Of a stretch of DNA of 64,000 nt, positions 1-64,000 are shown piece by piece (position 1 is the stretch's first letter; the number at the start of each line of letters is the position of its first letter). Source of the stretch: a bacterium (lineage in GTDB: Bacteria; Myxococcota; UBA727; JAUIJE01). Under the pieces are notes generated by a model. That model saw only the letters and a program-made list of their open reading frames with translations. It did not search any database and had not been told where the DNA came from. Both the position numbers and the translations under genes were made by a program. The stretch covers positions 113,434-177,433 of the forward strand of contig JAUIJE010000019.1 of the NCBI GenBank assembly GCA_030431455.1. Reading direction: 5' to 3'.

Positions 1-3
1 GCG

Positions 4-1818
4 GTGGACCGCCTCGAGGCCGCGCTCCAGCAGGACGAGGGCTTGGTTCCGGTGCGCATCGCCTTGTGCCGCCTTCACCTCGCCCGGGACCAGGCGGCGC
101 GCGGGCTGGAGGCGCTGAACCACCCGTCGGTGGCCGACGACGTCAGCGCGATGTTCCTGCAGGGGTTGGCGCTCACCCGCCTGGGCAAGGTGGACGAGGC
201 CGCCCAGCGGTACCGCGCGGTGGTGCGGACCACGCCCAGCCACTTCGAGGCCAACTACAACCTGGGGCTCCTCCTGCTCGAGGGCCGGCGCCCCACCGAG
301 GCGATCCCCGTGCTCCAGACCGCCAGCGAAGCGGCCGGGGGCCGCCGCAAGGCCCGGGCCCTGTTCGCCCTCGGCAGCGCCTACCGGCGCAACCGCCTGC
401 ACACCCAAGCCGAGGACGCCTACCTGCGCGCCATCGAGTTCGCCCCCGACTACCTTTTGCCCCGGGTGAACCTCGCGCTGCTGTACGGCACCGACAAGCG
501 CGAACAGGCCGAGGCGGTCCTCGACGAGGCGCTCCGGCTGCGCCCCGATTTCGCCCCCGCGTATTTTCTCAAGGCCCGGCTCGCCTCGCGGGCGAACGAG
601 CCCGAGCGCGCCCTGCGTCTTTACGAGCGGGCGGCCAAGCTCGACCCGGGGTTTTACAAGGCCCGGTACAACATCGGCATCCTCCGGCTCGAGGCCGGGC
701 GGATGGCCGCGGCCCAGTCCGCGTTTGAAGCACTGACATTGTCGTTTCCCGACCGGCCCGAGCCGTGGTTCAACCTCGGGCGCATCGCCTACCGCCGCGA
801 CGATCTCGAGCTCGCCCGGGCCCACTACGAACAAGCCCTGACCGCCAGCGCCGGGGATTACCCCGAGGCCACCCTCAACCTCGCTCTTGTCGACCGTCGC
901 CAGAAGAAGCTCAAGAAGGCGCTGGCCCGGCTCAACCGCTTGCTGCAGCAACATGGGGACTACGCCGCGGCCTACGTCAACCGCGGCACCGTGCACCAGC
1001 GCCGGGGGGACCTCGACAAGGCCATCGAGGACTTTCACACCGCGCTCACCCTGCAGCCGAAATCGGTGAGCGCGACCTACAACCTCGCCCGGGCCCACGC
1101 CGCCGCCGGTCACCAAGACCTCGCGGTCGAGACCTACCGCGCGGTGCTCGCGCTCCGGCCGTCGCACGAACGCGCCGCGGTCAACCTCGGCATCACCCTG
1201 GTGGACGCCGGCGACCTCGACGGGGCCGAAGCCGTGTTTCGCCAGGCCCTCGACGCGCACCCCCACGCGGTGAAGGCCAACTTTCACCTCGGCCGGCTCG
1301 AGCTCAAAACCGGCCGAACCGCCGCCGCCCTCGAGCACCTCCAGGCGGTGTTGGCGGTGGACCCCGACCACATCACCGCCCGGCGGCTGATGGGCCTCGG
1401 CTATGCACGGTTGGACCGCTACCCCGAAGCGATCGAGGCCTACGAAGCCACCCTGGAGCGCAAGCCGAGCTTGCGGTCGGTGCGCTACAACCTGGCCCTG
1501 GCGCACAAACGGCAAGGCGCGGTGGACAAAGCCGATCGCGAGCTCACCCGGTGCCTGCGGCTCGACGCCGACTACGCCCCGTGTCTGCTCTCCAAAGCCC
1601 TGCTCGCGGTGGAGGCGGGGGCGCCCGACCGCGCCCTCGCCGTGCTCGAGGGCCGGGTCGACGACCACTCCGCCGCGGGCTTGCAGGCGGTGTATGCCCG
1701 CGCCCTCGCGGACCAAGGCCACGCCGACCGGGCCCGCGTCTGGCTTCGCCTCGCAGAGGCCCAAGACCCCGATGACGAGGACGTACGTGCCGCCCTCGCC
1801 TCGCTCAACCCTGAATGA
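4..1818 (+). CDS. TPR-repeat scaffold protein, 5' end open
   Basis: The protein consists almost entirely of tetratricopeptide repeats of about 34 residues (for example AEDAYLRAIEFAPDY and DLDKAIEDFHTALTLQP), a fold used for protein-protein contacts. The frame is open to the left window edge and the GTG at 4 could be an internal codon, so a signal peptide or further domain may lie outside. It ends 13 bases before a TPR lipoprotein gene and heads a four-gene same-strand run ending in an outer-membrane barrel, which suggests an envelope complex. No catalytic domain is seen and the specific role is unknown. Confidence 0.8.
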   Translation: MDRLEAALQQDEGLVPVRIALCRLHLARDQAARGLEALNHPSVADDVSAMFLQGLALTRLGKVDEAAQRYRAVVRTTPSHFEANYNLGLLLLEGRRPTEAIPVLQTASEAAGGRRKARALFALGSAYRRNRLHTQAEDAYLRAIEFAPDYLLPRVNLALLYGTDKREQAEAVLDEALRLRPDFAPAYFLKARLASRANEPERALRLYERAAKLDPGFYKARYNIGILRLEAGRMAAAQSAFEALTLSFPDRPEPWFNLGRIAYRRDDLELARAHYEQALTASAGDYPEATLNLALVDRRQKKLKKALARLNRLLQQHGDYAAAYVNRGTVHQRRGDLDKAIEDFHTALTLQPKSVSATYNLARAHAAAGHQDLAVETYRAVLALRPSHERAAVNLGITLVDAGDLDGAEAVFRQALDAHPHAVKANFHLGRLELKTGRTAAALEHLQAVLAVDPDHITARRLMGLGYARLDRYPEAIEAYEATLERKPSLRSVRYNLALAHKRQGAVDKADRELTRCLRLDADYAPCLLSKALLAVEAGAPDRALAVLEGRVDDHSAAGLQAVYARALADQGHADRARVWLRLAEAQDPDDEDVRAALASLNPE

Positions 1819-1831
1819 TTCGGAGGACCCG

Positions 1832-3277
1832 ATGAAGCAATGGCATTTGCGTTTGATGTTGATGTGGCTCGCTCTTTCGCTCGCCGGCTGCCCTGGCCTG
1901 GCCGTGGACCCCGGGACCGATGCCGGCACCCCCATCGGTGACGGAGACGGCGACGGCGACGGTGACGGTGACGGTGACGGGGACGGTGACGGGGACGGTG
2001 ACGGGGACGGTGACGGTGACGGTGACGGTGACGGGGACGGGGACATCGATCCCAACAGCGCCGACGAGATGGCGTTTCAGGCCGCGCTCGCGCTCTTCGA
2101 CGCGGGCGACTATGTCGAGGCCCAAGCCGCGTTCGAACAACACGCGGCCGATTACCCTGCGAGCCCGCGCCACGACAATGTCAGCTACCTGGTCGGGCGC
2201 TGTCAGTACGAGCGAGAGCTGTATGTGGAGGCCCGCACCACCTTCGGGGCGTTCCTGGCCACGTTCGCGGACTCGGTCCTGCGCGATGACGCGAGCTACT
2301 ACCGCGCGATGTGCAGCTACCAGACCGCCGACTACAGCACCGCGTCGACCGAGCTGGACAGCGTGGTGACCGATTTCCCGTCGAGCGCACGCATCGACGA
2401 CTGCCGCTACTTCGGGGGACGGGCCTACTTCGAACTGAACCAGTTCGAGACCGCCCGGGCGCGGTTCGACGACGTCGTGGCCGACGCCACCAGCTCGTTC
2501 CGCGACGGCTCGGTGTACTACGCCGGCCGATCGGACTACGCCCGGGCCAAGCTCGACCCGGTGGTGCCGTCGCCCTTCGTGGCCCAGGCCGAGGGCATGT
2601 TCGAGCTGTTGTTCAACGACTACCCCGACGGGGTCTACGAGGACCAGGGCCGCTACTACTACGGCCTGGCCGCGTTGCAGGGCGACGCCTTCGCCACCGC
2701 CGCGACCCGCTTCGACTACATCGTGAGCAACTTCCCCGCCAGCATCTACTACGACAACGCCAACTACTTCGGCGGCTATGCCCGATATCGCGATGGCCAG
2801 TACGACGCCGCGATCAATGACCTCGATGACTTCATCACCAACCCATCGTTCACCACCAGCATCTTCCTCGACAACGCCACCTACTACGCGGGCCGGTCCT
2901 ATCAACGGCGCGACAATGGGATCCAAGATCTCAACACCGCGCTGACCCGCTTCGACACCGTGATCACCACCTTCGCCGGGTCCAACTACGTCGACAACGC
3001 CACCTACTACCGGGGCCGGGTCTACTACGCCCGCGCGCCCCAGGGGGCCAACGCCACCGCCGACTACGCCGCCGCGGTGACCGATTTCGAAACCGTGGAG
3101 AGCACCTACGCCACCAGCACGTTCGTGGACAACGCCTACCTTTACGAGGTGCGCACCCACGTCGACAACAACGACTGCGCCGAGGCGTCGACCACCCTGG
3201 GGGCGTTCTCTGCCGCTCAACCCCAAAGCCCGCTGTTGACCACCGCCCAGGACTACGCCTCCGCCAATGGTTGCTGA
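1832..3277 (+). CDS. TPR lipoprotein with Gly-Asp linker (YbgF/BamD-like repeats)
   Basis: A 481-residue predicted lipoprotein. The N-terminus is a signal peptide ending in the lipobox LAGC at about residue 20. It is followed by a low-complexity Gly-Asp linker (residues about 36-72) and then repeats of the form (A/D)YxxAxxxFxxxxxxFPxSxxxDNAxYxxGR, typical of BamD/YbgF-like TPR proteins. The start at 1832 is chosen for the preceding CGGAGGA ribosome site and the signal peptide; the frame stays open far upstream in antiphase with the first gene. It overlaps the next gene by 11 bases, so the two are probably translationally coupled. Function is inferred only: a periplasmic scaffold anchored in a membrane. 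Confidence 0.8.
   Translation: MKQWHLRLMLMWLALSLAGCPGLAVDPGTDAGTPIGDGDGDGDGDGDGDGDGDGDGDGDGDGDGDGDGDGDIDPNSADEMAFQAALALFDAGDYVEAQAAFEQHAADYPASPRHDNVSYLVGRCQYERELYVEARTTFGAFLATFADSVLRDDASYYRAMCSYQTADYSTASTELDSVVTDFPSSARIDDCRYFGGRAYFELNQFETARARFDDVVADATSSFRDGSVYYAGRSDYARAKLDPVVPSPFVAQAEGMFELLFNDYPDGVYEDQGRYYYGLAALQGDAFATAATRFDYIVSNFPASIYYDNANYFGGYARYRDGQYDAAINDLDDFITNPSFTTSIFLDNATYYAGRSYQRRDNGIQDLNTALTRFDTVITTFAGSNYVDNATYYRGRVYYARAPQGANATADYAAAVTDFETVESTYATSTFVDNAYLYEVRTHVDNNDCAEASTTLGAFSAAQPQSPLLTTAQDYASANGC
1937..2044 (+). repeat. GGTGAC-type hexanucleotide repeat encoding (Gly-Asp)n
   Basis: About 18 near-identical 6-bp units (GGTGAC, GGGGAC or GGAGAC) encode an alternating Gly-Asp linker between the lipidated cysteine and the TPR domain. 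Such tracts are prone to slippage, so linker length may vary between strains. Confidence 0.9.
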
Positions 3278-4787
3278 ACCCCCGCGTCACCCCCTCCGGT
3301 GGGGCTGTCTCCTCGTCGGGCTCGTGGCCGCCTGTGCCCCCGGGCCGGACCCCGACGAGGAGGCCTTGTCCCAGCTCTTGGCCGCGGCCGCGGAGGGCCG
3401 CTGCCAGCAGGTGTTCGACATCACCGCCGAGGGGTTCGTGGCGTCGACCACCCTGCGCGCGGACGCGGCCCAGGTGGCCGTCGGGCGGTGCGAGTACCGG
3501 GCGGATGAGTTCGCGGACGCCGCGGTTCGCCTCGAGACCCCCGCGGACCGCGACCCCGCCAATGTCTATACCCCGCGCGCGCTCTACTACCGGTCGCGCG
3601 CGCTGCAGCGGGGGGGCCGGCCGGTGGAGGCCGAGCTTTCCTTTCGGCACCTCGCGCGACGGTTCAGCCACACCAGCTACCACGACGACGGCCTGTACCA
3701 TCACGGCCGGGTGCTGTTGAGCATGGACCTTCCCGAGGAGGCGGCGGATCGGTTCGTGACGTTGGGGGGCCTGCCCGCGCTCAAGCCGTCGATGGAGGCC
3801 AAGGCGCAGTACGGGCAGGGGCGCGCCCACGAGCTCGCGGGTGCGCTGACCGCCGTCGACCAACGCTACGACAGCGCGTTGTCCTTCTACCAGCGGGTGC
3901 TCGCCGAGCACGGCGCCGAGGCGGTCGCGGACAACGCGCTGTACCGCATCGGAAAAGTGCACCAGGCCCGCGCCGACTTCGGCGGGGCCATCGCCGCGTT
4001 CGACGCGTTGATCGCCGACTATCCACAGTCCGGCCTGGTCGCGGCCGCGGCCTACCAGCGCGCCCGGTCGTTGTTGTCCACCGGAGATTTCCGGGGCGCG
4101 GACCAGGCCTTTGATGCGTTTTTGGCCGCCTACCCGGACAGCGTGTTCGCGGACAATGCCATGTACCGAAAAGGGCGCAGCCTCTACGAAGCCGCGGCGG
4201 GGGCGGGGGACGAGCCCGCGTTGCTCGGGGCCGCCGACCTCGCGTTCTCCTCGTTGTTCGCCACCTATCCGGACAGCCTGTTCGGCTTGTCGGCCAGCTA
4301 CTTCAGCGGTCGGGCCCGCTACCGGCTCGGCAACGACACCGGCGCGGCCCAGCGATTTCAAGACACATTGGCCCGGGGGCCGTCCGGCTACGACGACAAC
4401 GCCCGCTACTACTTGGCCATGACCAGCTACCACCTCGCCAGCGACGAACCTTCGTACCTCGGCGCGGTGGCCCAGTTCGACGTCGTGCGCGCGTTGCACC
4501 CGGACAGCGGCTACTTGGACAATGCCATGTACTTCCGGGCCCGTTCGCTTCAGCGGGCGGGTCACCTCGAGGAGGCCCGTGACGCGTTCTTGGCGTTTGT
4601 GGGTGAGTTTCCGGACAGCAGCTACGCCGACAACGCCCTGTACCGCCGGGTGTTGGTGTTGCTCGCCCTCGGTGATTGTGCCGAAGCCGCGTCCACCGGG
4701 CAGTGGTTGCACTTTGCCCACCCTGCGTCCCCCTATGGACTCGACGCCCAGACCGCCATCGACGCGGCCTGTGGCGGGGGCCTGTGA
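3267..4787 (+). CDS. TPR lipoprotein
   Basis: A 506-residue predicted lipoprotein with the lipobox VAAC near residue 23, followed by TPR-like repeats in which the motif PDSxxxDNAMYxxGRSL recurs (as in the upstream gene but without the Gly-Asp linker). The ATG lies inside the end of the upstream gene (11-base overlap) and the TGA shares its last base with the ATG of the next gene, so three genes form one coupled unit. It is probably a partner or paralogue of the preceding protein in an envelope complex. No enzymatic motif is visible. Confidence 0.8.
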   Translation: MVAEPPRHPLRWGCLLVGLVAACAPGPDPDEEALSQLLAAAAEGRCQQVFDITAEGFVASTTLRADAAQVAVGRCEYRADEFADAAVRLETPADRDPANVYTPRALYYRSRALQRGGRPVEAELSFRHLARRFSHTSYHDDGLYHHGRVLLSMDLPEEAADRFVTLGGLPALKPSMEAKAQYGQGRAHELAGALTAVDQRYDSALSFYQRVLAEHGAEAVADNALYRIGKVHQARADFGGAIAAFDALIADYPQSGLVAAAAYQRARSLLSTGDFRGADQAFDAFLAAYPDSVFADNAMYRKGRSLYEAAAGAGDEPALLGAADLAFSSLFATYPDSLFGLSASYFSGRARYRLGNDTGAAQRFQDTLARGPSGYDDNARYYLAMTSYHLASDEPSYLGAVAQFDVVRALHPDSGYLDNAMYFRARSLQRAGHLEEARDAFLAFVGEFPDSSYADNALYRRVLVLLALGDCAEAASTGQWLHFAHPASPYGLDAQTAIDAACGGGL

Positions 4788-6226
4788 TGTCGTGGCGCGG
4801 CTGGCTGTTCGCCTTGTGGGCGGGCCTGTGGGCGTCGACGGCGGCGGCCGCGTCCCCGGGCGGCGAGACGGTGGCGGCCCCGGGCGAGACCGTCGCGCCC
4901 GCGTCCGCCGAAGAAAGGGCCAAGCCCCCCAAGCCGAACAAGAAGGCGCGCAAAAAGAAGAAAAAAAAGAAGCGCAAGAAGAAGAAGCGCAAGAAGAAAA
5001 AGACCAAGCCGTGGCTGGTCCAGCCCGACCTCACCCGGCGGTGGGGGTGGCTGGCGGTGACCCCCGAGATGGGCGCCTTCGTCGAGGGCGGCATGGTTTA
5101 CGGGCTGGGCATGCGCAACCCGTCGGGGGCACAGCTGGGCCTCGGGGTCGACGGCGGCTTTTTGTTGTCCGCCCCCTATGCGTGGTTCGAGCCCACCGTT
5201 CGCTATGCCCAAGTGCACACCTTCGGCTATCCACAGCCCCAACGTGACCTCGCGCTCGAGGCCGAAGCGGGCCTGGGCCCGTTCTGGGGCGCCAAGGGGT
5301 ACAGCAAGGTCGGCTACCGCCGCATGTACCGGCCGGGCTGGAACGACCTCTACCAGCCCCTGGTCGACGACAAGGGCGACCCCACCGGCGCGTTCACGCC
5401 CACCGATCGGTACAGCACCACCAGCGTCGCGGCCGAGGCCGGGCTCGATGTCGCCCACCCCCTGGGCGAGTCCGGCCTTTTCGTCGACGCGGCCCGGCGG
5501 CTGAACGACCATGACCCGGGGTTCGACCCCATCTTGGCCCCCAATCACTTGGTGCCCAACGACCGCACCGAGGTGGGCGGGGGCGTGAAGACCAAGGGCG
5601 ACCTGTGGGCCCGCCGCCTGCGGTACCGCGTTGCGGGCCACGTCGAATACCGCGCGTACGACCTTCGCCTCGCCCGCGACCACCACACCGGCAAGACCAA
5701 CGCCTCCCCCGGCGGCCTCCCCCAAAACCCCCCGCTCAAAGAGTGGCGGGCCCAGCTTCGCAGCCGCCAGAGCTTTTGGGTCAAGTCGGCCAAGCTCCGG
5801 CTGAGCACGTCGGTGAGCTACACCTACAATCTCGATCTCTACGACGGCTACATGAGCTGGCACCGCGTGGTCGGCAAGATCGGTGCCCGCTGGCGCCCGC
5901 TGCGGGGCTTGGCCCTGTCCGCGTCCTGGCGGTCGGCGTTCCGGCTCTTTGAGGACACCGGCTACAAAGAGGGCGGGGCCCACCCCGCGCTTGACGACGA
6001 GTTTGTGTTCGGGCGGCGGCACGACGAGGCGCACACCCTCGAGGCCGAGGCCGCGTACGCGATCTTCAAGGGCCTGGTCGAGTTCTACGCGGGGACCGAG
6101 ATGTCCGCCCGGTTCACCAACTTCCCCGACTACACCCCCTACACGTTCCCGGCCCGGCGGGCGTATTCGCTCGACCGCGACGTCCGCTTGTTCACCGCGT
6201 ATCTCGGCCTGCGGGTGCAGATGTAG
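4787..6226 (+). CDS. Predicted outer-membrane beta-barrel protein with lysine-rich segment
   Basis: A 479-residue protein with an N-terminal signal peptide ending near ASTAAAA, then a segment (residues about 48-75) that is mostly lysine and arginine. After that come alternating aromatic/hydrophobic strands (YRAYDLRLA, LSTSVSYTYNLDLYDGY, YSLDRDVRLFTAYLGLRV) typical of a beta-barrel. The final residues form an amphipathic strand as in outer-membrane proteins, although the last residue is Met rather than Phe. The ATG overlaps the preceding stop by one base. The basic tract could bind LPS or peptidoglycan, but that is speculation; no family was recognised. Confidence 0.65.
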   Translation: MSWRGWLFALWAGLWASTAAAASPGGETVAAPGETVAPASAEERAKPPKPNKKARKKKKKKKRKKKKRKKKKTKPWLVQPDLTRRWGWLAVTPEMGAFVEGGMVYGLGMRNPSGAQLGLGVDGGFLLSAPYAWFEPTVRYAQVHTFGYPQPQRDLALEAEAGLGPFWGAKGYSKVGYRRMYRPGWNDLYQPLVDDKGDPTGAFTPTDRYSTTSVAAEAGLDVAHPLGESGLFVDAARRLNDHDPGFDPILAPNHLVPNDRTEVGGGVKTKGDLWARRLRYRVAGHVEYRAYDLRLARDHHTGKTNASPGGLPQNPPLKEWRAQLRSRQSFWVKSAKLRLSTSVSYTYNLDLYDGYMSWHRVVGKIGARWRPLRGLALSASWRSAFRLFEDTGYKEGGAHPALDDEFVFGRRHDEAHTLEAEAAYAIFKGLVEFYAGTEMSARFTNFPDYTPYTFPARRAYSLDRDVRLFTAYLGLRVQM

Positions 6227-6335
6227 CCCGCGCGGTGTCGATCCCGGGAATGGCCAGCCCCGTCCCCGCGGTTGACCTGTCTTGGGTCCGGTTCAGACCC
6301 CAACAAAAACAACCACATAAGGCGCGGCGCACCCC

Positions 6336-6363
6336 TTGACGCGGGGTGGGCGGTGCATATGCT
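6336..6363 (+). promoter_or_regulatory. Candidate sigma-70 promoter of the Gld-like ABC operon
   Basis: TTGACG at 6336-6341 is followed by a 16-base spacer and TATGCT at 6358-6363 (four of six to TATAAT). It lies about 78 bases upstream of the ATPase start and 110 bases after the previous stop, in the only non-coding gap before the operon. Confidence 0.5.
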
Positions 6364-6440
6364 CGGCGGCGCGAGTGTGAGACGGGGGTGGACCTTTCAC
6401 GCTGCCCCGCAACAGTTTTTCGCCAATGGAGGAGAGCCGA

Positions 6441-7397
6441 ATGACCGCTCCCATGATCGCCATTGAGAATCTCAAGAAGAACTACGGTGAGACCCAAGCG
6501 CTCGCCGGGATCAGCTTCCATGTGCCCAAGGGGCAGGTGGTGGGCTTTCTCGGGCCCAACGGCGCGGGCAAGTCCACGACGATGAAGATCCTCACCGGGT
6601 ACATCGAGCCCTCCGCGGGGTCGGTGCAGGTGGGGGGCATCAACGTCGAGCACGACCCCGTGGCCGCGCGCAAGCGCATTGGGTACCTGCCGGAGTCAAA
6701 CCCGCTCTACGACGAGATGATGGTCCAGGAGTACCTCGAGTACTGCGCGGACATGCGCGAGATTCCGCGCAGCGAGCGCCAGTCGCGCATCCAGGGCGCG
6801 GTGGACCGTTGCGGGCTGGGGCCGGTGCGGCACAAAGACATTGCCGAGCTGTCCAAGGGTTTTCGCCAGCGGGTGGGTCTGGCCCAGGCGATTCTGCACG
6901 ATCCCGACCTGCTCATCCTCGACGAGCCCACCACCGGTCTCGACCCCAACCAGGTCATTGAGATCCGCAACCTGATCAAGGAGCTCGGCCAGGAAAAGAC
7001 CGTGCTCATGAGCACCCACATTCTGCCCGAGGTGCAAGCGACCTGTTCGCGGGTGCTCATCGTCAGCAACGGCCAAGTGGTCGCCGACGACGCGCCGGAA
7101 AAGCTCGTCGAGAGCGGCGGCCAGATCCAGGTCGAGCTGTGCCCGCGCACCGACACCGCGATCTCCGGCCAGGACGTGCGGGAGATGCTCACCGGCCTCC
7201 CCGGGGTGTCGGACGTGGTCGCGGCCGAGCCCCAAGAGGACGGGGGCCAAGCCTATTTGTTGCGCATCGGCGAGACCGACCCCCGCCGGGCGTTGTTTGA
7301 CGCCGCGGTCGACGCGGGCCTCATCATCATGCGGTTGGAGCAACAGCGCGTGTCCCTCGAGGACACCTTCCGCCGTCTCACCACCAAAGAAGGCTGA
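6441..7397 (+). CDS. ABC transporter ATP-binding protein, GldA/CcmA type
   Basis: A 318-residue ATPase of an ABC-2 export system. Walker A GPNGAGKST sits near residue 37, the signature appears as LSKGFRQRVG, and Walker B is LLILDEPTTGLDP, followed by the His-loop STHIL. A C-terminal extension of about 100 residues is typical of GldA-like ATPases. The ATG at 6441 is preferred to the one at 6426 because GGAGGAG sits six bases upstream. The permease follows after 8 bases and a DUF4340 protein after that. This order is the common GldA-GldF/G-DUF4340 operon. The substrate is unknown. Confidence 0.9.
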   Translation: MTAPMIAIENLKKNYGETQALAGISFHVPKGQVVGFLGPNGAGKSTTMKILTGYIEPSAGSVQVGGINVEHDPVAARKRIGYLPESNPLYDEMMVQEYLEYCADMREIPRSERQSRIQGAVDRCGLGPVRHKDIAELSKGFRQRVGLAQAILHDPDLLILDEPTTGLDPNQVIEIRNLIKELGQEKTVLMSTHILPEVQATCSRVLIVSNGQVVADDAPEKLVESGGQIQVELCPRTDTAISGQDVREMLTGLPGVSDVVAAEPQEDGGQAYLLRIGETDPRRALFDAAVDAGLIIMRLEQQRVSLEDTFRRLTTKEG

Positions 7398-7405
7398 GGG
7401 ACACC

Positions 7406-9823
7406 ATGAACAACGTTTTGTCCATCGCTCGCCGAGAGTTCGCCACCTACTTCAATTCGGCCATGGCCTACACCGTGCTCGGCTTCTACCTCACGGTGGC
7501 GGGCGCGATCTTCTTCTTCACCCTGCTCGGGCCGGGTCTGTTCGTGGCCGGCAACGCGTCGATGCGGGCGTTCTTCGAGTTTTCGCCCTGGCTGCTCATG
7601 ATTGTGGTGCCGGCGGTGACCATGCGCCTCATCGCCGAGGAGCGCAAAAGCGGCACCCTCGAGGTGTTGATGACGCTGCCGGTGCGAGAGCTCGACATCG
7701 TGCTCGGCAAATACATCGGCGCGATGGCGATGATGGGCGTCGGTCTGCTCTTCACCCTGCCCATCCCGGTGGTGTTGTCTGGCCTGGTCGCCGAGGGCTT
7801 CTCGTTCGACTGGGGCACGACCTTCACCGGCTACGTGGGCATGTTCTTCTTGGTGTCCGCGTTCGTGGCCGTGGGCATGTGGATCTCGTCGATGGCCAAG
7901 AACCAAATCTCGGCCTTCATCATCGCGTTCATGGTCTGCGCGGTGCTCAACCTGCTCCGGTTCGTGACCGTGTTTTTGCCCGAGAGCATCGGCCCCATCT
8001 TCCAGAACCTCTCCACCTTTACCCACTTCGAGAACGTCTCCCGCGGCGTGCTCGACAGCCGCGACGTCATCTACTACGTGGCCATCACCTTCATGGGCTT
8101 GGCGTTCTCGGTGTGGGGCCTGCGCTCGGAGGTCCGGTTGGGATTGCGCCGCAGCCTCATCGGCCGGTTGTCCATCACCGGCGAGCGCGCCGCCGGCGAA
8201 GGCATGAGCGCGCGTCGGCGGGCGTCGTTGGCCATCACCACCCTGTCCCTGCTTGGCTCCCTGGTGTGCCTCAATCTCCTCTCGGTCAACCACTTCGTCC
8301 GCGTCGATTTCACCGCCGACAATGTGTACACATTGTCGGACGCGTCCCGCACCACCATGACCGACCTCGAAGACCCGGTGACGGTGACCGCCTACTTCTC
8401 CGGTGACCTCCCCACCCAGTTCGAGCCCATCCGGCGCTACGTCAAGGACCTCCTCGAGGAGTACCGGGCCGCGTCCAAGGGCAACCTCTCCTTCGAGTTC
8501 ATCGATCCCACCACCCAAGAGACGGACGAGGACAAAGAGCTCAAAAAAGAGGTCAAGCAAGACATCTTCGGTCGCCGCGTCCGCGAGCGCACCTCGGTGG
8601 AGACCGAGCTCCAAGGCCTCGGCATCCAGCCGGTGGAGATGCGCGTCATCGAAGATGACAACGCCACCACCAAGCGGGGCTACATGGGCATTGTCGTCCG
8701 GTACCAAGAGGAGACCGAGGTCATCCCCGTGGTCCAGGACATCGGCAGCATCGAGTACGACCTCACCACCATGATCCGGCGGCTCACCCGGACCCGGGTG
8801 CCGGTGCTCGGGTTGCTCCAGGGCAAAGGCGAGCCCACCCTCGATGAAGGCCTGGCCCGGCTCAAGCCCCTGCTCGAGCAGAACTACGAGCTCAAGGCCA
8901 TCGACCTGTCCAAGACCGGCGAGTCCGACATCAAGCTCGATGACCAAATCGACGCCCTGCTCGTCATCGGCAACAGCAGCGCCTACAGCGAGAGCGAGAA
9001 AAAGCGCATCGATGAGTGGCTGATGACCGGTCGCTCGGCCGCGTTCATGGTCAACCTCGTCGATGTGGACCTCAAGACCTTCCAGCCGGTCGAGGTCGAT
9101 CATGGTTGGGACGATCTGCTCAGCGCCTACGGCATCGAGATCGGGGACAAGCTGGTGGCGGACGTGGAGTGCGCGAGCCTGTCGATTCAGGAAAAGCGCG
9201 GGTTCATGATCGTGCAGATGCCGAAGAAGTATCCGTTCATTCCCCAGCTCAAGCTCCTCGAGGGCGAGTCCCCGGTGACCCGGGGCATCACCGACATGCC
9301 GTTGCCGTTCGTGTCGCCGCTGTTTTTGAAGACCGACCTGCCCAACGTCACGGTGCAGTCGCTGGCCAAGTCGAGCGAGAAGAGCTGGCTCGAGGACGCC
9401 GACCCCGCGAAGATGGACCCGCGGCGCGATTGGAGCCAAGAGGACATCGCCATCACCGGCCCGTATGACCTCATGGCCGCGGCCGAGGGCAAGCTGCCCT
9501 CGCGCTACACCGAAGGCCAGACCGCGGAGAAAGACGCGCGGGTGATGGTGCTCGGCACCGGAGGCATCACCCAAGAAGAGTTCTTGGGGCCGCAGAGCGC
9601 CACGTTGTTGCTCAACATGGTGGACTGGATGCTGCTCGACCGCGCCCTGCTCGAGATGCGGTCCCGGGGCATGAGCGTGGCCCCCATCGACCCCGAGCTC
9701 ACCGACAGCACCCGGGTGGCGGTGAAGTGGGCATTGACATTGGGGGTGCCGTTCTTGCTCGCCCTGTACGGTTTTGTTCGTCGCGCGATGCGCTCGGCCC
9801 GTCGCAAAGCTTTGGCCGCCTGA
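7406..9823 (+). CDS. Fused ABC-2 permease (GldF-like) and GldG-like protein
   Basis: An 805-residue fusion. Residues 1 to about 240 are an ABC-2 type permease with about six membrane segments and the family sequence ERKSGTLEVLMTLPV. From about residue 268 (MSARRRASLAITT) a GldG-like module begins, with one membrane helix, the conserved RVDFTADNVYTLSDAS stretch and a large extracytoplasmic domain, closed by a terminal helix (LGVPFLLALYGFVRRA). In Bacteroidetes GldF and GldG are separate proteins. It sits between its ATPase and a DUF4340 gene with short spacers. The exported or remodelled substrate is unknown. Confidence 0.88.
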   Translation: MNNVLSIARREFATYFNSAMAYTVLGFYLTVAGAIFFFTLLGPGLFVAGNASMRAFFEFSPWLLMIVVPAVTMRLIAEERKSGTLEVLMTLPVRELDIVLGKYIGAMAMMGVGLLFTLPIPVVLSGLVAEGFSFDWGTTFTGYVGMFFLVSAFVAVGMWISSMAKNQISAFIIAFMVCAVLNLLRFVTVFLPESIGPIFQNLSTFTHFENVSRGVLDSRDVIYYVAITFMGLAFSVWGLRSEVRLGLRRSLIGRLSITGERAAGEGMSARRRASLAITTLSLLGSLVCLNLLSVNHFVRVDFTADNVYTLSDASRTTMTDLEDPVTVTAYFSGDLPTQFEPIRRYVKDLLEEYRAASKGNLSFEFIDPTTQETDEDKELKKEVKQDIFGRRVRERTSVETELQGLGIQPVEMRVIEDDNATTKRGYMGIVVRYQEETEVIPVVQDIGSIEYDLTTMIRRLTRTRVPVLGLLQGKGEPTLDEGLARLKPLLEQNYELKAIDLSKTGESDIKLDDQIDALLVIGNSSAYSESEKKRIDEWLMTGRSAAFMVNLVDVDLKTFQPVEVDHGWDDLLSAYGIEIGDKLVADVECASLSIQEKRGFMIVQMPKKYPFIPQLKLLEGESPVTRGITDMPLPFVSPLFLKTDLPNVTVQSLAKSSEKSWLEDADPAKMDPRRDWSQEDIAITGPYDLMAAAEGKLPSRYTEGQTAEKDARVMVLGTGGITQEEFLGPQSATLLLNMVDWMLLDRALLEMRSRGMSVAPIDPELTDSTRVAVKWALTLGVPFLLALYGFVRRAMRSARRKALAA
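8316..8339. repeat. Perfect 24-bp palindrome inside the GldF-GldG coding sequence
   Basis: CCGACAATGTGT is followed immediately by its exact reverse complement. It encodes the conserved ADNVYTLS stretch at the start of the GldG module and carries the CAATG/CATTG words that recur elsewhere in this chromosome. Confidence 0.85.
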
Positions 9824-9839
9824 GGCAGGAGGAGAAATC

Positions 9840-11396
9840 ATGAGCACGCAATCGAATGCACAAGGATTGTCGCGGGCGGCGCTGATTTCGCTCGTGGGGT
9901 TTGGCGCGCTGTTGGCGCTCACGGCGGTGGACCTGTCCGCCAACCGCACCGTGCGGGTGGGCATCCGGGAGCTGTCGTTGCCCAGCGTGGACAAAGACAA
10001 GGTCACCCGGGTGGAGATCGGCGGGAAGTTCAAGGCCATCCTCGACAAAGAGGCCGGCGGCTGGGTGGTGTCCGACCCCGAGAAGCCCGACGCCAAGTTC
10101 GCCGCCGACGAGGAGTCGGTGACGCGGGTCCTGGACGCGCTGGGCACCCTGGAGACGGGGGCGTTTGTCACCGGGCGGAGCGAAAAGCACAAGGACCTGG
10201 AGATCGACGACGAGTCCGGCACGGTGTTGACGATCAAGGCCAGCAGCGGGCCTTCGTTGTCGGTGGTGCTCGGCCGGTACGCCAAAGGCGGCGGCAACTA
10301 CCTCCGGCTGCAAGGCAGCGACGAGGTGTTTGTGGGCAAGGGCACCCTCGCGGGCGCGGTCCGCAAAAACGCCGACCAATGGCGGAACAAGAAGCTGGTG
10401 GCGCTCAAGGCCGATGACATCAATGAAATTGCAGTGACCCCCGCAGGCGGCGGCGGCTACGTGCTGACCAAGACCACGACAAAAGAGGGCGAGGGCGACG
10501 ATGCCCCGTCCCAGGACGTGTGGACGGTGCAGGATGCAAGCGCATTGCCGGCCGGGTTCAAGCTCGACGAGGCGGCCCTGTCCCGGGTGGCGCGCAGCGT
10601 GGCCAACCTCCGGGCCAGCGATTTCGTCGACGAGAAAAAACCCGCGGCCGAGACCGGGCTCGGGGCGTCCGCCCGCACGGTCACGGCCAAGACCGCGGCG
10701 GGTCAGTCGGTGACGATCCAGTTCGGCACCGAGAAGGACAACAAAGTGTACGCCCAGGTGGAGGGCAATCCCCAGCCCTACCAAGTGTCCAAGTACAGCG
10801 CCGACGGGGTGACCAAGGCGCTCACCGAGTTCCGGGACCTGTCGCTGTTCGATGTGCAGACCAATGACATTGTGGCGGTGGATTGGGCCGGCACCGGGCT
10901 GACCGCGTCGTTGAAAAAGGACGAACAGGGGACCTGGACCTTCACGTCCAACCCCGCCGGGGCCGAGTTCGACCCCAACACGGTGGGCGGCAAGCTCGCC
11001 GGCCTCACCCGGTTGCGCGCGGCCCGCTACCTGGGCGCCCAGGGCGCGGTGCCCATCGACCTCGGCGACAAGCTCACGATTTCGCTCACCCTGCAGGACG
11101 GCACCCAACAGGTCGTGACCTTCGGGGCGGCCGCGCCCGAGGGCGAGGCGGGCACCGGGAAGAACCAAGTGTTCGTGCGCAACGGCGACGGGCACGTGTA
11201 CGCCATCGCCGCGTTCCAAAAGGAGCGGTACAAAAAGCCCGCCGACCTGTTCCAGCCCGCGGCCCCGCCGCCGGGCATGGGCGGCCCCGGGGGCATGCCG
11301 GGGGGCATGGGGGGCATGCAAGGCCTGGAAAACCTCCCGCCCGAGATTCGCAAACAGCTCGAGGCGCAGCTCAAGGCCGGCAATTTCGGCCAGTGA
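9840..11396 (+). CDS. DUF4340 domain-containing membrane-anchored protein
   Basis: A 518-residue protein with one N-terminal membrane helix (LISLVGFGALLALTAVDL) and a long extracytoplasmic region of repeated DUF4340-type beta modules (for example VTRVEIGGKFKAILDKE). The tail is rich in Gly, Met and Pro (MGGPGGMPGG) before a short helix. GGAGGAG precedes the ATG. It is the third gene of the Gld-like operon and presumably works outside the membrane with the GldG-like module. A strong terminator follows at 11417. The molecular function of DUF4340 is not established. Confidence 0.85.
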   Translation: MSTQSNAQGLSRAALISLVGFGALLALTAVDLSANRTVRVGIRELSLPSVDKDKVTRVEIGGKFKAILDKEAGGWVVSDPEKPDAKFAADEESVTRVLDALGTLETGAFVTGRSEKHKDLEIDDESGTVLTIKASSGPSLSVVLGRYAKGGGNYLRLQGSDEVFVGKGTLAGAVRKNADQWRNKKLVALKADDINEIAVTPAGGGGYVLTKTTTKEGEGDDAPSQDVWTVQDASALPAGFKLDEAALSRVARSVANLRASDFVDEKKPAAETGLGASARTVTAKTAAGQSVTIQFGTEKDNKVYAQVEGNPQPYQVSKYSADGVTKALTEFRDLSLFDVQTNDIVAVDWAGTGLTASLKKDEQGTWTFTSNPAGAEFDPNTVGGKLAGLTRLRAARYLGAQGAVPIDLGDKLTISLTLQDGTQQVVTFGAAAPEGEAGTGKNQVFVRNGDGHVYAIAAFQKERYKKPADLFQPAAPPPGMGGPGGMPGGMGGMQGLENLPPEIRKQLEAQLKAGNFGQ

Positions 11397-11416
11397 GCGC
11401 GCCCCCGCACCAACCA

Positions 11417-11439
11417 GGGCCCCGACCGGGGCCCTTTTT
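11417..11439 (+). terminator. Intrinsic terminator of the Gld-like operon
   Basis: Stem GGGCCCC (11417-11423), loop GACC, stem GGGGCCC (11428-11434) and then TTTTT, 20 bases after the DUF4340 stop. Confidence 0.85.
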
Positions 11440-11471
11440 GGTGCCACATCAATAAACGAGCGCCCGTTTAT

Positions 11472-11993
11472 TTATTTTTCAACCACCGGCAGACCCCGCG
11501 CCCGGCCCGCGCGGCGCAACCGCGCGAGCAGGGGCTGGAGCTGGCCGCGCGCGCGGCGCACATCGGGGTGGGTCAGGGGCCGGGGCACGACCCGCAGGGT
11601 CTCGGCCACCGCGTGCAGCGCATCGCGCAGCGCGCCCGGGGGGGCGCGGGGGGCGGCGAGGGTCGCCTGGGCCCGCAGCGCGAACCAGTCGCGCGCGAGG
11701 TCAAAGGCCGCGAACATCGCCGCGGGCTCGTCGAGGTCGCGCCAGCTTCGGCCCCCAAAGAGCGTCTGGGTCACGTACTGGCCCGCGCCGTGGCACGAGT
11801 AGGCCGCGCACCCGCCATAGCCCTGGGCATGCAGCGCCGGGTGGATGCGGCACCGGTCCGCGCGCGACAGGTGGGCGCAGGCGACATGCGCGGGTTTGTT
11901 GTGGGCAAAGGCGGGGCCCGCGTCGAAGGCGAGGGCGATGCAGCACAGGCCGCTGCACCGCGGGCAGTCGGGCGACAGCTCGTCGGGAAGCAT
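11472..11993 (-). CDS. Cysteine-rich protein, N-terminal module of pentapeptide-repeat proteins
   Basis: A 173-residue protein. Its first 80 residues have the pattern CPRCSGLCCIALAF, then KPAHVACAHL, RCRIHPALHAQGYGGCAAYSC and GAGQYVTQ. I recall this block from the N-terminus of actinobacterial pentapeptide-repeat proteins, but here no pentapeptide repeats follow. The many Cys and His residues suggest metal binding. The start at 11993 (MLPDELSPDC) is chosen because the longer reading runs through a set of hairpins. The gene is convergent with the ABC operon. The function is unknown. Confidence 0.7.
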   Translation of the reverse strand: MLPDELSPDCPRCSGLCCIALAFDAGPAFAHNKPAHVACAHLSRADRCRIHPALHAQGYGGCAAYSCHGAGQYVTQTLFGGRSWRDLDEPAAMFAAFDLARDWFALRAQATLAAPRAPPGALRDALHAVAETLRVVPRPLTHPDVRRARGQLQPLLARLRRAGRARGLPVVEK

Positions 11994-12007
11994 GGGTTGT
12001 CCGAGGC

Positions 12008-12116
12008 AAAATGAAAGCGGCCCCGGAGGGCCGCAAAAAAAAATCGGTCCCCGGGGGGACCGCCCGCCGAAAGGTTCGGCGCCCAAAAACAAAACGGTCC
12101 CCTGCAGAGGGACCGT
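12008..12116 (-). terminator. Three U-tailed hairpins in tandem on the minus strand, plus one more hairpin
   Basis: Read on the minus strand, a stem at 12116-12109/12101-12094 is followed by TTTTGTTTTT. A stem at 12062-12057/12050-12045 is followed by a nine-T run (12043-12035). A stem at 12034-12028/12023-12017 is followed by TTTCATTTT. A fourth hairpin without a T-tract lies at 12065-12081. They sit directly upstream of the minus-strand gene starting at 11993, so they could be attenuators or insulation. Confidence 0.7.
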
Positions 12117-12212
12117 GGCCCGAGCCTAGCCGACAATTAAGTCATCTGGCCAGCCGATTAAGCGGCACCGGAACGGGGCGCGTGGTTCGATGGGGCATCG
12201 AGGAGGTTCGAC

Positions 12213-12770
12213 ATGGGGCGGAAGCACGGCGTGTTTTGGGTGGGGGTGTTGGCGGTGGGCGTGGGCTGCGGGGTGCCGCCGACCACGGAGGACCCCACCG
12301 GGGTGACCAGCGAAAGTGCGCTGCGCGGGCCGGCGATGGTGTTGACCACGGATTGGGAGTTCGAGGAGGGGGTCGCGTTCGACCGGCAGGCGGTGTTGCG
12401 GTGGCCGCGGGCCACGTACGACGGCGTCGACATGAGCCAATACGACGAGGTCGACGTGTGGCTCACGAGCAGCCGGCACGCGGTGCTGAGTGCCCCGACC
12501 GCGCTCGGGGCCGGGGTCTGTCTGCTCGAGGGCCGGTTTGACGACGTGAGCGAGATGCCGAGCGACGCGGGCGACTGTGCGTTCCAGGGCAACGCCTTGC
12601 TCAACCTCATGGGCTTTGACGACGAGAACATGACCTTCCGCCACGCGGGGGTGTTGTTGCGCGATCGGGCCGGCGCCTTGATGCAGCTCTGGATCGAAGA
12701 CATCTCGACCCAGGACGGGGTGGCCAAGGTCTCGCTCCAGACCCGTCGCCCCGCGCCCAGCTTCGAGTAG
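12213..12770 (+). CDS. Small predicted lipoprotein, unknown function
   Basis: A 185-residue protein with a signal peptide and lipobox VGVGC (about residue 19), then a largely beta-type domain (VLTTDWEFEEGVAFDRQ, YDEVDVWLTSSRHAVL) with only two further cysteines (CLLEGRF, DCAFQGN). A strong GAGGAGG ribosome site precedes the ATG. It stands alone between the hairpin cluster and a regulator gene. No family was recognised; its likely place is the periplasm or outer membrane. Confidence 0.7.
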   Translation: MGRKHGVFWVGVLAVGVGCGVPPTTEDPTGVTSESALRGPAMVLTTDWEFEEGVAFDRQAVLRWPRATYDGVDMSQYDEVDVWLTSSRHAVLSAPTALGAGVCLLEGRFDDVSEMPSDAGDCAFQGNALLNLMGFDDENMTFRHAGVLLRDRAGALMQLWIEDISTQDGVAKVSLQTRRPAPSFE

Positions 12771-12820
12771 GTCCGCGCGGTGGGGTTTTTTCTCGGGGCG
12801 CGCTCGGGCACGCTCGGCGC

Positions 12821-15043
12821 ATGGCCGACCCCGCGCCCCAGACGGGCCCGCTCTGCGGGCGCCGCGACGAGCTCGACGCGCTGGCCCGGTTGGTCCGGGA
12901 CGCGCGGTGGGTGTGCGTCACCGGCGCGGTGGGCATGGGCAAGACCCGGCTCGTGCAGGAACATGTGGCGCAGCGGTCCCCGTCGGCGGGACCGGTGGTG
13001 TACGTGTCCGGCCTCGAGGGGCCGGGCCGGCACCCGGCCGATGCGCCCCCGCCCGACCTGGTGGTGCTCGACGGCGTGCCCGAAGGGGCCGAAGGCCGCG
13101 AAGCCACCGTGCGGGCGTGGCTGGACGCGTTCCCCGCGGCGCGGGTGCTCGTGACCAGCCGGGCCCGCACCGGCGCGAGCGATGAAGTGACATTGGTGCT
13201 CGGTCCCCTCGCGGCCGACGCGGGGCGGGCGCTGTTTGTGGCCCGGGCCGCGGCCGCGGTCCCCGGGTTTGCCCCGCGCGACGACGCCGAGTCCGCGGCG
13301 GTGGACCGCATCGTGCAGTTGGTGGACGGGCTCCCGCTCGCCATCGAACTCTGCGCGGCCCAGACCCTGGTGATGCGCCCGGTGCGGCTGTTGGCCCACC
13401 TGCAAAGCGCCGCCGGCCGGCTCGACGCCGCGCTCCCCGGAATGTCTCTGCGCGGTGCCATCGCGGGGGCCCACGCGCTTCTGCCCGCCGAGGCCGCGGC
13501 GGTGTTCGCGCGGTGCGCGGTGTTCGATGGGGGCTTTGACTTTGACGCCGCGGTGGCGGTGGCGGGCGCGGACCTGAACACCCTGCGCACCCTCTGCGAG
13601 CGTTCGCTGGTGCACGCCACCGATGCGCGCGACGGTCGGCGCTTTTCCCTGTTCGGCCCGTTGCGCGACTTCGGACGCGACCAACTCGACGACGAGGACC
13701 CGGCGTGGTCGCGGCACCTGGCGCACCACCTGCGCTGGGCCGCGGGGGGCGCGCCCCACGCGGATTTGGCCACCAACTTACTCGGGGCCGCGCAACGCGC
13801 GGCCGGTCACGGGGACTTGGCCACCGCGCGGTCGGCGTTGCTCGCCGCCGGCGAATCGGTGCGCGCCCACGGACCGGTCAAAAATGCGGTGACATTGCTG
13901 ACCGCGGTGCGCGAACCCGGCGCGGATGGGCGCGCCGCGCTTCTGATCGCCCAGTTGCACCGGCTCGACGGGCGGCTCGACGAGGCCGCGGCGGGTCTGG
14001 CCGCGCTGTTGCCGGAGGAAGGCGGGGCCGAGGCCGCGGTGTGGCTCGAGCGTGCCAATCTTGTGCGGCAGCTCGGCCGGGCCGACGAGGCCGATGCGCT
14101 CTACCGCGCCGCGGCCGACGCCGACCCCGCGTCGGGGGACGTGCTCGAGCGCTGGGGCGGACATCTGTTCGAGCAGGGCGCGACCGACGAGGCCCGGGGG
14201 TTGCTTGAGCGCGCGGAGGCCGCGTACGCCGCCGCGTCGGACGCAAGGGGAAAGGCCCGGGTGGCGCACAGCCTCGGCATGTTCGCCCAGGAGGCGGGCG
14301 ACCTCGAACAAGCCCGCGCCCGCTTTGCCGCCGCCGAAGACGCCCACCGCGCGCTCGGGGACGCGCGGTTCGCCGCCATCGCCCGCTTCGACCGCGGGGC
14401 GGCGGACCTCGAAGCGGGCGCGCCCCGCACCGCGCAGGCCACGCTCGAACAAGCGGTGACCGCCCTCGACCAGATCGGCGACGTGCGCCAAGCCGCGCTC
14501 GGCCGCGCCCTGTGCGGGGTGTGCGCGCTTTTTGCCGGGGACCGGGACGAGGCCCGCGCGCTCCTCGACCGGGCGGCGGCAGAGGTGGGCCCGACCTGGG
14601 ACCGTGCGTTCATCCGCGCGGTGGCCCTGCACCGGGCCTGGCTCGACGAGGGGGACCCCGACCGGACCGGCCCCGCGGCCTCCGACGAGGAGCGCTACGC
14701 CTTGCGCCTGTTCGCCCAGGAAAAAGACCCGCGGACCTTGCGGGTGCGCGACGCCGGGGGCACGTTCATGTTCGGCACCGGCCCCCGCCAAACTGTGAAG
14801 AGCGCCGCGGGACAGGCCCTGCTCTCGGCCCTGGTCGCGGCCCACCAGCACCGGCCGGCCCAGGTCTTGTCCAAAGACGCGCTCCTGTCCGCGGCCTGGC
14901 CGGACGAAAAGCTCCAGCCCCGGGCCGCGCAAAACCGCCTCCAGGTGGCCCTGTCCGCCCTGCGCAAGGCGGGATTGGGCGATGCCCTGGTGCGCACCGA
15001 CGACGGATATGGTCTGGACCCTGCGGTGATCGCGAGGTTTTGA
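12821..15043 (+). CDS. STAND-type ATPase with TPRs and C-terminal winged-helix domain
   Basis: A 740-residue predicted transcription regulator. An NTPase domain comes first: P-loop GAVGMGKTR near residue 35, Walker B-like DLVVLDGVPEG, a VTSR motif and GLPLAIELC, the GLPL motif of STAND/AfsR-type ATPases. A long helical TPR region follows (about residues 310-620). The last 80 residues (LSKDALLSAAWPDEKLQPRA, LQVALSALRKAGL) look like an OmpR-type winged helix. AfsR-like proteins carry the DNA-binding domain at the N-terminus, so the order here is reversed. Its stop overlaps the darP start by one base. Target genes are unknown. Confidence 0.78.
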   Translation: MADPAPQTGPLCGRRDELDALARLVRDARWVCVTGAVGMGKTRLVQEHVAQRSPSAGPVVYVSGLEGPGRHPADAPPPDLVVLDGVPEGAEGREATVRAWLDAFPAARVLVTSRARTGASDEVTLVLGPLAADAGRALFVARAAAAVPGFAPRDDAESAAVDRIVQLVDGLPLAIELCAAQTLVMRPVRLLAHLQSAAGRLDAALPGMSLRGAIAGAHALLPAEAAAVFARCAVFDGGFDFDAAVAVAGADLNTLRTLCERSLVHATDARDGRRFSLFGPLRDFGRDQLDDEDPAWSRHLAHHLRWAAGGAPHADLATNLLGAAQRAAGHGDLATARSALLAAGESVRAHGPVKNAVTLLTAVREPGADGRAALLIAQLHRLDGRLDEAAAGLAALLPEEGGAEAAVWLERANLVRQLGRADEADALYRAAADADPASGDVLERWGGHLFEQGATDEARGLLERAEAAYAAASDARGKARVAHSLGMFAQEAGDLEQARARFAAAEDAHRALGDARFAAIARFDRGAADLEAGAPRTAQATLEQAVTALDQIGDVRQAALGRALCGVCALFAGDRDEARALLDRAAAEVGPTWDRAFIRAVALHRAWLDEGDPDRTGPAASDEERYALRLFAQEKDPRTLRVRDAGGTFMFGTGPRQTVKSAAGQALLSALVAAHQHRPAQVLSKDALLSAAWPDEKLQPRAAQNRLQVALSALRKAGLGDALVRTDDGYGLDPAVIARF

Positions 15044-15537
15044 TGAGCGAGCGACAGACCCGGAGCGAAAAGCGCAAAGAAGGCGAGCGGTCGCGTGACC
15101 TCGCCCGGCGCTTGATGACCATGACCGATGCCGAGCTTGACCAAGTGACATTGGACGAGGACCTGCGCGCGCGGGTCGACGAAGCCCGCGAGGTGGAATC
15201 ACTCAAGGCCCGTCGTCGAGAAGAGCGCGCCTTGGCCGGGTATTTGCGCGGAGAGGACATGGCCGACATCGGCGAAGCCCTCGGCGAACAAGCGGCCAAG
15301 GACGCGCAACACGCGGCCGCGTTTCAGCGGGTCGAGCGCTGGCGCGAGACCCTGCTCGAGGACGAAGAGGCGTTCGTGGACTTTGTGCAGGGGCGCTCGG
15401 CCCAAGACGCGGACGCCCTGCGCACCGCGGTGGACGAGGGGCGCCGCGAGCGCGACACGGGCAAGCCCAAGGGCGCGCGCAAAAAACTGTTCCGGTTGCT
15501 CAACGATCTGCTCGCCAAGGACCCGGACAAGGTCTAA
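15043..15537 (+). CDS. darP: DarP/YjgA family ribosome-associated protein (DUF615)
   Basis: A 164-residue, highly charged helical protein. It matches the DUF615 pattern: an SEKRKEGERSRDLARRL start, then DAELDQVTLDEDLRARVDEA and a long coiled region ending KKLFRLLNDLL. E. coli DarP assists late 50S subunit assembly. Length is close to the family norm (about 180). The start ATG overlaps the regulator stop (TGATG), so it is probably co-translated with that gene. The stop overlaps a convergent gene by four bases. Confidence 0.8.
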   Translation: MSERQTRSEKRKEGERSRDLARRLMTMTDAELDQVTLDEDLRARVDEAREVESLKARRREERALAGYLRGEDMADIGEALGEQAAKDAQHAAAFQRVERWRETLLEDEEAFVDFVQGRSAQDADALRTAVDEGRRERDTGKPKGARKKLFRLLNDLLAKDPDKV

Positions 15538-15911
15538 CGAATCTCGTCGATGTGCGCGTCCCAGTCGCGCCCGTCGAACGGCTGGACCTCGACGTCGTCG
15601 AGGTCGACATCGTCCAGGCAGCGCACGTTGACCGAATAGCCATCCGGGTGCGAGCGGGGCACGTAGAACGAACAGATGCCGCACACCGAGCAAAACAAGT
15701 GCTTCGCGGTGTGGGTGCCGAACGTATAGGTGGATAGCGCGTCCTCGCCGGTGACGAGGCGGAAGCGGTCCGCGGGCACGATCCAGTGCACGAACCCCTT
15801 CATGGTGCACATCGAACAGTTGCAGCCGAGCACGCCCTCGAGGGGGCCGTCGGCTTCGAACCGCACCGCGCGGCAGTGGCACCCACCGGTGAAGACCCGT
15901 TTGCTGTCCAT
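15534..15911 (-). CDS. GFA-family zinc-binding protein
   Basis: A 125-residue member of the glutathione-dependent formaldehyde-activating enzyme/CENP-V fold. The zinc-ligand patterns are GGCHCRAVRFE, LGCNCSMCTMKG and FCSVCGICSFY. The start MDSKRVFTGG at 15911 is chosen because the cysteine motif normally begins within ten residues. True GFA substrates are rarely proven for this family, so only the fold and metal site are supported. It is convergent with darP and divergent from the carbonic anhydrase gene. A second GFA gene lies at 47963. Confidence 0.85.
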   Translation of the reverse strand: MDSKRVFTGGCHCRAVRFEADGPLEGVLGCNCSMCTMKGFVHWIVPADRFRLVTGEDALSTYTFGTHTAKHLFCSVCGICSFYVPRSHPDGYSVNVRCLDDVDLDDVEVQPFDGRDWDAHIDEIR

Positions 15912-15948
15912 GGGGCAGAGGTGTAGCAGACGCGCGGAGGTCTGGCCC

Positions 15949-16473
15949 ATGTCTCGTCTCGATCCCTCGTTGACCCAAATTGCCGACGACGCGTTCATCG
16001 CCGAGGGCACCACCGTGGTGGGTGATGTGCACATCGGTTCTGCATCGAGCGTGTGGTTCGGCACCGTGATGCGCGGTGACGTCGAAAAAATCCGCATCGG
16101 CGCGCGCACCAACATTCAGGACAACTCCGTGGTGCACGCCGACGTCGGGTTCCCGTGCGTCATCGGCGACGACGTCACCGTCGGGCACCGCTGCATCGTG
16201 CACGGGGCCCAGGTCGGCGACGGCGCGCTCATCGGCATGGGCGCCATCGTGATGAACGGCGCGAAGATCGGCGCGCGCTCCCTGGTGGCCGCGGGGGCGT
16301 TGGTCCCCGAGGGCAAAGAGTTCCCCGAGGGCGTGCTCATCATGGGCGCCCCGGCCAAGGTCAAGCGCGAGCTCAACGAGATGGAGCTCGAGTCGCTCAA
16401 GTTCAGCTCGTCGCACTACGTGGCCAACGGCCAGGAATACCGCCGCCAAGGCTTCGGCCGGAAAAACGCATGA
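15949..16473 (+). CDS. Gamma-carbonic anhydrase-like hexapeptide-repeat protein
   Basis: A 174-residue left-handed beta-helix protein of the YrdA/PaaY/CaiE group. Hexapeptide repeats (VVGDVHIGSASSVWFGTVM, IRIGARTNIQDNSVVHAD) are followed by the three-histidine zinc pattern HAD...VGHRCIVHG. Carbonic anhydrase or thioesterase activity is possible, as reported for family members. The stop overlaps the aldehyde dehydrogenase ATG (ATGA), so it is translationally coupled to a catabolic operon. This resembles the association of PaaY-type proteins with aromatic degradation clusters. Confidence 0.88.
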   Translation: MSRLDPSLTQIADDAFIAEGTTVVGDVHIGSASSVWFGTVMRGDVEKIRIGARTNIQDNSVVHADVGFPCVIGDDVTVGHRCIVHGAQVGDGALIGMGAIVMNGAKIGARSLVAAGALVPEGKEFPEGVLIMGAPAKVKRELNEMELESLKFSSSHYVANGQEYRRQGFGRKNA

Positions 16474-17927
16474 ACGACATTCGGCTGTTCATCGACGGAG
16501 AGTTCAGCAACGGCTCGGCCGGGGCCCCCTTCGACGACGTGAACCCGGCCACCGGCCAGGTTCATGCCCGGGTGCACAAGGCCAGCCGCGAGGACGTCGA
16601 CGCCGCGGTCCAGGCCGCGCGGCGCGCGCTGTCCGGCCCCTGGGGCAAGATGAGCGGGCGCGAGCGGCGCGCATTGATGTTCCGCATCGCGGACGAGATC
16701 GACCGGCGCCGCGACGACTTCATGCGCGCGGAGATCGCCGACACCGGCAAACCCGCGGCCTTGGCCGGTTCCATTGACATTCCGCGGGGCGCGGCCAACT
16801 TCCGCGCGTTTGCGGACCTCTGTGACCACCCGTCGGAGAGCTACAGCACCCCGACCCCCGACGGGCGCGGGGCGATCAACACCGTGGTGCGCAGCCCCAA
16901 GGGCGTCATCAGTGTGATTTGTCCGTGGAACCTCCCGCTCCTGCTCATGACCTGGAAGGTCGCGCCCGCCCTCGCCACCGGCAACACGGTGGTGGTCAAG
17001 CCGAGCGAAGAGACCCCGGCCACGGCCACCTTGCTCGGCGAAGTCATGAACGAGGTGGGCGTGCCCGCCGGGGTCTACAATGTCATTCACGGCTTTGGCC
17101 CCGCCGACGCAGGACAGTTCTTGGTCCAACACGAGGGCGTGGATGCCATCACCTTCACGGGGGAGAGCCGCACCGGCAGCGCGATCATGAAAGACGCCGC
17201 GTCCCGGCTCAAACCGATCAGTTTTGAGCTCGGGGGCAAAAACCCCTCGTTGGTGTTCGCGGATTGTGACCTCGACGCCGCGGTGGCCGGCACCGTGCGC
17301 TCGGTGTTCGCCAACTGTGGACAGGTGTGCCTCTGCAGCGAACGGGTCTACGTTGAGCGGTCGGTGTTCGACGAGTTCACCGATCGGCTGGTCGACGCCA
17401 CCCGCGGCTTGGTGCTCGGCGACCCCCACGGGCCCGACACCAACACCGGCCCCCTCATCTCCGCCGAACACCAAAAAAAGGTGCTCTCCTACTTCGAACT
17501 CGCCCAGCAGGAAGGGGCGGAGGTGCGCACCGGGGGCCAAAAGGCCGAACTGCCCGGCGCCTTCGGCCAAGGCTTCTTCGTCGAGCCCACCATCTGGACC
17601 GGCCTGCCCGACACCGCCCGCACCGTGCGCGAAGAGATCTTCGGCCCCTGCTGTCACATCGCCCCGTTCGACGACGAGGACGAGGTCGTGGCCCGGGCCA
17701 ACGACACCGACTATGGCCTGTGCGCGGCGGTCTGGACCCGGGACGTGTCCCGGGCCTACCGCGTGCCCCAGGCCCTCGACGTGGGCATCGTGTGGGTCAA
17801 CGACTGGTTTTTGCGCGACCTGCGCACCCCCTTCGGTGGGACCAAAACCAGTGGCATTGGGCGCGAGGGGGGCAAATACTCCCTCGAGTTCTACACCGAA
17901 CTCAAGAACATCTGCATCAAGCTCTGA
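16470..17927 (+). CDS. Aldehyde dehydrogenase, probable 2-aminomuconate 6-semialdehyde dehydrogenase
   Basis: A 485-residue NAD-dependent aldehyde dehydrogenase. The catalytic Glu lies in FELGGKNPSLVFAD and the catalytic Cys in FANCGQVCLCSERVYVE; the cofactor region VICPWNLPLLLMTWKVAPA is intact. The next gene encodes a 2-aminomuconate deaminase-like RidA protein and the third a ketopentenoate hydratase. This order points to 2-aminomuconic or 2-hydroxymuconic semialdehyde oxidation (AmnC/NbaE/XylG type). The substrate call rests on context. The start overlaps the upstream stop. Confidence 0.85.
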   Translation: MNDIRLFIDGEFSNGSAGAPFDDVNPATGQVHARVHKASREDVDAAVQAARRALSGPWGKMSGRERRALMFRIADEIDRRRDDFMRAEIADTGKPAALAGSIDIPRGAANFRAFADLCDHPSESYSTPTPDGRGAINTVVRSPKGVISVICPWNLPLLLMTWKVAPALATGNTVVVKPSEETPATATLLGEVMNEVGVPAGVYNVIHGFGPADAGQFLVQHEGVDAITFTGESRTGSAIMKDAASRLKPISFELGGKNPSLVFADCDLDAAVAGTVRSVFANCGQVCLCSERVYVERSVFDEFTDRLVDATRGLVLGDPHGPDTNTGPLISAEHQKKVLSYFELAQQEGAEVRTGGQKAELPGAFGQGFFVEPTIWTGLPDTARTVREEIFGPCCHIAPFDDEDEVVARANDTDYGLCAAVWTRDVSRAYRVPQALDVGIVWVNDWFLRDLRTPFGGTKTSGIGREGGKYSLEFYTELKNICIKL

Positions 17928-17942
17928 TTCCCCGGGGACCGC

Positions 17943-18365
17943 ATGACCCAGGCCTTCATCCTCGACACCGACCGCGCCCAGGCGCTGGCCCATTACCCCC
18001 ACGCCCGCCGGGTGGGCGACTTGTTGTTCATCTCCGGCGTGTCCTCCCGCCGGGCGGACAACACCCACGTGGGCGTCACCCACCGCCCGGATGGCAGCGT
18101 GGTCAAGGACATCAGGCTCCAGACCGAGGCGGTCATCCGCAACATCGAACACATCCTGCACGCCGCCGGCCTCGAGCTCTCCCACCTCGTCGACATCACC
18201 ACCTTTCTCGTGAGCATGAGCGACTTCTCTGGGTACAACGCGGTCTACAACCGCTTTTTCGAACAAGAGACCGGCCCCACCCGCACCACCGTGGCCGTGC
18301 ACCAGCTCCCCCACGAAAACCTGCTCATCGAGATGAAGGCCATCGCGGCCTTTCCCTCCGCCTGA
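17943..18365 (+). CDS. RidA-family 2-aminomuconate deaminase
   Basis: A 140-residue Rid/YjgF-fold protein. The stretches FISGVSSRRADNTHVG, DIRLQTEAVIRNIEHIL and VDITTFLVSMSDFSGYN, then GPTRTTVAVHQLPHENLLIE, match the NbaF/AmnD subgroup rather than generic RidA. The family reaction is hydrolytic loss of ammonia from 2-aminomuconate to give 4-oxalocrotonate. It is second in a tight operon, 15 bases after the dehydrogenase stop and 8 bases before the hydratase. Its role in tryptophan or aminophenol breakdown follows from this context. Confidence 0.85.
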   Translation: MTQAFILDTDRAQALAHYPHARRVGDLLFISGVSSRRADNTHVGVTHRPDGSVVKDIRLQTEAVIRNIEHILHAAGLELSHLVDITTFLVSMSDFSGYNAVYNRFFEQETGPTRTTVAVHQLPHENLLIEMKAIAAFPSA

Positions 18366-18373
18366 GGCCCGTC

Positions 18374-19174
18374 ATGTCCTTGCCCGCAGACCAACGCATC
18401 GCCCTCGCCGACCAGCTGCACCAAGCGTTCGTGACCCGCACCCCCTGTGGCCGGCTCACCGACGTGCACCCCGGCCTCACCACCGAGGACGCCTACGCGA
18501 TCCAAGAACACAACATCGAGCGCCGCCTGCGCGAAGGTCTCAACCGCGAACCCGCCCGCGTGGTGGGGCACAAGATCGGCATCACCAGCGAAGCCATCCA
18601 GCAGTGGCTCAAGGTCGACCAGCCCGACTTCGGGCACCTGCTCAGTGACATGGCGGTGGGCGACGGCGAACGCGGCCCCCTCGACAAGCTGCTCCAGCCC
18701 CGCATCGAGGGTGAGCTCGCGTTTGTGCTCAGCGGGCGTTTGCTCGGCCCCGGGGTCACCGCCGCCGACGTCATCCGGGCCACGGACTTTGTGGCCCCCG
18801 CGCTGGAGATCATCGACTCGCGCATCGCGGAGTGGAAGATTCAATACAATGACACTGTGGCGGACAACGCCTCGAGCGGCTTTTTTGTGCTCGGCACCCA
18901 GGTCTCGTCGCTGCGCGGGCTCGACCTGCCGTTGATGGGCATGACCATGCGCAAAAACGGCGCCCTGGTCTCGTCGGGGGCGGGCATCGCTTGTTTGCAG
19001 AATCCCATCAACGCGGTGGTGTGGTTGGCCAACACCCTCGGCCGGCTCGGCCGCGCCCTCGAGCCTGGCCACATCATCTTGTCCGGCGCCCTCGGGCCGG
19101 TGAGCCCGGTGGTGGCCGGCGACGTGTTCGAGCTCTCGCTCGCCCACGTCGGCGAATGCCGGGTCAGCTTTTAG
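18374..19174 (+). CDS. 2-keto-4-pentenoate hydratase / 4-oxalocrotonate decarboxylase family enzyme
   Basis: A 266-residue member of the MhpD/DmpE-DmpH family. VVGHKIGITSEAIQQWLKV followed by DQPDFGHLLSDM matches hydratases more than decarboxylases. EIIDSRIAEWKI and DTVADNASSGFFVLG are the metal-binding core, and GHIILSGALGP is the C-terminal signature. Hydratases convert 2-oxopent-4-enoate to 4-hydroxy-2-oxovalerate; the decarboxylase acts one step earlier. The full pathway would need both plus an aldolase, which are not in this window. It ends 11 bases inside a convergent gene. Confidence 0.85.
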   Translation: MSLPADQRIALADQLHQAFVTRTPCGRLTDVHPGLTTEDAYAIQEHNIERRLREGLNREPARVVGHKIGITSEAIQQWLKVDQPDFGHLLSDMAVGDGERGPLDKLLQPRIEGELAFVLSGRLLGPGVTAADVIRATDFVAPALEIIDSRIAEWKIQYNDTVADNASSGFFVLGTQVSSLRGLDLPLMGMTMRKNGALVSSGAGIACLQNPINAVVWLANTLGRLGRALEPGHIILSGALGPVSPVVAGDVFELSLAHVGECRVSF

Positions 19175-19526
19175 GGCCGCCCTCGTCGGCGAACACGGGC
19201 ACGAGCCGCGAGTCGAGCAACGCCGCGGTGCGGTGGCCGGCGCCTGCGAGATAGGCGTCGTGTTGGGCGAAGGCCAAGAATGCGGCCCGGGACGCGTGGC
19301 GTACGAGCAGCACGTGGTCCCAGTGCTCGTCAGCGGGCCCGATGAGCCCGCTCTCCGCCGGTCCCGAGAACACCAACGCCGAGCCCGCCTCGTCGAGAAA
19401 CGGCAACGTATGGGCCATGTAGCGCTCGTAAGCTTCGCGGCCGCTGATGGGCGCGTCGGGGGCGAGCTTGGGGTGTTGGCTGTAGTCGGCGACGGCGCGG
19501 AACCGCAGCAGGTTGAGCATCGTCAC
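19164..19526 (-). CDS. DUF1330-like protein, N-terminus apparently frameshifted
   Basis: A 120-residue reading starting TMLNLLRF and containing GREAYERYMAHTLPFLDEAG and WDHVLLVRH, the pattern of DUF1330-like ferredoxin-fold proteins. Homologues usually begin about 20 residues earlier with a stretch like xFFTREERGPVTMLNLLRF. That sequence is present here but in another frame: an ATG at 19591 reads MHHVEPTAEQ, and one missing G near 19559 breaks the join to KAFFTREERGPV. The gene is therefore a recent pseudogene, a sequencing error, or starts at 19526 or at the GTG at 19532. The stop overlaps the hydratase end. Confidence 0.6.
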   Translation of the reverse strand: MTMLNLLRFRAVADYSQHPKLAPDAPISGREAYERYMAHTLPFLDEAGSALVFSGPAESGLIGPADEHWDHVLLVRHASRAAFLAFAQHDAYLAGAGHRTAALLDSRLVPVFADEGGPKS

Positions 19527-19619
19527 CGGGCCGCGCTCTTCGCGGGTGAAGAACGCCTTGCCTGTTCTGCGGTGGGCTCGACATGGTGCATGGTTGTGGG
19601 TCCTGGGGCCGCGGCGCGG

Positions 19620-21347
19620 CTATTCACAGATCGCGAGGTCGATGGTCTGGTAGAGGTCGACGTCGGTGAACGTATCGGGACACGTCGGGGCGGCCGCGGG
19701 GCAGGTGAGCGGCGGGTCGGCGCGGGTGTCCCAGTTGCAGGTGGCTTGGCAGGTGCCGTTGAGGCACATCAGCAGGGCTTCGCCGGTGCCTTCGGGCACG
19801 GCGGGGTCTTCGCACATGTCGGGCGAGAACATCCAAAAGCCGCAGCTCTCGCCGAGCAGCTTTTGTTGGCCACAGACGCCCTCGTCGGCGAGGAACCCGA
19901 ACACGCAGTCCTCGCCGGCGTTGCAGTCGCCGGGGGTGGTGCACACGCGCTTGCAGCCACCTTGCGAGGGCACGCCGTTGCTGCTGCTGTAGATGCAGGT
20001 GGTGCCGGGCTCGTCGCAGGTGACGGTTTGGTTCTGGTAGACGCACTGCACGTTTTCCATCAGGCGGAACCCGCAGTCGCTGCAGTCGGTGCCGAGGCCG
20101 CAGAAGCTGAAGTCGCTGTTGGGCCCGCCGTCGTCGCAGTCGCCGTCGTCGGCGTACTGGCAGCTGTTGTTGCACGCCGCCCCGTGGCTGGGGCACGTCG
20201 CGTTGTAGTCGGTGCAGCAATCGCCGAACACCTGGCACTCGGGATCGCAGTTGCACGCGTTGTCGGCGTCGGGGTTGAAGAACTCCCCGCACCGGCCAGA
20301 GCACGACAACGCAAAGGGGTCGTCGCCGTCGCCGTCGCCGTCGCCGTCCCCGTCTCCATCCCCGTCTCCGTCTCCATCACCGTCGCCATCCCCATCGCCG
20401 TCGCCGGCCACGGGGTCACATTGGGAGTTGTCGCTCGGGCGCACCTGGCTGCCGGCCGGGCACAGCTCGGTGACACACCAGAAGTCGGTGACGCCGAGGC
20501 AGTCGCTGTCGGTCACGCCGCAGCCGCAATCGCAGAAGTCGTCGTCGTAAAAGCTCGGGATACACGTCCAGCCCGCGGGCACGGAATCGCCGTCCCCGTC
20601 CCCGTCTCCGTCTCCGTCGCCATCCCCATCGCCGTCGCCGTCGCCGTCGCCATCCCCGTCACCGTCACCGTCGCCATCGCCGTCGCCGCCGGGCAGCACG
20701 CAACCGCCTTGTCCGTCCCCGACGTAACCGTCGTCGCACACGCACACCCCGGGGAGGGTCTCGTGCGAGTTGGGCCCGCAACCGGGGTCGCCATCTCCGT
20801 CGCCGTCTCCGTCTCCGTCTCCATCGCCGCTCGACAGACACACGCCGGGGTTGATGCAGGGGTCGCCGCCGCAATCGTCAGAGGTCACGCATTCCACGCA
20901 CCGACCGGGCACCGCGTCGCTGCTCTTCAAGCAGATGGGCTCATCGTCGGTGCAGTCTTCGTCTTGGCGGCACAGCTCGTCGGGGAGGGGCACACACACA
21001 TCGGGGTCGATGGCGTCGTTGGGCTCACACCACTTGTCGATGGGGCAGTCCGCGGTGGTGGTGCAGGGGTTGCCGGTGGGCACCACGTCGGTGGTGCAGT
21101 ACCCGTTGGCGCAGACCTCGCCGGCGTTGATGTTGCAGTCGGTGTCGAGGGTGCAGGGCGTGTTGCCCTCGCGGTTGTCGACGCACTCGCTGTTGAGGCA
21201 CATCTGGCCGTCGGTGCAGTCGGCGTCCGAGTTGCACGCGCCGGTGTTGTTTTGGTTGGGGCATCCTCCCAGCGCCAACGTCCCGAACAGGAGCGCGATG
21301 GAAGAAGCCCGCGAACAGAAGGACAACAGTCGAGATGCCGGGGTCAC
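19620..21347 (-). CDS. Large cysteine-rich lipoprotein with somatomedin-B-like and Notch-repeat-like modules
   Basis: About 575 residues. A signal peptide ending in LALGGC follows a GTG start (21347); no ATG fits, so the start is uncertain. Order of modules: disulfide-rich CxxDxDC repeats (CNSDADCTDGQMC, CTLDTDCNINAGEVC), Gly-Asp linker, CDCGCGVTDSDC module, second linker, then CSGRCGEFFNPD...CNCDPECQVFGDCCTDY. The last spacing is very like somatomedin B. CQYADDGDCDDGG...CGLGTDCSDCG follows, a Lin-12/Notch-like cysteine pattern. It is probably surface-exposed and adhesive; the function is unknown. Confidence 0.72.
   Translation of the reverse strand: MTPASRLLSFCSRASSIALLFGTLALGGCPNQNNTGACNSDADCTDGQMCLNSECVDNREGNTPCTLDTDCNINAGEVCANGYCTTDVVPTGNPCTTTADCPIDKWCEPNDAIDPDVCVPLPDELCRQDEDCTDDEPICLKSSDAVPGRCVECVTSDDCGGDPCINPGVCLSSGDGDGDGDGDGDGDPGCGPNSHETLPGVCVCDDGYVGDGQGGCVLPGGDGDGDGDGDGDGDGDGDGDGDGDGDGDGDGDGDSVPAGWTCIPSFYDDDFCDCGCGVTDSDCLGVTDFWCVTELCPAGSQVRPSDNSQCDPVAGDGDGDGDGDGDGDGDGDGDGDGDGDGDDPFALSCSGRCGEFFNPDADNACNCDPECQVFGDCCTDYNATCPSHGAACNNSCQYADDGDCDDGGPNSDFSFCGLGTDCSDCGFRLMENVQCVYQNQTVTCDEPGTTCIYSSSNGVPSQGGCKRVCTTPGDCNAGEDCVFGFLADEGVCGQQKLLGESCGFWMFSPDMCEDPAVPEGTGEALLMCLNGTCQATCNWDTRADPPLTCPAAAPTCPDTFTDVDLYQTIDLAICE
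20320..20829 (-). repeat. Three Gly-Asp-encoding hexanucleotide tracts
   Basis: Tracts at about 20320-20406, 20586-20690 and 20788-20829 are built from the same 6-bp unit family as the tract at 1937-2044. They form flexible acidic linkers between the cysteine-rich modules of the lipoprotein. Confidence 0.85.
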
Positions 21348-21453
21348 GTCTTCAGTTATATCGGTGCGAAGGGGGGTGTCGACCAGTCTTTCGACCGAGC
21401 CGGCGTGATCTGTATTGAAATGTAAGGCCTTGCGCGGATCCCCGGCGCGCGCC

Positions 21454-22263
21454 TTATGGCGTCGCGGCCTGGGTGGTGTCGAACGCTGGGTCAAATCCCA
21501 CAGCGTGCAGCTTGTCGGCGATGCGCGCGGTGGCGGTGTCGTACACCCGCCGCCGGGTGGCGGCGTCGATGGAGCCGAAGGGATGGGCCGGGCCGTCGAG
21601 GGTGATGCTCGACGGGCGCATGGCCCGGGCACAGGCTTCGAGGTTGGGGGCGATCCAACGTTGCACGGTGGCGCGCTCCTCGTCGTCGAGCCACGGGGCG
21701 AACACCTCGAGCACCTGCCAGCCGAACGCCGCGTGCACCGCTTCGTCTTTGGCGAGCAGGCGCACGACTTCGTGGGCGAGCGGATCGTCGGTCCACTTCT
21801 GCATCTCGGCGAGCACGTGCATGGAGTACGTCTCGCCGATGCAGAGCGACCCGACGACGGTGTAGAGAACCTTGAGCTTGAGCGGGAGTGCGTCGGGCAC
21901 CCGGGTGTACCGTGGTTCGCCGTCGAGCACCGCGGTGCCGCCCAAGGCGCCGACCAGCCGCGCACACACCGCGACGTGCCGGTCTTCGTCGCGGACCACG
22001 CGCAGGCCGGTGCCGAGCAAGTCGGCGGCGCAGCCGAGCCGCACGAGGTTGGCGTGCAGCTCCGAAAAGGCCGCCATCGAGCGGTACTCGTCGAGGGTGC
22101 GCAAGGTCCAGGCTTGGCGCCCGCGCTCGACGAGGGCGGGCGCGTGGGCGTCGGGGACGTACGCATCAAACGCGGCGCTGTGCAGCGCCGGCGGGAGGGT
22201 CTCGTCGAGAAACCCTTCGTGCAGCCGGCTCAGGCGCGCGGTGGCGGGCCGGAGGTCGAGCAC
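21454..22263 (-). CDS. Ferritin-like di-iron domain protein
   Basis: A 269-residue helical protein with metal-ligand spacing of the ferritin-like superfamily: RDEDRHVAVCARL (Glu and His of one helix), GETYSMHVLAEM (bridging Glu and His), and KDEAVHAAFGWQVLE (Glu and His of a later helix). No signal peptide is seen, so it is probably cytoplasmic. Neighbours are a lipoprotein gene downstream and a Pro-Glu repeat protein gene 12 bases upstream on the same strand, so the latter may be co-transcribed. The reaction is not predictable: oxidase, oxygenase or iron handling are all possible. Confidence 0.7.
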   Translation of the reverse strand: MLDLRPATARLSRLHEGFLDETLPPALHSAAFDAYVPDAHAPALVERGRQAWTLRTLDEYRSMAAFSELHANLVRLGCAADLLGTGLRVVRDEDRHVAVCARLVGALGGTAVLDGEPRYTRVPDALPLKLKVLYTVVGSLCIGETYSMHVLAEMQKWTDDPLAHEVVRLLAKDEAVHAAFGWQVLEVFAPWLDDEERATVQRWIAPNLEACARAMRPSSITLDGPAHPFGSIDAATRRRVYDTATARIADKLHAVGFDPAFDTTQAATP

Positions 22264-22275
22264 GCGGGGCTCCGA

Positions 22276-22839
22276 TCAGTCCTGGTTGTCGGGCAGCGGG
22301 TTGATTGCCGGCTCGACGGTGGGCTCGGGCTCGGGGAGCGGGTTGACGCTCGGCTCGACGACGGGCTCGGGCTCGGGGAGCGGGTTGATGGCGATGGCCG
22401 GCTCGGGCTCGGGGAGCGGGTTGACGCTGGGCTCGACGGTGGGCTCGGGCTCGGGGAGCGGGTTGACGCTCGGCTCGACGACGGGCTCGGGCTCGGGGAG
22501 CGGGTTGATGGCGATTTCGGGCTCGGGCTCGGGGAGCGGGTTGATGGCGATTTCGGGCTCAGGCTCGGGGAGCGGGTTGACGCTCGGCTCGACGCTCGGG
22601 GTGGGCTCGGGCATGGGGTTGACCGCGATGAGCGGGCCGCTCTTGAACGGGTCTTTGCCCCCGGTCTGGGTGAAGTCGACGCCGGGCTTGTCGGCCGCGC
22701 CCTGTTTCTGTTCGAACGTGGTGTCGGGGGCGGGCTTCTTTGGGGTGGCTTGCTGCTGCTGCGGCGCCTTGGTCTGGCCGGCTTTGTCCAGGCCGGGGGT
22801 GTTGGCGATCGGGTTGCCGGTGGGCTTGTTGATTTTCAT
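22276..22839 (-). CDS. Pro-Glu-rich repeat protein, unknown function
   Basis: A 187-residue protein. Residues about 75-185 are eight or so copies of NPLPEPEPxVEPSV or NPLPEPEPxIAI. The first 70 residues are polar with a Gln run (PQQQQATPKK). There is no signal peptide and no membrane segment. The ATG at 22839 has a GGAGACGG ribosome site. It is likely an extended, acidic, disordered protein. It lies just upstream of the ferritin-like gene and is divergent from the coupled three-gene unit at 23008. Confidence 0.65.
   Translation of the reverse strand: MKINKPTGNPIANTPGLDKAGQTKAPQQQQATPKKPAPDTTFEQKQGAADKPGVDFTQTGGKDPFKSGPLIAVNPMPEPTPSVEPSVNPLPEPEPEIAINPLPEPEPEIAINPLPEPEPVVEPSVNPLPEPEPTVEPSVNPLPEPEPAIAINPLPEPEPVVEPSVNPLPEPEPTVEPAINPLPDNQD
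22300..22610 (-). repeat. Direct repeats encoding NPLPEPEP units
   Basis: Units of about 42 bases, partly grouped in longer identical blocks, repeat a GGCTCGGGCTCGGGGAGCGG core on the plus strand. The near-identity of adjacent units suggests recent expansion. Confidence 0.85.
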
Positions 22840-23007
22840 GCGTCCGTCTCCTGCAGCGGTGAAGCGCGCCCGGCACGGTCGGCGGTGGCCGTGGTCCTCG
22901 TGCGGGGGCGCGGAGAATGTTCCCCTGAGGTGGGTATAACGCACAGCCGCCGCCTTTGGCGGAGTTTTGACCTCCCGCGGCGGCCCGGGACCGGCTAATG
23001 TGCCCGC

Positions 23008-24681
23008 ATGCTGGAGCCGATCTCCCTCGGTCAGGGGCGCACCAACTGCCCCGGCCTCGCCGCGGACGAGCGCGGCGTGGTCATGGGGCAGAAGATCGCC
23101 CTGTTTTTCGCGGACATCGCGCGGGCGGTGGGCTTTTTCCGCAGCTACAGCCGCGAGGTCACCCTCGACGAGATCTTGACCAGTCTGCTCATCCAAGAGG
23201 CGGTGAGCGAGCGCGGCGGGCGCGAGGTCATGATCCAGTTTGACGTCGGGGGCAGCTACGCCGCGGACCGGGCCGCGCAGGCGGCGCGCATGCACCGCGG
23301 CCGGCCGTTCACGGGGACCGACCGGCATTTTGTGCCCTACCGCGACCGGCAATCGCCCCTCGGGTACGACCTGCCCGGCCCCGAGGAGGTCCTCGCCGAC
23401 CCGGGCGACCTGGTCCTGTACGGGCAAGCCGCGCCCGACAAGCGCAGCCTCGGCCGCCGCATCCAGATTCGTGACCTGATTTTGGGCCTGTCGCCGCGGC
23501 CTTTGACCCAGGCGGAGAAGCAGACCGAGCAGTACGACGCGTTGGTGGTGCGGGTCGAAAAGGGCCTGTCCAAAGAGGTCGCGCGGTATCTCTGGCACCG
23601 GCAGGTGCGCTCGACGGTGCGGCCGGCCACGACGTCAAAAACGTCGATGTTCCAAAAGGGTCCGCGGGAGGTCCAGCTCATTCGGGCCGAAGGCCTGCCG
23701 CGCCATGTCGCCCAGCTCCTGCACCACACCCCGGGGGTGAAGGTGTTCGTGCCGGTGCAGCCACATTTGTTGGTGGAGTGGGGCCATCGCCACCCCATCG
23801 CCCTGGAGAGCTGCGGGAGCGCGTTTTCCGAGGACGAGACCATCTTGTTCCACGCGCCCCCGCAGAAGGTGGAGCGGCTGCTGGTCGAGGACGATGACGT
23901 GGACATCAAGGACCTCGTCGACGTCGTCATCCACGGTCCGCGCGGGGTGTTGGCCCCCCCCGAGCAAGCCGACGCCACCCGCATCGAGGCCCTCGACGTC
24001 GAGCTCAAGCTCGCGCGGCTCCCCCGGGCGGGGGCGGCGACCCAGGCCCTGCTCATTCCCCTCGATCGGCTGCCGTGGTTCATCAAGCTGGTGTACATGC
24101 TGCCCGCGGCGGTGCTGCGCGCCTACGAGGCGGTCATCGCCGACCCTTACATCATCGTGATCAACCGGCGCGGCGTGCACGGCATCCCCTTCGGCGAGCC
24201 GATGACCGAGCTCTATCCACAGATCTTTGTGCCCGTGGGCATGCAGCTGTTGCCGCGGGTCGACTATGACCTGTTGCGCGAACACCTCCAGATCCGCCCC
24301 GACCAGAACCTCTACTTCTTCGCCGACGACGGCGCGTCGTTTGCGGTCCCGCAGGAATCGTTGCACCCCCTGAGCCGGGCGGTGGTGGCCCAAGACCGGG
24401 CCCAAGAGACCATGCTCGAGCTCGCCACCCGCACCCCCGCGGACGAACTCGGCAATGCCACTGTACGCCACGATCGCCAAAGCGTGTTCTCGCTGTGGCG
24501 GGGGGCCCGGGTCGAGACCCCCGAGCGCGTGCCCGAGCTTGGCCCCGCGGTGAAGCCGCAGAAAAAAGCGCTCCCCGCGCCCGAGCAAGCCCAGGCCGAC
24601 AACACCCCGGACGCCACCGACGACGCCACCTTGATCGAGCCCGGCGACGACGACGAGCGCTCCGCGGGCAAGCCGGCATGA
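23008..24681 (+). CDS. Unrecognised 557-residue protein, first of a coupled three-gene unit
   Basis: No family was recognised. The N-terminal third is mostly helical (IALFFADIARAVGFFRSYSR, LDEILTSLLIQEAV). The centre is charged and contains VERLLVEDDDVDIKDLVD. A conserved-looking block (IIVINRRGVHGIPFGEPM, then YPQIFVPVGMQLLPRVDYDL) follows, and the C-terminal 50 residues are an acidic disordered tail. There is no signal peptide or clear membrane helix, so it is probably cytoplasmic. The ATGA overlap with the next gene and that gene's overlap with a TSUP permease imply one transcript and linked function. Confidence 0.75.
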   Translation: MLEPISLGQGRTNCPGLAADERGVVMGQKIALFFADIARAVGFFRSYSREVTLDEILTSLLIQEAVSERGGREVMIQFDVGGSYAADRAAQAARMHRGRPFTGTDRHFVPYRDRQSPLGYDLPGPEEVLADPGDLVLYGQAAPDKRSLGRRIQIRDLILGLSPRPLTQAEKQTEQYDALVVRVEKGLSKEVARYLWHRQVRSTVRPATTSKTSMFQKGPREVQLIRAEGLPRHVAQLLHHTPGVKVFVPVQPHLLVEWGHRHPIALESCGSAFSEDETILFHAPPQKVERLLVEDDDVDIKDLVDVVIHGPRGVLAPPEQADATRIEALDVELKLARLPRAGAATQALLIPLDRLPWFIKLVYMLPAAVLRAYEAVIADPYIIVINRRGVHGIPFGEPMTELYPQIFVPVGMQLLPRVDYDLLREHLQIRPDQNLYFFADDGASFAVPQESLHPLSRAVVAQDRAQETMLELATRTPADELGNATVRHDRQSVFSLWRGARVETPERVPELGPAVKPQKKALPAPEQAQADNTPDATDDATLIEPGDDDERSAGKPA

Positions 24682-25898
24682 CCGCGGCCGCCACGGCCCT
24701 CACCCGGTTTGCCCACGATTTTGGCATCCCGTTCTTGCTCGGGCAAAAGTGCACCGTGGGCGACTTTGTCGGCGAGGAAGGCCACCGCGGCATCAGCCAC
24801 GGGCTGGGCTTGGTCCCCGAGCTGCAGGACGCGCTCGAACGGCAATACGTCGACGCGGCCCTGTTCACCGGGCTGACCCCGGGGCCGTTCGACGAGGACG
24901 CAGGGACATTGTTGTACGCGGCCCACGAGCTGTTCGCGGCGTGCCATCCCCAGTCGGGTTCGTTCTACGCGCGGTCGCATTCCTTTTGCGAGGTCGCCGC
25001 GGACAAGGTGTCGCGGCTGCCGCGCACCCTCGACCCCGCGGTGCTGCTCACCCGGCACCTGGTGGTGCGCCGGGTGTTCATGGCCTCGCGCACCGACGTG
25101 CACCTCAAATGGTGGACAGGGGCGGCGAGCTTTTACGGGGACGAGCCTCCCCCGCGCCTGATGGCGTGGCCGGGCATCCGCCGGGTGAAGGTCGAGCGGC
25201 TGCAGTCCCCGATGTGGAAGCTCTGCAAGACCGAGGGCGACGAAGAGACCCGCGTGGCCCGGATGAACCTCCTGCAGCTGCTGCTCGACATCTCGCCGTT
25301 GACCCGCCTGGTCTTGCTCGGCGACGAGGTGCAAAAGGAGCTGCCCTTCTCGCTGATGCTTCCCTACAAAGTCGGGGGCAAGTCGGCCTCGCCGCTGTAC
25401 CTGCTTGAGAGCAGAGACATTGCGCGGTCGGTGACCGACGCCCTGCTGCAGCGCGGGGCGGAGCGGGCGGGGGCGATGCTGGCCCTCGCGGTGCTGGCCG
25501 CGTTGCGCGAGGGCAGCTCGCCCTACGCGTTGCGGCGGGGGGCGGAGTTCGCCGCGCACCTGTTCTTGATGATGTGCCTGGTCGAGTCGGTGGCGCCCCA
25601 AAGCCCGGAGACCGCCCCCCTGCGCGAGCTCCTGTCCGGGCCGGACGGGCCCGCGGCCAAGACCGACGCCGCGCGGGTGTTTTACGCGCTGGTCGAGGCG
25701 GTGTTCAGCCTCGGCGACCAGGGGGGCCTGCCGGTGCCGGCCCAGTCGGACCTGTCGCGCGAGGCCACGCAGATTCTCACCGCGTCGCGCCGCGTGCTCG
25801 GCACCGAGCCGTTCCAGGTCATCGCTGGCCCCTTGGCGCGGGAACTCGCGCGCCGGCTTCAGGGGGCGGGGGCGCCCAAGGCTGCCGCCGCGCAATGA
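24678..25898 (+). CDS. Unrecognised 406-residue protein, second of the coupled unit
   Basis: No family was recognised. Features are an N-terminal GIPFLLGQKCTVGDFVGEEG, a Cys/His-containing FAACHPQSGSFYARSHSFCE around residue 95, and a helical C-terminal half with a conserved-looking LRRGAEFAAHLFLMMCLVES. It is predicted soluble. Its start overlaps the stop of the preceding gene by four bases and its own stop overlaps the permease start. Tight coupling suggests the two unknown proteins act as a pair. Confidence 0.75.
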   Translation: MTAAATALTRFAHDFGIPFLLGQKCTVGDFVGEEGHRGISHGLGLVPELQDALERQYVDAALFTGLTPGPFDEDAGTLLYAAHELFAACHPQSGSFYARSHSFCEVAADKVSRLPRTLDPAVLLTRHLVVRRVFMASRTDVHLKWWTGAASFYGDEPPPRLMAWPGIRRVKVERLQSPMWKLCKTEGDEETRVARMNLLQLLLDISPLTRLVLLGDEVQKELPFSLMLPYKVGGKSASPLYLLESRDIARSVTDALLQRGAERAGAMLALAVLAALREGSSPYALRRGAEFAAHLFLMMCLVESVAPQSPETAPLRELLSGPDGPAAKTDAARVFYALVEAVFSLGDQGGLPVPAQSDLSREATQILTASRRVLGTEPFQVIAGPLARELARRLQGAGAPKAAAAQ

Positions 25899-26626
25899 TC
25901 CTCAGCCCGGCCGATTGGGCCCTGTTTGTCTCGGTGGCGTTCGCGGGCTTTGTGGTCTCAAGCGCCCTCGGCATTGGCGGGACCATGGTCTTGTTGCCCA
26001 CGCTCATCCTGCGCATGACCCCCGCCGAGGCAGTGGCATTGGTGGCGCCGGTGATGCTGGTGAACAACCTGGTCAAGGTCTGGGGGTTCCGCCATGACAT
26101 CCATCGCCAGGCGGCGCTCTACGTGTCGCTCACCGCGGTGGTGGGGGCGGCGGTGGGTGCGTACTTCACCGCGGTGGTCGACGCCAAGTGGCTCCTGCTC
26201 GGCATCGCCACGGTGATCTTCACCGCGCTGTTGCTCGGGCGGGTGGGCATGCGCTGGACCATCGGCAACCGGGGCCTGTTCTTCGCGGGCTTTGTCATCG
26301 GGGGGGCGTCGGGATTGGTGGGCGCGGCGGGGGCGCCCACCGCGCTGGCGATGCGGGCCTACGGGCTGGTGCGCCACAGCTTCGTGGGCACCATCGCGGT
26401 GCTCGCGGTGCTGATGCAGGTGGCGAAAATCCCGGTGTACCTGTCGACTGGTGCCATGACATTGCGGTTGTGGCCGTTGGCCGCGGTGCTCAGCGTGGTG
26501 GCCACCGCGGGGGTGTTTGTGGGGCGCGCGTTGCTGCGCCACCTCGACGTCGAACGGTTCAAGATCGCCATCGACATCGTGCTGTTCTTGATCGCGGTGT
26601 GGCTGACGCTCAAAGCCCTGTTGTGA
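25895..26626 (+). CDS. TSUP (TauE/SafE) family permease
   Basis: A 243-residue inner-membrane protein with about eight hydrophobic segments and the family halves GFVVSSALGIGGTMVLLPTL and GFVIGGASGLVGAAGAPTAL, a duplicated glycine-rich repeat. TSUP proteins move sulfite, sulfoacetate, thiosulfate or other organosulfur anions; the substrate here is unknown. The ATGA overlap ties it to the two unknown genes upstream. The gene ends one base from a convergent YdeI-family gene. Confidence 0.88.
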   Translation: MILSPADWALFVSVAFAGFVVSSALGIGGTMVLLPTLILRMTPAEAVALVAPVMLVNNLVKVWGFRHDIHRQAALYVSLTAVVGAAVGAYFTAVVDAKWLLLGIATVIFTALLLGRVGMRWTIGNRGLFFAGFVIGGASGLVGAAGAPTALAMRAYGLVRHSFVGTIAVLAVLMQVAKIPVYLSTGAMTLRLWPLAAVLSVVATAGVFVGRALLRHLDVERFKIAIDIVLFLIAVWLTLKALL

Positions 26627-27256
26627 TCAGCGCTTCTTGGCCGGGGCCTTCTTCTTGGTCGCGGCGCCGAAGGGCGCGGCCACGTCCGTCCCGGTCAACA
26701 AACGCTCGATGAAAATGTCAATGCGCCGTTGCCGGGTGTCGTCCCGCTTGGCGTCGTGTACCCGGTACAACACCGCATAGCGCTCGGCTTTGGGCAGAGC
26801 GTCGAGGGCCTTTTGGGCCCGGGGATTCTTGTCCAGCGCGGCCTGGAGGTCTTTGTGCGGCTCGATCTTCGACGGTGAGGCATAGGCGTCGTCCCACCGG
26901 CCGTCGTCGCGGGCCCGGTCGACCTCGGCCTGTCCCGGCGCTTCCATCGCCCCGGTGCGCATCAGCTCGGTGGCGATGTCGCGGTTGATCGCCGACCACT
27001 TCGATCGCGGTCCCCGCCGGGTGAAGCGGCGCAGAAAAAAAGGCGCGTCCCATCGCGCGATTTGGCCGTCGATCCATCCCCAGGTGAGGGCGAGGTCGCG
27101 CGCCTCCTCGTAGGTGACCGTGGCAATGCCACTGCCCTTCTTGGCGAACTTGATCCACATCCCCGGCGACGTCGCGTGGTTCTTCTTCAGCCACGCGGAC
27201 AGCGCCGCGGGTCTGGCGAACGGCAGCACGGGCAGACCCTTGTGTTCTTCGCTCAT
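26627..27256 (-). CDS. YdeI/OmpD-associated family protein
   Basis: A 209-residue protein with PAALSAWLKKNHATSPGMWI, the conserved YEEARDLALTWGWIDGQ, a FTRRGPRSKWSAIN segment, and the C-terminal OmdA-type block NPRAQKALDALPKAERYAVLY. It ends in a lysine/alanine-rich tail (TKKKAPAKKR). The family is linked to resistance to antimicrobial peptides in E. coli YdeI, but the biochemical role is unknown. A second member is at 50759. Confidence 0.85.
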   Translation of the reverse strand: MSEEHKGLPVLPFARPAALSAWLKKNHATSPGMWIKFAKKGSGIATVTYEEARDLALTWGWIDGQIARWDAPFFLRRFTRRGPRSKWSAINRDIATELMRTGAMEAPGQAEVDRARDDGRWDDAYASPSKIEPHKDLQAALDKNPRAQKALDALPKAERYAVLYRVHDAKRDDTRQRRIDIFIERLLTGTDVAAPFGAATKKKAPAKKR

Positions 27257-27384
27257 GGCCGGCAGCGTACCCGCCGCGGGCTCGACGAAAAACCGGCCCG
27301 GAGGTCGATTTTCCGCCTCGGGAACGCGCCCCGGGCGTGACCGGGTATAGGATACAGATGCGCGCCAGCGTGAAGGGAGGCAGC

Positions 27385-28707
27385 ATGTCCCGCATCAAGA
27401 AGGGGCGCTTTTCTCGTCTCACCGGCCTCGGCAAAATTGGGGCCCGGGCCGCCACCACCGCGGTGCTCGGGCGCGGGGCCCACCAAAAACTCGCCCAGGC
27501 CATGGTCCGCGAGCTCGGGGCGATGAAGGGGCTGCCCATGAAGGTGGGCCAGCTCTTTTCCTACATGGACGGGCTTGTGCCCGAGGCCCACCGGGACGTG
27601 TACCTGGAGGCCCTCGCCGCCCTGCGCGCCCACGCGCCGGCGGTGGACAACGAAGGGGTGCTCGCCCTGCTCGAGGAGGAGCTGGGCGGTTCGCGGCACG
27701 AACTGTTCGAGCGGTTCGACGATGTGCCGATCTCGTCGGCGAGCATCGGCCAAGTCTACGCCGCCCGGTTCGAGGGGGAAGAGGTGTGCGTCAAGGTCCA
27801 GTACCCGGACATCAAGGACGCGACCGTCGACGACCTGGCCAACGTGGACGCGATCAAAGGCCTGGCCAAGCTGTTCGCCCGGGGCATCGATGTCGACAGC
27901 ATCATCGACAACTTCAAGGCCCGCTTATTCGAGGAGTTCGACTACGAGCGTGAAGCGGATATGCAGCGACATTTCGCAACGATCTACGCCGACGACCCCG
28001 ACATCCTCGTGCCCGCGGTCATCGACCCCCGGACCACCCCGCGGGTGCTCACCACCGCCCGCCTCTCGGGGACGATGCTCGAGGCCTACCTCCCCACCGC
28101 GTCGAGCCGCGACCGTGACCGGTTCGGCTTGGCCCTGTTTCGCTTCGCGTTCGGATCGCTCATTCAGCACCGGTTGTTTCACGCCGACCCGCACCCGGGG
28201 AACCTCATGTTCGGCGCCGGGGACAACCAGCTCGGCATCCTCGACTACGGTTGCGTGCAGCCGTTCACCGACGAGGAGGCGGACGGCATCGCCCAAATTC
28301 TGTTCGCCGCGGCCGAAGGCCGGTCGCTCAAAGACCCGCTCATAGACGGCCTCGGGATCGAGGCCGACGACGCCACCCTCGACGAGCTCGCCACCGTCAC
28401 CGCGCTCACGTTGCGCCCGGTGAGCGAGGCGCAGCCCTATACCTTCACGCCGCAGTTCTCGTCGGAGATCGCGGCCCGGGTGACCGAAGCCAAGCTGCGC
28501 CTGTCCGCGCGCATCCTCACGCGCCGGTCCTACTTCGGACTCGACGCGGACGGCTTCACGTTTATTGTGCGCAACCTGTTCGGGCTGGCCCACATCTGGG
28601 GCCAGCTCGGCAGCACCGCGGACTTCCGCGACGCGCTGCTCAGGATGCGCGACGCGCCCGGCGCCGACGACGCGCCCAGCCCGCCGCCACCGCGCCCAGG
28701 AGGATGA
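27385..28707 (+). CDS. ABC1/UbiB-family atypical kinase
   Basis: A 440-residue protein kinase-like fold of the ADCK/UbiB group. KVGQLFSY is the KxGQ motif and [11 protein letters not shown] the modified nucleotide loop. VKVQYP holds the ATP-anchoring lysine, EEFDYEREA is the ExD motif, HADPHPGN the catalytic loop and ILDYGCV the metal-binding DYG. The ATG at 27385 is chosen for GGGAGG just upstream. Family members support quinone synthesis or lipid handling; no ubi genes are nearby. Its last 68 bases overlap a convergent gene. Confidence 0.88.
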
Positions 28708-30634
28708 CGGCCGCGTCGGGACGGGACCCGGTCTGGCTGCACCCGAGGGGCCCGGTGTCGTCGTCGTCGGCGTCGCCGGGCACGGTGATCACGCTGGGTT
28801 CGGGTTCGGCGTTTGACTCCGGTTCGGCTTCGGGCTCGACCACGGGCTCGGGTTGCGGCTCGGGCTCGGGTTGGGCCTCGGGCTCAACGGCCACGTCGGG
28901 TTCGCTTTCGGGTTCGGCCTCGGGCTCGGGCAGGGGCCCGCCCACCGCGTCCGGCTCGGGCTCCACCGGGCTCGGGCAGGCCCCGGTCCCGGGGTCGCAG
29001 GTCTCGTCATCGGCGCAGGGGGTGATCTCGGCCTCGCCATCGGTGCAGGTCAGTTGCTGGCCGTCTTCGAGACAAGCAGTGCCATTTTCTCCCCCGAGCA
29101 CGTTGGCGCAGTAGGGGTGCACGCAGTGGGCGGTGCCCTCGCTCGAACAGGCCCCGCCAAAGGCGGTGCAGTCCGAGGTCTCGAGGTAGCCGTCGGTGCA
29201 GGACAGGAGCTGTCCATTCTCGTCACAGGCGGCGCCATTTTCGCCCCCGATCACCGACAGGCAGGTGAAGTGCGCGCAGTGGGCGGTCCCGCCCGACTCG
29301 GTGCAGGTGCCGCCGTAGGCCGCGCAGTCACCCTCGCTGTAGTTGCCCCCGTCGCAGGTGGCGATGTGGGTCTCGTCGGTGCAGAAGGTGCTGTTCTCGC
29401 CGGTCTCGAGACAGAACGCGCTCGCACAATGTGCTTGTCCGCCTTCTTCCGAACACACCGCGCCGAACGCCCCGCAGTCGCCTTCGCTGTATTGGCCGTC
29501 GTTGCAGGTGGCGATGTGGGTCTCGTCGGTGCAGAAGGTGCTGTTCTCGCCGGTCTCGAGGCAGAACACGCTCGCACAATGTGCTTGTCCGCCCTCTTCC
29601 GAACACACCGCGCCGAACGCCCCGCAGTCGCCCTCGCTGTAGCTTCCGTAGTCGCAGGTGGCGATGTGGGTCTCGTCGGTGCAGAAGGTGCTGTTCTCGC
29701 CGGTGGCTTGGCAGAAGGGGTGAACGCAGTGGCCCTCACCCCCCGCGTCCGAGCAGGTCGCGCCGAACACCCCACAGTCCCCTTCGCTGTAGCTGCCGAG
29801 GTTGCAGGACGCGATGTTGGTTCCATCCAGGCACCACTGGCTGTTCTCGCCGTGCTCCAAGCAATAGAACTGCACGCAGTGGGCATCGCCCCCCAGGGTG
29901 GAGCAGGTCCCGCCGAAGGCGCCGCAATCACCTTCTTCGTACACGCCGGCGTAGCACTTCTTGACCACGCTGCCGTCGCAGGTGTTGAGCCAGGCATTGC
30001 CATTGCATTGGGGGTCGATCACCCCGCAGATGCCTCCGCCGGGGCCGCCCCCCCACCATTCCCAATGCCATGGTTCGGACGGCACGGTGCGGGAGAAGCC
30101 ATAGGCCGCGGCGTGGCCGTTGAGCCAGTTGAGCACCCCCGGGGCGCTGGTGTTGAGGTCGAGGGCGTGGCCGCTTTGGTGATTGGAGTAGCCGGGGGTG
30201 GCGGCGAGGTTGCAGTTGTTGCAGTTGCAGTTGACGTAGCACCCGTACAGGTATTGCTGCTGGGACATGGTGCGGAACCCGGACACGATCCAGAGGTTCA
30301 CCCCGTCGGCGGCGGCGGCTTGTTTCATCACCCAGTAGGCGTTGCCGGTGTCGACCTCGACGGGTTTGTCGTCGACGACCACCACATCAATCGAAAACGG
30401 GCTCCCGGAGACATAGCCGGTGTCGCTGTGCACGGTGCAATCCACCAGCGACTCCTGGGTCTCGGCGGGGGCGAGCAGCCCCAGCTCCGCCTCGGTGTGA
30501 AAACAATCCGCGATGATGTTCTCCTCGATGTCCGGCCCACACCCGGCGGCGATCGCCAGCGCGCCCACCGACGCGACCCACAAGACCCACGCATGGGGGG
30601 TCTTGGCCGACCCCGCGCCCCACTGATTTTTCAT
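28640..30634 (-). CDS. VanY-like D,D-carboxypeptidase with cysteine-rich repeats and MYXO-CTERM-like tail
   Basis: A 664-residue secreted protein. The signal peptide ends ALAIAAGC, a possible lipobox. A peptidase M15 domain follows, with the zinc motifs [11 protein letters not shown] and EPWHWEWWG, which trims D-Ala from peptidoglycan stems. Then come about seven 45-50-residue cysteine repeats ([29 protein letters not shown]). An acidic Pro-Glu stretch leads into a C-terminus with [10 protein letters not shown], a hydrophobic helix and RRRRR, the tripartite MYXO-CTERM pattern. Two anchoring signals in one protein is odd. The 3' end overlaps the kinase gene. Confidence 0.85.
29354..29803 (-). 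repeat. 150-bp direct repeats encoding 50-residue cysteine modules
   Basis: Three adjacent units starting near 29354, 29504 and 29654 are nearly identical over most of their 150 bases, with a more diverged neighbour. High DNA identity shows recent tandem duplication inside the VanY-like gene. Confidence 0.8.
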
Positions 30635-30850
30635 GTCTGCTTTCCTCCGGTTTCCGTGGCCTCATCTATCTGCGACCCGGCCCCGGCCCGGTACCCAAAC
30701 CTCCTAAATGCTCGCGGACCCCGGCTGAAAAAACCCTGACCAAACGGTCGACCAACGGGTATTTCTACATAAAAACAAGTGGTTATGATCTTACAGGCCG
30801 CCCTCAGGCGCCAGCCTTGTCCCCCCCGGCGCGGGACGGCACACCGCGTC

Positions 30851-31369
30851 ATGCAGTTCCATCCCGAACGTCCCGGTGACCGCGGCGCGGTGTTTTCGGT
30901 GGTGGCGGCGGCCTTCCCCACCCCCGCCGAGGCGCGGCTGGTGGACGCCCTCCGCGCGGCCGGCGCACATACATTGTCATGGGTGGCCCGGGGCGAGACC
31001 GGCGAGGTCATCGGCCACGCGCTGTTCTCTCCCGCCCAGATGGAGCGCGATGGGCAAAGCCTCGACGTGGACATCCTCGGGTTGGCCCCGGTGGCGGTGC
31101 ACCCCGATCACCAACGCCGCGGGGTGGGAGCGGGGTTGATCACGTCCGCCCTCGACCGGCTGAGGGAGGCCGGCCACCAGGCGGTGGTGTTGCTGGGCCA
31201 TCCCACCTACTATCCACGGTTTGGCTTTCGGCCGGGGCACACCTGGGTGCTGGCCTGTGAATTCCCTTCGCCCCCCGACGCGTTCATGGTCATGCCCCTG
31301 CACAAAAACGCCCTCGACGACGTCGAGGGCGGTCTTGTCCGGTATCACCCGGCGTTCCGTGGGCTCTGA
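30851..31369 (+). CDS. GNAT N-acetyltransferase (YhbS-like)
   Basis: A 172-residue acyl-CoA N-acyltransferase. Motif A VAVHPDHQRRGVGAGLI binds the acetyl-CoA pyrophosphate, and YYPRFGFRPG is the family block that follows beta 6. Start MQFHPERPGDRGAVF at 30851 puts the first beta-strand at the usual distance. It is a single gene between two minus-strand surface-protein genes. The acceptor substrate is unknown. Confidence 0.85.
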   Translation: MQFHPERPGDRGAVFSVVAAAFPTPAEARLVDALRAAGAHTLSWVARGETGEVIGHALFSPAQMERDGQSLDVDILGLAPVAVHPDHQRRGVGAGLITSALDRLREAGHQAVVLLGHPTYYPRFGFRPGHTWVLACEFPSPPDAFMVMPLHKNALDDVEGGLVRYHPAFRGL

Positions 31370-31381
31370 GCGGCGGGGGCG

Positions 31382-33223
31382 TCAGCTGCCCTCGAGCACG
31401 ATGTTGTCGATGTAGAACGCGTCCTGGCTCGAGCTCATCTCCGCGTTGATGCGCACGGTGATGTTGGCCGCCCCGTCGAACTGCGAGATGTCCACGGTGT
31501 TGGCGTGCCAGGTCGCGTCGCTGTCCGACGAGTCGAACACCGCCACCGTCGACCAGGACGCGCCCCCGTTGGTGCTGATTTGGATCAGCGCCTCGTCGTT
31601 GCCCTCGAAGCTCACCACCCCCGACCAGAACGAGAGGGTGAGGTTGCCCAGGCCCCCGGTGGGCGCGGTGCGTTGGAGATCGCCGGTGGACCGGCGCAGG
31701 CGCACGCCCCCCGCGCCCCAGGCCAGGTCCCCGCTGGCGGTCCACGGGCCGGACCAACCGGTGCCGCCGTTCAAGGTTTGGGACTCAAAGTCCTCCGAAG
31801 CGATCTCGCCCGGCTCGACGCACTGTCCACAATCATTGGCGCAGCTGCCGCAATCCTCGGACCCGTTGCAGACGCCGTCGCCGCAGGTGGGCGCGCACTG
31901 TCCACAATCATTGGCGCAGCTGCCGCAATCCTCGGACCCGTTGCAGACCCCGTCGCCGCAGGTGGGGGCACACTGCCCGCAGTCGGCCGAGCAGCTGCCG
32001 CAGTCCTCGGCCGCGCTGCAGACCCCGTCGCCGCACACGTCGTCGGGGGGGTCGCCGCGGTAGGCGGCAGAGAGGTTCACCCCGGAGTAGCTGGAGAAGG
32101 CGTTGACAGACACGAACCAGGTGCCCGCCGGCGGGGAGTTGAAGGAGCAGGACTCGTTGTTGCCGTTGAGGTAGGGACGACAATCATACTGGTTGGTGGT
32201 GGGCTGGCTGCCGAATCGCACGTAGAGGTCGGCGTCCCCGGTGCCCCCGGACATCACCGCGCTGAAGCTGCTCGCCCCCGCGGGCACGGTGACCTGGAAG
32301 TGTTGCCAACCACCTTGGCTGTCGGAGAGGCCGGACTGGCTGAGCACCGGCACGCTCACTGCACTGACATTGTCAGCGATGAAGGACTCAAACGAGCTCA
32401 CCCGCGCGTACAGCCCGGGGAACTGCGGGTCGGCACAGCCGTAGCCCCAGCTCACCACCCCCACGAGCACGTTCTGGCTGCCGTCGAACACCGTGAGCGG
32501 GCCGCCGCTGTCCCCCTGGCAGGCGTCCTTGCCCCCGACCCCGAGGATGCCGGCCCCGAGTTGGTCAGAGGTGATGATCTCTTGGCTGTACGCGGCCTGC
32601 ACCTGCGACTGAGAGACGAGGGGCACGTCGACCTCTTGCAGGGTGTTGGGGCTGGAGCCCCCCGACTGCAAGGTGCCCCACCCGGTCACGGTGGCGGTGA
32701 CGCCCCCGTTGGTCAGGCCCGCGGCCGCGTCCGCGGCGGTGGCGGTGCGGATGGGGGCGACGTTGCTGTTGAAGGTGAAGGGCGAGGCGAGCCGCAGCAA
32801 GGCCACGTCGCGGCCGTTGGAGGGATCGGTGTAGCCGGGGAACCGGATGATCTCCGCGACCCCCACGCGCTGGCCGGTGTCGCTCAAGCGGGTGGCCCCG
32901 GCCTCGACCGTCAATGAACCTGCGCTGGTGCCATCGATGCAGTGCTGCGCGGTGAGCACCCAATCCGCGGCGATGATCGATCCCCCGCAAAAGTGGGAAG
33001 AGCCGAACTGCAAGGACACCTGCCACGGGTGCTGCGCGATGGTGGTGCTCACCCCGCCGACGATGGACTGCTCCTTTTCGGTCACGGTGCTGAGCTCGTT
33101 CTTGTCGACGTCGGCCAACTCCAACGCGCAGCCGGACAAGCCCAGGGCTGCGGTGAGGCAAAGCAGGTAGGTGACCCGCGCGGTGATGGGGGGGGAGACA
33201 GAGGCGGTGGTGTTGTTCGGCAT
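31382..33223 (-). CDS. Trypsin-like serine protease lipoprotein with PPC and cysteine-repeat domains
   Basis: A 613-residue secreted protease. The signal peptide ends in lipobox LGLSGC. The S1 domain starts at IVGGVSTT and has catalytic His in LTAQHC, Asp in DVALLRL and Ser in GDSGGP. It is followed by a pre-peptidase C-terminal (PPC) domain (FSAVMSGGTGDADLYVRFGS). Three 25-residue modules of the form CGDGVCNGSEDCGSCANDCG come next, then a C-terminal beta-sandwich (AFYIDNIVLEGS). The residue before IVGG would need cleavage for zymogen activation. The start MPNNTTASV is chosen for the signal peptide. Confidence 0.88.
   Translation of the reverse strand: MPNNTTASVSPPITARVTYLLCLTAALGLSGCALELADVDKNELSTVTEKEQSIVGGVSTTIAQHPWQVSLQFGSSHFCGGSIIAADWVLTAQHCIDGTSAGSLTVEAGATRLSDTGQRVGVAEIIRFPGYTDPSNGRDVALLRLASPFTFNSNVAPIRTATAADAAAGLTNGGVTATVTGWGTLQSGGSSPNTLQEVDVPLVSQSQVQAAYSQEIITSDQLGAGILGVGGKDACQGDSGGPLTVFDGSQNVLVGVVSWGYGCADPQFPGLYARVSSFESFIADNVSAVSVPVLSQSGLSDSQGGWQHFQVTVPAGASSFSAVMSGGTGDADLYVRFGSQPTTNQYDCRPYLNGNNESCSFNSPPAGTWFVSVNAFSSYSGVNLSAAYRGDPPDDVCGDGVCSAAEDCGSCSADCGQCAPTCGDGVCNGSEDCGSCANDCGQCAPTCGDGVCNGSEDCGSCANDCGQCVEPGEIASEDFESQTLNGGTGWSGPWTASGDLAWGAGGVRLRRSTGDLQRTAPTGGLGNLTLSFWSGVVSFEGNDEALIQISTNGGASWSTVAVFDSSDSDATWHANTVDISQFDGAANITVRINAEMSSSQDAFYIDNIVLEGS
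31820..31970 (-). repeat. 75-bp direct repeat encoding the CGDGVC module
   Basis: Two 75-base units starting near 31821 and 31896 are almost identical, and a third is diverged. They encode the 25-residue cysteine module of the protease. Confidence 0.85.
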
Positions 33224-33728
33224 GAGGGAGTGAGTCGGATTTTTGGTGAATAGCGTCAAGCCGCACATTGTGAGGCGGCTGCGCTCATCTGCGGTGAAAA
33301 ATGTACACGCAACTACTCTGTCGACGCTGTACGTCGGTGTGGGCAAGGCTTTGAATTCGGTGGCTTAGAAATCGCACTCACGGTCAGGTGCGACACCTTG
33401 CGCCAGTGTCGCATCGGATGGTCGGCCCACCCACCAGGGGGGTCGCATCGGTCGGATGACCCCCCAATTGTGCACCTGGCGCGCGCCGTTTGAACCGTGA
33501 GACGCCGTGCGAAAAGTCGAACAAAAACGAATCGTTGCGCCCTGGTTCACGCACGTTGCGCCAGGTGAAACGAAAAGGGGTGAGACAATGCATCTGCATT
33601 GCGGGGGCGCAACCTCGGCCCCGCCCGCGCCGAAAGACCCCGGTGGGGCCGCGCCCCCGGCCGCGGGGGCCCGCCGGGGCGCGATTCTGCCCAGTGGTCA
33701 AGCGGGCCCGGAGCGGCTACACGAAGGC
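33224..33728. promoter_or_regulatory. Divergent intergenic region with inverted repeat
   Basis: No convincing gene is seen in these 505 bases between the protease and lgt starts. They contain an inverted repeat TGCGACAC/GTGTCGCA at 33389-33413 (9-base loop), two GTCGCATCGG direct repeats near 33409 and 33445, and TTGCGCC words at 33399 and 33535. They probably hold the promoters of both flanking genes. An in-frame ATG at 33588 could extend Lgt at the N-terminus. Confidence 0.45.
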
Positions 33729-34529
33729 GTGCACCCGACCATCGAAATCGCCGGTTTGTCCTTGCCCAGCTACGGGCTGCTCTGCGCCATCGGCGTGTGG
33801 AGCGCCTACGGCTTGGCCCACTTCCTCGACAAGCGCGCGGGGGACGGCGCCGGGGTCGCGACCTCGGGCCTGCTCGTGGCCATCGTCAGCGCGGCCCTCG
33901 GCTCCAAGTTGTTGCAGCTCGTCGTCGAGTGGGACGTGGTCCGGCGCAACCCGGGAAACTTCTTTCGGTACGCGGGCATCTACTACGGCGGGCTCTTGGG
34001 CGCGCTGCTCGGCACCTTTTTGTACGCGCGGTTCAAAAAGCTCTCGCCGCTGAAGTTGCTCGACCTGGTGGTGCCCCCGCTGGTGGTCGGCCACGTGTTC
34101 GGCCGGCTCGCGTGCTTCGCCGCGGGGTGTTGTTTTGGGCGGCCCACCGACGGGCCGTTCGGGGTGATGTTTCCCAAGGCCTCGGTGGCGTTTCGCGAGC
34201 TGCGCGCGGGCCACGGCGATCTCATCGACGGCGATCACACGGTGGCGCTGCTGCCCACCCAGCTCATCGAGGCGTGCGGGGAAGCGGTCATCGCCAGCGT
34301 GTTGGTGTGGCTCGCGCTCAAGCGGCCGCGCGAAGGCGCGGTGGTGTTCACCTACGTGATGATCTACGCCTCGATGCGCTTCGTGCTCGAGTTCTTCCGC
34401 TTTGACCCGTCGCGGGGCACCGCCCTGGGCGGCATCGTCAGCACCAGCCAGCTCATCGCCATCGTCACGGTGTTGGCCGGGGTGTCGCTGCTGGTGTTCA
34501 ACCGTCGGCGCGCGGTGTCCGCGCCCTGA
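33729..34529 (+). CDS. lgt: Prolipoprotein diacylglyceryl transferase
   Basis: A 266-residue inner-membrane enzyme that transfers diacylglycerol to the lipobox cysteine of prolipoproteins, a key step for the many lipoproteins in this window. About seven membrane segments are visible. The signature region is YYGGLLGALLGTFLYAR and GHVFGRLACFAAGCCFGRPT, the cysteine-rich variant common outside enterobacteria. The GTG at 33729 gives the normal family start (HPTIEIAGLSLPSYGLL). Upstream in-frame starts would add a Pro/Ala-rich segment not usual for Lgt. Confidence 0.88.
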   Translation: MHPTIEIAGLSLPSYGLLCAIGVWSAYGLAHFLDKRAGDGAGVATSGLLVAIVSAALGSKLLQLVVEWDVVRRNPGNFFRYAGIYYGGLLGALLGTFLYARFKKLSPLKLLDLVVPPLVVGHVFGRLACFAAGCCFGRPTDGPFGVMFPKASVAFRELRAGHGDLIDGDHTVALLPTQLIEACGEAVIASVLVWLALKRPREGAVVFTYVMIYASMRFVLEFFRFDPSRGTALGGIVSTSQLIAIVTVLAGVSLLVFNRRRAVSAP

Positions 34530-34544
34530 TCTCGCGGCGCGCGT

Positions 34545-34682
34545 TCAGCGGGCGAGCACGTCGCGGTCTTCGCCGGGCTCTTTGAGCACCCGCCGCGCCA
34601 CCTGATAGGTGACGGTACAGAACACCACGGCGCCGACGGCGAGAGCGAGCTTGGCGTGTTCGGTGATGTTCTGGCGGGTCAT
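34545..34682 (-). CDS. Small single-span membrane protein
   Basis: A 45-residue reading starting MTRQNITEHAKLALAVGAVV with one hydrophobic segment (LALAVGAVVFCTVTYQVA) and a charged C-terminus. A GAGGA ribosome site sits upstream of the ATG at 34682. It is short, so coding status is probable rather than certain, and no function can be given. Confidence 0.5.
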   Translation of the reverse strand: MTRQNITEHAKLALAVGAVVFCTVTYQVARRVLKEPGEDRDVLAR

Positions 34683-34863
34683 GTCGTCCTCGGGGAAGGT
34701 TGTCGTCGTGCGCGTGCCACGGACTCTGCAATCGGCAGGCCACGGGCGGTATTCGTCACCGATGGCCACTTCCCGAACATTCTCCCGGTGAAAAATGTCG
34801 ATCCCGCGACATCGATGTCGCAAAGGGCCACGTCGAGGTCGCAGCCACGTCACCGGCCGCCCC

Positions 34864-34895
34864 AAAAAGAAGCGCCCACCACCGGGGCGGGCGCT
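34864..34895 (-). terminator. Intrinsic terminator after the small secreted basic protein
   Basis: On the minus strand a stem AGCGCCCGC/GTGGGCGCT (34895-34871 with a short loop) is followed by TCTTTTT. It lies about 25 bases beyond the stop at 34921. Confidence 0.75.
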
Positions 34896-34920
34896 CCTGT
34901 TGCGCGTCTGGTCGTCGCGC

Positions 34921-35238
34921 TCAGCGGCGGCGGACTTGGTGCACGCGCTTGCGTTGGGGCACGTATTTTTTCGCGCGCTTGTGTCTTTTGAGGTGCGCCT
35001 TTTGGTGGGCCACGGTCGCGGCGCGTCGGTGCGGGCGCAGGGCGGGGCGGCGTGTGGTCACCGCTCGGGCGCGGTGGCCGCGGGAGAGGTGCACGGGTCC
35101 GCGGGTGGGGGTGCCGAGGTGATGGCCGGCGCGGGCCCGGGGGGCGTGGGCGACGTCGCCGCGGGGGGCGGCGGCCGCGGGCAAGGCCAACAGGCCGACA
35201 AAGGCGGTGGACAAGACGAGGGTGGCGGTTTTGTTCAT
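34921..35238 (-). CDS. Small secreted His/Arg-rich protein
   Basis: A 105-residue protein with a clear Sec signal peptide (MNKTATLVLSTAFVGLLALP then AAAAP) and a very basic mature part rich in Arg, His, Lys and Ala (RRAATVAHQKAHLKRHKRAK). A perfect AGGAGG ribosome site precedes the ATG and an intrinsic terminator follows, so it is a monocistronic gene. Possible roles such as binding anionic polymers are speculation. No family was recognised. Confidence 0.72.
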   Translation of the reverse strand: MNKTATLVLSTAFVGLLALPAAAAPRGDVAHAPRARAGHHLGTPTRGPVHLSRGHRARAVTTRRPALRPHRRAATVAHQKAHLKRHKRAKKYVPQRKRVHQVRRR

Positions 35239-35403
35239 GTGAACCTCCTGTCCGCATCGTGTGCGGTGTCCATAGGACGGCGCCGATCGCGCGGCGTTCA
35301 TCGCCGGCGGTGAGCTTTCGCACGCGGCGGGGGCAAAGGGCCGATGTGGCGGGGCTTTTGGCCTCGATGGGCCCCACCGCCTACACTGGGACCGGGAGGC
35401 ACG

Positions 35404-37248
35404 ATGGGGCGCGAGGCGACGTGGTGGATGATCGGATGCGGGCTGGTGGTGGCGATGGCCACCGCGTGCCCCGGGCCGCGCGGCCCGGACGCCGGGCCGG
35501 GCGACGGCGACGGGGATGGCGATGGCGACGCTGGCGCGGAGGACGCGGGGGATAACGACGGCGGGCCCGATGGCGGCGGCGCGCTCGACGCGGGGGGCGG
35601 GGACGGCGGCGCCGCGGGTGACGCCGGTCCGGGCGATGCGGGAATGGACCTGACCGCGTTGGTGTTCGACCCCGACCACGTGTTGCAGGTGGAGGTCACC
35701 CTCGACCCCGACGATTGGGCCGCGCTCAAGGCCCAGACCCGCACCTTCGTGGACATCCTGGCCCCGGGTTGTCAGGACCAACCGTTCGATTCGCCCTTCA
35801 CGTGGTTCAGCGCCGACGTCGTCGTGGACGGCCAGTCGTTCACCGATGTGGGGGTGCGCAAAAAGGGTTTCCTCGGTTCGCTCGACCCGGTGCGGCCGAG
35901 CCTGAAGGTGAAGTTCGACGAGTTCTGGGATGGGCCGTACTTCTTGGACATGCGCCGCCTCACCTTGAACAACTCTCGCCAGGACCCGAGCTACGTGCGG
36001 CAGTGTCTGGCCTACCAACTGTTCACCGCCGCGGGGGTGCCCGCGCCCCGGTGCAACTTCGCCCACGTCGTCGTCAACGGCGAAGACATGGGCGTGTACA
36101 CCAACATTGAGGCGGTCAAAAAGCCCATGTTGCGACGGCACTTCGACGACGACGACGGCGAGCTGTACGAGGGCACGTTGAGCGACTTCCGCCCGGGGTG
36201 GATCGACACCTTCGAACAGAAGACCAATGAGTCTGCACCCACCACGGAAAAACAAGACGCCATCGCCGCGGTCCTCGCCGGCCCGGACGACATGCTCGAG
36301 TCCGGCCTCGCCCCCCACCTCGACCTCGACGAGTTCATGACGTTCTGGGCCATGGAGGTGCTCACCGGCCATTGGGATGGCTACACCGGCAACACCAACA
36401 ACTTCTTTTTGTACACCGACCCCACCGACGACAGAGTGCACTTCCTGCCCTGGGGCACCGACGGCACGTTCATCGCCCCGTTGCTGTTTTTCGAAGGCCA
36501 ACAAGCCCCCAGCTCGGTGTTCGCCACCGGCCTGCTCGCCCGGCGCCTCTATCTCTATGGCCCGACCCGCGATCAATACCTGGCCAAACTCACAAGCTTG
36601 CTCGACGCCCATTGGGACGAGGACGCGCTCCAGGCCGAAATCGACCGCATGAGCACCCTGTTCGCGCCCTACCTGCGCCCCGGGGAGCTCGGCGCGCACG
36701 CCGACGCCCTCGCCGCCACCCGCAACTACGTCGACCAACGCCGCGACGCCATCGCGTACGAACTCGACCCCTACGTCGACTGGACCGTGCCCCTGCGCGA
36801 CGAGCTGTGCTTGGCCCAATCCGGCGACCTGTTCGGCACCTTCTCCACCACCTGGGGCAGCCACCCCACCAACGACTACTTCGGCGCGGGCAGCGGCACC
36901 TTCGCCGGCACCTATCTCGACGTGCCCTTGACCGTGACCGCGGTGGGCGCGGGCGCGGGTCTCAACCCCAACGTGCCCGACGGGACCCGGTCGCAGCTGG
37001 TGCTCCCCGCGATCACCGATGAGCTCGGCACCGTCCTGCTCGTGGTCGATCTGGACACCGCGCTGCTCGACGATGCCGCCGCGCTCTCCATCGACGGGGG
37101 CGCGGTGTCGGCGACGCTGTACACCTTCAACGGGGCCATCGAGTACCTCGCCAGCGTGTACGACGGGACGCTGTCCATCACGTCGGGACCACCCGGCGAC
37201 GGCCAGCCCTTTGTGGGCAGCTGGTCGGCGATGACGGTCACGTTCTAG
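35404..37248 (+). CDS. CotH-kinase family lipoprotein
   Basis: A 614-residue surface protein. The signal peptide ends in lipobox MATAC and a Gly/Asp/Ala linker follows. From about residue 90 a CotH kinase-like domain is seen: VEVTLDPDDWAALKAQ, GVRKKGFLGSLDPVRPSLKV, MRRLTLNNSRQDPSYVRQCL, HVVVNGEDMGVYTNIEAVKK and DGYTGNTNNFFLY with PWGTDGTF. CotH proteins are atypical secreted protein kinases. The last 150 residues form a beta-rich domain. No ribosome site stands out. It is a single-gene unit. Confidence 0.85.
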   Translation: MGREATWWMIGCGLVVAMATACPGPRGPDAGPGDGDGDGDGDAGAEDAGDNDGGPDGGGALDAGGGDGGAAGDAGPGDAGMDLTALVFDPDHVLQVEVTLDPDDWAALKAQTRTFVDILAPGCQDQPFDSPFTWFSADVVVDGQSFTDVGVRKKGFLGSLDPVRPSLKVKFDEFWDGPYFLDMRRLTLNNSRQDPSYVRQCLAYQLFTAAGVPAPRCNFAHVVVNGEDMGVYTNIEAVKKPMLRRHFDDDDGELYEGTLSDFRPGWIDTFEQKTNESAPTTEKQDAIAAVLAGPDDMLESGLAPHLDLDEFMTFWAMEVLTGHWDGYTGNTNNFFLYTDPTDDRVHFLPWGTDGTFIAPLLFFEGQQAPSSVFATGLLARRLYLYGPTRDQYLAKLTSLLDAHWDEDALQAEIDRMSTLFAPYLRPGELGAHADALAATRNYVDQRRDAIAYELDPYVDWTVPLRDELCLAQSGDLFGTFSTTWGSHPTNDYFGAGSGTFAGTYLDVPLTVTAVGAGAGLNPNVPDGTRSQLVLPAITDELGTVLLVVDLDTALLDDAAALSIDGGAVSATLYTFNGAIEYLASVYDGTLSITSGPPGDGQPFVGSWSAMTVTF

Positions 37249-37283
37249 CCCCTTTGGGCGGGTGCTTTGGGTATGCTCGGGCC

Positions 37284-37976
37284 GTGGTCGCGGTGCCGTT
37301 TACCGATTCATTGTTTGCCCCCAAGACCGAGGCTGAGTTGCTCGCGCGGGTGCGCCGGCTGTCCGGTCGCACCATCGGCGAGGTCGCCCGGGCGCACGGC
37401 CGGGACGCCCCCACCGCCCTGAAGAACGCCAAAGGGTTCGTGGGCGAGCTGTGCGAAGCCGCCCTCGGGGCCCCGCGCAGTTCGCGCCCGGGGCCGGACT
37501 TCGCGGGGCTCGACATCGAGCTCAAGACCCTGCCGGTCGACGACAACGGCCGGCCCACCGAGTCCACCTACGTGTCGCGGGTGGACGCCGCGCTGCTTGT
37601 GCAGGGGCATTGGGAGACCTCACGGGTGCGGACCAAGCTCGCCCGGGTGCTGTTCATCCCCGTGCAGAGCACCGGGCCGGTGGCCCAGCGCATGTTCGGC
37701 GCGGGCTTTTTGTGGTCGGTGCACGACGACGAGGACGCCCTCCGGCGGGACTGGGAAGACTTCGCGGACTGGGCCGCCCGGGGGGCCCTGGACGAAATCT
37801 CCGCCCGGCGGGGTGAGGTGTTGCAGCTCCGGCCCAAGGCCCCGGACAGCCGCCGCCGCCAAGTGGTGCGCGCGGCCGGGGGCGATGAAGTGACATTGAG
37901 TCCGCGCGGCTTTTACCTGCGCCCCGCGTTCACCGCGGGGTTGCTCGCCCGGGCCTTCGCCGAGGTGCGCGCGTGA
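37284..37976 (+). CDS. mutH: DNA mismatch repair endonuclease MutH
   Basis: A 230-residue protein, the same length as E. coli MutH (229). It matches along its length: TEAELLARVRRLSGRTIGEV, NAKGFVGELCEAALGA, the catalytic D...ExK in PDFAGLDIELKTLPVD, WETSRVRTKLARVLFIPV and the C-terminal SPRGFYLRPAFTAGLLAR. MutH nicks the unmethylated strand at hemimethylated GATC when activated by MutL. The GTG at 37284 is chosen for length. No dam, mutS or mutL gene is in the window. It overlaps the HAD gene (GTGA). MutH outside gammaproteobacteria is uncommon. Confidence 0.9.
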   Translation: MVAVPFTDSLFAPKTEAELLARVRRLSGRTIGEVARAHGRDAPTALKNAKGFVGELCEAALGAPRSSRPGPDFAGLDIELKTLPVDDNGRPTESTYVSRVDAALLVQGHWETSRVRTKLARVLFIPVQSTGPVAQRMFGAGFLWSVHDDEDALRRDWEDFADWAARGALDEISARRGEVLQLRPKAPDSRRRQVVRAAGGDEVTLSPRGFYLRPAFTAGLLARAFAEVRA

Positions 37977-38785
37977 CGGTGCCGTTCTCCACCTGCCCCG
38001 ACGAGGTCTTGGCCAAGGTGCGCCGGTTGTATTTCGACGTGGACGACACCCTGACCACCCGGGGGGCGCTCTTTTCGGACGCGTTGGAGTGTCTGTACGA
38101 GGCCCACGAGGCGGGCATGTCCTTGGTGGCGGTGACGGGGCGGAGCGCGGCCTGGGGCGAAATGTTATTGCGCATGTTCCCGCTCGACGCGGTGGTGGCC
38201 GAGACCGGGGCGATGTGTTTTTACCGGCGGGCCCGGGGCGGGGTGGGCACGGTCCACAGCGAGCCCGATCAGACGGTGCGCCGGGCCAACGCCGAGCGCC
38301 GCCAATCCGCGGTGGACGACGTGCTCAGCCAGGTGAGCGCGGCCCGGTTGGCGGTGGACAACATCGGCCGGGTCTACGACGTGGCCTTCGACCTCGTCGA
38401 GGACGGCAAGCCGGTGAGCGACCACGACGCGTCCCGGATCCGGACCATCCTCGAGAGCCAGGGGCTGACCGTGGCCCAGTCCAGCGTGCACATCAACGCG
38501 TGGTTCGGCTCGTTTGACAAGGCGAGCATGGTCAACCGCTACCTGCTCGACATCGAGGGGGTCTCGCTCAACGCCGCCCGGCACACCGTGTGTTACGTCG
38601 GGGACAGCAAGAACGACGCGGAGATGTTCGCCCGGGCCGGGGTCTCGGTGGGGGTGGCCAACATCAAGAACGTGCTCGAGGCGTTGGCCGCGCGCGAGAT
38701 GGCCCCCCAGTACATCACCGACGCCGAGATGGGCGCGGGCTTCTGCGAGGTCGCCGAGCGGCTCATCGCCAACCGGGGGGAATAG
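37973..38785 (+). CDS. HAD-superfamily phosphatase (HAD-IIB/Cof-like)
   Basis: A 270-residue hydrolase. Motif I YFDVDDTLTTRG holds the nucleophile Asp, motif II is VAVTGRSA, Lys of motif III is probably in SFDKASMVNRYL, and motif IV is CYVGDSKNDAEMF. A cap domain lies between motifs II and III, as in type IIB sugar phosphatases. The GTG start overlaps the mutH stop, so the two genes are co-translated. The substrate is unknown, and a link to mismatch repair is not implied. Confidence 0.85.
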   Translation: MTVPFSTCPDEVLAKVRRLYFDVDDTLTTRGALFSDALECLYEAHEAGMSLVAVTGRSAAWGEMLLRMFPLDAVVAETGAMCFYRRARGGVGTVHSEPDQTVRRANAERRQSAVDDVLSQVSAARLAVDNIGRVYDVAFDLVEDGKPVSDHDASRIRTILESQGLTVAQSSVHINAWFGSFDKASMVNRYLLDIEGVSLNAARHTVCYVGDSKNDAEMFARAGVSVGVANIKNVLEALAAREMAPQYITDAEMGAGFCEVAERLIANRGE

Positions 38786-38791
38786 CCGCCC

Positions 38792-39136
38792 ATGGACGAA
38801 CGGCGCCGGTCCCAACGGAGCGCAGTCTCATTCCCGGTGCGGTACCGCCCCATCGGGACCGCGCTCATCGACGACGTGGTGGACATCTCCGAGACCGGGA
38901 TGTTCATGTCCTGTGAAGAGCCGTTGGCGCTCGGCACCCGCATCGAGCTCGATTTCCCCGAGGGCAAGCGCCAGACTCTGCGCATCGAGGCCGAGGTGGT
39001 GCGGGTGGTGTGGGGGGGGCGCCACCAGGGCGAAAAGATCCCCGCGGGCATGGCGGTGCGCTTCGAGCGGCTCACCGAGGCGCGCATCACGCGGCTGCGG
39101 CGCATCATTCACGACTTCGAACAGCGACGGGCTTGA
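38792..39136 (+). CDS. PilZ domain protein
   Basis: A 114-residue single PilZ domain. RRRSQRSAVSFPVRYR resembles the RxxxR c-di-GMP motif region and VVDISETGMFMSC corresponds to the D/NxSxxG motif. The family acts as a cyclic-di-GMP receptor in motility and development, and myxobacteria have many. It is 6 bases after the HAD gene on the same strand and is convergent with xseB. Confidence 0.85.
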   Translation: MDERRRSQRSAVSFPVRYRPIGTALIDDVVDISETGMFMSCEEPLALGTRIELDFPEGKRQTLRIEAEVVRVVWGGRHQGEKIPAGMAVRFERLTEARITRLRRIIHDFEQRRA

Positions 39137-39150
39137 GCCCGCCGGGGCGC

Positions 39151-39390
39151 TCAGGCGTCGTCGCCCTCGTCGGGGGTGGCCAGGGGTTTGAGCTGGCCGT
39201 TCTGGGTGAGCTCGCTCAGCCGCTGGTCCATGTCGTCGAGCTTCTTCTGGGCCCCGCGCACCAGGCGCACGCCCTGTTCGTAGGCGGACAGCGACTCCTC
39301 GAGGCTGAGTTCCCCGCGCTCGAGCTTTTGCACAATGCCGTCGAGCTGTTCGATCAGCGTCTCGAAACTCTTCTCTTCGGTCTCGCTCAC
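39151..39390 (-). CDS. xseB: Exodeoxyribonuclease VII small subunit
   Basis: A 79-residue coiled-coil subunit. SFETLIEQLDGIVQKLERGE and LSLEESLSAYEQGVRLVRGA are the XseB signature. The GTG start overlaps the xseA stop (GTGA), giving the usual coupling. The complex degrades single-stranded DNA to oligonucleotides in repair. Confidence 0.92.
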   Translation of the reverse strand: MSETEEKSFETLIEQLDGIVQKLERGELSLEESLSAYEQGVRLVRGAQKKLDDMDQRLSELTQNGQLKPLATPDEGDDA

Positions 39391-40850
39391 CCGTCGTCTC
39401 CTTCGCCCGCGTCCCGGACCGGGGCGATGGTGGCGCGGACTTCGCCGTCGGTAAAGCGAATCCGCACGTCGGTGGCGTCGGCCGCGGCCGCGGCGGAGGG
39501 CAACAGCCGTTCGGTCTGCTCGTCGAGAACCAACGCATAGCCGCGCGACAGGACCTGCAGCGGGCTGAGCTGGGTCAGCGCCCCGGCCGCCCGGGCCAAG
39601 GCGTCGCGCCGCCGGTCCTGGGCTTGCGCCACCGCCCGGTCGAGGCGCGCGTGTTGGGCCACCAGCGCGGCCCGCGGGCCGGCCAGCGCGGGCCGGGCGG
39701 AGAACACCTGGGCGGCGAGGGCGGACAGCCGCTCGCGGCGTTGGCGCAGCTCGTTGCGCGGGGCACAGGCATCGAGCCGCGCGGCCAACTGGTCGAGGTC
39801 TCGTCGACGCTGGGCAAAAAGTTGGCGGCCGGCGTGCGCGAGCTGGTCGCGGCCTTGGGTGAGCTGCCGGTGGGCGCGGGCGGTGTGCGGGGGGTGCAGC
39901 CCGTGCCGGGCCTTGCCCAGCCGGGCCGCGGCCCGGTCGCGTTGGTGGTGGGTGGCGCGCACGAGGCGGGCGAGGCCTTTTTCGATCGCCGCGCGTTGGT
40001 CGCGCTCGAGGGGGACCGCGAGCTGTGCCGCGTGGGTCGGGGTCGCGGCGCGCACGTCGCCGGCGAGGTCGGCCAAGGAGATGTCGGTCTCGTGCCCCAC
40101 GCCGACGACCACGGGGGTGCGGCACGCGGCCACCGCGCGGACCACGCGCTCCGACGACCAGCAGATGAGATCCTCGAGCGAACCCCCGCCGCGCCCGACG
40201 ATCAGCACGTCACAGCGACCGGAGCGGTCGAGCCGTTCGATCTGTTCGGCGATGAGCACGTCCGCGCCTTGGCCTTGTACCCGGGTGGGGGCGAGCACGA
40301 GGCTGACCTTGCTGTGGCGCGCGCGCAGCACCTTGATCACGTCTTGCAGCGCGGCCCCTTGCGGGGAGGTCACGACCCCGACGGTGCGCACGAACGAGGG
40401 CAGGGGTTGTTTGCGGTCCTCGTCGAACAGGCCCTCGGCGGCGAGCTTTTCCCGGAGCTTGGCCAGCATGGCCAGAAATTGGCCTTCGCCCGCCCCCTCG
40501 AGGCGGTTGACCATCAGCTGGGCCTTCATCTGGCCGCGGTAGAGCGCGGCCCGGCCGTGGGCGATCACCTCCATCCCGTCCTGCAGGTCGAACGCCAGCC
40601 GGCGGGCGAACCCGTCGCGCATCATGCACGGGAGGTTGGAGCGGGCATCGCGCAGGTCGAAGTAGAGGTTGCCGTTGCGCCACCGCCGCAGCGAACTGAT
40701 TTCGCCGCGCACCACCAGCGCGCCGACGTGCTGCGTCAACGCGCGCTCCATCATGCCCACCGCCGCGCTCACCGCGATGGCGCCACTGTCGGCGCGGGCC
40801 GGGGCGCGCTCGCCCCCTCCGTGCAGCTGGGCCAGACGTCGTTGCGACAA
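39387..40850 (-). CDS. xseA: Exodeoxyribonuclease VII large subunit
   Basis: About 487 residues. An OB-fold N-terminus (VRGEISSLRRWRNGNLYFDL) is followed by the catalytic core VGVVTSPQGAALQDVIKVL, DVLIVGRGGGSLEDLICWS and VVGVGHETDISLADLAGDVR with ATPTHAA, then a long coiled coil and SRGYALV near the end. The frame stays open far upstream, but only residues after the TTG at 40850 (SQRRLAQLHGG) fit the family; GGAGG lies six bases before it. GTG or ATG codons further in are alternatives. It is coupled to xseB. Confidence 0.9.
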   Translation of the reverse strand: MSQRRLAQLHGGGERAPARADSGAIAVSAAVGMMERALTQHVGALVVRGEISSLRRWRNGNLYFDLRDARSNLPCMMRDGFARRLAFDLQDGMEVIAHGRAALYRGQMKAQLMVNRLEGAGEGQFLAMLAKLREKLAAEGLFDEDRKQPLPSFVRTVGVVTSPQGAALQDVIKVLRARHSKVSLVLAPTRVQGQGADVLIAEQIERLDRSGRCDVLIVGRGGGSLEDLICWSSERVVRAVAACRTPVVVGVGHETDISLADLAGDVRAATPTHAAQLAVPLERDQRAAIEKGLARLVRATHHQRDRAAARLGKARHGLHPPHTARAHRQLTQGRDQLAHAGRQLFAQRRRDLDQLAARLDACAPRNELRQRRERLSALAAQVFSARPALAGPRAALVAQHARLDRAVAQAQDRRRDALARAAGALTQLSPLQVLSRGYALVLDEQTERLLPSAAAAADATDVRIRFTDGEVRATIAPVRDAGEGDDG

Positions 40851-40980
40851 GAAATGCCTCCGCCCGCATTGTCCTTGATTCCACCCGCCAGCGAAAGCAC
40901 GAGCCGCACATTTGGGCCGTGGAGTTGCCCCCGACGAGCGGAGCGCGGTAAAAACCGATCTCCCCCGTCGAGGAGACTTC

Positions 40981-42144
40981 GTGTCCGACGAATCCAAGCC
41001 GTTGCCGCCCATCCCTCCGCCCACCGCGCCCGCGGCGATGCCGCCCCCGACCCCGGCCGCGGCCCCGGTGCCCCTCGGCGCCCCGCCGCCCCCGCCGGCC
41101 CCCCCGCCCGGTTTGCCCCCCCTCGACGCGTTGCCGCCGCCGCCGCCGCCCCCCGCGGGCTTGCCCGCCGCGCCCCCGCCGCCCCCGGGGGGACTGCCCC
41201 CGCTCGACTCGTTGCCGCCGCCGCCGCCCCCCGCCGCGGTGGCCGTGACCGTGGCCTCGGCCGCCCCCGCGACGACGGGGCCCCGCCCGATTCGGTGGAT
41301 GGACGCGGTGTGCGTCGACGTGGTGCGCCGCACCCACGACAGCGCCACGCTCTACTTCTTCGTCGGGGAGCACGGCGGCTACAAGGCCGGGCAGTTTGTC
41401 AGCATCGACCCCAAGCAGTTCCCCGAGCTCGCCCGCTGGTGCGCCTACTACGAAAAGATCAAGGGCAAGAAAGAAGGCATCCGGGCCTACTCGATGAGCT
41501 CGATCCCGTCCGAGCCGTGCGTCTCGATCACGGTGAAGGCCGAGCCCTATCATCCCGACAAGGATGTCTATCCGCCGTTGCTCTCCCCCTTCTTGGCGTC
41601 GGGGGCGCTCAAAGGCCGCGAGGTCAAGCTGCGCGGCTTCTCCGGTCCATACACATTGGCTCCGGATCACAAGGACCACACCGATCAGGTGGTGCACCTC
41701 GTGGCCGGCTCGGGGGTGGTGCCCAACTACGCGATTCTCAAAGACGAGCTGCAAAAGCCCGAGAACGCCAGCGTGAAGCACACCTTCATCGACGTGAACA
41801 AGACCTACGACGACATCATTTTCCGCGACCAGCTGTTCGCGCTGCAGGAGGCGTATCCCGATCGGATGGAGCTCATCCATCTCATCACCCGGGAAGAGGA
41901 CCCCAGCGTACACGGCCCGAACTTCTTCAAGGGCCGGCCCTCCGCGGACCTCATCCGCAAGTTCATCCGCGATACCTCGACGTGTCTGCTCTACTCGTGC
42001 GGTCCGGCGATCACCAAGTACGAAAAACAACGGGCCAAGGCCGAAGGCATCGAGCCCTCGCCGCGTTTTATGGAGAGCGTCGAGTCCATCGTGCACGAGC
42101 TCGGCATCGACAAGAAGCGGTTCAAGAAGGAAGAATTCGGCTGA
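40981..42144 (+). CDS. Ferredoxin-NADP reductase-like flavoprotein with proline-rich N-terminus
   Basis: A 387-residue protein. The first 95 residues are Pro/Ala-rich, with runs of PPPPPP and GLPPLDALPP/GLPPLDSLPP repeats. The rest is an FAD/NAD(P) reductase: FAD motif RAYSMSSIPSEP, isoalloxazine region KAGQFVSIDP, NAD-binding GSGVVPNYAILKDEL and LLYSCGPAITKYEK. There is no 2Fe-2S domain, so the electron acceptor must be another protein. The GTG at 40981 has GAGGAG upstream. It is divergent from xseA, and a bidirectional terminator follows. Confidence 0.82.
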   Translation: MSDESKPLPPIPPPTAPAAMPPPTPAAAPVPLGAPPPPPAPPPGLPPLDALPPPPPPPAGLPAAPPPPPGGLPPLDSLPPPPPPAAVAVTVASAAPATTGPRPIRWMDAVCVDVVRRTHDSATLYFFVGEHGGYKAGQFVSIDPKQFPELARWCAYYEKIKGKKEGIRAYSMSSIPSEPCVSITVKAEPYHPDKDVYPPLLSPFLASGALKGREVKLRGFSGPYTLAPDHKDHTDQVVHLVAGSGVVPNYAILKDELQKPENASVKHTFIDVNKTYDDIIFRDQLFALQEAYPDRMELIHLITREEDPSVHGPNFFKGRPSADLIRKFIRDTSTCLLYSCGPAITKYEKQRAKAEGIEPSPRFMESVESIVHELGIDKKRFKKEEFG

Positions 42145-42168
42145 GACCCAAAACCGGGTGAAGAAAAG

Positions 42169-42198
42169 GCCGGCTCTTTCGAGCCGGCTTCTTTTTTT
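42169..42198. terminator. Bidirectional intrinsic terminator
   Basis: Stem GCCGGCTC/GAGCCGGC (42169-42176 and 42181-42188) is followed on the plus strand by TTCTTTTTTT, and on the minus strand by TTTTCTTC. It serves the reductase gene and the convergent lipoprotein gene that stops at 42216. Confidence 0.88.
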
Positions 42199-42215
42199 GG
42201 GTCCGGGGACCGTGG

Positions 42216-45200
42216 CTACTCGAGCCGGAACACGTTCATGTCTGCGCTGAACACGTGGCCCCCGTGCACCAGGTTGGCGAGGCCGAAGGCGTTGGGGTCG
42301 GTGATCGCCACCGGCTCGGCGTAGGGCGCCCGGTAGGCTTCAATGACATTGCCACCCCCGGAGTGCCCGACGATGATCACGTCCCGGTGCACGGTGAGGC
42401 GAACCTCGGGCTCGTCGTGGCCCAGCACCCAATCCTGGTCTGCGGCGAGCTGTCCGGTGGTGAGGTCGACCACGTGGACGGCGTTGACCGTGGCCCCCGC
42501 GTCGCATTCCTCGGCCTGGCAGGACCGGGTCCCGGTGATGAACAACCGATCGCCATCGATGTGCAACCGCTGGGCGGTGCCGAAACCGGTGTTGGTGGCC
42601 GCGCTGCCGTCGGCGGTGCGCAGGCCGAAGCTCGACGGGCTGATGGACAAGATGATCTGCGGCGGGATGCGGAAGGCGTCGAGCCCGCCCCCGGTGTACA
42701 GCACCAGCAGGCTGAACTCCCAGGTGCCGCTGTCGCTCAGGGTCCGGGCCACCGCGAGGTCGGCCACGGTGTCGGTGAGCTCGGCGTTGTCCAACAATGA
42801 AAATGCAGTGGGCACGTCACCAGGGGTGGGGAAGCGCAGCTGGTCCCAGGCCCGGTCGAACAGGTAGACCTCGGGCACGTCCGCGCACCCCACGAACAGG
42901 TAGCGGTGGTGCACCGCCACCCCCCGCATCTCCCCGCTGGAGCAGGGGTTGGTGGCGGTGCCGAGATTGGCGGGGTCGGTGGGGTCGGAGGCGACATCGA
43001 CGAACATCACCGCTTCGTTGTTGGCGCCCCCCGCGGTGAGGCCGGCGATGAGCACACCCCCGTCGAGGGTGAGCTGACCGGCCAGGTCCTGCTCCTCAAA
43101 GCAGCTCGGCACGCAGTTGGTGCCGTTGACGATGCTCGGCTGGTGCGCCCGGGTCACGTCCCAGATGCCTACCCCGCGCAACGCGCGCTGGTGCACGACG
43201 TAGGGCCCGAGGCCGATGCTCGCCCCGGTGGGGTTTTCGCCGACCTCGGCCACCCGGGCCAGGACCCGCGGGGTGAAGAGCTCGTATTGGCCCACGCGAT
43301 CGGAGAACAGCCACGCGTTGGGGCCGACCATGCGCACCCCTGCGCGGGCGGGCGTGTCGTCGAGGCGACCGACCACGTCGAGCTGGGTGGTCACGCCCCC
43401 CTGGGCGCCGGGGCTGTCCGCGAGGTCGGCGAGGCTGATCACGTCCAGGCGATCGCCGAGCGAGACCCCGCTGGTGAAGCGCGAACCCGAGGCCACGGTC
43501 AGATACTCTCCCGCCACGTCGACGGCGAAGGCGGTGCGCAGGCCGAGCGGGACCACGCCCAACGTGGCGGTGGCGGTGCGGCGGGTGCTGACCAGGGACT
43601 GATCGGCGCACGTCCCGCCGAGGTTGCCCCCCGCGTTCACGTCGTAGACCACCACCGAGCCGTCGTAGGGCGCGAACAAGTAGTCGCCGTAGTACGCGAA
43701 CTGTTTGCGCACCGCATCGGCCGCGCTCGCCGGGGTCACGATGTTGTCTCCGGTGAACACCTCGACGAACTCCACGTCCACCGACGGGGAGAACAGCCGG
43801 CAAGGGATAGCGGGGTCGGAAAAGCCCCCCGCGTCTTGGTTGTCGATGGTCATGATCAGGATGTGATCGCCGGTGTTGGGCAAGCCCTGGTTGAGCGAGC
43901 CGCCCTCCTCGGCGGGACCGAAGTATTGGGTGGCGAGGTAGCGGCCGTTGACCCGCACCGAGCCATGGAAGTTGGCCGCGGACAGCTGGGTGATGGCGTT
44001 GAGTTCGTGAAATGCCAATGTCTGTGGACTGGTGCCGTTGGAGATGTCCACCCGCCACACGCCCCCGGCCGGATCACGAACGGTGACGAACGCTTGGCCC
44101 AGTTGGGTGGCGATGCCCACCGCTTCGCCGGTGAAGCCCCCCGGGAAAAGCCCCTCGTCGGTGAACGAGAGGCTGTTCACCGGGCCCGGGGTCGCGGGGT
44201 TGGTGACGTCGACGGTGGAGATGCCGGCGGGGCCGCGGGCGGCGACGAGGAGGTGACCGTACAGGGCGATGTCTTGCGCCCCGGGCAGAGACAGGGACGC
44301 GCCGGTGGCCAGCCCGGTGGCGAGGTCGATGAAGGTCACCGTGCCGCTGGCGTCGAGGGCATAGGCGAGCCGGTCGTCGAACACGGTGGTGACCATGGGC
44401 GCGACCACGTCGGTCTCGGTGAGCAGCACCGGGGTGACGAGGTCGGGCACCGCGCTGTGGGTGGCCGCGCCGTCGTCAAGGCTCGACGAGACGTTGCCGG
44501 CGTTGTCCCAGGCTTCGACCATCACGTACACCCGTTGGCCGTTGGCCAGGCCCGACAGCCGGACCGCGCGCTCGGTGGTGATGAGGGGCGAAGGCCCTTG
44601 GTCGGCGAAGGCGCCGGTGAGGTTTTGGGGGCTGACGCCGTAGTGGACGGCGTAGCGCTCCACGTCGCGCGCGGTGCCGTCGGGGTCATCGTCGAGGGGG
44701 CGATCGCCGGCGGCCCAGGTGAGGTCGATGAAGCCGTCCCCCGGGTCGAGGGTCAAGGTCGGCGGCGCGGGGGGGATGTCGTCGTGCTCGACGATGAGGA
44801 AGTTGACCAAGCTCTTGTTGTGTTGGGCGTCCGACGATCGGTAGGCAATGTGATTGAGCGTGTTCGGGATCAGGCTGACCCCCACCGCGCCTTCGCTGAT
44901 GTCGAGGCGGTTCCATTGGTCGGTGTTCGAGCCGTTGATCTGGAACTGGTAGCCGCCGGTGTTGCTGAAGTTGCCGCTGGGGTCACCGCCGAGGGACACG
45001 GGGGTGAGGATCACCGACGGCTGGTTGGTGACGGTGGCGGACGCGGTGAGGTACGGCGGCCAGGGGGCTTGGTTCTCGACGATCTGGAAGATCTTGCCGG
45101 AGCCACCGTCGGCGCGGGTGGTGCAGACCGCCGCGTCGGGGCAGGCGCAGTCGCCGACATCAAAGTTGGGGTCGACGGGTTGGAAGGGCTGGGGGTCGGC

Positions 45201-45596
45201 GTCGGGGTCGTGGCACCCACAGTCAAGGTCAACGGGCTTTTTGGTGTCCACGTCGGCGAGGAGGTCCACGGTCTGTCCCGGGGCGAGCTCGATGACGCCG
45301 AAGCCGTCGGAGGTGAAGCCCGGGGCGGTGACGGTGATGTTGTAGGTGCCGGCGGGCACGTCCGCGGAGAACGTGCCGTCGGCGTTGGGCGAGAACACCT
45401 GGTTGTTGAGCAGGACGGTGACGCCGAGGTTGGAGATGTCCGGTTCGGCGCAGGCGTCGACGAGGTAGAACGCCTTGACCAGGCCTTTGATCGTGCCCCC
45501 GGTGGCCGCGGGGTTGTCCGGGTCAAACGGGTTGGAGGCCGGCAAGCAGCCGGCAAAAAGCGACAGCAACGCTGCGCCACAGAACAAACGATTCAT
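42216..45596 (-). CDS. Large lipoprotein with carboxypeptidase-regulatory-like, FnIII-like and LVIVD-type propeller regions
   Basis: 1126 residues. The lipobox is LFAGC at residue 17. Residues about 35-105 resemble a carboxypeptidase regulatory-like fold (GTYNITVTAPGFTSDGFGVI). A cysteine-bearing insert follows, then an FnIII-like segment (DGFIDLTWAAGD, NGQRVYVMVEAWDNAGN). From about residue 400, short repeats such as GHLLVAARGPAGISTVDVTN and HRYLFVGCADVPEVYLFDRA suggest an LVIVD-like beta-propeller. AGGGG precedes the ATG. It is probably outer-membrane anchored; the function is unknown. Confidence 0.78.
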   Translation of the reverse strand: MNRLFCGAALLSLFAGCLPASNPFDPDNPAATGGTIKGLVKAFYLVDACAEPDISNLGVTVLLNNQVFSPNADGTFSADVPAGTYNITVTAPGFTSDGFGVIELAPGQTVDLLADVDTKKPVDLDCGCHDPDADPQPFQPVDPNFDVGDCACPDAAVCTTRADGGSGKIFQIVENQAPWPPYLTASATVTNQPSVILTPVSLGGDPSGNFSNTGGYQFQINGSNTDQWNRLDISEGAVGVSLIPNTLNHIAYRSSDAQHNKSLVNFLIVEHDDIPPAPPTLTLDPGDGFIDLTWAAGDRPLDDDPDGTARDVERYAVHYGVSPQNLTGAFADQGPSPLITTERAVRLSGLANGQRVYVMVEAWDNAGNVSSSLDDGAATHSAVPDLVTPVLLTETDVVAPMVTTVFDDRLAYALDASGTVTFIDLATGLATGASLSLPGAQDIALYGHLLVAARGPAGISTVDVTNPATPGPVNSLSFTDEGLFPGGFTGEAVGIATQLGQAFVTVRDPAGGVWRVDISNGTSPQTLAFHELNAITQLSAANFHGSVRVNGRYLATQYFGPAEEGGSLNQGLPNTGDHILIMTIDNQDAGGFSDPAIPCRLFSPSVDVEFVEVFTGDNIVTPASAADAVRKQFAYYGDYLFAPYDGSVVVYDVNAGGNLGGTCADQSLVSTRRTATATLGVVPLGLRTAFAVDVAGEYLTVASGSRFTSGVSLGDRLDVISLADLADSPGAQGGVTTQLDVVGRLDDTPARAGVRMVGPNAWLFSDRVGQYELFTPRVLARVAEVGENPTGASIGLGPYVVHQRALRGVGIWDVTRAHQPSIVNGTNCVPSCFEEQDLAGQLTLDGGVLIAGLTAGGANNEAVMFVDVASDPTDPANLGTATNPCSSGEMRGVAVHHRYLFVGCADVPEVYLFDRAWDQLRFPTPGDVPTAFSLLDNAELTDTVADLAVARTLSDSGTWEFSLLVLYTGGGLDAFRIPPQIILSISPSSFGLRTADGSAATNTGFGTAQRLHIDGDRLFITGTRSCQAEECDAGATVNAVHVVDLTTGQLAADQDWVLGHDEPEVRLTVHRDVIIVGHSGGGNVIEAYRAPYAEPVAITDPNAFGLANLVHGGHVFSADMNVFRLE

Positions 45597-45671
45597 ATGA
45601 GACCCCTATGAGCATGAGCATACGCCAGGGGTCGGTATCGGCTGTACCCGCGCGGGAATGCGAGAGCGGGC

Positions 45672-47135
45672 TCAACCTGTGGGGGCGCTCACCCCGCGGG
45701 CGCCCACCCAAGGTGGGACTTCCTCGTACCACGGCGCGGCCAAGCGCGGGTTGAACGTGCCGAACCGCAGCGTGGGGTGGCGCCGGTGCAGCTCGTCGAC
45801 AAAGCCGCGCATTCCGAGCAGCAGGCCGCGCTTGTCTTTGTCGGGCAGCACGGTGCGGAAATGGCCCGGGTCCACACACAGGTTGCGCAGCTGGATCATG
45901 TGCAGGGCCCCGTCCTCGACGAGCGCGGAGATGTCTTCGACCTCCTGCAGGCGGTCGGTCCACCCGGGCCAAATCAAGAGGTTGATCGAGAGGTACATGC
46001 CCTGGTCGCGCCCGATGTACAGACTCTGGAGCACGTCATCGATGGTGTAGTCGGCCGGCCGGTAATAAGCATTGTATACGTCGCGATCGAAGGTGTTGAT
46101 CGAGATGCGCAACGCGTTGGCCCCGGCCTCCGCCGCCCGGCGGATGACCTCGGGCCGGCTGCCGTTGGTGTTGATGTTGATGACACCTTTTGAGGTCTCG
46201 GCCCGGCAAAGCCGCACGCTCTCGACGAGCACATCGCCGTTCATGGTGGGTTCGCCCTCGCAGCCTTGTCCGAAGCTGACCATGGGCTCGGCCGCGGTCT
46301 CGAGGTGGTGGGCCATGATGCGGGCGATCTCGCCGGGCTTGGGCGAGAACTTCAAACGCTTCTGGGGCGCTTCGGTGTTCCACGCGGGGTCTTTGGACAA
46401 ACACCCCAGACAGGCCGCGGTGCACGCGGGGGCGGTGGGGACCGCGCCCTCCCAACGTTCGTAGAAGATGTTCTGTGCGCAGCAGCAACGGTAGTCCTTG
46501 GCGCACGTCGCGAGCTGCTTGAGCACGCGGTTGTCGGGGTCGTCGCTGAGCCGTCGCGCGACGAGCTCGTCGAGGTTGGGCTCGTAATACAAGTCCGGCG
46601 CCCACCGTGACGTCTCGTCGGCCAAGAACAGGGCCGCGACCTTGCTGTCGCCGGCGAAGCCCACCGCGGTGTACGCCCACAGGGGCAAGCCGGGCCGGGC
46701 CATGTCATCGCCCCCCACCGCCCCGGCGTCGTCTTGAAACACCATGAGCTTGCCCCCGCCGAGGGACTTGAACTTCTCGTCGGGGTGCAGGGTGTCGAGA
46801 TAGGCCGCGGCCGAATGGTAGCGCCGCACATAGCCCGGCGGCGGGTGCACCGCCACCGCGAGGGGCTCGAACGTCTCGCGCGAACCGTCCGGGCGCTCGA
46901 CGGTGTAGGTGGTCAGCTCGGCGAAGCGGCCCGCGTCGGGGTCAAACCCGATGGGGCGGGTGCCGGCCATGGTCATGATGTCCCAGTGGTCGGGAATGGT
47001 GACAAGGTCCTTGCGGCCGGGACGGACAAACTCCGCGCCGGTGTCGAGCGCGAGCTCCCACGTCGGGTGCTCGAACACCTCGCCGGCGGGGGACGCGAAC
47101 AGCATGCGGGGGCGCTGGCGGTTGGATTTGCCCAT
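45672..47135 (-). CDS. Radical SAM protein with extra cysteine cluster
   Basis: A 487-residue enzyme. The [4Fe-4S]-SAM motif CxxxCxxC occurs as CTAACLGC, about 245 residues in and preceded by ACT. VSFGQGCEGEPTMNGD is the glycine-rich SAM-binding GE-like motif, and INTNGSRPEVIRRAAEAG follows as in SPASM-less twitch barrels. About 25 residues upstream is a CCC triplet (DYRCCCAQNIFYE) that could ligate another cluster. The 230-residue N-terminal extension is unrecognised. No substrate peptide or partner gene is seen nearby. Confidence 0.78.
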   Translation of the reverse strand: MGKSNRQRPRMLFASPAGEVFEHPTWELALDTGAEFVRPGRKDLVTIPDHWDIMTMAGTRPIGFDPDAGRFAELTTYTVERPDGSRETFEPLAVAVHPPPGYVRRYHSAAAYLDTLHPDEKFKSLGGGKLMVFQDDAGAVGGDDMARPGLPLWAYTAVGFAGDSKVAALFLADETSRWAPDLYYEPNLDELVARRLSDDPDNRVLKQLATCAKDYRCCCAQNIFYERWEGAVPTAPACTAACLGCLSKDPAWNTEAPQKRLKFSPKPGEIARIMAHHLETAAEPMVSFGQGCEGEPTMNGDVLVESVRLCRAETSKGVININTNGSRPEVIRRAAEAGANALRISINTFDRDVYNAYYRPADYTIDDVLQSLYIGRDQGMYLSINLLIWPGWTDRLQEVEDISALVEDGALHMIQLRNLCVDPGHFRTVLPDKDKRGLLLGMRGFVDELHRRHPTLRFGTFNPRLAAPWYEEVPPWVGARGVSAPTG

Positions 47136-47165
47136 GCCTTGACCTACCCCCGCGGCGGCAATTGC

Positions 47166-47927
47166 TCAATGCCGTCGCGGGGCGTCCACGCCCCCGGCGG
47201 CGCCGGTCGACGTCGGGCCGGGCCGGGGCGTGCCCGGCACCGCGCGGGGCAGCGCGCCCCGCCAGAGCAAAAACCAGCGATATCCGGCGTCGCCCGGGCA
47301 CACGCTGGTCGGTCCGGTGAAATGTAGGCCGCGGTCCTCGACCCGGCGTTGTTTGACCTCGCGGTGGGCGATCACCGCGTCGCGCGCGATGCGGTAGCGG
47401 TGCCGCAGATGCTGCACCAGGTCGGTGAGGGCGCGTCGTTGTGCCCGCGGTGGGGTTTGGTCGGCGTAGTACCCATCGAGCACGATGCCGATGGCGCCGT
47501 AGTCGGGATCGAAGGCGCGCGCGCGGTCGACGTGGGCCGCTTGGTCGGCCCCGCCCCGTCGACGGGCGTCGCGGACCCCCCGGTTGGCTTCGGTGGACTG
47601 CCCGGCGTGGGCGCCGACGGCGTCGAGGGCGCGTCCCTCGTAGATGGTCCCGTCTTGGCCGATGACAAAATGGTAGCCGATGTCGGCGAACCCGCTCACC
47701 TCGAGGTGGTAGGCAAGGATGGCCGCGGGGCCCTTGGCGTCGACAAAGTCCGAGTGGTGCACGACGATGCCGTCCAACACCGCGGCGAGATTTGGGGGAT
47801 AGCGGGTCACCCCTGGCAGCGCCGGGGGTGTGCCCTCGGCGAGGGTGTCGTCCCAGTCCGCGCGGGCGACGATGGGCGGGGTCGGCGGCGCGGCTGCGCC
47901 GAGGACGAGGAGGGTCAACCAGAGCAT
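47166..47927 (-). CDS. N-acetylmuramoyl-L-alanine amidase (PGRP/amidase_2 type)
   Basis: A 253-residue secreted enzyme with a short signal peptide (MLWLTLLVLGAAAPP). Zinc ligands are visible: His in IVVHHSDF, a later His in VIAHREVK, and Cys in TSVCPGD. GYHFVIGQDGTIYEGRALD is the family core. It would cleave the lactyl-amide bond of peptidoglycan or bind it. The start at 47927 gives the signal peptide, although the frame is open beyond. It follows a GFA gene on the same strand. Confidence 0.85.
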   Translation of the reverse strand: MLWLTLLVLGAAAPPTPPIVARADWDDTLAEGTPPALPGVTRYPPNLAAVLDGIVVHHSDFVDAKGPAAILAYHLEVSGFADIGYHFVIGQDGTIYEGRALDAVGAHAGQSTEANRGVRDARRRGGADQAAHVDRARAFDPDYGAIGIVLDGYYADQTPPRAQRRALTDLVQHLRHRYRIARDAVIAHREVKQRRVEDRGLHFTGPTSVCPGDAGYRWFLLWRGALPRAVPGTPRPGPTSTGAAGGVDAPRRH

Positions 47928-47962
47928 GAACCGCAGACCCTGGTCGGGGCCTGCGGGTTCCG

Positions 47963-48352
47963 TCAGAAGCGGGGGGAGCGAGGCAGGCCGTCGTCCAGGG
48001 TGTAGTAGTCGCCTTGCTCGGACACAAAGATGTGTTTCTCGAGGTGGGTCCCGGTGGGGCCATCGAACGCGCCCATGCCGATGGCGATCACCGGGTGTTC
48101 GATGGGGTCCCAAAACAAGAAACACCCGCAGGTCCCGCAGAAGCCGCGCCGCACTTTGTCCGACGCCGCGTACCACCGCAGCGTGCGGTCGGCGATCAGG
48201 CGAAACCGGGCGCGGTCGACGTTGGTCGATGCCCAATGGTGCCCAGACTGCTTGCGGCAGGTCGAACAGTGACAAGCGTCGGGGGGGCGCAGGGGACCGT
48301 CCACCTCGAACGCGACCCCGCCGCACAGACAAGAGCCCGCGTGGTCGGTCAT
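47963..48352 (-). CDS. GFA-family zinc-binding protein
   Basis: A 129-residue CENP-V/GFA fold. SCLCGGVAFEV, CHCSTCRKQSGHHW and GFCGTCGCFLFW carry the cysteine ligands. The start MTDHAGSCLCGG at 48352 places the first motif at the usual distance. It differs from the GFA protein at 15534 in its CRKQSG pattern, which is the more common subgroup. The substrate is unknown. Confidence 0.85.
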   Translation of the reverse strand: MTDHAGSCLCGGVAFEVDGPLRPPDACHCSTCRKQSGHHWASTNVDRARFRLIADRTLRWYAASDKVRRGFCGTCGCFLFWDPIEHPVIAIGMGAFDGPTGTHLEKHIFVSEQGDYYTLDDGLPRSPRF

Positions 48353-48365
48353 GTGTTTGCCTCGC

Positions 48366-49007
48366 TCAGGGGGTCCAGCCCGGCCCTTGGGCGGCCTGTT
48401 TGACCCAGTCAATGAACTGTTTCTCGTCGATGCCGCCGTCTTCGTACACATGGTAGTAGCGCGCGTTGGGGTCTTTTGAACCCTCGGGGGGCATCGGTTG
48501 GAGCCGCGTACCGTACAGGAACGAGACTTTCACGTACCGGGTGAAACAATGGTACGAGACAAAAAAGCCCTGACCGGGCATGCCGTAAAATGGTGAGTTC
48601 CAGCGCACGGCCTTTTCGATGCCGGGCGCGGCCTTGGTGATCAGCTTGTCGAGGCGCTTGCCCACGTCGTGTTTCCACCCCGGCATGGCTTCGATGTAGG
48701 CCTGCACCGGCCCGTCGCCATCGCCCTTGGCAATCTGGGGATTGCCCCCCGACAGCAGCGTCACGCCCCCTTTGCCCTTGGGCAACGAGGCCAACTTCTT
48801 CGCCAAGGCCTCCTTGCTCATGGCCTTCTTCTTCGTGGGGCTTTTCTTCGTGGCCTTCTTCTTCGTGGCCTTCTTCTTCGTGGCCTTCTTCTTCGTGGGG
48901 CTTTTCTTCGTGGCCTTCTTCTTCGTGGCCTTCTTCTTCGTGGGGCTTTTCTTCGTGGCCTTCTTCTTCGTGGCCTTCTTCTTCGTGGGGCTTTTCTTCG
49001 TGGCCAT
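48366..49007 (-). CDS. DUF1801 protein with histone H1-like Lys/Ala/Thr N-terminal tail
   Basis: 213 residues. Residues 1-62 are repeats of KKATKK and KSPTKK (12-bp DNA units), like the tails of bacterial histone H1-like proteins. Residues about 100-210 are a DUF1801/YdhG-like domain (IEKAVRWNSPFYGMPGQGFF, VKVSFLYGT). The tail probably binds nucleic acid and may target the domain to the nucleoid; this is inference. It lies in a same-strand group with the GFA gene and a GNAT gene. Confidence 0.82.
   Translation of the reverse strand: MATKKSPTKKKATKKKATKKSPTKKKATKKKATKKSPTKKKATKKKATKKKATKKSPTKKKAMSKEALAKKLASLPKGKGGVTLLSGGNPQIAKGDGDGPVQAYIEAMPGWKHDVGKRLDKLITKAAPGIEKAVRWNSPFYGMPGQGFFVSYHCFTRYVKVSFLYGTRLQPMPPEGSKDPNARYYHVYEDGGIDEKQFIDWVKQAAQGPGWTP
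48818..49003 (-). repeat. 12-bp repeat tract encoding the H1-like tail
   Basis: Units of CTTCTTCGTGGC and CTTTTCTTCGTGGGG (plus-strand reading) occur about 15 times, giving higher-order KKATKK/KSPTKK periodicity. The tract is likely to vary in length by slippage. Confidence 0.9.
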
Positions 49008-49027
49008 GCGGGCTCCTGGCGGTGGCG

Positions 49028-49441
49028 TCAGAGGTCTTTGACGAGGCGAAACTGCGAGTGTCCCGCGGGGAAGTTCTCGATTTCGAACGCGACGGTGTAG
49101 CCGAGCTTTTCGTAAAAGCCGCGGGCTTCAAAATCAAATGTGTTGAGCCGCGCGTGACCGCACCCGAGGTCCCGCGCCGCCGCTTCGGCCCGCTCCACCA
49201 GCCGCCGCCCCCAGCCTTGCCCGCGCAGGTGGTCGGTGACCCACAGCGTGTCGATCTGAAGCCAGTCCCACACGGTGTTGCAGCGGATGCCGGCGACAAG
49301 CGCGCCGTCGGCGTCTCGCACCGCAAAGTTGATGTCGCGCGGGTTGCGGGGCGGGGCAAATCGATCCGCGAACGCGAGCAGCCGCGCGGTGAGCGTTTTC
49401 GACTCCGATTCGGTCAGGCCCTCGTCGATGGTCAAGCTCAT
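49028..49441 (-). CDS. GNAT N-acetyltransferase
   Basis: A 137-residue acetyltransferase. Motif A is WVTDHLRGQGWGRRLVERAE, and motif B-like ARGFYEKLGYTVAFEIENF follows. There is no signal peptide. The domain is complete and of normal length. It is immediately upstream (same strand) of the DUF1801 gene. The acceptor is unknown. Confidence 0.85.
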   Translation of the reverse strand: MSLTIDEGLTESESKTLTARLLAFADRFAPPRNPRDINFAVRDADGALVAGIRCNTVWDWLQIDTLWVTDHLRGQGWGRRLVERAEAAARDLGCGHARLNTFDFEARGFYEKLGYTVAFEIENFPAGHSQFRLVKDL

Positions 49442-49529
49442 CTCGTCCTCCGGTGTCTTCGTCGTGCACGCTACCCAACCGGGTTGTGTCGCGTCCAGGA
49501 CCGGCGCCGCGTCCCGGTCTCCCAGATGC

Positions 49530-49895
49530 TCAGGTTCCGGGACCGTCGAGCGACGAGGAGAAATCCCCCCGCGCCCATCTCTTGGTCAGCGCCAGGTACC
49601 TCTCTTCGGGCTCGCAGGTGCGCCAGTCGATGTCGTGTTGGCGGCAGATGTACAGGTGGCCGGCAAAGCCGAGCGCTTGGTGGCCGACGATGAAGAACAG
49701 GGCATAGCTGCCCGCCCAGGCGAGCAGCCCCCAGGACACAAGCATGTAGAACAAGAACTTCCCCGGCTTTTTCCACTGGGGCCGAACGAACCGTCCCCCG
49801 GCGAATCGGTACCCCGCGAACCAGATCACCGCGGCGACAACGAGCAGGCCCCATTCGGCGGAGGACAGGTCGAACAGAAACGCCACGTGGTTCAC
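49530..49895 (-). CDS. Small integral membrane protein
   Basis: About 121 residues with three hydrophobic segments (WGLLVVAAVIWFAG, FLFYMLVSWGLLAWAGSYAL and FFIVGHQALGFAGHLYIC) and a charged C-terminus containing a Cys and two Trp residues. A GTG at 49895 or TTG at 49898 follows an AAGGGA site; longer in-frame starts add a low-complexity, non-membrane stretch. No family was recognised. Confidence 0.55.
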   Translation of the reverse strand: MNHVAFLFDLSSAEWGLLVVAAVIWFAGYRFAGGRFVRPQWKKPGKFLFYMLVSWGLLAWAGSYALFFIVGHQALGFAGHLYICRQHDIDWRTCEPEERYLALTKRWARGDFSSSLDGPGT

Positions 49896-50148
49896 CAAGG
49901 TCCCTTCGAACGCCGCTGCGTGAGGCGGACGCAGACCATACACCGCCGCCGCCGGCGGACAACGAGGGGGCGCGCCGCGGTCGCTGGCGGTGGCACGACG
50001 GGGGCATTCGGCCTGGCGTGGGCAAACGGCGTCGGCCAAAATGTGGCGTTGCTATTCATTGTTTGACCGGTGCGGTTGCCGGTTCGCACGCCCGCTCTTG
50101 ATCCGCCGGACCAAGAGCCGCCTGCAGTTGTCTGGGAACCTCCCTGGC

Positions 50149-50727
50149 ATGTTGCGTGTCCTTGTCGTCATGGCGCCGGCGCATTTGACCTTGGCCTCGT
50201 TGATGGTGCTCACCGGGCTGTTCGTGGGCATGAGCTCGCCGGCCCGAGGACAGACCCCGCCCGCATCGCCCCCCCTCGGGCCGATCACTCACCCGTTCGA
50301 GCGGCGCTTGCCACTGCGGACCACGTTCTGCTTTCGCACGTCGTCGATGGAGCCCGCGGCCCGCGACCTCACCACGCTGTCGTGCGACCGTGGACCCGGT
50401 GGTGGCGTCGTCTGCGAACTGACGCGGACGCGGAAGACCGCATCCGGGACCCATGCGCCTACCCGCCAGGTGTTCAAAGACCACGCCGCCTGCGAAGCCG
50501 GACTCATGGAGTGCAAAAATGAGTTCGGCCGGGCGTGGATGACGGTCGCGGCCACCGGGTCGTCCCTCCGCTTGTCACAGTGTGCGGGCTCTGCCGTCGA
50601 TGCGTGCGTGACGTATCGGATCGATCTCGGGCGGGGCAACCGCGTCACGCGTGTCTCGCGCCCCGATGACCGCGAGACCCGGGCCCGGTTGGTCGGTTGC
50701 CGGGTGCCGGCCCGCACGCGGAGGTGA
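50149..50727 (+). CDS. Predicted secreted protein, unknown function
   Basis: About 192 residues with a signal peptide-like N-terminus (LASLMVLTGLFVGMSSPARG). The mature part has six or so cysteines (FCFRTSSMEP, LSCDRGPGGGVVCELTRTRK, CEAGLMECKNEFG, DACVTYRIDLG) that could form disulfides. The start at 50149 (MLRVLVVMAP) was chosen for the signal sequence. It is divergent from the membrane protein gene. No homologue was recognised. Confidence 0.55.
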   Translation: MLRVLVVMAPAHLTLASLMVLTGLFVGMSSPARGQTPPASPPLGPITHPFERRLPLRTTFCFRTSSMEPAARDLTTLSCDRGPGGGVVCELTRTRKTASGTHAPTRQVFKDHAACEAGLMECKNEFGRAWMTVAATGSSLRLSQCAGSAVDACVTYRIDLGRGNRVTRVSRPDDRETRARLVGCRVPARTRR

Positions 50728-50758
50728 CCGGGCCGGCCGCCGATCGCCGCGTGGGTGA

Positions 50759-51340
50759 TTATCGTCTTCGGAGCTGTTTGATGCGCAGCTCGTTCGCGGA
50801 GTCTTCGATGAGGGTGGCCAAGCGCCGTTGTCGGGTCTCCTCGCGTTTGGCGCTCAACACCCAATGCACCGCTTGGCGCCGATACCCGGGGGGCTGGGCT
50901 TGGTAAAACGCCCACGCGCCGGCGGTCTTTTTGAACCGCGCCACCATCGGTGCCGGCAGCTTCCCGTCGAGGTCGGCGATGACGTACCCACTGTCCGGAT
51001 GGGCGTCCTTGTGCGCGTACGCGGCGAGACCCGCGGCCTGCATGCGGCCTTCGGCGATGAGCCGTTCGACGATGTCGATGTTCCGCCGGCTCCAGACGCT
51101 CTTGGGCTTTCGCGGGGTAAATCGGACGACGAAGCTCTCGTCATCTCGTGACTTGCGAACCCCGTCGATCCAACCGAAACAAAGAGCCTCCTCGACGGTG
51201 TCTTCCCAGGTCACGGACGCCTTCTTTGTCGCCTTTTTGTAATAGGCCACCCAGAGATGGTCCGCGGTGGTGTGGTGGGCGTCCAGCCACGACCGAAAGT
51301 CGGCCGCGGTCCGAAAAAAGGTCGGCGCGTGTTCAGGCAT
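50759..51340 (-). CDS. YdeI/OmpD-associated family protein
   Basis: 193 residues: FRSWLDAHHTTADHLWVAYY, EDTVEEALCFGWIDGVRKS, FTPRKPKSVWSRRNIDIVER and the C-terminal RRQAVHWVLSAKREETRQRR. It is paralogous to the protein at 26627 but lacks its lysine-rich tail. The start MPEHAPTFF at 51340 fits family length. The role is not known beyond a link of the family to antimicrobial peptide tolerance. Confidence 0.87.
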   Translation of the reverse strand: MPEHAPTFFRTAADFRSWLDAHHTTADHLWVAYYKKATKKASVTWEDTVEEALCFGWIDGVRKSRDDESFVVRFTPRKPKSVWSRRNIDIVERLIAEGRMQAAGLAAYAHKDAHPDSGYVIADLDGKLPAPMVARFKKTAGAWAFYQAQPPGYRRQAVHWVLSAKREETRQRRLATLIEDSANELRIKQLRRR

Positions 51341-51473
51341 CAAGTGGTCTCTACCAAAAACCGGCCCGGCGCTCCAGCGTCGGCGGTGGCGCGAGCCGGG
51401 TGGGACCGTGTCCAATGCTCAGGCAACGAAGAAACGCCCGGTCGGTTCCTTGCCGCCGCCGGGGCGTTGTGGC

Positions 51474-51806
51474 CTATGGCTCCGGCAGGATGGGCCGGCA
51501 CCCGGGCACACAGTCGAGATTGCGCGGGCCCGAACTGCCGAGGCACAACCAGCACTCCTGGTCTGCGGGACAATCAGCATCATTGTTTTCCGGGCGGCAC
51601 CCGATCCCGCAATGACCCCACGGTCCCAACCCCAGCGTCCCCCCGCTGTTTGCCTCCCAGTGGCAGATCCCGGGGTCTCCGCAGTCTTCTGTGGTTCTGC
51701 AGGGAAGGCCTTCGGTGGTGCAGGCGGCAGCCGCTGCGACGAGCATCCATCCAACCAGGGAGAAGACCTTGGCCGTGAGCCGGCGCGGGCCACTGAGCGT
51801 CACCAT
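51474..51806 (-). CDS. Small cysteine-rich lipoprotein
   Basis: 110 residues. The lipobox region is VAAAAAC near residue 29. The mature part has about eleven cysteines in patterns such as CRTTEDCGDPGICHW and DADCPADQECWLC. These CxxDxDC modules recur in the lipoproteins at 19620 and 52716. It is probably disulfide-bonded at the cell surface. The function is unknown. Confidence 0.65.
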   Translation of the reverse strand: MVTLSGPRRLTAKVFSLVGWMLVAAAAACTTEGLPCRTTEDCGDPGICHWEANSGGTLGLGPWGHCGIGCRPENNDADCPADQECWLCLGSSGPRNLDCVPGCRPILPEP

Positions 51807-51894
51807 GCCCACAGGTTACCGCGCCCCACGCCGCGGCGCTGTAGACAAACAGCGCCGTGACGCCTCAACGCCTCCGGACGCGTTCAGTTCGCGT

Positions 51895-52533
51895 TCAGTT
51901 CGCCTCACGCAAGGTGCGGCAGATGTTCGACGCCGCGTCGCGCGCGGTCACCGACGCGCCCGAGTACCAACACTGGTACAGGTTGCCCGTCTCGGTCTTG
52001 ACGATGGTTTGGGTTCGGTATTGCCGGTGGGGTTCGGGATTGAACGACGAGTCGATGGTGAAGCTGTTGGCGCGTTCCTCTTCAGCGTCGATCGCGGCGG
52101 CGTACATGTCGAGCGCGTCGGCGCGAAAGCCCGCGAAGTCCTTGGCGTCGAACCCATCGGCGGCCATCACCCAAACCGTGAAGGGCCCCTGTTCGCCTTC
52201 GACGATGAGGTCCACCGTTTGGCTGCGTTCTTCGCTCACCTTCTGCAGGGTCGTGGCGGGCAAGTCGATCTCGAGGCTGTGGGCGTGGCCCTGCACCGCA
52301 AGCCAGCCCTCGTCCGTCGGTTGGGGGGTCTGATCTTCCGAGGCGGGGGACGCGTCTTGTTCGGTCGCCTCAGGCGCGCCGTCGGCGGGGGCCGGGTCAG
52401 ACCCATCGTCGGCAGGGGATGGCGCCGGGTCATCGGCCTTCTTGGCGTTCTCGGTGCTGGCGCAGCCAGCCCCGGCGCCCACCGAGACGCCGAGAAGGGA
52501 AAGAAGCAAAAAGCTGCGGGTGGCGGACTTCAT
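51895..52533 (-). CDS. Predicted lipoprotein
   Basis: 212 residues with lipobox VGAGAGC at about residue 24. An Asp/Ala/Pro/Glu-rich linker (residues 25-75) leads into a globular domain (GHAHSLEIDLPATTLQKVSE, RQYRTQTIVKTETGNLYQCW) with two late cysteines that may form a disulfide. It has GGAGAAC upstream of the ATG and stands alone. No family was recognised. Confidence 0.75.
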   Translation of the reverse strand: MKSATRSFLLLSLLGVSVGAGAGCASTENAKKADDPAPSPADDGSDPAPADGAPEATEQDASPASEDQTPQPTDEGWLAVQGHAHSLEIDLPATTLQKVSEERSQTVDLIVEGEQGPFTVWVMAADGFDAKDFAGFRADALDMYAAAIDAEEERANSFTIDSSFNPEPHRQYRTQTIVKTETGNLYQCWYSGASVTARDAASNICRTLREAN

Positions 52534-52715
52534 GGGTGTTCTCCTTGAGCAAGTGCACCATTGGTACGCAGCGTTGGAGTTGGCGGCAACGGAAAGGCCC
52601 TGAAAGCGAGTTCAAGATTTGGGAGCGAAGCCCCGGCACGAATCGCGATGTGCCCACCCCCCAGCCCATGGGTGTGAGGCCCATCACGTCGTCGACGGCG
52701 AACGCCCGGCGTCGT

Positions 52716-53351
52716 TCAGAAGGGCGCCGCGCACTCGCAGAAGGGCTGGCATTCAGAGAACGCGTCACCGTCGGACAGGCACCCCACGTCCGCGCCGAAC
52801 CGCGCCTGGCAAGTCTCGTCGGCTTGGCACTCTTGATAGGTGCAGAACCCGTCAGCGGCGCAAAGAGGTTGGCCGCGCGCGGTGTACCCCGCGCCGCAAT
52901 CGGCGTCCGTCAGGCACGCCTTCATGCAGGCGCTTTGGCCTTGATTTCCCAGCGTACGGCAGAAGCCCGCGCCGGGCCCCGCGTCCTGGCCGTCGAGTGC
53001 GCAAGGCGCTTCCGCCGGTTCACAGGTGGAAGCGATGCGGCAAACCCCGTCGAGACCACAATCGTAGACCAGGCCGAGATCACCCTGCAGGGCCTCACAG
53101 TCGGAGGGCGCGGAACAGGTCCAGGGCTGAAACCGGTAGGACGTCCATTCCGTGCAGAGCGGTCCGGGGTTGCAGGTGGCGGCGTCAGGGAGCCCAGCGT
53201 CGAGGCCGGGGCCGGCCGCGTCAGGGACGCCCTGCGCAGCGTCGACCGAGAGCGTCGACGCGTCGAGCGGGGCAACGCCAGCGTCAGGCGAAGAAGAACC
53301 GGTGCAAGACACATTCACCACAAGGACGGCGAACAGGAACTGGACTCTCAA
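52716..53351 (-). CDS. Cysteine-rich lipoprotein
   Basis: About 211 residues from a TTG at 53351, chosen because GGAGGG lies just upstream and the signal peptide FLFAVLVVNVSC starts there. The linker after the lipidated cysteine is rich in Asp, Ala and Pro, with PDAG-type motifs. It is followed by modules CSAPSDCEALQGDLGLVYDC, CRIASTCEPAEAPC and ACLTDADCGAGY. The 16 or so cysteines suggest disulfide-rich surface domains. The function is unknown. Confidence 0.65.
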   Translation of the reverse strand: MRVQFLFAVLVVNVSCTGSSSPDAGVAPLDASTLSVDAAQGVPDAAGPGLDAGLPDAATCNPGPLCTEWTSYRFQPWTCSAPSDCEALQGDLGLVYDCGLDGVCRIASTCEPAEAPCALDGQDAGPGAGFCRTLGNQGQSACMKACLTDADCGAGYTARGQPLCAADGFCTYQECQADETCQARFGADVGCLSDGDAFSECQPFCECAAPF

Positions 53352-53499
53352 GGTACCCTCCGCGGCTTGTGTCAATGTACCGGAATGGTTGCCGGCCGCA
53401 CATCCGGCGCAGCATCCAGTTGGTTTTGACCTGACCAGCCCACAACCACAACACCCAGACCTGGTCGAGGCCACGCGACGGCGCGGGCACGCTGAATGA

Positions 53500-53528
53500 C
53501 AAGCACTTGGCAAGATGACAAGCGCTTG
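53500..53528 (+). promoter_or_regulatory. Tandem palindromic operator of the marR-like gene
   Basis: TGACAAGCACTTG ends at 53509 and TGACAAGCGCTTG at 53528, centres 19 bases apart (about two helical turns). The second contains a perfect CAAGCGCTTG palindrome. They end 13 bases before the ATG at 53542, where a bound regulator would block transcription or initiation, so autorepression is likely. Confidence 0.75.
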
Positions 53529-53541
53529 CTATCAAGCGCGA

Positions 53542-53985
53542 ATGGATCCGAGCAGCAATCATGGCTACCTGTTGTGGCAGCTGACGCACCTCATGCAGCA
53601 GCGCATGACGCGGGAGCTTGAAGAGCTGGACCTGAATCTCGTGCAGGTCGGCGTCTTGGTGCACGTCGCGGCCGGAGACTCCGTGTCGACCGCCGATGTG
53701 GCCCGCCGGACATTGGTGACCCCGCAGAACGCGAGCCTCACCACGAGGAAGCTGTCGCGGTTGGGTCTGTTGACGAGGGAGCCGCACCCGACCCACGGCC
53801 GGGTGAAGGTGCTCCGGCTGACGGCGAAAGGTGAGCGAATGATGGCGGAAGGGGTGAGCCGTCTTGCCGCGGTGGAAGCGGAGATGCTCGGCGGCTTGTC
53901 GAAGTCAGCCCGCGCGGCGCTGTTGCGCTCGCTCAAGATCTGCCTCGCGACCATGCGGGACAGCCAGGAGGAGGAAGGAAGATGA
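53542..53985 (+). CDS. MarR-family transcription regulator
   Basis: A 147-residue winged-helix dimeric regulator. VSTADVARRTLVTPQNASLT is the recognition helix region, TRKLSRLGLLTREPHPTHGR the wing, and the long C-terminal helices dimerise. The start at 53542 (MDPSSNHGYL) is used. The stop overlaps the start of an NAD(P)-binding oxidoreductase (ATGA), which is the probable regulated target. Two palindromes just upstream suggest autoregulation. The ligand is unknown. Confidence 0.88.
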   Translation: MDPSSNHGYLLWQLTHLMQQRMTRELEELDLNLVQVGVLVHVAAGDSVSTADVARRTLVTPQNASLTTRKLSRLGLLTREPHPTHGRVKVLRLTAKGERMMAEGVSRLAAVEAEMLGGLSKSARAALLRSLKICLATMRDSQEEEGR

Positions 53986-54617
53986 AGCTTGCGGTATTGG
54001 GGGCCACCGGGGCCACGGGTCGTCTGGTGGTCGACGTCGCTCTCGCGCGGGGACACGAGGTGGTGGCCTTGGTGCGTACGCCAACCAAGTTGATGCTCGA
54101 GCACGAGCGGCTCAGCGTTCGCCGGGCAGACGTGACCGACGCCGCCAGCCTGGAGGCGGGACTCGCGGGGACGGAGTGCGTGGCGTCGTGCATCGGCTCC
54201 ACCACGACGCGGCCGCCCATCACGATCTATTCAGCGGGGACCGCGAAGGTGTTGCAGGCGATGAGCGCCCAAGGGGTCAAGCGTTTCGTCGCGCTTTCGT
54301 CGGGGGGGCTGACCCTCGGCAGGGACCCGCACAATCCGTGGTTCTTCGACGCGGTCATCAAACGCTTCTTCCTCAAGCACGTATACGACGACATGCGGAG
54401 AATGGAGGAGCTCGTTCAAGCCAGTGACATTGACTGGACGCTCATCCGACCGTCTCGGCTCACCGACAAGCCGGGTGCGGCACCTCTTCGGGAGGTGGAG
54501 AATGGCTACACGCTGCCAAAGGGATTTTGGACCGCGCGGGACCGCCTCGCCGAGTTGGTGGTGGACAAGTGCGAGAGCGGCGACGCGTCCGGGAAAGCGT
54601 TGGGCGTCGCCAACTGA
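53982..54617 (+). CDS. NAD(P)-binding atypical short-chain dehydrogenase
   Basis: A 211-residue Rossmann protein. LAVLGATGATGRLVVDVALA is the dinucleotide motif, FVALSSGGL is an active-site region, and YDDMRRMEELVQASDIDWTL with IRPSRLTDKPG matches the BVR-B/YtfG-like NAD(P)H-binding family (NmrA-like). It may be a reductase or redox-sensing protein. It is translationally coupled to the MarR gene, so it is probably induced by the same signal. It is the last chromosomal-type gene before the repeat-rich region. Confidence 0.85.
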   Translation: MKLAVLGATGATGRLVVDVALARGHEVVALVRTPTKLMLEHERLSVRRADVTDAASLEAGLAGTECVASCIGSTTTRPPITIYSAGTAKVLQAMSAQGVKRFVALSSGGLTLGRDPHNPWFFDAVIKRFFLKHVYDDMRRMEELVQASDIDWTLIRPSRLTDKPGAAPLREVENGYTLPKGFWTARDRLAELVVDKCESGDASGKALGVAN

Positions 54618-54696
54618 AGTTAGGACGCGGATACATTTTCATTTTTGTGCCCCATCGGCCTGGTCTTTGTCGATTTGGGGCTGGGCGCGCTTCGGA

Positions 54697-54782
54697 CTAG
54701 AGCGCACCTCAAAATCATGGATGCGTGCGCTCGCCAGGGCCACGACGAGCGCCCGATCGGGCGTCTCGTCGCTGGACACTAG
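54697..54782. repeat. R2 repeat copy A: double-hairpin element bounded by CTAG
   Basis: An 86-base element beginning CTAGAGCGCACCTCAAAATC and ending GGACACTAG. The first hairpin pairs GAGCGCAC with GTGCGCTC, and the second pairs CGACGAG with CTCGTCG around GCCCGATCGGGC. The opening 20 bases are partly repeated just after it (CTAGAACACATCTCAAAATC). Copy B lies at 59218. It resembles a REP/palindromic unit. Confidence 0.8.
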
Positions 54783-54925
54783 AACACATCTCAAAATCGC
54801 CTTCGGCGCCTTCGAGCCGGGCCTTCTTCGCAGCGCATGACTTCGATGGGAGTCTGCTCGTTCGGCGTACGTGCCGCCTCACCCACCAGGTGCCGGTTTG
54901 TCCGCTGGCCCAGACGATTGAACAA

Positions 54926-55603
54926 TCAACGAAGACCCGAGAGGCACTCTTCCGGTGGCTCCCAGGTGAAGCCCGCATCAAACCAGGGGCCAGCGTCGGG
55001 TGCTTGGCATGGATTGGGCGGCGGTGGGGCCGGGAGACAGAGCGCATCCTCAACGCCGCGTTTCGGGATGGACGGTGGCGGCTGTTTGGCTGTGATGTCG
55101 GCATCAATGGCGGCCAAACTCGGGGCGATGTCGCGTTGCGCGTACTTGGGTGGCGTCTTGTAGAACGCGTGGACAAGAACATCCGTTGCCGGCGCGCACG
55201 GCGTCACCACAAGGGTCGAGAACCGCTCGAGAAAAAGCCAACCCTCGGAGTCCACGGAAGGACTGAAGGCAGACGCCACCGCAAACGCGGAGTAGACATG
55301 TCCAACGTGGAACTTCTCAGACCAGGTGCGGTGGACGAAGAAGTCCACCCTTCTGAGCTCGCGCGCATCGCAGTCAACCTCAGGAGGCAACTGGCAAGAA
55401 ACACTCTCCATGACTGAGACAAACAGCGCTTCGTAGGATTCAGCGGCTGCCCCAATGCTCTGTGTCAGCGCCGCGGGGTCAACGGGGTGTACTTCCGGGC
55501 CTTCGTCAAGCGGGCCTGGCGGTTCGGAGCCGGAGGCCCCAGCGCAGCCAGCCCCGAAACTGACGCTGGCGATGGCGACGATCAGACGAAAGCACCCTGG
55601 CAC
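54926..55603 (-). CDS. Cassette 1: predicted lipoprotein
   Basis: 225 residues from a GTG start, with signal peptide and lipobox FGAGC at about residue 20. The linker is Pro/Gly/Glu-rich. The domain has cysteines in ESVSCQLPPEVDCDARELRR, VVTPCAPATDV and two near the C-terminus. The C-terminal 40 residues are Pro-rich (LPAPPPPNPC). No family was recognised. Its start is 50 bases from element E1. It is the leftmost gene in the repeat-rich segment, and no element marks its 3' side. Confidence 0.65.
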   Translation of the reverse strand: MPGCFRLIVAIASVSFGAGCAGASGSEPPGPLDEGPEVHPVDPAALTQSIGAAAESYEALFVSVMESVSCQLPPEVDCDARELRRVDFFVHRTWSEKFHVGHVYSAFAVASAFSPSVDSEGWLFLERFSTLVVTPCAPATDVLVHAFYKTPPKYAQRDIAPSLAAIDADITAKQPPPSIPKRGVEDALCLPAPPPPNPCQAPDAGPWFDAGFTWEPPEECLSGLR

Positions 55604-55652
55604 ACGCGCAGCCTAACACACGGTGGAGCAAGCGGCGAGGGAGCCAATTGGT

Positions 55653-55933
55653 GTCCAATGCTCCAGAATAGCTGTCCGGAGCCAGGCACCGGAATCGCTT
55701 CGACCCGCATGTGGCCCGAAGGGCGCTCAACCCCAATCTTGCCCTGGCGGAGGACCCCGAGTCGCCGATGTGGCTCGCCAGGACGCACTCGCAGAGCGCC
55801 TCGTGAGCTCAAGTCGGAAGAGGCGCGTACGTGGCGCATCGTCCTGACCGGCATCTGCGCACAGCTCGTGCCGAGCTTCGCTGAGTCCGTGCGCGACCGC
55901 AGGGCCGACCCCATCGGCTATTCTCTATTGGAT
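55653..55933 (+). repeat. Element E1, full length (281 bp)
   Basis: Starts GTCCAATGCTCCAGAATAGC and ends GCTATTCTCTATTGGAT. The outer 7 bases and the AGAATAGC/GCTATTCT blocks are complementary across the element. The inner GCCAGGACGC arm is present, but its right-hand partner is partly diverged. Confidence 0.85.
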
Positions 55934-56017
55934 GACGGCGGCCGAAGCGGCACGGCACCCCTGATGTCCCATGAAGGGGGGCCGGCGTTCGAGAGCGGCC
56001 CATGCGGGATGCTTCCG

Positions 56018-56374
56018 CTATTCGGATATGAGCCAAGCGATTGCCAAGCCCGTCCCCATCTGGGCGCCCACGGCGGCGCCCACGAGGGAAAACCCGGCTG
56101 CTACGAGCCGGAGATCGACCGGACCGATGGGAAGCAGGAGGCTTCCATCTAGAGTGCCGTGTCTGGCGTACGCGACGGCCACGATGGCTGCACCAAAAAG
56201 AGCTCCGGTCACAACGGCCCCCGTACCGGCCAAGGCAACGGATAGGGCAGCCTTGGAGACCAGGTTCCATTCGGCGGCTTCTTCCTCCTGGCTGCGTTCA
56301 GGTACCGGCTCGACCGGCTGCACTGACGACGCGACGGGCCCCGAGACCAGCGCGCACAGCAACAAAACACCCAT
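56018..56374 (-). CDS. Cassette 2: small membrane protein
   Basis: 118 residues. An N-terminal signal-like segment (MGVLLLCALVSGPVASS), an acidic stretch (PERSQEEEAAEW) and then three hydrophobic segments (LSVALAGTGAVVTGALFGAA, LVAAGFSLVGAAVGAQ, GLAIAWLISE). The start at 56374 follows GGAGG. No family was recognised. It is the only gene between elements E1 and E2. Confidence 0.6.
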   Translation of the reverse strand: MGVLLLCALVSGPVASSVQPVEPVPERSQEEEAAEWNLVSKAALSVALAGTGAVVTGALFGAAIVAVAYARHGTLDGSLLLPIGPVDLRLVAAGFSLVGAAVGAQMGTGLAIAWLISE

Positions 56375-56543
56375 GGCTCCTCCGTGCGCGGTACGACGAA
56401 CCTGAGGAGGCGCCATTCAAGAAGGGAGCGGCTCTTCGGGTGTGCACGCGTCACGGCTGCTGAGGGCGGGCTGGGGATGCCTTCGGGGGCGCCAAGGCCA
56501 CAGGTTCCGCCGCTTTCAGATGCGGCAGACAATGCGCGCGTAC

Positions 56544-56664
56544 CGGAAGAGGCGCGTACGTGGCGCAGCGTCCCGGGGGAGCATCGGCGCACGACATACG
56601 CTCAGTTTTGCTCAGCTTTTGGGCAGTGCCGCAGGCCGGGTTCAGCCGCTATTCTCGATTGGAC
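56544..56664 (+). repeat. Element E2, 3' part only
   Basis: Conserved from CGGAAGAGGCGCGTACGTGG to the end CGATTGGAC. The 5' half, including the RNCCAAT end, is absent or diverged beyond recognition over the preceding 130 bases. Confidence 0.75.
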
Positions 56665-56729
56665 GCCACGACCCGAATGTGGCTGAACTCTGGTTGACGG
56701 CCCAGGTCGCCTCAGGCGAGGATCTCCCG

Positions 56730-57260
56730 ATGGAATGGAGAAACGTCCTAATTCTGGGCGCACTCATTGTGTCGGTGATCGTTGGCGCGAAGGCCTTCGA
56801 CAACGTCGGCTCCTCCGACGCCGCAGGGCGTTCGCCACCGTCGGTCAGCGCGGCGGTTCACGCGTCGGATGATGGAGATGTCCGACACCCGGACGTTCGG
56901 ACTGAAGAGAACCCGAGCGAGGTCAACGAAGGGCCACCACGCGTTGCCCAGGCTCTATATTTTCTTCCGGAGGAGATTCGGGGCCTCCACAACGATGCTC
57001 GTCGAGCCGACATGTCGATGAGTCAGTACACGTTTTACGCTTGGTCAATCGCACGGGACTCATTCAAGGACACAACGACGAACCCTTGTCGTGACTCAAT
57101 CAAAGGCACGAGGTTCAAGCAGGTCCTCTATTTTCCAGCAGAGATGCACAAGGACCTCGTCGCCGAGGCCGAGCGTCTCGGGACGAGCCGGAGTTGCATG
57201 GTCTTTGAGACGTGGCGCCGAGCGAGAACCAAGATGAAGATGTTCAATCCCTCCCCATAG
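56730..57260 (+). CDS. Cassette 3: membrane-anchored protein with two RHH-like repeats
   Basis: 176 residues. There is an N-terminal membrane anchor (VLILGALIVSVIVGAKAF) and a disordered linker. Two copies of a ribbon-helix-helix-like motif follow: ALYFLPEEIRGLHNDARRAD with SMSQYTFYAWSIAR, and VLYFPAEMHKDLVAEAERLG with TSRSCMVFETWRRAR. The second resembles the TIGR04563 family of myxobacteria. DNA binding by a membrane-tethered RHH pair is possible but unproven. The stop is 4 bases before element E3, a typical cassette arrangement. Confidence 0.65.
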   Translation: MEWRNVLILGALIVSVIVGAKAFDNVGSSDAAGRSPPSVSAAVHASDDGDVRHPDVRTEENPSEVNEGPPRVAQALYFLPEEIRGLHNDARRADMSMSQYTFYAWSIARDSFKDTTTNPCRDSIKGTRFKQVLYFPAEMHKDLVAEAERLGTSRSCMVFETWRRARTKMKMFNPSP

Positions 57261-57264
57261 GGTC

Positions 57265-57545
57265 AGCCAATGCTTCAGAATAGCTTGCGCGGAGCAAACC
57301 CGAACGTCGCGACAAGCTGATTCCGGCCGAAGGGCCTCCAACCCCTCACTGACCCTTCCGCGGAGGACCCCAAGCGCGTTTGGCCCGCCAGGACGCATTG
57401 GTAGAGCGCCTCTTGACCGCGAATCGGAAGACGCGCATACGTGGCGCAGCGTCGTGGCGGGCATACGCACGCCATAGGTGCCCAGTTTTGTTCAGCATTT
57501 GGGCGGCTCCGCAGGCCGGGGCTCAGCCGCTATTCTCTATTGGAT
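57265..57545 (+). repeat. Element E3, full length (281 bp)
   Basis: Starts AGCCAATGCTTCAGAATAGC and ends GCTATTCTCTATTGGAT. The inner arms GCCAGGACGC and GCGTCGTGGCGGGC are nearly complementary. The terminal ATTGGATGA supplies an ATG in frame with the next gene. Confidence 0.88.
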
Positions 57546-57609
57546 GACGGCGGTCGAGCCCCCCAGAACCACCGTTGAACAGACAAAAAGGAAAGGATAT
57601 CGGCGCGGA

Positions 57610-58146
57610 ATGACTCGAACCATGTGCGCCCTGTTTTTGACCGCGCTGCCGTTCCTCGCTTGTAGCACGACTGGAGAGGCGGAGCGCGGTGAGGTCGACG
57701 AAGAGCAGCCCGAGGAACGAAGCCTGTCCCGCAGAGAACGGAGCGTTCTGAAGCGCGCATCGTTTGATATGGACTGCGATGAGGACGAGCTAGAGCTCTA
57801 CAGGTTGTCCGCGCTCGTATCTGGTGCGCGCGGTTGCGGAAGACAAGCTGCGTACATCGTCCGGTGTGACATCTTCGGCATTTGCAAAGCAGTGCTCAAC
57901 AGCGACGTCGTTTCGCTGGAGGGGACTGAGCTGGGACAGGACGAGGAAGAGGTGAACAACGCCGGCCGGGCAGAACGGGCTGTAAGGACGCGGGCTGGTT
58001 TTGATCTGAGATGTGGCAGCTATCGCGTCGTTGACCTGGGCACACAGACCTACGGTGCGAGCGGATGCGGGCGAAAAGCCACGTACACCGTGGAGTGCAT
58101 GATCGATGGCTGCACCGCGTACATGGACAGCCAGTCGGTGCCGTAG
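57610..58146 (+). CDS. Cassette 4: lipoprotein with a duplicated GCG domain
   Basis: 178 residues with lipobox FLAC at about residue 18. Two homologous halves carry the pattern FDxxC...GCGRxAxYxVxC (ARGCGRQAAYIVRC and ASGCGRKATYTVEC), an arrangement seen in other myxobacterial lipoproteins. Start 57610 is chosen for the signal peptide; an in-frame ATG also occurs inside element E3 at 57544. The stop is 18 bases before E4. The function is unknown. Confidence 0.68.
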   Translation: MTRTMCALFLTALPFLACSTTGEAERGEVDEEQPEERSLSRRERSVLKRASFDMDCDEDELELYRLSALVSGARGCGRQAAYIVRCDIFGICKAVLNSDVVSLEGTELGQDEEEVNNAGRAERAVRTRAGFDLRCGSYRVVDLGTQTYGASGCGRKATYTVECMIDGCTAYMDSQSVP

Positions 58147-58164
58147 CGCCAGTATGCGGCCGTC

Positions 58165-58294
58165 AGCCAATGCTCCAGAAAAGCTGTCCGGAGCGAGCCT
58201 GGTCGTTGCTGCATCTGCGCACGATATGTTCCTGGTTTTGTGCAGCTTGTGGGCGGTGCGCAGACTGGGGCTCAGCAGCTATGCTCTATTGGGC
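58165..58294 (+). repeat. Element E4, internally deleted (130 bp)
   Basis: Both ends are kept (AGCCAATGCTCCAGAA and GCTATGCTCTATTGGGC) but about 150 internal bases are missing between GTCCGGAGCG and GCATCTGCGCAC. It therefore shows which parts are dispensable for persistence. Confidence 0.85.
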
Positions 58295-59180
58295 GGCGGA
58301 CAACCCGAATCAGCAGCAGAACCGCGACGAATCCGAAGATTGGAAGGCCCGGGCTCGGTGCCTGCTGAGCTGAACAGGAACAGCCTGGTGGGGGAAACTG
58401 CACGGTGATGGGCTCCGACCAACCGGAGAAGTCCCCATCGTTGTTAAACGCTCCGACGCGCACCTGCATCTGACTCATCGGGGGAGGGCTGATCCCGCCA
58501 GCGCAGGGACCGAGGTTGCCCACCGTGAGGTAGTTGTCGAATGATCCACCGCTCACTCGGCTATCCCAGGGGAAATCAGGGTCGGGCGGGTCTGGCTCGG
58601 TGGAGATGACCGTGAACGGTGCATCTGAGGCAAGGTGGAACTGAGCGTTTACCGTGCCAGTTGATGACGTGCAGCTGTTCCCGAAAAGGATGTCGTAGCC
58701 AGGAAGCGTATCGACGCCCGACATCGATTGGACGCGAGTGACCGACGGGGGCGCAGGGGCCCCCGACGACCGAACGACATCAACCTCGCCGAGCTCGATA
58801 CGGGTCTCGACATCGGGAACGAACGGGTCCGGCACTCGGCTGACGACTTGATAGCGCGAGCCGAGCTCGAGGGGCTCGTCTGGTTGCAACGCGACGCCTC
58901 CCCAGAGGAGGCGGTCAGTGACACCAACCTCGTTTCCGCTCGGCCCAACCAAGAGAATCTCGCCGGCAAAGGCGACACTGGTCGAGAGGTCTTCAACGCT
59001 TTTCGACATGCGTAGCCAGACGAGGCCCCGGGGCGTGATGGCCTGGGGGGACTCGAAGGCCAGCTGGACCTCGTCACGAAAGATGCAGCTGCAGGCGGCA
59101 GCCGGTCGCGCATGGTGGACGGCAGCGGCAACAACGAGAACAGCAAGCAGACGATTCAAAGTGACTCCGTTGTCGGTCAT
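58272..59180 (-). CDS. Cassette 5: secreted protein with MYXO-CTERM-like tail
   Basis: About 302 residues. A signal peptide (LLAVLVVAAAVHHARPAAAC) is followed by a beta-rich extracellular region. The C-terminus holds PPPGCSCSAQ, a hydrophobic helix (IFGFVAVLLLIRVVRR) and a short end PIEHSC. GC plus helix plus arginines fits the MYXO-CTERM sorting pattern. The last eight codons and stop lie inside element E4. An ATG at 59180 overlaps element E5, and a TTG at 59159 behind GGAG is an alternative start. The domain is unknown. Confidence 0.68.
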   Translation of the reverse strand: MTDNGVTLNRLLAVLVVAAAVHHARPAAACSCIFRDEVQLAFESPQAITPRGLVWLRMSKSVEDLSTSVAFAGEILLVGPSGNEVGVTDRLLWGGVALQPDEPLELGSRYQVVSRVPDPFVPDVETRIELGEVDVVRSSGAPAPPSVTRVQSMSGVDTLPGYDILFGNSCTSSTGTVNAQFHLASDAPFTVISTEPDPPDPDFPWDSRVSGGSFDNYLTVGNLGPCAGGISPPPMSQMQVRVGAFNNDGDFSGWSEPITVQFPPPGCSCSAQQAPSPGLPIFGFVAVLLLIRVVRRPIEHSC

Positions 59181-59479
59181 CCAATGCTCCAGAATGACTG
59201 TCCGGAGCGGTCCGAACCTAGAGCGCACCTTGAAATCAAGATGCCGTGCGCTCGCCAGGGCCACGACGAGCGCCCAATGGGCATCTCGTCGCTGGACACT
59301 AGCTAGAAGCTGATTCTGGCCCGAAGGGCCTTCAACCTCAACCGTCTCGTCCGCGGAGACTCGGAGCCGCCCCTGCGGCCGCAAGGACGCCCTGGTCGAG
59401 GGCCGCTTTAGCTCAAATGGAGGAGGTGCGTATGTGGCGCAGCATACTGGCGGGGCCCAGTAGCTATCCTCTATTGGAT
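59179..59479 (+). repeat. Element E5, with R2 insertion and 3' deletion
   Basis: Starts ATCCAATGCTCC and ends CTATCCTCTATTGGAT. An R2 copy sits between TCCGAAC and AAGCTGATTC. About 65 bases before the 3' end are missing, joining CTGGCGGGG directly to CCCAGTAGC. Confidence 0.82.
59218..59302. repeat. R2 repeat copy B, inserted in element E5
   Basis: 85 bases from CTAGAGCGCACCTTGAAATC to GGACACTAG, followed directly by a further CTAG. Uninterrupted elements read CTACAAGCTG or similar at this point, so CTAG may be a target duplication. Arms GAGCGCAC (59221) and GTGCGCTC (59246), and CGACGAG (59264) and CTCGTCG (59285), form two hairpins. Confidence 0.82.
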
Positions 59480-59719
59480 GTCACCGGTTCGCATACAAAT
59501 CGCAAGTCATTCATTCAGGCAAACCGACCCGCCGTCCGCGGGAGAGCCCGGTCATTCTGTGGTCGAATGGCTACAAACGTCGATGAGGCAAAACGAGGCT
59601 GGAGAGTCCATGGCGAGGAGGATGCATGGGCCTCACCAAACAGCTTGAGAAAGCGCGCGGGAAGGGCGACAAGCAGGGTACGCTCGGTGGAAGTTGACAG
59701 CGGAGCCCGGGAGGCCACT

Positions 59720-60406
59720 GTGAATGTGGAAGAGAAAACACGCCATGCGCTAGAGAGCACGCTGGCATTCATTGACCGCCTGCGCGACGAGCCGCACCTG
59801 CGGATCGAAAGCTTCGAAATGGTCGAGGCACCAGCACCAGACGAGCTTGATGCATTCGAGAGTGAGACAGGCCGGCCATTGCCAGCAGAGGTCCGCGCCT
59901 GTTTCGAACGCGGGATGTTTCATTGCCGCATCTCGGGAGACGAGGAGTACCATTTCGGGCAGGTCGAGTTTTCTTCCTTGGCCGCGATCAAAGACCAGCT
60001 CTCATGGTGGGGCGATCAAAGTCTCGCGGACCAGATTGAATCGGAACTCGCGGCGGAAGGAGGGGCGGACGACGATATGGAGTACAACCAGTTGCAGGTC
60101 GATCACCTACGGTATGGCATCCCGTTGTGGGCCGATGACAACACCATCGTCGTAGACTCCAGAACAGGTGCCGTCGGCCGCCACGACGGCGAGGGCGGAC
60201 CGGCCGACCGGATTTGCGATGACCTTTGTGAGTTCTTCCAACACTTCGCAGCAGCCGGTCTCTTCAACTATGGCGGCGCGAGCAAGGAACATTTTGAGGT
60301 GTACTGGGAGATCGTCAAAGAGCTGGTGCCTTTCGCAATCTCGCCACAGGAAAACAAGTGGCTGCAACATCTCGATCGTTGGTACCGCGGAGACCTCACT
60401 GCTTGA
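59720..60406 (+). CDS. Cassette 6: SMI1/KNR4-family protein
   Basis: 228 residues from a GTG with GGGAGG five bases upstream. FEMVEAPAPDELDAFESETG and RPLPAEVRACFERG are the SMI1/KNR4 opening (helix, then the LP motif), and WADDNTIVVDSRTGAVGRHD is the later beta region. The family includes immunity proteins for contact-dependent toxins and cell-wall regulators. The sequence is visibly less G+C-rich than chromosomal genes here. A 23-codon reading at 59626 with a good ribosome site may be a leader or decayed gene. The stop is 46 bases before E6. Confidence 0.75.
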   Translation: MNVEEKTRHALESTLAFIDRLRDEPHLRIESFEMVEAPAPDELDAFESETGRPLPAEVRACFERGMFHCRISGDEEYHFGQVEFSSLAAIKDQLSWWGDQSLADQIESELAAEGGADDDMEYNQLQVDHLRYGIPLWADDNTIVVDSRTGAVGRHDGEGGPADRICDDLCEFFQHFAAAGLFNYGGASKEHFEVYWEIVKELVPFAISPQENKWLQHLDRWYRGDLTA

Positions 60407-60452
60407 TGAACGTGACCGGCTCCTTGCGGCCAGTTAATCGCCTCTAGGTGTC

Positions 60453-60734
60453 ATCCAATGCTCCAGAATACCTGTCCGGAGGGCCCGGTCGTGGCCACAA
60501 GCTGATTTTGGCCCGAAGGGCCTTCGACCCCAATCGTGCCCTGGCGGAGGACCCCGCGCCGCCCCGTGGCCCGCCAGGCCGCAATCGGCTGAGCGCCCCT
60601 TTAGCTTGAATCGGAAGAGGCGCCTACCTGGCGCAGCGGCCTGGCGGGCATCCGCGAACGATATGTGCGCAGTTTTTGTTCGGCCTTTCGGACAGTCCGG
60701 CGGGCCGGTGCTCAGCAGCTATTCTCTATTGGAC
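60453..60734 (+). repeat. Element E6, full length (282 bp)
   Basis: Starts ATCCAATGCTCCAGAATACC and ends GCTATTCTCTATTGGAC. The internal GGCCCGAAGGGCC hairpin and the GCCAGG/CCTGGCGGGC arms are present. Confidence 0.88.
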
Positions 60735-61554
60735 GACGACGTCGTCGGAGCCCGAGTACTGCGAATAGGAAGAATGAACTGGCGTAGCCGCTCGCTCCGA
60801 CCTGTGAGCAACCCGACTGCTCCTCTGCGCTGACCATCCCAGATACGTCAAAATACTGGAGCTGCCCCAGGGTCGCGGTCGGTAGATGGACGGTTTGCAC
60901 GACGAGCGTCATGTCATCGACCTCGTGGGTCCAGAACTTCGCTTCCCAGACGTCGGAAGCGCTTTGATGAGCAAACGCAGGGTACGGCGCGAGCGGCTCT
61001 GATGAGTTCGTCGAAGGAATGCCCCAGAACCGCAGACCGTAGTCCGCCCATGCGTCCGAATGCTGCTGGGGTTGGACGACGAATCGAAGCTCATCCGCTT
61101 CGAGACTGTCGGCAAACCAGCCATCGCACGCATTGCTCGAGTAGTGCCGAACCCCGAGCTCTTGAATGAACACCTCAACAAGCGGGTCATCAACGGGAGC
61201 GGGGTTTGCCGACCCGGAGGATACGACAAGCGTTACCCGCGCACGGTCGGGGTCACCTACTGTCCACTGATCTCCAACCGCCGCGTCCGCCGGAACCGAA
61301 ATTGCGACGAGCCCCTCCTCCTGGAACGTGATTGTAGGCGCGTCGGTCCCCACGCTCTCTGGGGAGGGAGTCATCGTGTCGGTGGCGAACCCTCGGACCC
61401 ACCAGAGACCGCCGAGAGGCGCTTCCTCTACCTGAAAACTGCGTCTGAGGTTGGCGTCCAGGATCTGCGGCTCGAAAATCACCGGAGAGCACGGAAGCGC
61501 AGATTGGGCGAAGAGCAGACCGAATGAAAAGGCCGTTACGGTTGGGAACTGCAT
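60712..61554 (-). CDS. Cassette 7: secreted protein with MYXO-CTERM-like tail
   Basis: 280 residues. There is a signal peptide (FSFGLLFAQSALPC), a beta-rich extracellular region without recognised family, and a C-terminus of SGCSQVGASGYASS, then a hydrophobic stretch, LRRRRR and PIENSC. The GCS-helix-arginine order fits MYXO-CTERM. The final residues and stop are encoded by element E6, just as the cassette 5 protein ends in E4. The ATG at 61554 is 19 bases from element E7. Confidence 0.72.
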   Translation of the reverse strand: MQFPTVTAFSFGLLFAQSALPCSPVIFEPQILDANLRRSFQVEEAPLGGLWWVRGFATDTMTPSPESVGTDAPTITFQEEGLVAISVPADAAVGDQWTVGDPDRARVTLVVSSGSANPAPVDDPLVEVFIQELGVRHYSSNACDGWFADSLEADELRFVVQPQQHSDAWADYGLRFWGIPSTNSSEPLAPYPAFAHQSASDVWEAKFWTHEVDDMTLVVQTVHLPTATLGQLQYFDVSGMVSAEEQSGCSQVGASGYASSFFLFAVLGLRRRRRPIENSC

Positions 61555-61573
61555 CGATCGCCCTTCTGTCGTC

Positions 61574-61846
61574 GTCCAATGCTCCAGAATGAGCGGGCCC
61601 GGATGTCGCTACAGGCTGATTCTGGCCCGAAGGGCTTTCAACCACAACTCTTGCTTCCGCGGAGGACCCCGAGCCGCCCCGTGGCCCGCCAGGACGCCCT
61701 GGTAGAGCGCCTCTCTAGCTCGAATCGGAAGAGGCGCGTACGCGGCGCAGCGTCCTGGCGGGCATCTGCGCACAATATGTGCTCATCTTGGTCAGTTTGT
61801 GGACAGTGCCGTAGGCCGGGGCTCAGCAACTATTCTCTATTGGACA
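61574..61846 (+). repeat. Element E7, near full length (273 bp)
   Basis: Starts GTCCAATGCTCCAGAATGAG and ends ACTATTCTCTATTGGAC. It is slightly shortened near the 5' end (TGTCCGGAGC missing). The inner arms GCCAGGACGC and GCGTCCTGGCGGGC are perfect over ten bases. Confidence 0.88.
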
Positions 61847-61897
61847 ACGCCGAGAACAGGCCGGCACCATCTCTTTTGCGATGATAGAATCTGAATC

Positions 61898-62116
61898 ATG
61901 GGACAGATCAAGGCAACAGTGAAGGATGGCCGGTTGGTGGTCCATATGCCGACCAATCTGCCGGAAGGCCTCGAGGTGGACCTCGTCACTGACGATGACC
62001 TCGACGCGGAAAGCCGGGCTAAGCTTCACGCCGCTCTGCAGGCAAGCGCTAAAGAAGCGGAGCAAGGCTTGGGACGCCCTGCCACTGAGGTCTTGGCCTC
62101 CCTCTCCCAGGGATGA
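61898..62116 (+). CDS. Cassette 8: antitoxin-like protein
   Basis: 72 residues. The N-terminus MGQIKATVKDGRLVVHMPTN followed by LPEGLEVDLV is the beta-strand pattern of small antitoxins paired with RelE/ParE toxins. The helical C-terminus (AALQASAKEAEQGLGRPATE) would wrap the toxin. TAGAAT at 61884-61889 is a plausible -10, with the ATG nine bases later. An overlapping toxin reading begins at 62113 but is cut off after 12 codons, so the antitoxin appears orphaned. Confidence 0.7.
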   Translation: MGQIKATVKDGRLVVHMPTNLPEGLEVDLVTDDDLDAESRAKLHAALQASAKEAEQGLGRPATEVLASLSQG

Positions 62117-62151
62117 GCCTCCCAGTCAGAGTCACCCCTCGCGCAGAGTAG
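62113..62151 (+). pseudogene. Truncated RelE/ParE-like toxin start
   Basis: ATG overlaps the antitoxin stop (ATGA), the normal coupling in such operons. The reading MSLPVRVTPRAE resembles the first strand of RelE/ParE toxins. It then hits TAG where sequence of element E8 begins, so the rest of the toxin was lost at that junction. Confidence 0.6.
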
Positions 62152-62182
62152 GCTGGGGCTCATCAGCTGTTCTCTATTGGAT
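62147..62182 (+). repeat. Element E8, last 36 bp only
   Basis: GAGTAGGCTGGGGCTCATCA and the terminal TCTCTATTGGAT match the 3' end of the element. Everything upstream is missing and replaced by the toxin start. The stop of the Thg1-like gene lies within it. Confidence 0.82.
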
Positions 62183-63028
62183 GACGTCCTCTTGCGAATC
62201 GTCGAGGACCTCGCCCTCGTCCATGCCTAAAACCGGGCTGGCCCCGCGAAACAGGACGTCGGCACGGTTCGTCACTTGTCCGAACGGCGGCATCTCGAGT
62301 TCCTGAATGGAAGACCGCTCGTACTCGTGGTCCGGGTTTGCGTGTGCATGGTGCTTCGCAGGTAGGTTCGCCAGCTCCTCTGGTGAGAAACGCCGCTTCT
62401 CTGTCTTTCGCATCACGAAGGTGCCGCGTCTGAAGTGTGGCGGAAAGTCGTTCCAGTTCACGCCCAGCTCAAGAAGCTTCGCCTGTTTCTCCTTGCCCGA
62501 AAGACCCATGGTCTGGTCGTGACCGAGATGGGCGTGCGCCGCCATGCTGATGCTGTTCTTGGTCGCGTCACGTTCACGCCACAGGAATGTGTTGGCCGCC
62601 TCGGTTTCGTTCGGAACCGTCCAGACCCGGCAGTCAAACACGGGGAAGCGGTCCGCGTGGGAAGGGATTTCGTCCGCAAGAAAGCGGTTGAACGCGACCG
62701 AAGCGAGGGATGCCAGGACAGAGACCATCTTCTGCACCCGGCCGTCAAAAAACACCTGGCTCTTGTGAGATGTTGAGTGCCAGAGAAGGCTGATTTCGTC
62801 TGACTGGGTGTACCCAACGAGAGCAGACGACTCAGCGACGAGCAGCTTCGTAGTCTCGACCATCATCCGAGACATGCGGGGGTCATACGGACGCTCAAGG
62901 TCCTTGGTAAAGTTGGAGAAGGAGCGACCGTCGAGCCGGGCCAGAATAGGGAGCAAGGGGAGGAACCGACGGTCTGCCTCCGCGCCCTCGTAGAGCTTCA
63001 TCCTGTCGCCAAAGGCTGTCTTGTCCAT
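62174..63028 (-). CDS. Cassette 9: Thg1-like tRNA 3'-5' nucleotidyltransferase
   Basis: 284 residues of the tRNA-His guanylyltransferase/Thg1-like family, which adds nucleotides to the 5' end of tRNAs. LARLDGRSFSNFTKDLERPY carries the first catalytic Asp and YTQSDEISLLW the DE pair. NSISMAAHAHLG follows as in the family. The downstream 90 residues (FRRGTFVMRKTEKRRFSPEE) are a variable extension. The last codons (DVIQ, then TAG) come from element E8. The kinase gene is 3 bases upstream, so they form one operon. Bacterial Thg1-like proteins repair 5'-truncated tRNAs. Confidence 0.85.
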   Translation of the reverse strand: MDKTAFGDRMKLYEGAEADRRFLPLLPILARLDGRSFSNFTKDLERPYDPRMSRMMVETTKLLVAESSALVGYTQSDEISLLWHSTSHKSQVFFDGRVQKMVSVLASLASVAFNRFLADEIPSHADRFPVFDCRVWTVPNETEAANTFLWRERDATKNSISMAAHAHLGHDQTMGLSGKEKQAKLLELGVNWNDFPPHFRRGTFVMRKTEKRRFSPEELANLPAKHHAHANPDHEYERSSIQELEMPPFGQVTNRADVLFRGASPVLGMDEGEVLDDSQEDVIQ

Positions 63029-63031
63029 TCT

Positions 63032-63496
63032 CTACTCTTCCCACTCCGAAAGCTCGAACTGGTCGTTTGCGATTCTAGCGAACTGAAGCGAGTCAAAACC
63101 TTCATCGAACTTGGGGAGTTCAAGTTCGTTGCGCCGGCCGCGCACGCCGGCCTCTGGAACGCGTTCCGCCGCTGGGCGGCCTGCATTGCGACGAAGGCAG
63201 TCGTCGATTCGCGACTCAAAGAAGATGCCGGAGATAGTGAAGCCCGCCCGCTGAGCGACATCAATGTAGAGACGGCGTTCTTCTCGCGTCACATTGGTGT
63301 TGTCAGAACAGAACGAAATGCCGGCACCACAGCAAGCGGCGAGAACCACCCGGACACGGTTGGACGTCCGCAGCATGTCGCGATTGATGCGGACATGCGT
63401 GTTCACCAGGTGCCTTCGAAAGTACGTGGACTTGCCCGAAGCGGGGATGCCCATCAAGAGAACGCAGCTTGGTTTCGTTTCGTCTTCCTTCGTCAT
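63032..63496 (-). CDS. Cassette 9: polynucleotide kinase-like P-loop protein
   Basis: 154 residues. The P-loop GIPASGKST is followed by VRINRDMLRTS and FCSDNTNVTREERRLYIDVA, the pattern of T4 Pnk-type 5'-kinases (NVTxxxR and an RxD-like region). It would phosphorylate 5'-OH RNA or DNA ends. It is the first gene of a two-gene operon with the Thg1-like gene, suggesting end-healing before nucleotide addition. The ATG at 63496 is used; a TTG inside element E9 is an alternative. Confidence 0.8.
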   Translation of the reverse strand: MTKEDETKPSCVLLMGIPASGKSTYFRRHLVNTHVRINRDMLRTSNRVRVVLAACCGAGISFCSDNTNVTREERRLYIDVAQRAGFTISGIFFESRIDDCLRRNAGRPAAERVPEAGVRGRRNELELPKFDEGFDSLQFARIANDQFELSEWEE

Positions 63497-63517
63497 GCCG
63501 CGGTCCAAGAGGACGTC

Positions 63518-63798
63518 ATCCAATGCTCCAGAATAGATGTCCGGAGCGGTCCGGATGTAGCTATAAGCTGATTCTGGCCGGAAGGGCCTTCAACCACAAC
63601 TGTCGCTTCCGCGCACGACCGCGAGCCGCCCTTGTGGCCCGCCAGGACGCACTGGGAGAGCGCCTCTCTAGCGCGAATCGGAAGAGGCGCGTACGTGGCG
63701 CAGCATCCTGGCAGGCATCCGCGCACAATATGTGCTCATCTTGTTCAGTTTGTGGACGGTGCCGTAGGCCGCGGCTCAGCAGCTATTCTCTATTGGAC
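63518..63798 (+). repeat. Element E9, full length (281 bp)
   Basis: Starts ATCCAATGCTCCAGAATAGA and ends GCTATTCTCTATTGGAC. The CCCGCCAGGACGC arm faces GCATCCTGGCAGGC, and GAGCGCCTCT faces AGAGGCGCG nested inside. GCAC/GTGC forms another small hairpin near 63722. Confidence 0.88.
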
Positions 63799-63801
63799 GA
63801 C

Positions 63802-63872
63802 ATGATTCCACGGAACGCCCCCAATATTGCCCTCAAGTTCATCCGCGAATCTCTCTCGGAGGGCTTCTACGG
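63802..63872 (+). pseudogene. Cassette 10: gene fragment cut by an IS3-family element
   Basis: An ATG 4 bases after element E9 opens a reading MIPRNAPNIALKFIRESLSE then GFYG, after which IS-type sequence starts at about 63873. It is probably the N-terminus of a small cassette gene whose remainder lies beyond the insertion, outside the window. Confidence 0.5.
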
Positions 63873-64000
63873 TGTCTGGGCTTGCCCCGATTTAGTGGAC
63901 GGTTTGTCTATGCAGCCAAGGCTGGCCGCTTGAAGTTTAGCTCAAACCCTACCGGGCTTTCGTAGCCGATGCTCGAGTGGCGCCGGTAGGGGTTGTAGAA
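63873..64000. mobile_element. IS3-family insertion sequence, left end
   Basis: TGTCTGGGCTTGCCCCGATT is a plausible terminal repeat, followed 35 bases later by the C-terminus of an IS3-type transposase on the minus strand. The rest of the element lies beyond the window edge. Confidence 0.65.
63908..64000 (-). CDS. IS3-family transposase (OrfB) C-terminus, partial
   Basis: The minus strand from the window edge reads FYNPYRRHSSIGYESPVGFE then LNFKRPALAA and TAG. The YNPxRRHSSIGYxSP block is the diagnostic end of the DDE integrase core of IS3-family OrfB. The start lies outside the window. Confidence 0.85.
   Translation of the reverse strand, partial: FYNPYRRHSSIGYESPVGFELNFKRPALAA

What the first reader, a model, noticed from the sequence alone, without database searches (positions are those of the whole stretch)
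54783..63798. Array of single-gene cassettes separated by ~281-bp elements in one orientation
Seen directly: nine copies or fragments of one element, all pointing the same way, alternate with one gene or a gene pair each. Genes lie on both strands, so the elements are not part of a gene family. The gene content (lipoproteins, orphan antitoxin, SMI1/KNR4, RNA-repair pair, MYXO-CTERM-like proteins) is typical of exchangeable accessory genes. Dispersed MITEs would be expected in both orientations. The uniform orientation suggests site-specific assembly of cassettes as in integrons, but with elements far longer than classical attC sites.
Basis: partly seen in the sequence, partly recalled or inferred. 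Interest (0 to 1): 0.93.

Follow-up and report, generated by a model that had tools for sequence, protein, structure and literature searches.

The report
Integron run by a patch-less integrase
This bacterial chromosome carries about 35 cassettes in two stretches, separated by roughly 280-base DNA sites that all face one way, with one recombinase gene at the end of one stretch; that enzyme is predicted to move the cassettes as in an integron, although it lacks the protein patch that marks known integron integrases.

Summary
Seven two-ended elements and two fragments lie in the window; a second contig of the same genome carries 27 more in the same orientation, ending next to one tyrosine recombinase gene. 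The elements behave as integron attC sites: they share a covarying predicted fold, and the two ends of each cassette are reverse-complementary (24 of 26 exact in C23; shuffle mean 6.3, 0 of 100,000 as high). The last cassette abuts an attI-like junction that recurs in four other genomes.

What is unusual is the enzyme. It belongs to a clade separate from IntI, has no IntI-specific insert (0 of 18 rows, against 6 of 6 IntI) and carries its own C-terminal extension. Members sit beside such cassettes in 5 of 6 genomes examined, in two phyla; for G012 and G033 the evidence is one cassette pair. The best account is an integron whose folded sites are likely recombined without the I2 helix thought to enable that reaction. 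Activity, strand and circles are untested. Independent assortment of the element's two halves is unexplained.

The parts
55655..55931 (+). attC-like element 1 (degraded right end), most distal copy
56018..56416 (-). cassette ORF, 132 aa, no Pfam match
56536..56662 (+). right-hand fragment of an element (left end lost)
   Evidence: (D2, D5)
56442..57260 (+). cassette ORF, 272 aa from the first start codon (it overlaps the fragment; true start likely later), no Pfam match
57267..57543 (+). attC-like element
57478..58146 (+). cassette ORF, no Pfam match (mechanical ORF overlaps the element; true start likely later)
58167..58292 (+). attC-like element truncated to 126 bp
58272..59384 (-). cassette ORF, no Pfam match (mechanical ORF runs into both neighbouring elements)
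59181..59477 (+). attC-like element with a 64-nt repeat inside whose other copy is at 54697-54760
   Evidence: (D11)
59417..60406 (+). cassette ORF with a weak SMI1/KNR4 match (17.2 bits, cut-off 25.4)
60455..60732 (+). attC-like element
60712..61554 (-). cassette ORF, only a sub-cut-off Pfam match (16.8 bits, cut-off 27)
61576..61843 (+). attC-like element (left end damaged); its left core matches its own cassette start exactly
61898..62116 (+). cassette ORF, 72 aa, no Pfam match
62135..62180 (+). right-end fragment of an element; the bases after its ATTGG are the start of the next cassette
   Evidence: (D2)
62174..63028 (-). cassette gene: Thg1 (tRNA-His guanylyltransferase) family
   Evidence: PF04446, 1.2e-30
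63032..63523 (-). cassette gene: AAA_33 family, paired with Thg1
   Evidence: PF13671, 3e-16
63520..63796 (+). attC-like element; 13 of 13 nt of inverted match between its left core and the start of its own cassette at 62176
63929..64000 (-). contig end; the translated fragment looks like the end of an IS3-type transposase (motif recalled; no Pfam match for 24 aa)

Best explanation
The window holds the decayed, likely oldest, part of what is probably one chromosomal cassette array: its 274-290 bp elements are predicted to fold like integron attC sites, its other stretch ends beside an attI-like junction and a tyrosine recombinase of a non-IntI clade, and that enzyme likely inserts and excises the cassettes as an integron integrase does. 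Shown: one orientation; exact cores in two contigs only; each cassette's two ends reverse-complementary beyond the core (ATTGG NN GAC ... GTC NN CCAAT); covariation that supports a shared fold; a junction CCAAT|GCAATTATGGACGAC next to the recombinase, similar in four other genomes; a promoter-like match there that points into the array; no IntI-specific insert in the enzyme. Inferred: reading from the recombinase end (minus strand), a cassette is a gene plus the element after it; the enzyme would act on the folded single strand at the R-like stem and join near A/TTGG of the element to attI; new cassettes enter at attI, so the window copies are the oldest. Because the I2 helix is missing, and no extrahelical base breaks the 9-10 bp L-like stem, second-strand exchange would have to be avoided by some other feature, perhaps the C-terminal extension or replication.
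For: Array and orientation; the core is absent from the 96 other genomes of a 97-genome search of relatives. Recombinase at the attI end; R172, K197, H262, R265, H288 and Y297 (tyrosine-recombinase catalytic set, roles recalled) are invariant in 31 of 31 aligned members. Own-cassette complementarity in C23: 24 of 26 exact over 5 nt, against 6 of 27 for the element's own right end; shuffle mean 6.3, 0 of 100,000. Pirellulaceae array (G195): 4 of 5 exact over 8 nt, the fifth 6 of 8. Fold: 59 pairs, 8 with changes on both sides; 98.2% of cells paired against 95.7% in shuffles; covariation score 0.095 against 0.050 (0 of 500) and at most 0.031 for slid structures. attI-like junctions of 5 genomes: mean identity 0.419 against 0.264 (0 of 20,000). 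The only sigma-70-like match in the 2.5 kb around it lies there and points into the array (shuffles 0.1). Element ends decay away from the recombinase, taking the window as the far stretch (Spearman 0.76). The clade sits beside such cassettes in 5 of 6 genomes. G000 has no match over the integron-integrase cut-off. Best fold match is IntI4, 2a3v.
Against: No activity, circle or strain comparison could be tested. The two halves of the element assort independently: correlation between neighbouring windows falls from 0.83 in the left half through about 0.5 to 0.12 at column 120 and returns to 0.9; the right half tracks the cassette to its right (r 0.98, p 0.009, a contrast between two cassette families; no signal within the nine closest copies), the left half does not. 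A canonical integron would move the whole element with its gene. Four-gamete conflicts are commonest there (0.61) but common everywhere (0.24-0.59). G049 has the recombinase but no detectable cassette pair. G502 also has an IntI over the cut-off 1.48 Mb away. In G033 and G012 one pair each is weak alone, since G502 gave three and G195 two pairs that look like chance, one of them 249 bp from the integrase. Genes point both ways, and ten cassettes look non-coding (my reading). The contig join C27-C23 is inferred.
Confidence: 0.8

Rival explanations
1. The sites are ordinary attC sites that a classical IntI elsewhere (lost from this assembly, or acting in another host) recombines; the neighbouring patch-less recombinase is a bystander.
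For: G502 carries an IntI over the cut-off (339.9 bits) 1.48 Mb from its array. The G000 assembly is 96.87% complete.
Against: G000, G012, G033, G049 and G195 have no match over the IntI cut-off. The same recombinase clade sits beside cassettes in 5 of 6 genomes of two phyla.
Confidence: 0.1
2. The recombinase works on double-stranded sites like XerC/D, exchanging both strands; the element's fold serves something else, such as transcript ends. (This would still be a cassette array moved by this enzyme, so it overlaps the best explanation in part.)
For: No I2 helix; close to Xer-type enzymes in family scores. The published view ties I2 to single-strand recombination, though direct proof is said to be lacking (PMC7790495, passages).
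Against: A double-strand site gives no evident reason for each cassette's two ends to be complementary, or for covarying stems across the element.
Confidence: 0.25
3. A MITE or other dispersed repeat that happened to accumulate between genes.
For: Imperfect inverted terminal repeats, and some copies are fragments.
Against: All 30 exact core copies face one way and lie in two places only; cassette ends match as inverted, gene-specific sequences, which transposition does not produce; a recombinase and an attI-like junction lie at one end.
Confidence: 0.02

Closest known systems
Sedentary chromosomal integron (IntI, attI, attC cassette array)
   Same: Array of mostly short cassettes in fixed site orientation; sites predicted to fold; R-like core (ATTGGNN here, partly GTTRRRY in the Pirellulaceae relative); cassette ends complementary; attI-like junction and promoter-like match beside a tyrosine recombinase; far end decayed.
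   Different: Recombinase lies outside the IntI clade and has no IntI-specific insert; extra C-terminal extension; sites of 274-290 bp here, 132-203 bp in G195 (longer than the usual range, recalled); uninterrupted L-like stem; genes in both directions.
XerC/XerD/XerA recombinases
   Same: Same fold and catalytic residues, no I2 insert.
   Different: Separate clade in the tree; stands beside cassette arrays; C-terminal extension.
Tyrosine recombinases next to IS91-family transposases in Alphaproteobacteria
   Same: 35-40% identity, no IntI insert in the three aligned.
   Different: Paired with an IS91 transposase; separate clade. No cassette array was looked for beside them.

Membership tests
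Integron (classical, IntI-based) | Integrase carries the IntI-specific additional domain (I2 helix) | tested here: not met
   Insert in 6 of 6 IntI rows, 0 of 18 family rows (two of the 18 near-identical)
Integron (classical, IntI-based) | Integrase falls in the IntI clade | tested here: not met
   Family clade 99/93, IntI clade 100/100, separate; 201.8 bits against the TIGR02249 cut-off of 265
Integron (classical, IntI-based) | Tyrosine recombinase gene at one end of the array | tested here: met
   C23:24604-25836, 527 bp after the last element and 57 bp after the last cassette
Integron (classical, IntI-based) | Sites that fold by R''-L''...L'-R' pairing | tested here: met
   Prediction and covariation
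Integron (classical, IntI-based) | Core site GTTRRRY / RYYYAAC | tested here: inconclusive
   GTTRRRY at some sites of G195 and G502; ATTGGNN in G000
Integron (classical, IntI-based) | Site left core complementary to the start of its own cassette (rule recalled) | tested here: met
   24 of 26 in C23, 2 of 6 in the decayed window part; 4 of 5 in G195
Integron (classical, IntI-based) | attI beside the integrase | tested here: met
   Conserved junction in 5 genomes, 0.419 against 0.264; sequence evidence only
Integron (classical, IntI-based) | Cassette promoter Pc | tested here: inconclusive
   One promoter-like match between integrase end and junction, pointing into the array
Integron (classical, IntI-based) | Integrase-driven excision and integration of circular cassettes | not testable with these tools
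   No reads, strains or assays
MITE | Dispersed copies in both orientations | tested here: not met
   30 of 30 exact core copies in one orientation, two places
MITE | Direct target-site duplications | not tested
   Flanks were compared only as inverted matches

The most novel reading that the evidence does not exclude
A second lineage of integrons, spanning two bacterial phyla, in which a Xer-like recombinase without the I2 helix recombines large folded cassette sites; folded-site cassette capture therefore either predates I2 or arose twice, with the C-terminal extension taking over the task of I2.
Probability: 0.6. Interest if true: 0.93.

Novelty: new variant of a known kind. Interest (0 to 1): 0.87.

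Why it matters
[quoted passage not shown] the authors add that direct proof of causality is not available (PMC7790495, passages). A related paper calls the origin a chicken-and-egg paradox, because it is unclear how I2 could be selected without attC sites (PMC4792948, passages). An attC-type array paired with an enzyme without I2 makes that question directly testable. It also means that tools that recognise integrases by the IntI-specific domain, as IntegronFinder does (PMC9668308, passage), would not recognise this enzyme; I did not run such a tool. I found no report of this class in seven searches of the held open-access library; subscription papers and preprints are not held.

Tried and rejected
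Dispersed-repeat reading: rejected by orientation and confinement. A further hit at C26:32651 is an 18-nt exact match to the left core without the rest of the element; left open. Rfam: no match in the window or in C23:1-40000. Element cores in viral contigs: none for either pattern tried. A simple attC finder with an uninterrupted L-stem rule found 0 sites beside four IntI of the same phylum, 1 in G195, and 0 in G012, G033 and G502; it was too strict to serve as a control, so no classical array was compared. A fold test of the ten repeat cassettes on the + strand gave z = -0.61, so no structure is claimed. A Mantel test within the nine closest repeat cassettes had no signal of any kind. PADLOC: only weak matches in 3 of 10 proteins. 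The C-terminal extension was not folded or searched alone, so nothing is claimed on its fold family.
Full report
What was checked. Repeat search and alignment confirm seven two-ended elements and two right-end fragments in the window, all on the + strand. The window is contig C27:113434-177433 of a 7.72 Mb, 28-contig genome and stops at the contig end. The left core CCAATGCTCCAGAAT occurs 30 times exactly, 30 of 30 on the + strand: 5 in C27 and 25 near the start of contig C23; with up to 2 mismatches there are 38 forward and 5 reverse hits. With up to 3 mismatches C23 holds 27 two-ended elements of 274-290 bp between 122 and 24076. Both stretches lie at contig ends and point the same way, so they are probably one array; no overlap proves it.

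Cassette rule. The left core of an element typically reads GTCNNCCAAT and the right core ATTGGNNGAC, with NN variable. In C23 the left core is the exact reverse complement, over the 5 bases beyond ATTGG, of the right core of the previous element in 24 of 26 cases, that is, of the other end of the same cassette; it matches its own element's right core in 6 of 27. Shuffling gives a mean of 6.3 and a maximum of 15; 0 of 100,000 reach 24. The two misses are the two most distal C23 cassettes. In the window 2 of 6 are exact, two more differ by one base in seven, and two match at only 3 of 7. In C23 the exact match runs 6-15 nt beyond ATTGG in those 24 cassettes. This is the signature of cassettes that travel as units with their site; the rule for classical integrons is recalled, while the core GTTRRRY and cleavage after its first base are from PMC8876359 (passage).

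Which end is attI. After the last element comes one more cassette (C23:24077-24546) that ends CCTGTCGCCCAAT and runs straight into GCAATTATGGACGACTTTGC, 57 bp before the end of the recombinase gene. Equivalent junctions exist in G033, G195, G502 and G012; over 26 nt their mean pairwise identity is 0.419 against 0.264 (sd 0.029) for random sites after YAAY in the same loci, 0 of 20,000. I chose the G195 and G502 junctions by eye, and part of the conservation may be a promoter: the only sigma-70-like match in 2.5 kb (shuffles 0.1) lies here, pointing into the array. So the array reads from the recombinase, on the minus strand. By my reading, 9 of 14 coding cassettes of C23 lie on that strand and 5 on the other. 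The far end is decayed: identity of element ends to the consensus falls with distance if the window is placed beyond C23 (Spearman 0.76).

Fold. One element folds at -75.1 kcal/mol on the + strand (z -4.45) and -73.3 on the - strand (z -3.67). Thirty elements (27 of C23, 3 of the 7 two-ended window copies) share 59 predicted pairs, 8 with changes on both sides; 98.2% of cells pair against 95.7% in shuffles, covariation score 0.095 against 0.050, 0 of 500; slid structures reach at most 0.031. The layout is an R-like stem, a loop of 5 against 2 nt, and a 10-bp L-like stem without an extrahelical base, then two arms. The Pirellulaceae sites have unrelated sequence but the same plan by eye: 10-bp stem, 5 against 3 nt, 9-bp stem (with one mismatch in one of six).

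Relatives. P0001-like proteins at E at most 1e-55 occur in 4 of 195 genomes of this phylum (own genome included) and 2 of 392 of the Pirellulaceae phylum. G195 has six sites of 132-203 bp beside the gene and 4 of 5 exact cassette matches over 8 nt. G502 has a cassette with an 11-nt match and a site 90.6% identical over 128 bp to one of G195, while BLAST found nothing but such sites in common between the compared stretches. Sequence carrying an IS110-family transposase gene interrupts that site right after its L-like stem. G012 has two copies of a ~144-nt repeat (92-96%) and one pair; G033 has one pair; G049 has none. Pairs that look like chance also appear: three in G502, one of them 249 bp from the integrase, and two in G195 more than 11 kb away, so single pairs are weak.

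What does not fit. Linkage along the element breaks near GGA|GGACCCCGAGC: the correlation of neighbouring windows is 0.83, then about 0.5, then 0.17 and 0.12 at columns 112 and 120, then up to 0.93 (25 of 27 elements). The right part goes with the cassette to its right: one right-arm type, sorted by eye, precedes all 9 internal copies of a repeated cassette and, at the last element, its tenth copy. The left arm is not detectably tied to either gene (r 0.23, p 0.07; r 0.17, p 0.20). Four-gamete conflicts peak there but occur throughout. Homologous exchange between elements is my guess.

Verdict. It works like an integron. It is not a member of the IntI-defined family, because two defining features were tested and not met. 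I file it as a new variant of a known kind.

Noticed in passing
L031/L032 (C23): cassettes g6, g8, g10, g13, g18, g20, g22, g23, g24, g27: Ten copies (the nine internal ones 85-95% alike) of a ~465-bp cassette with no consistent ORF and flat codon-position GC, the tenth at attI; likely non-coding. A second such pair is g4/g19 (88%). No conserved fold found (z -0.61).
   Followed up: partly
C23 elements, centre 'GGCGGAGGACCCCGAGC': The two halves of the element assort independently with a break in a ~12-bp centre; only the right half tracks the cassette to its right.
   Followed up: partly
L065:5652 region (C26:32651, minus strand): Isolated 18-nt match to the element's left core, 3.7 kb from another tyrosine recombinase gene.
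   Followed up: partly
window 54697-54760 and 59218-59281: A 64-nt repeat (86%) outside the array recurs inside the element at 59181.
   Followed up: no
L161:16825-18173 (G502): Sequence with an IS110-family transposase gene interrupts an attC-like site right after its L-like stem; IS1111-attC elements with this habit are recalled from the literature.
   Followed up: partly
L168, L169, L172: Tyrosine recombinases next to IS91 transposases on alphaproteobacterial plasmids are relatives without the IntI insert.
   Followed up: partly
window 62174-63523: Cassette carrying a Thg1-family gene with an AAA_33 gene, a possible RNA-repair pair, in an intact cassette (13-nt end match).
   Followed up: no
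G502:C1:1099022-1099984: An IntI over the family cut-off (339.9 bits) lies in the same planctomycete genome as a patch-less integron.
   Followed up: no
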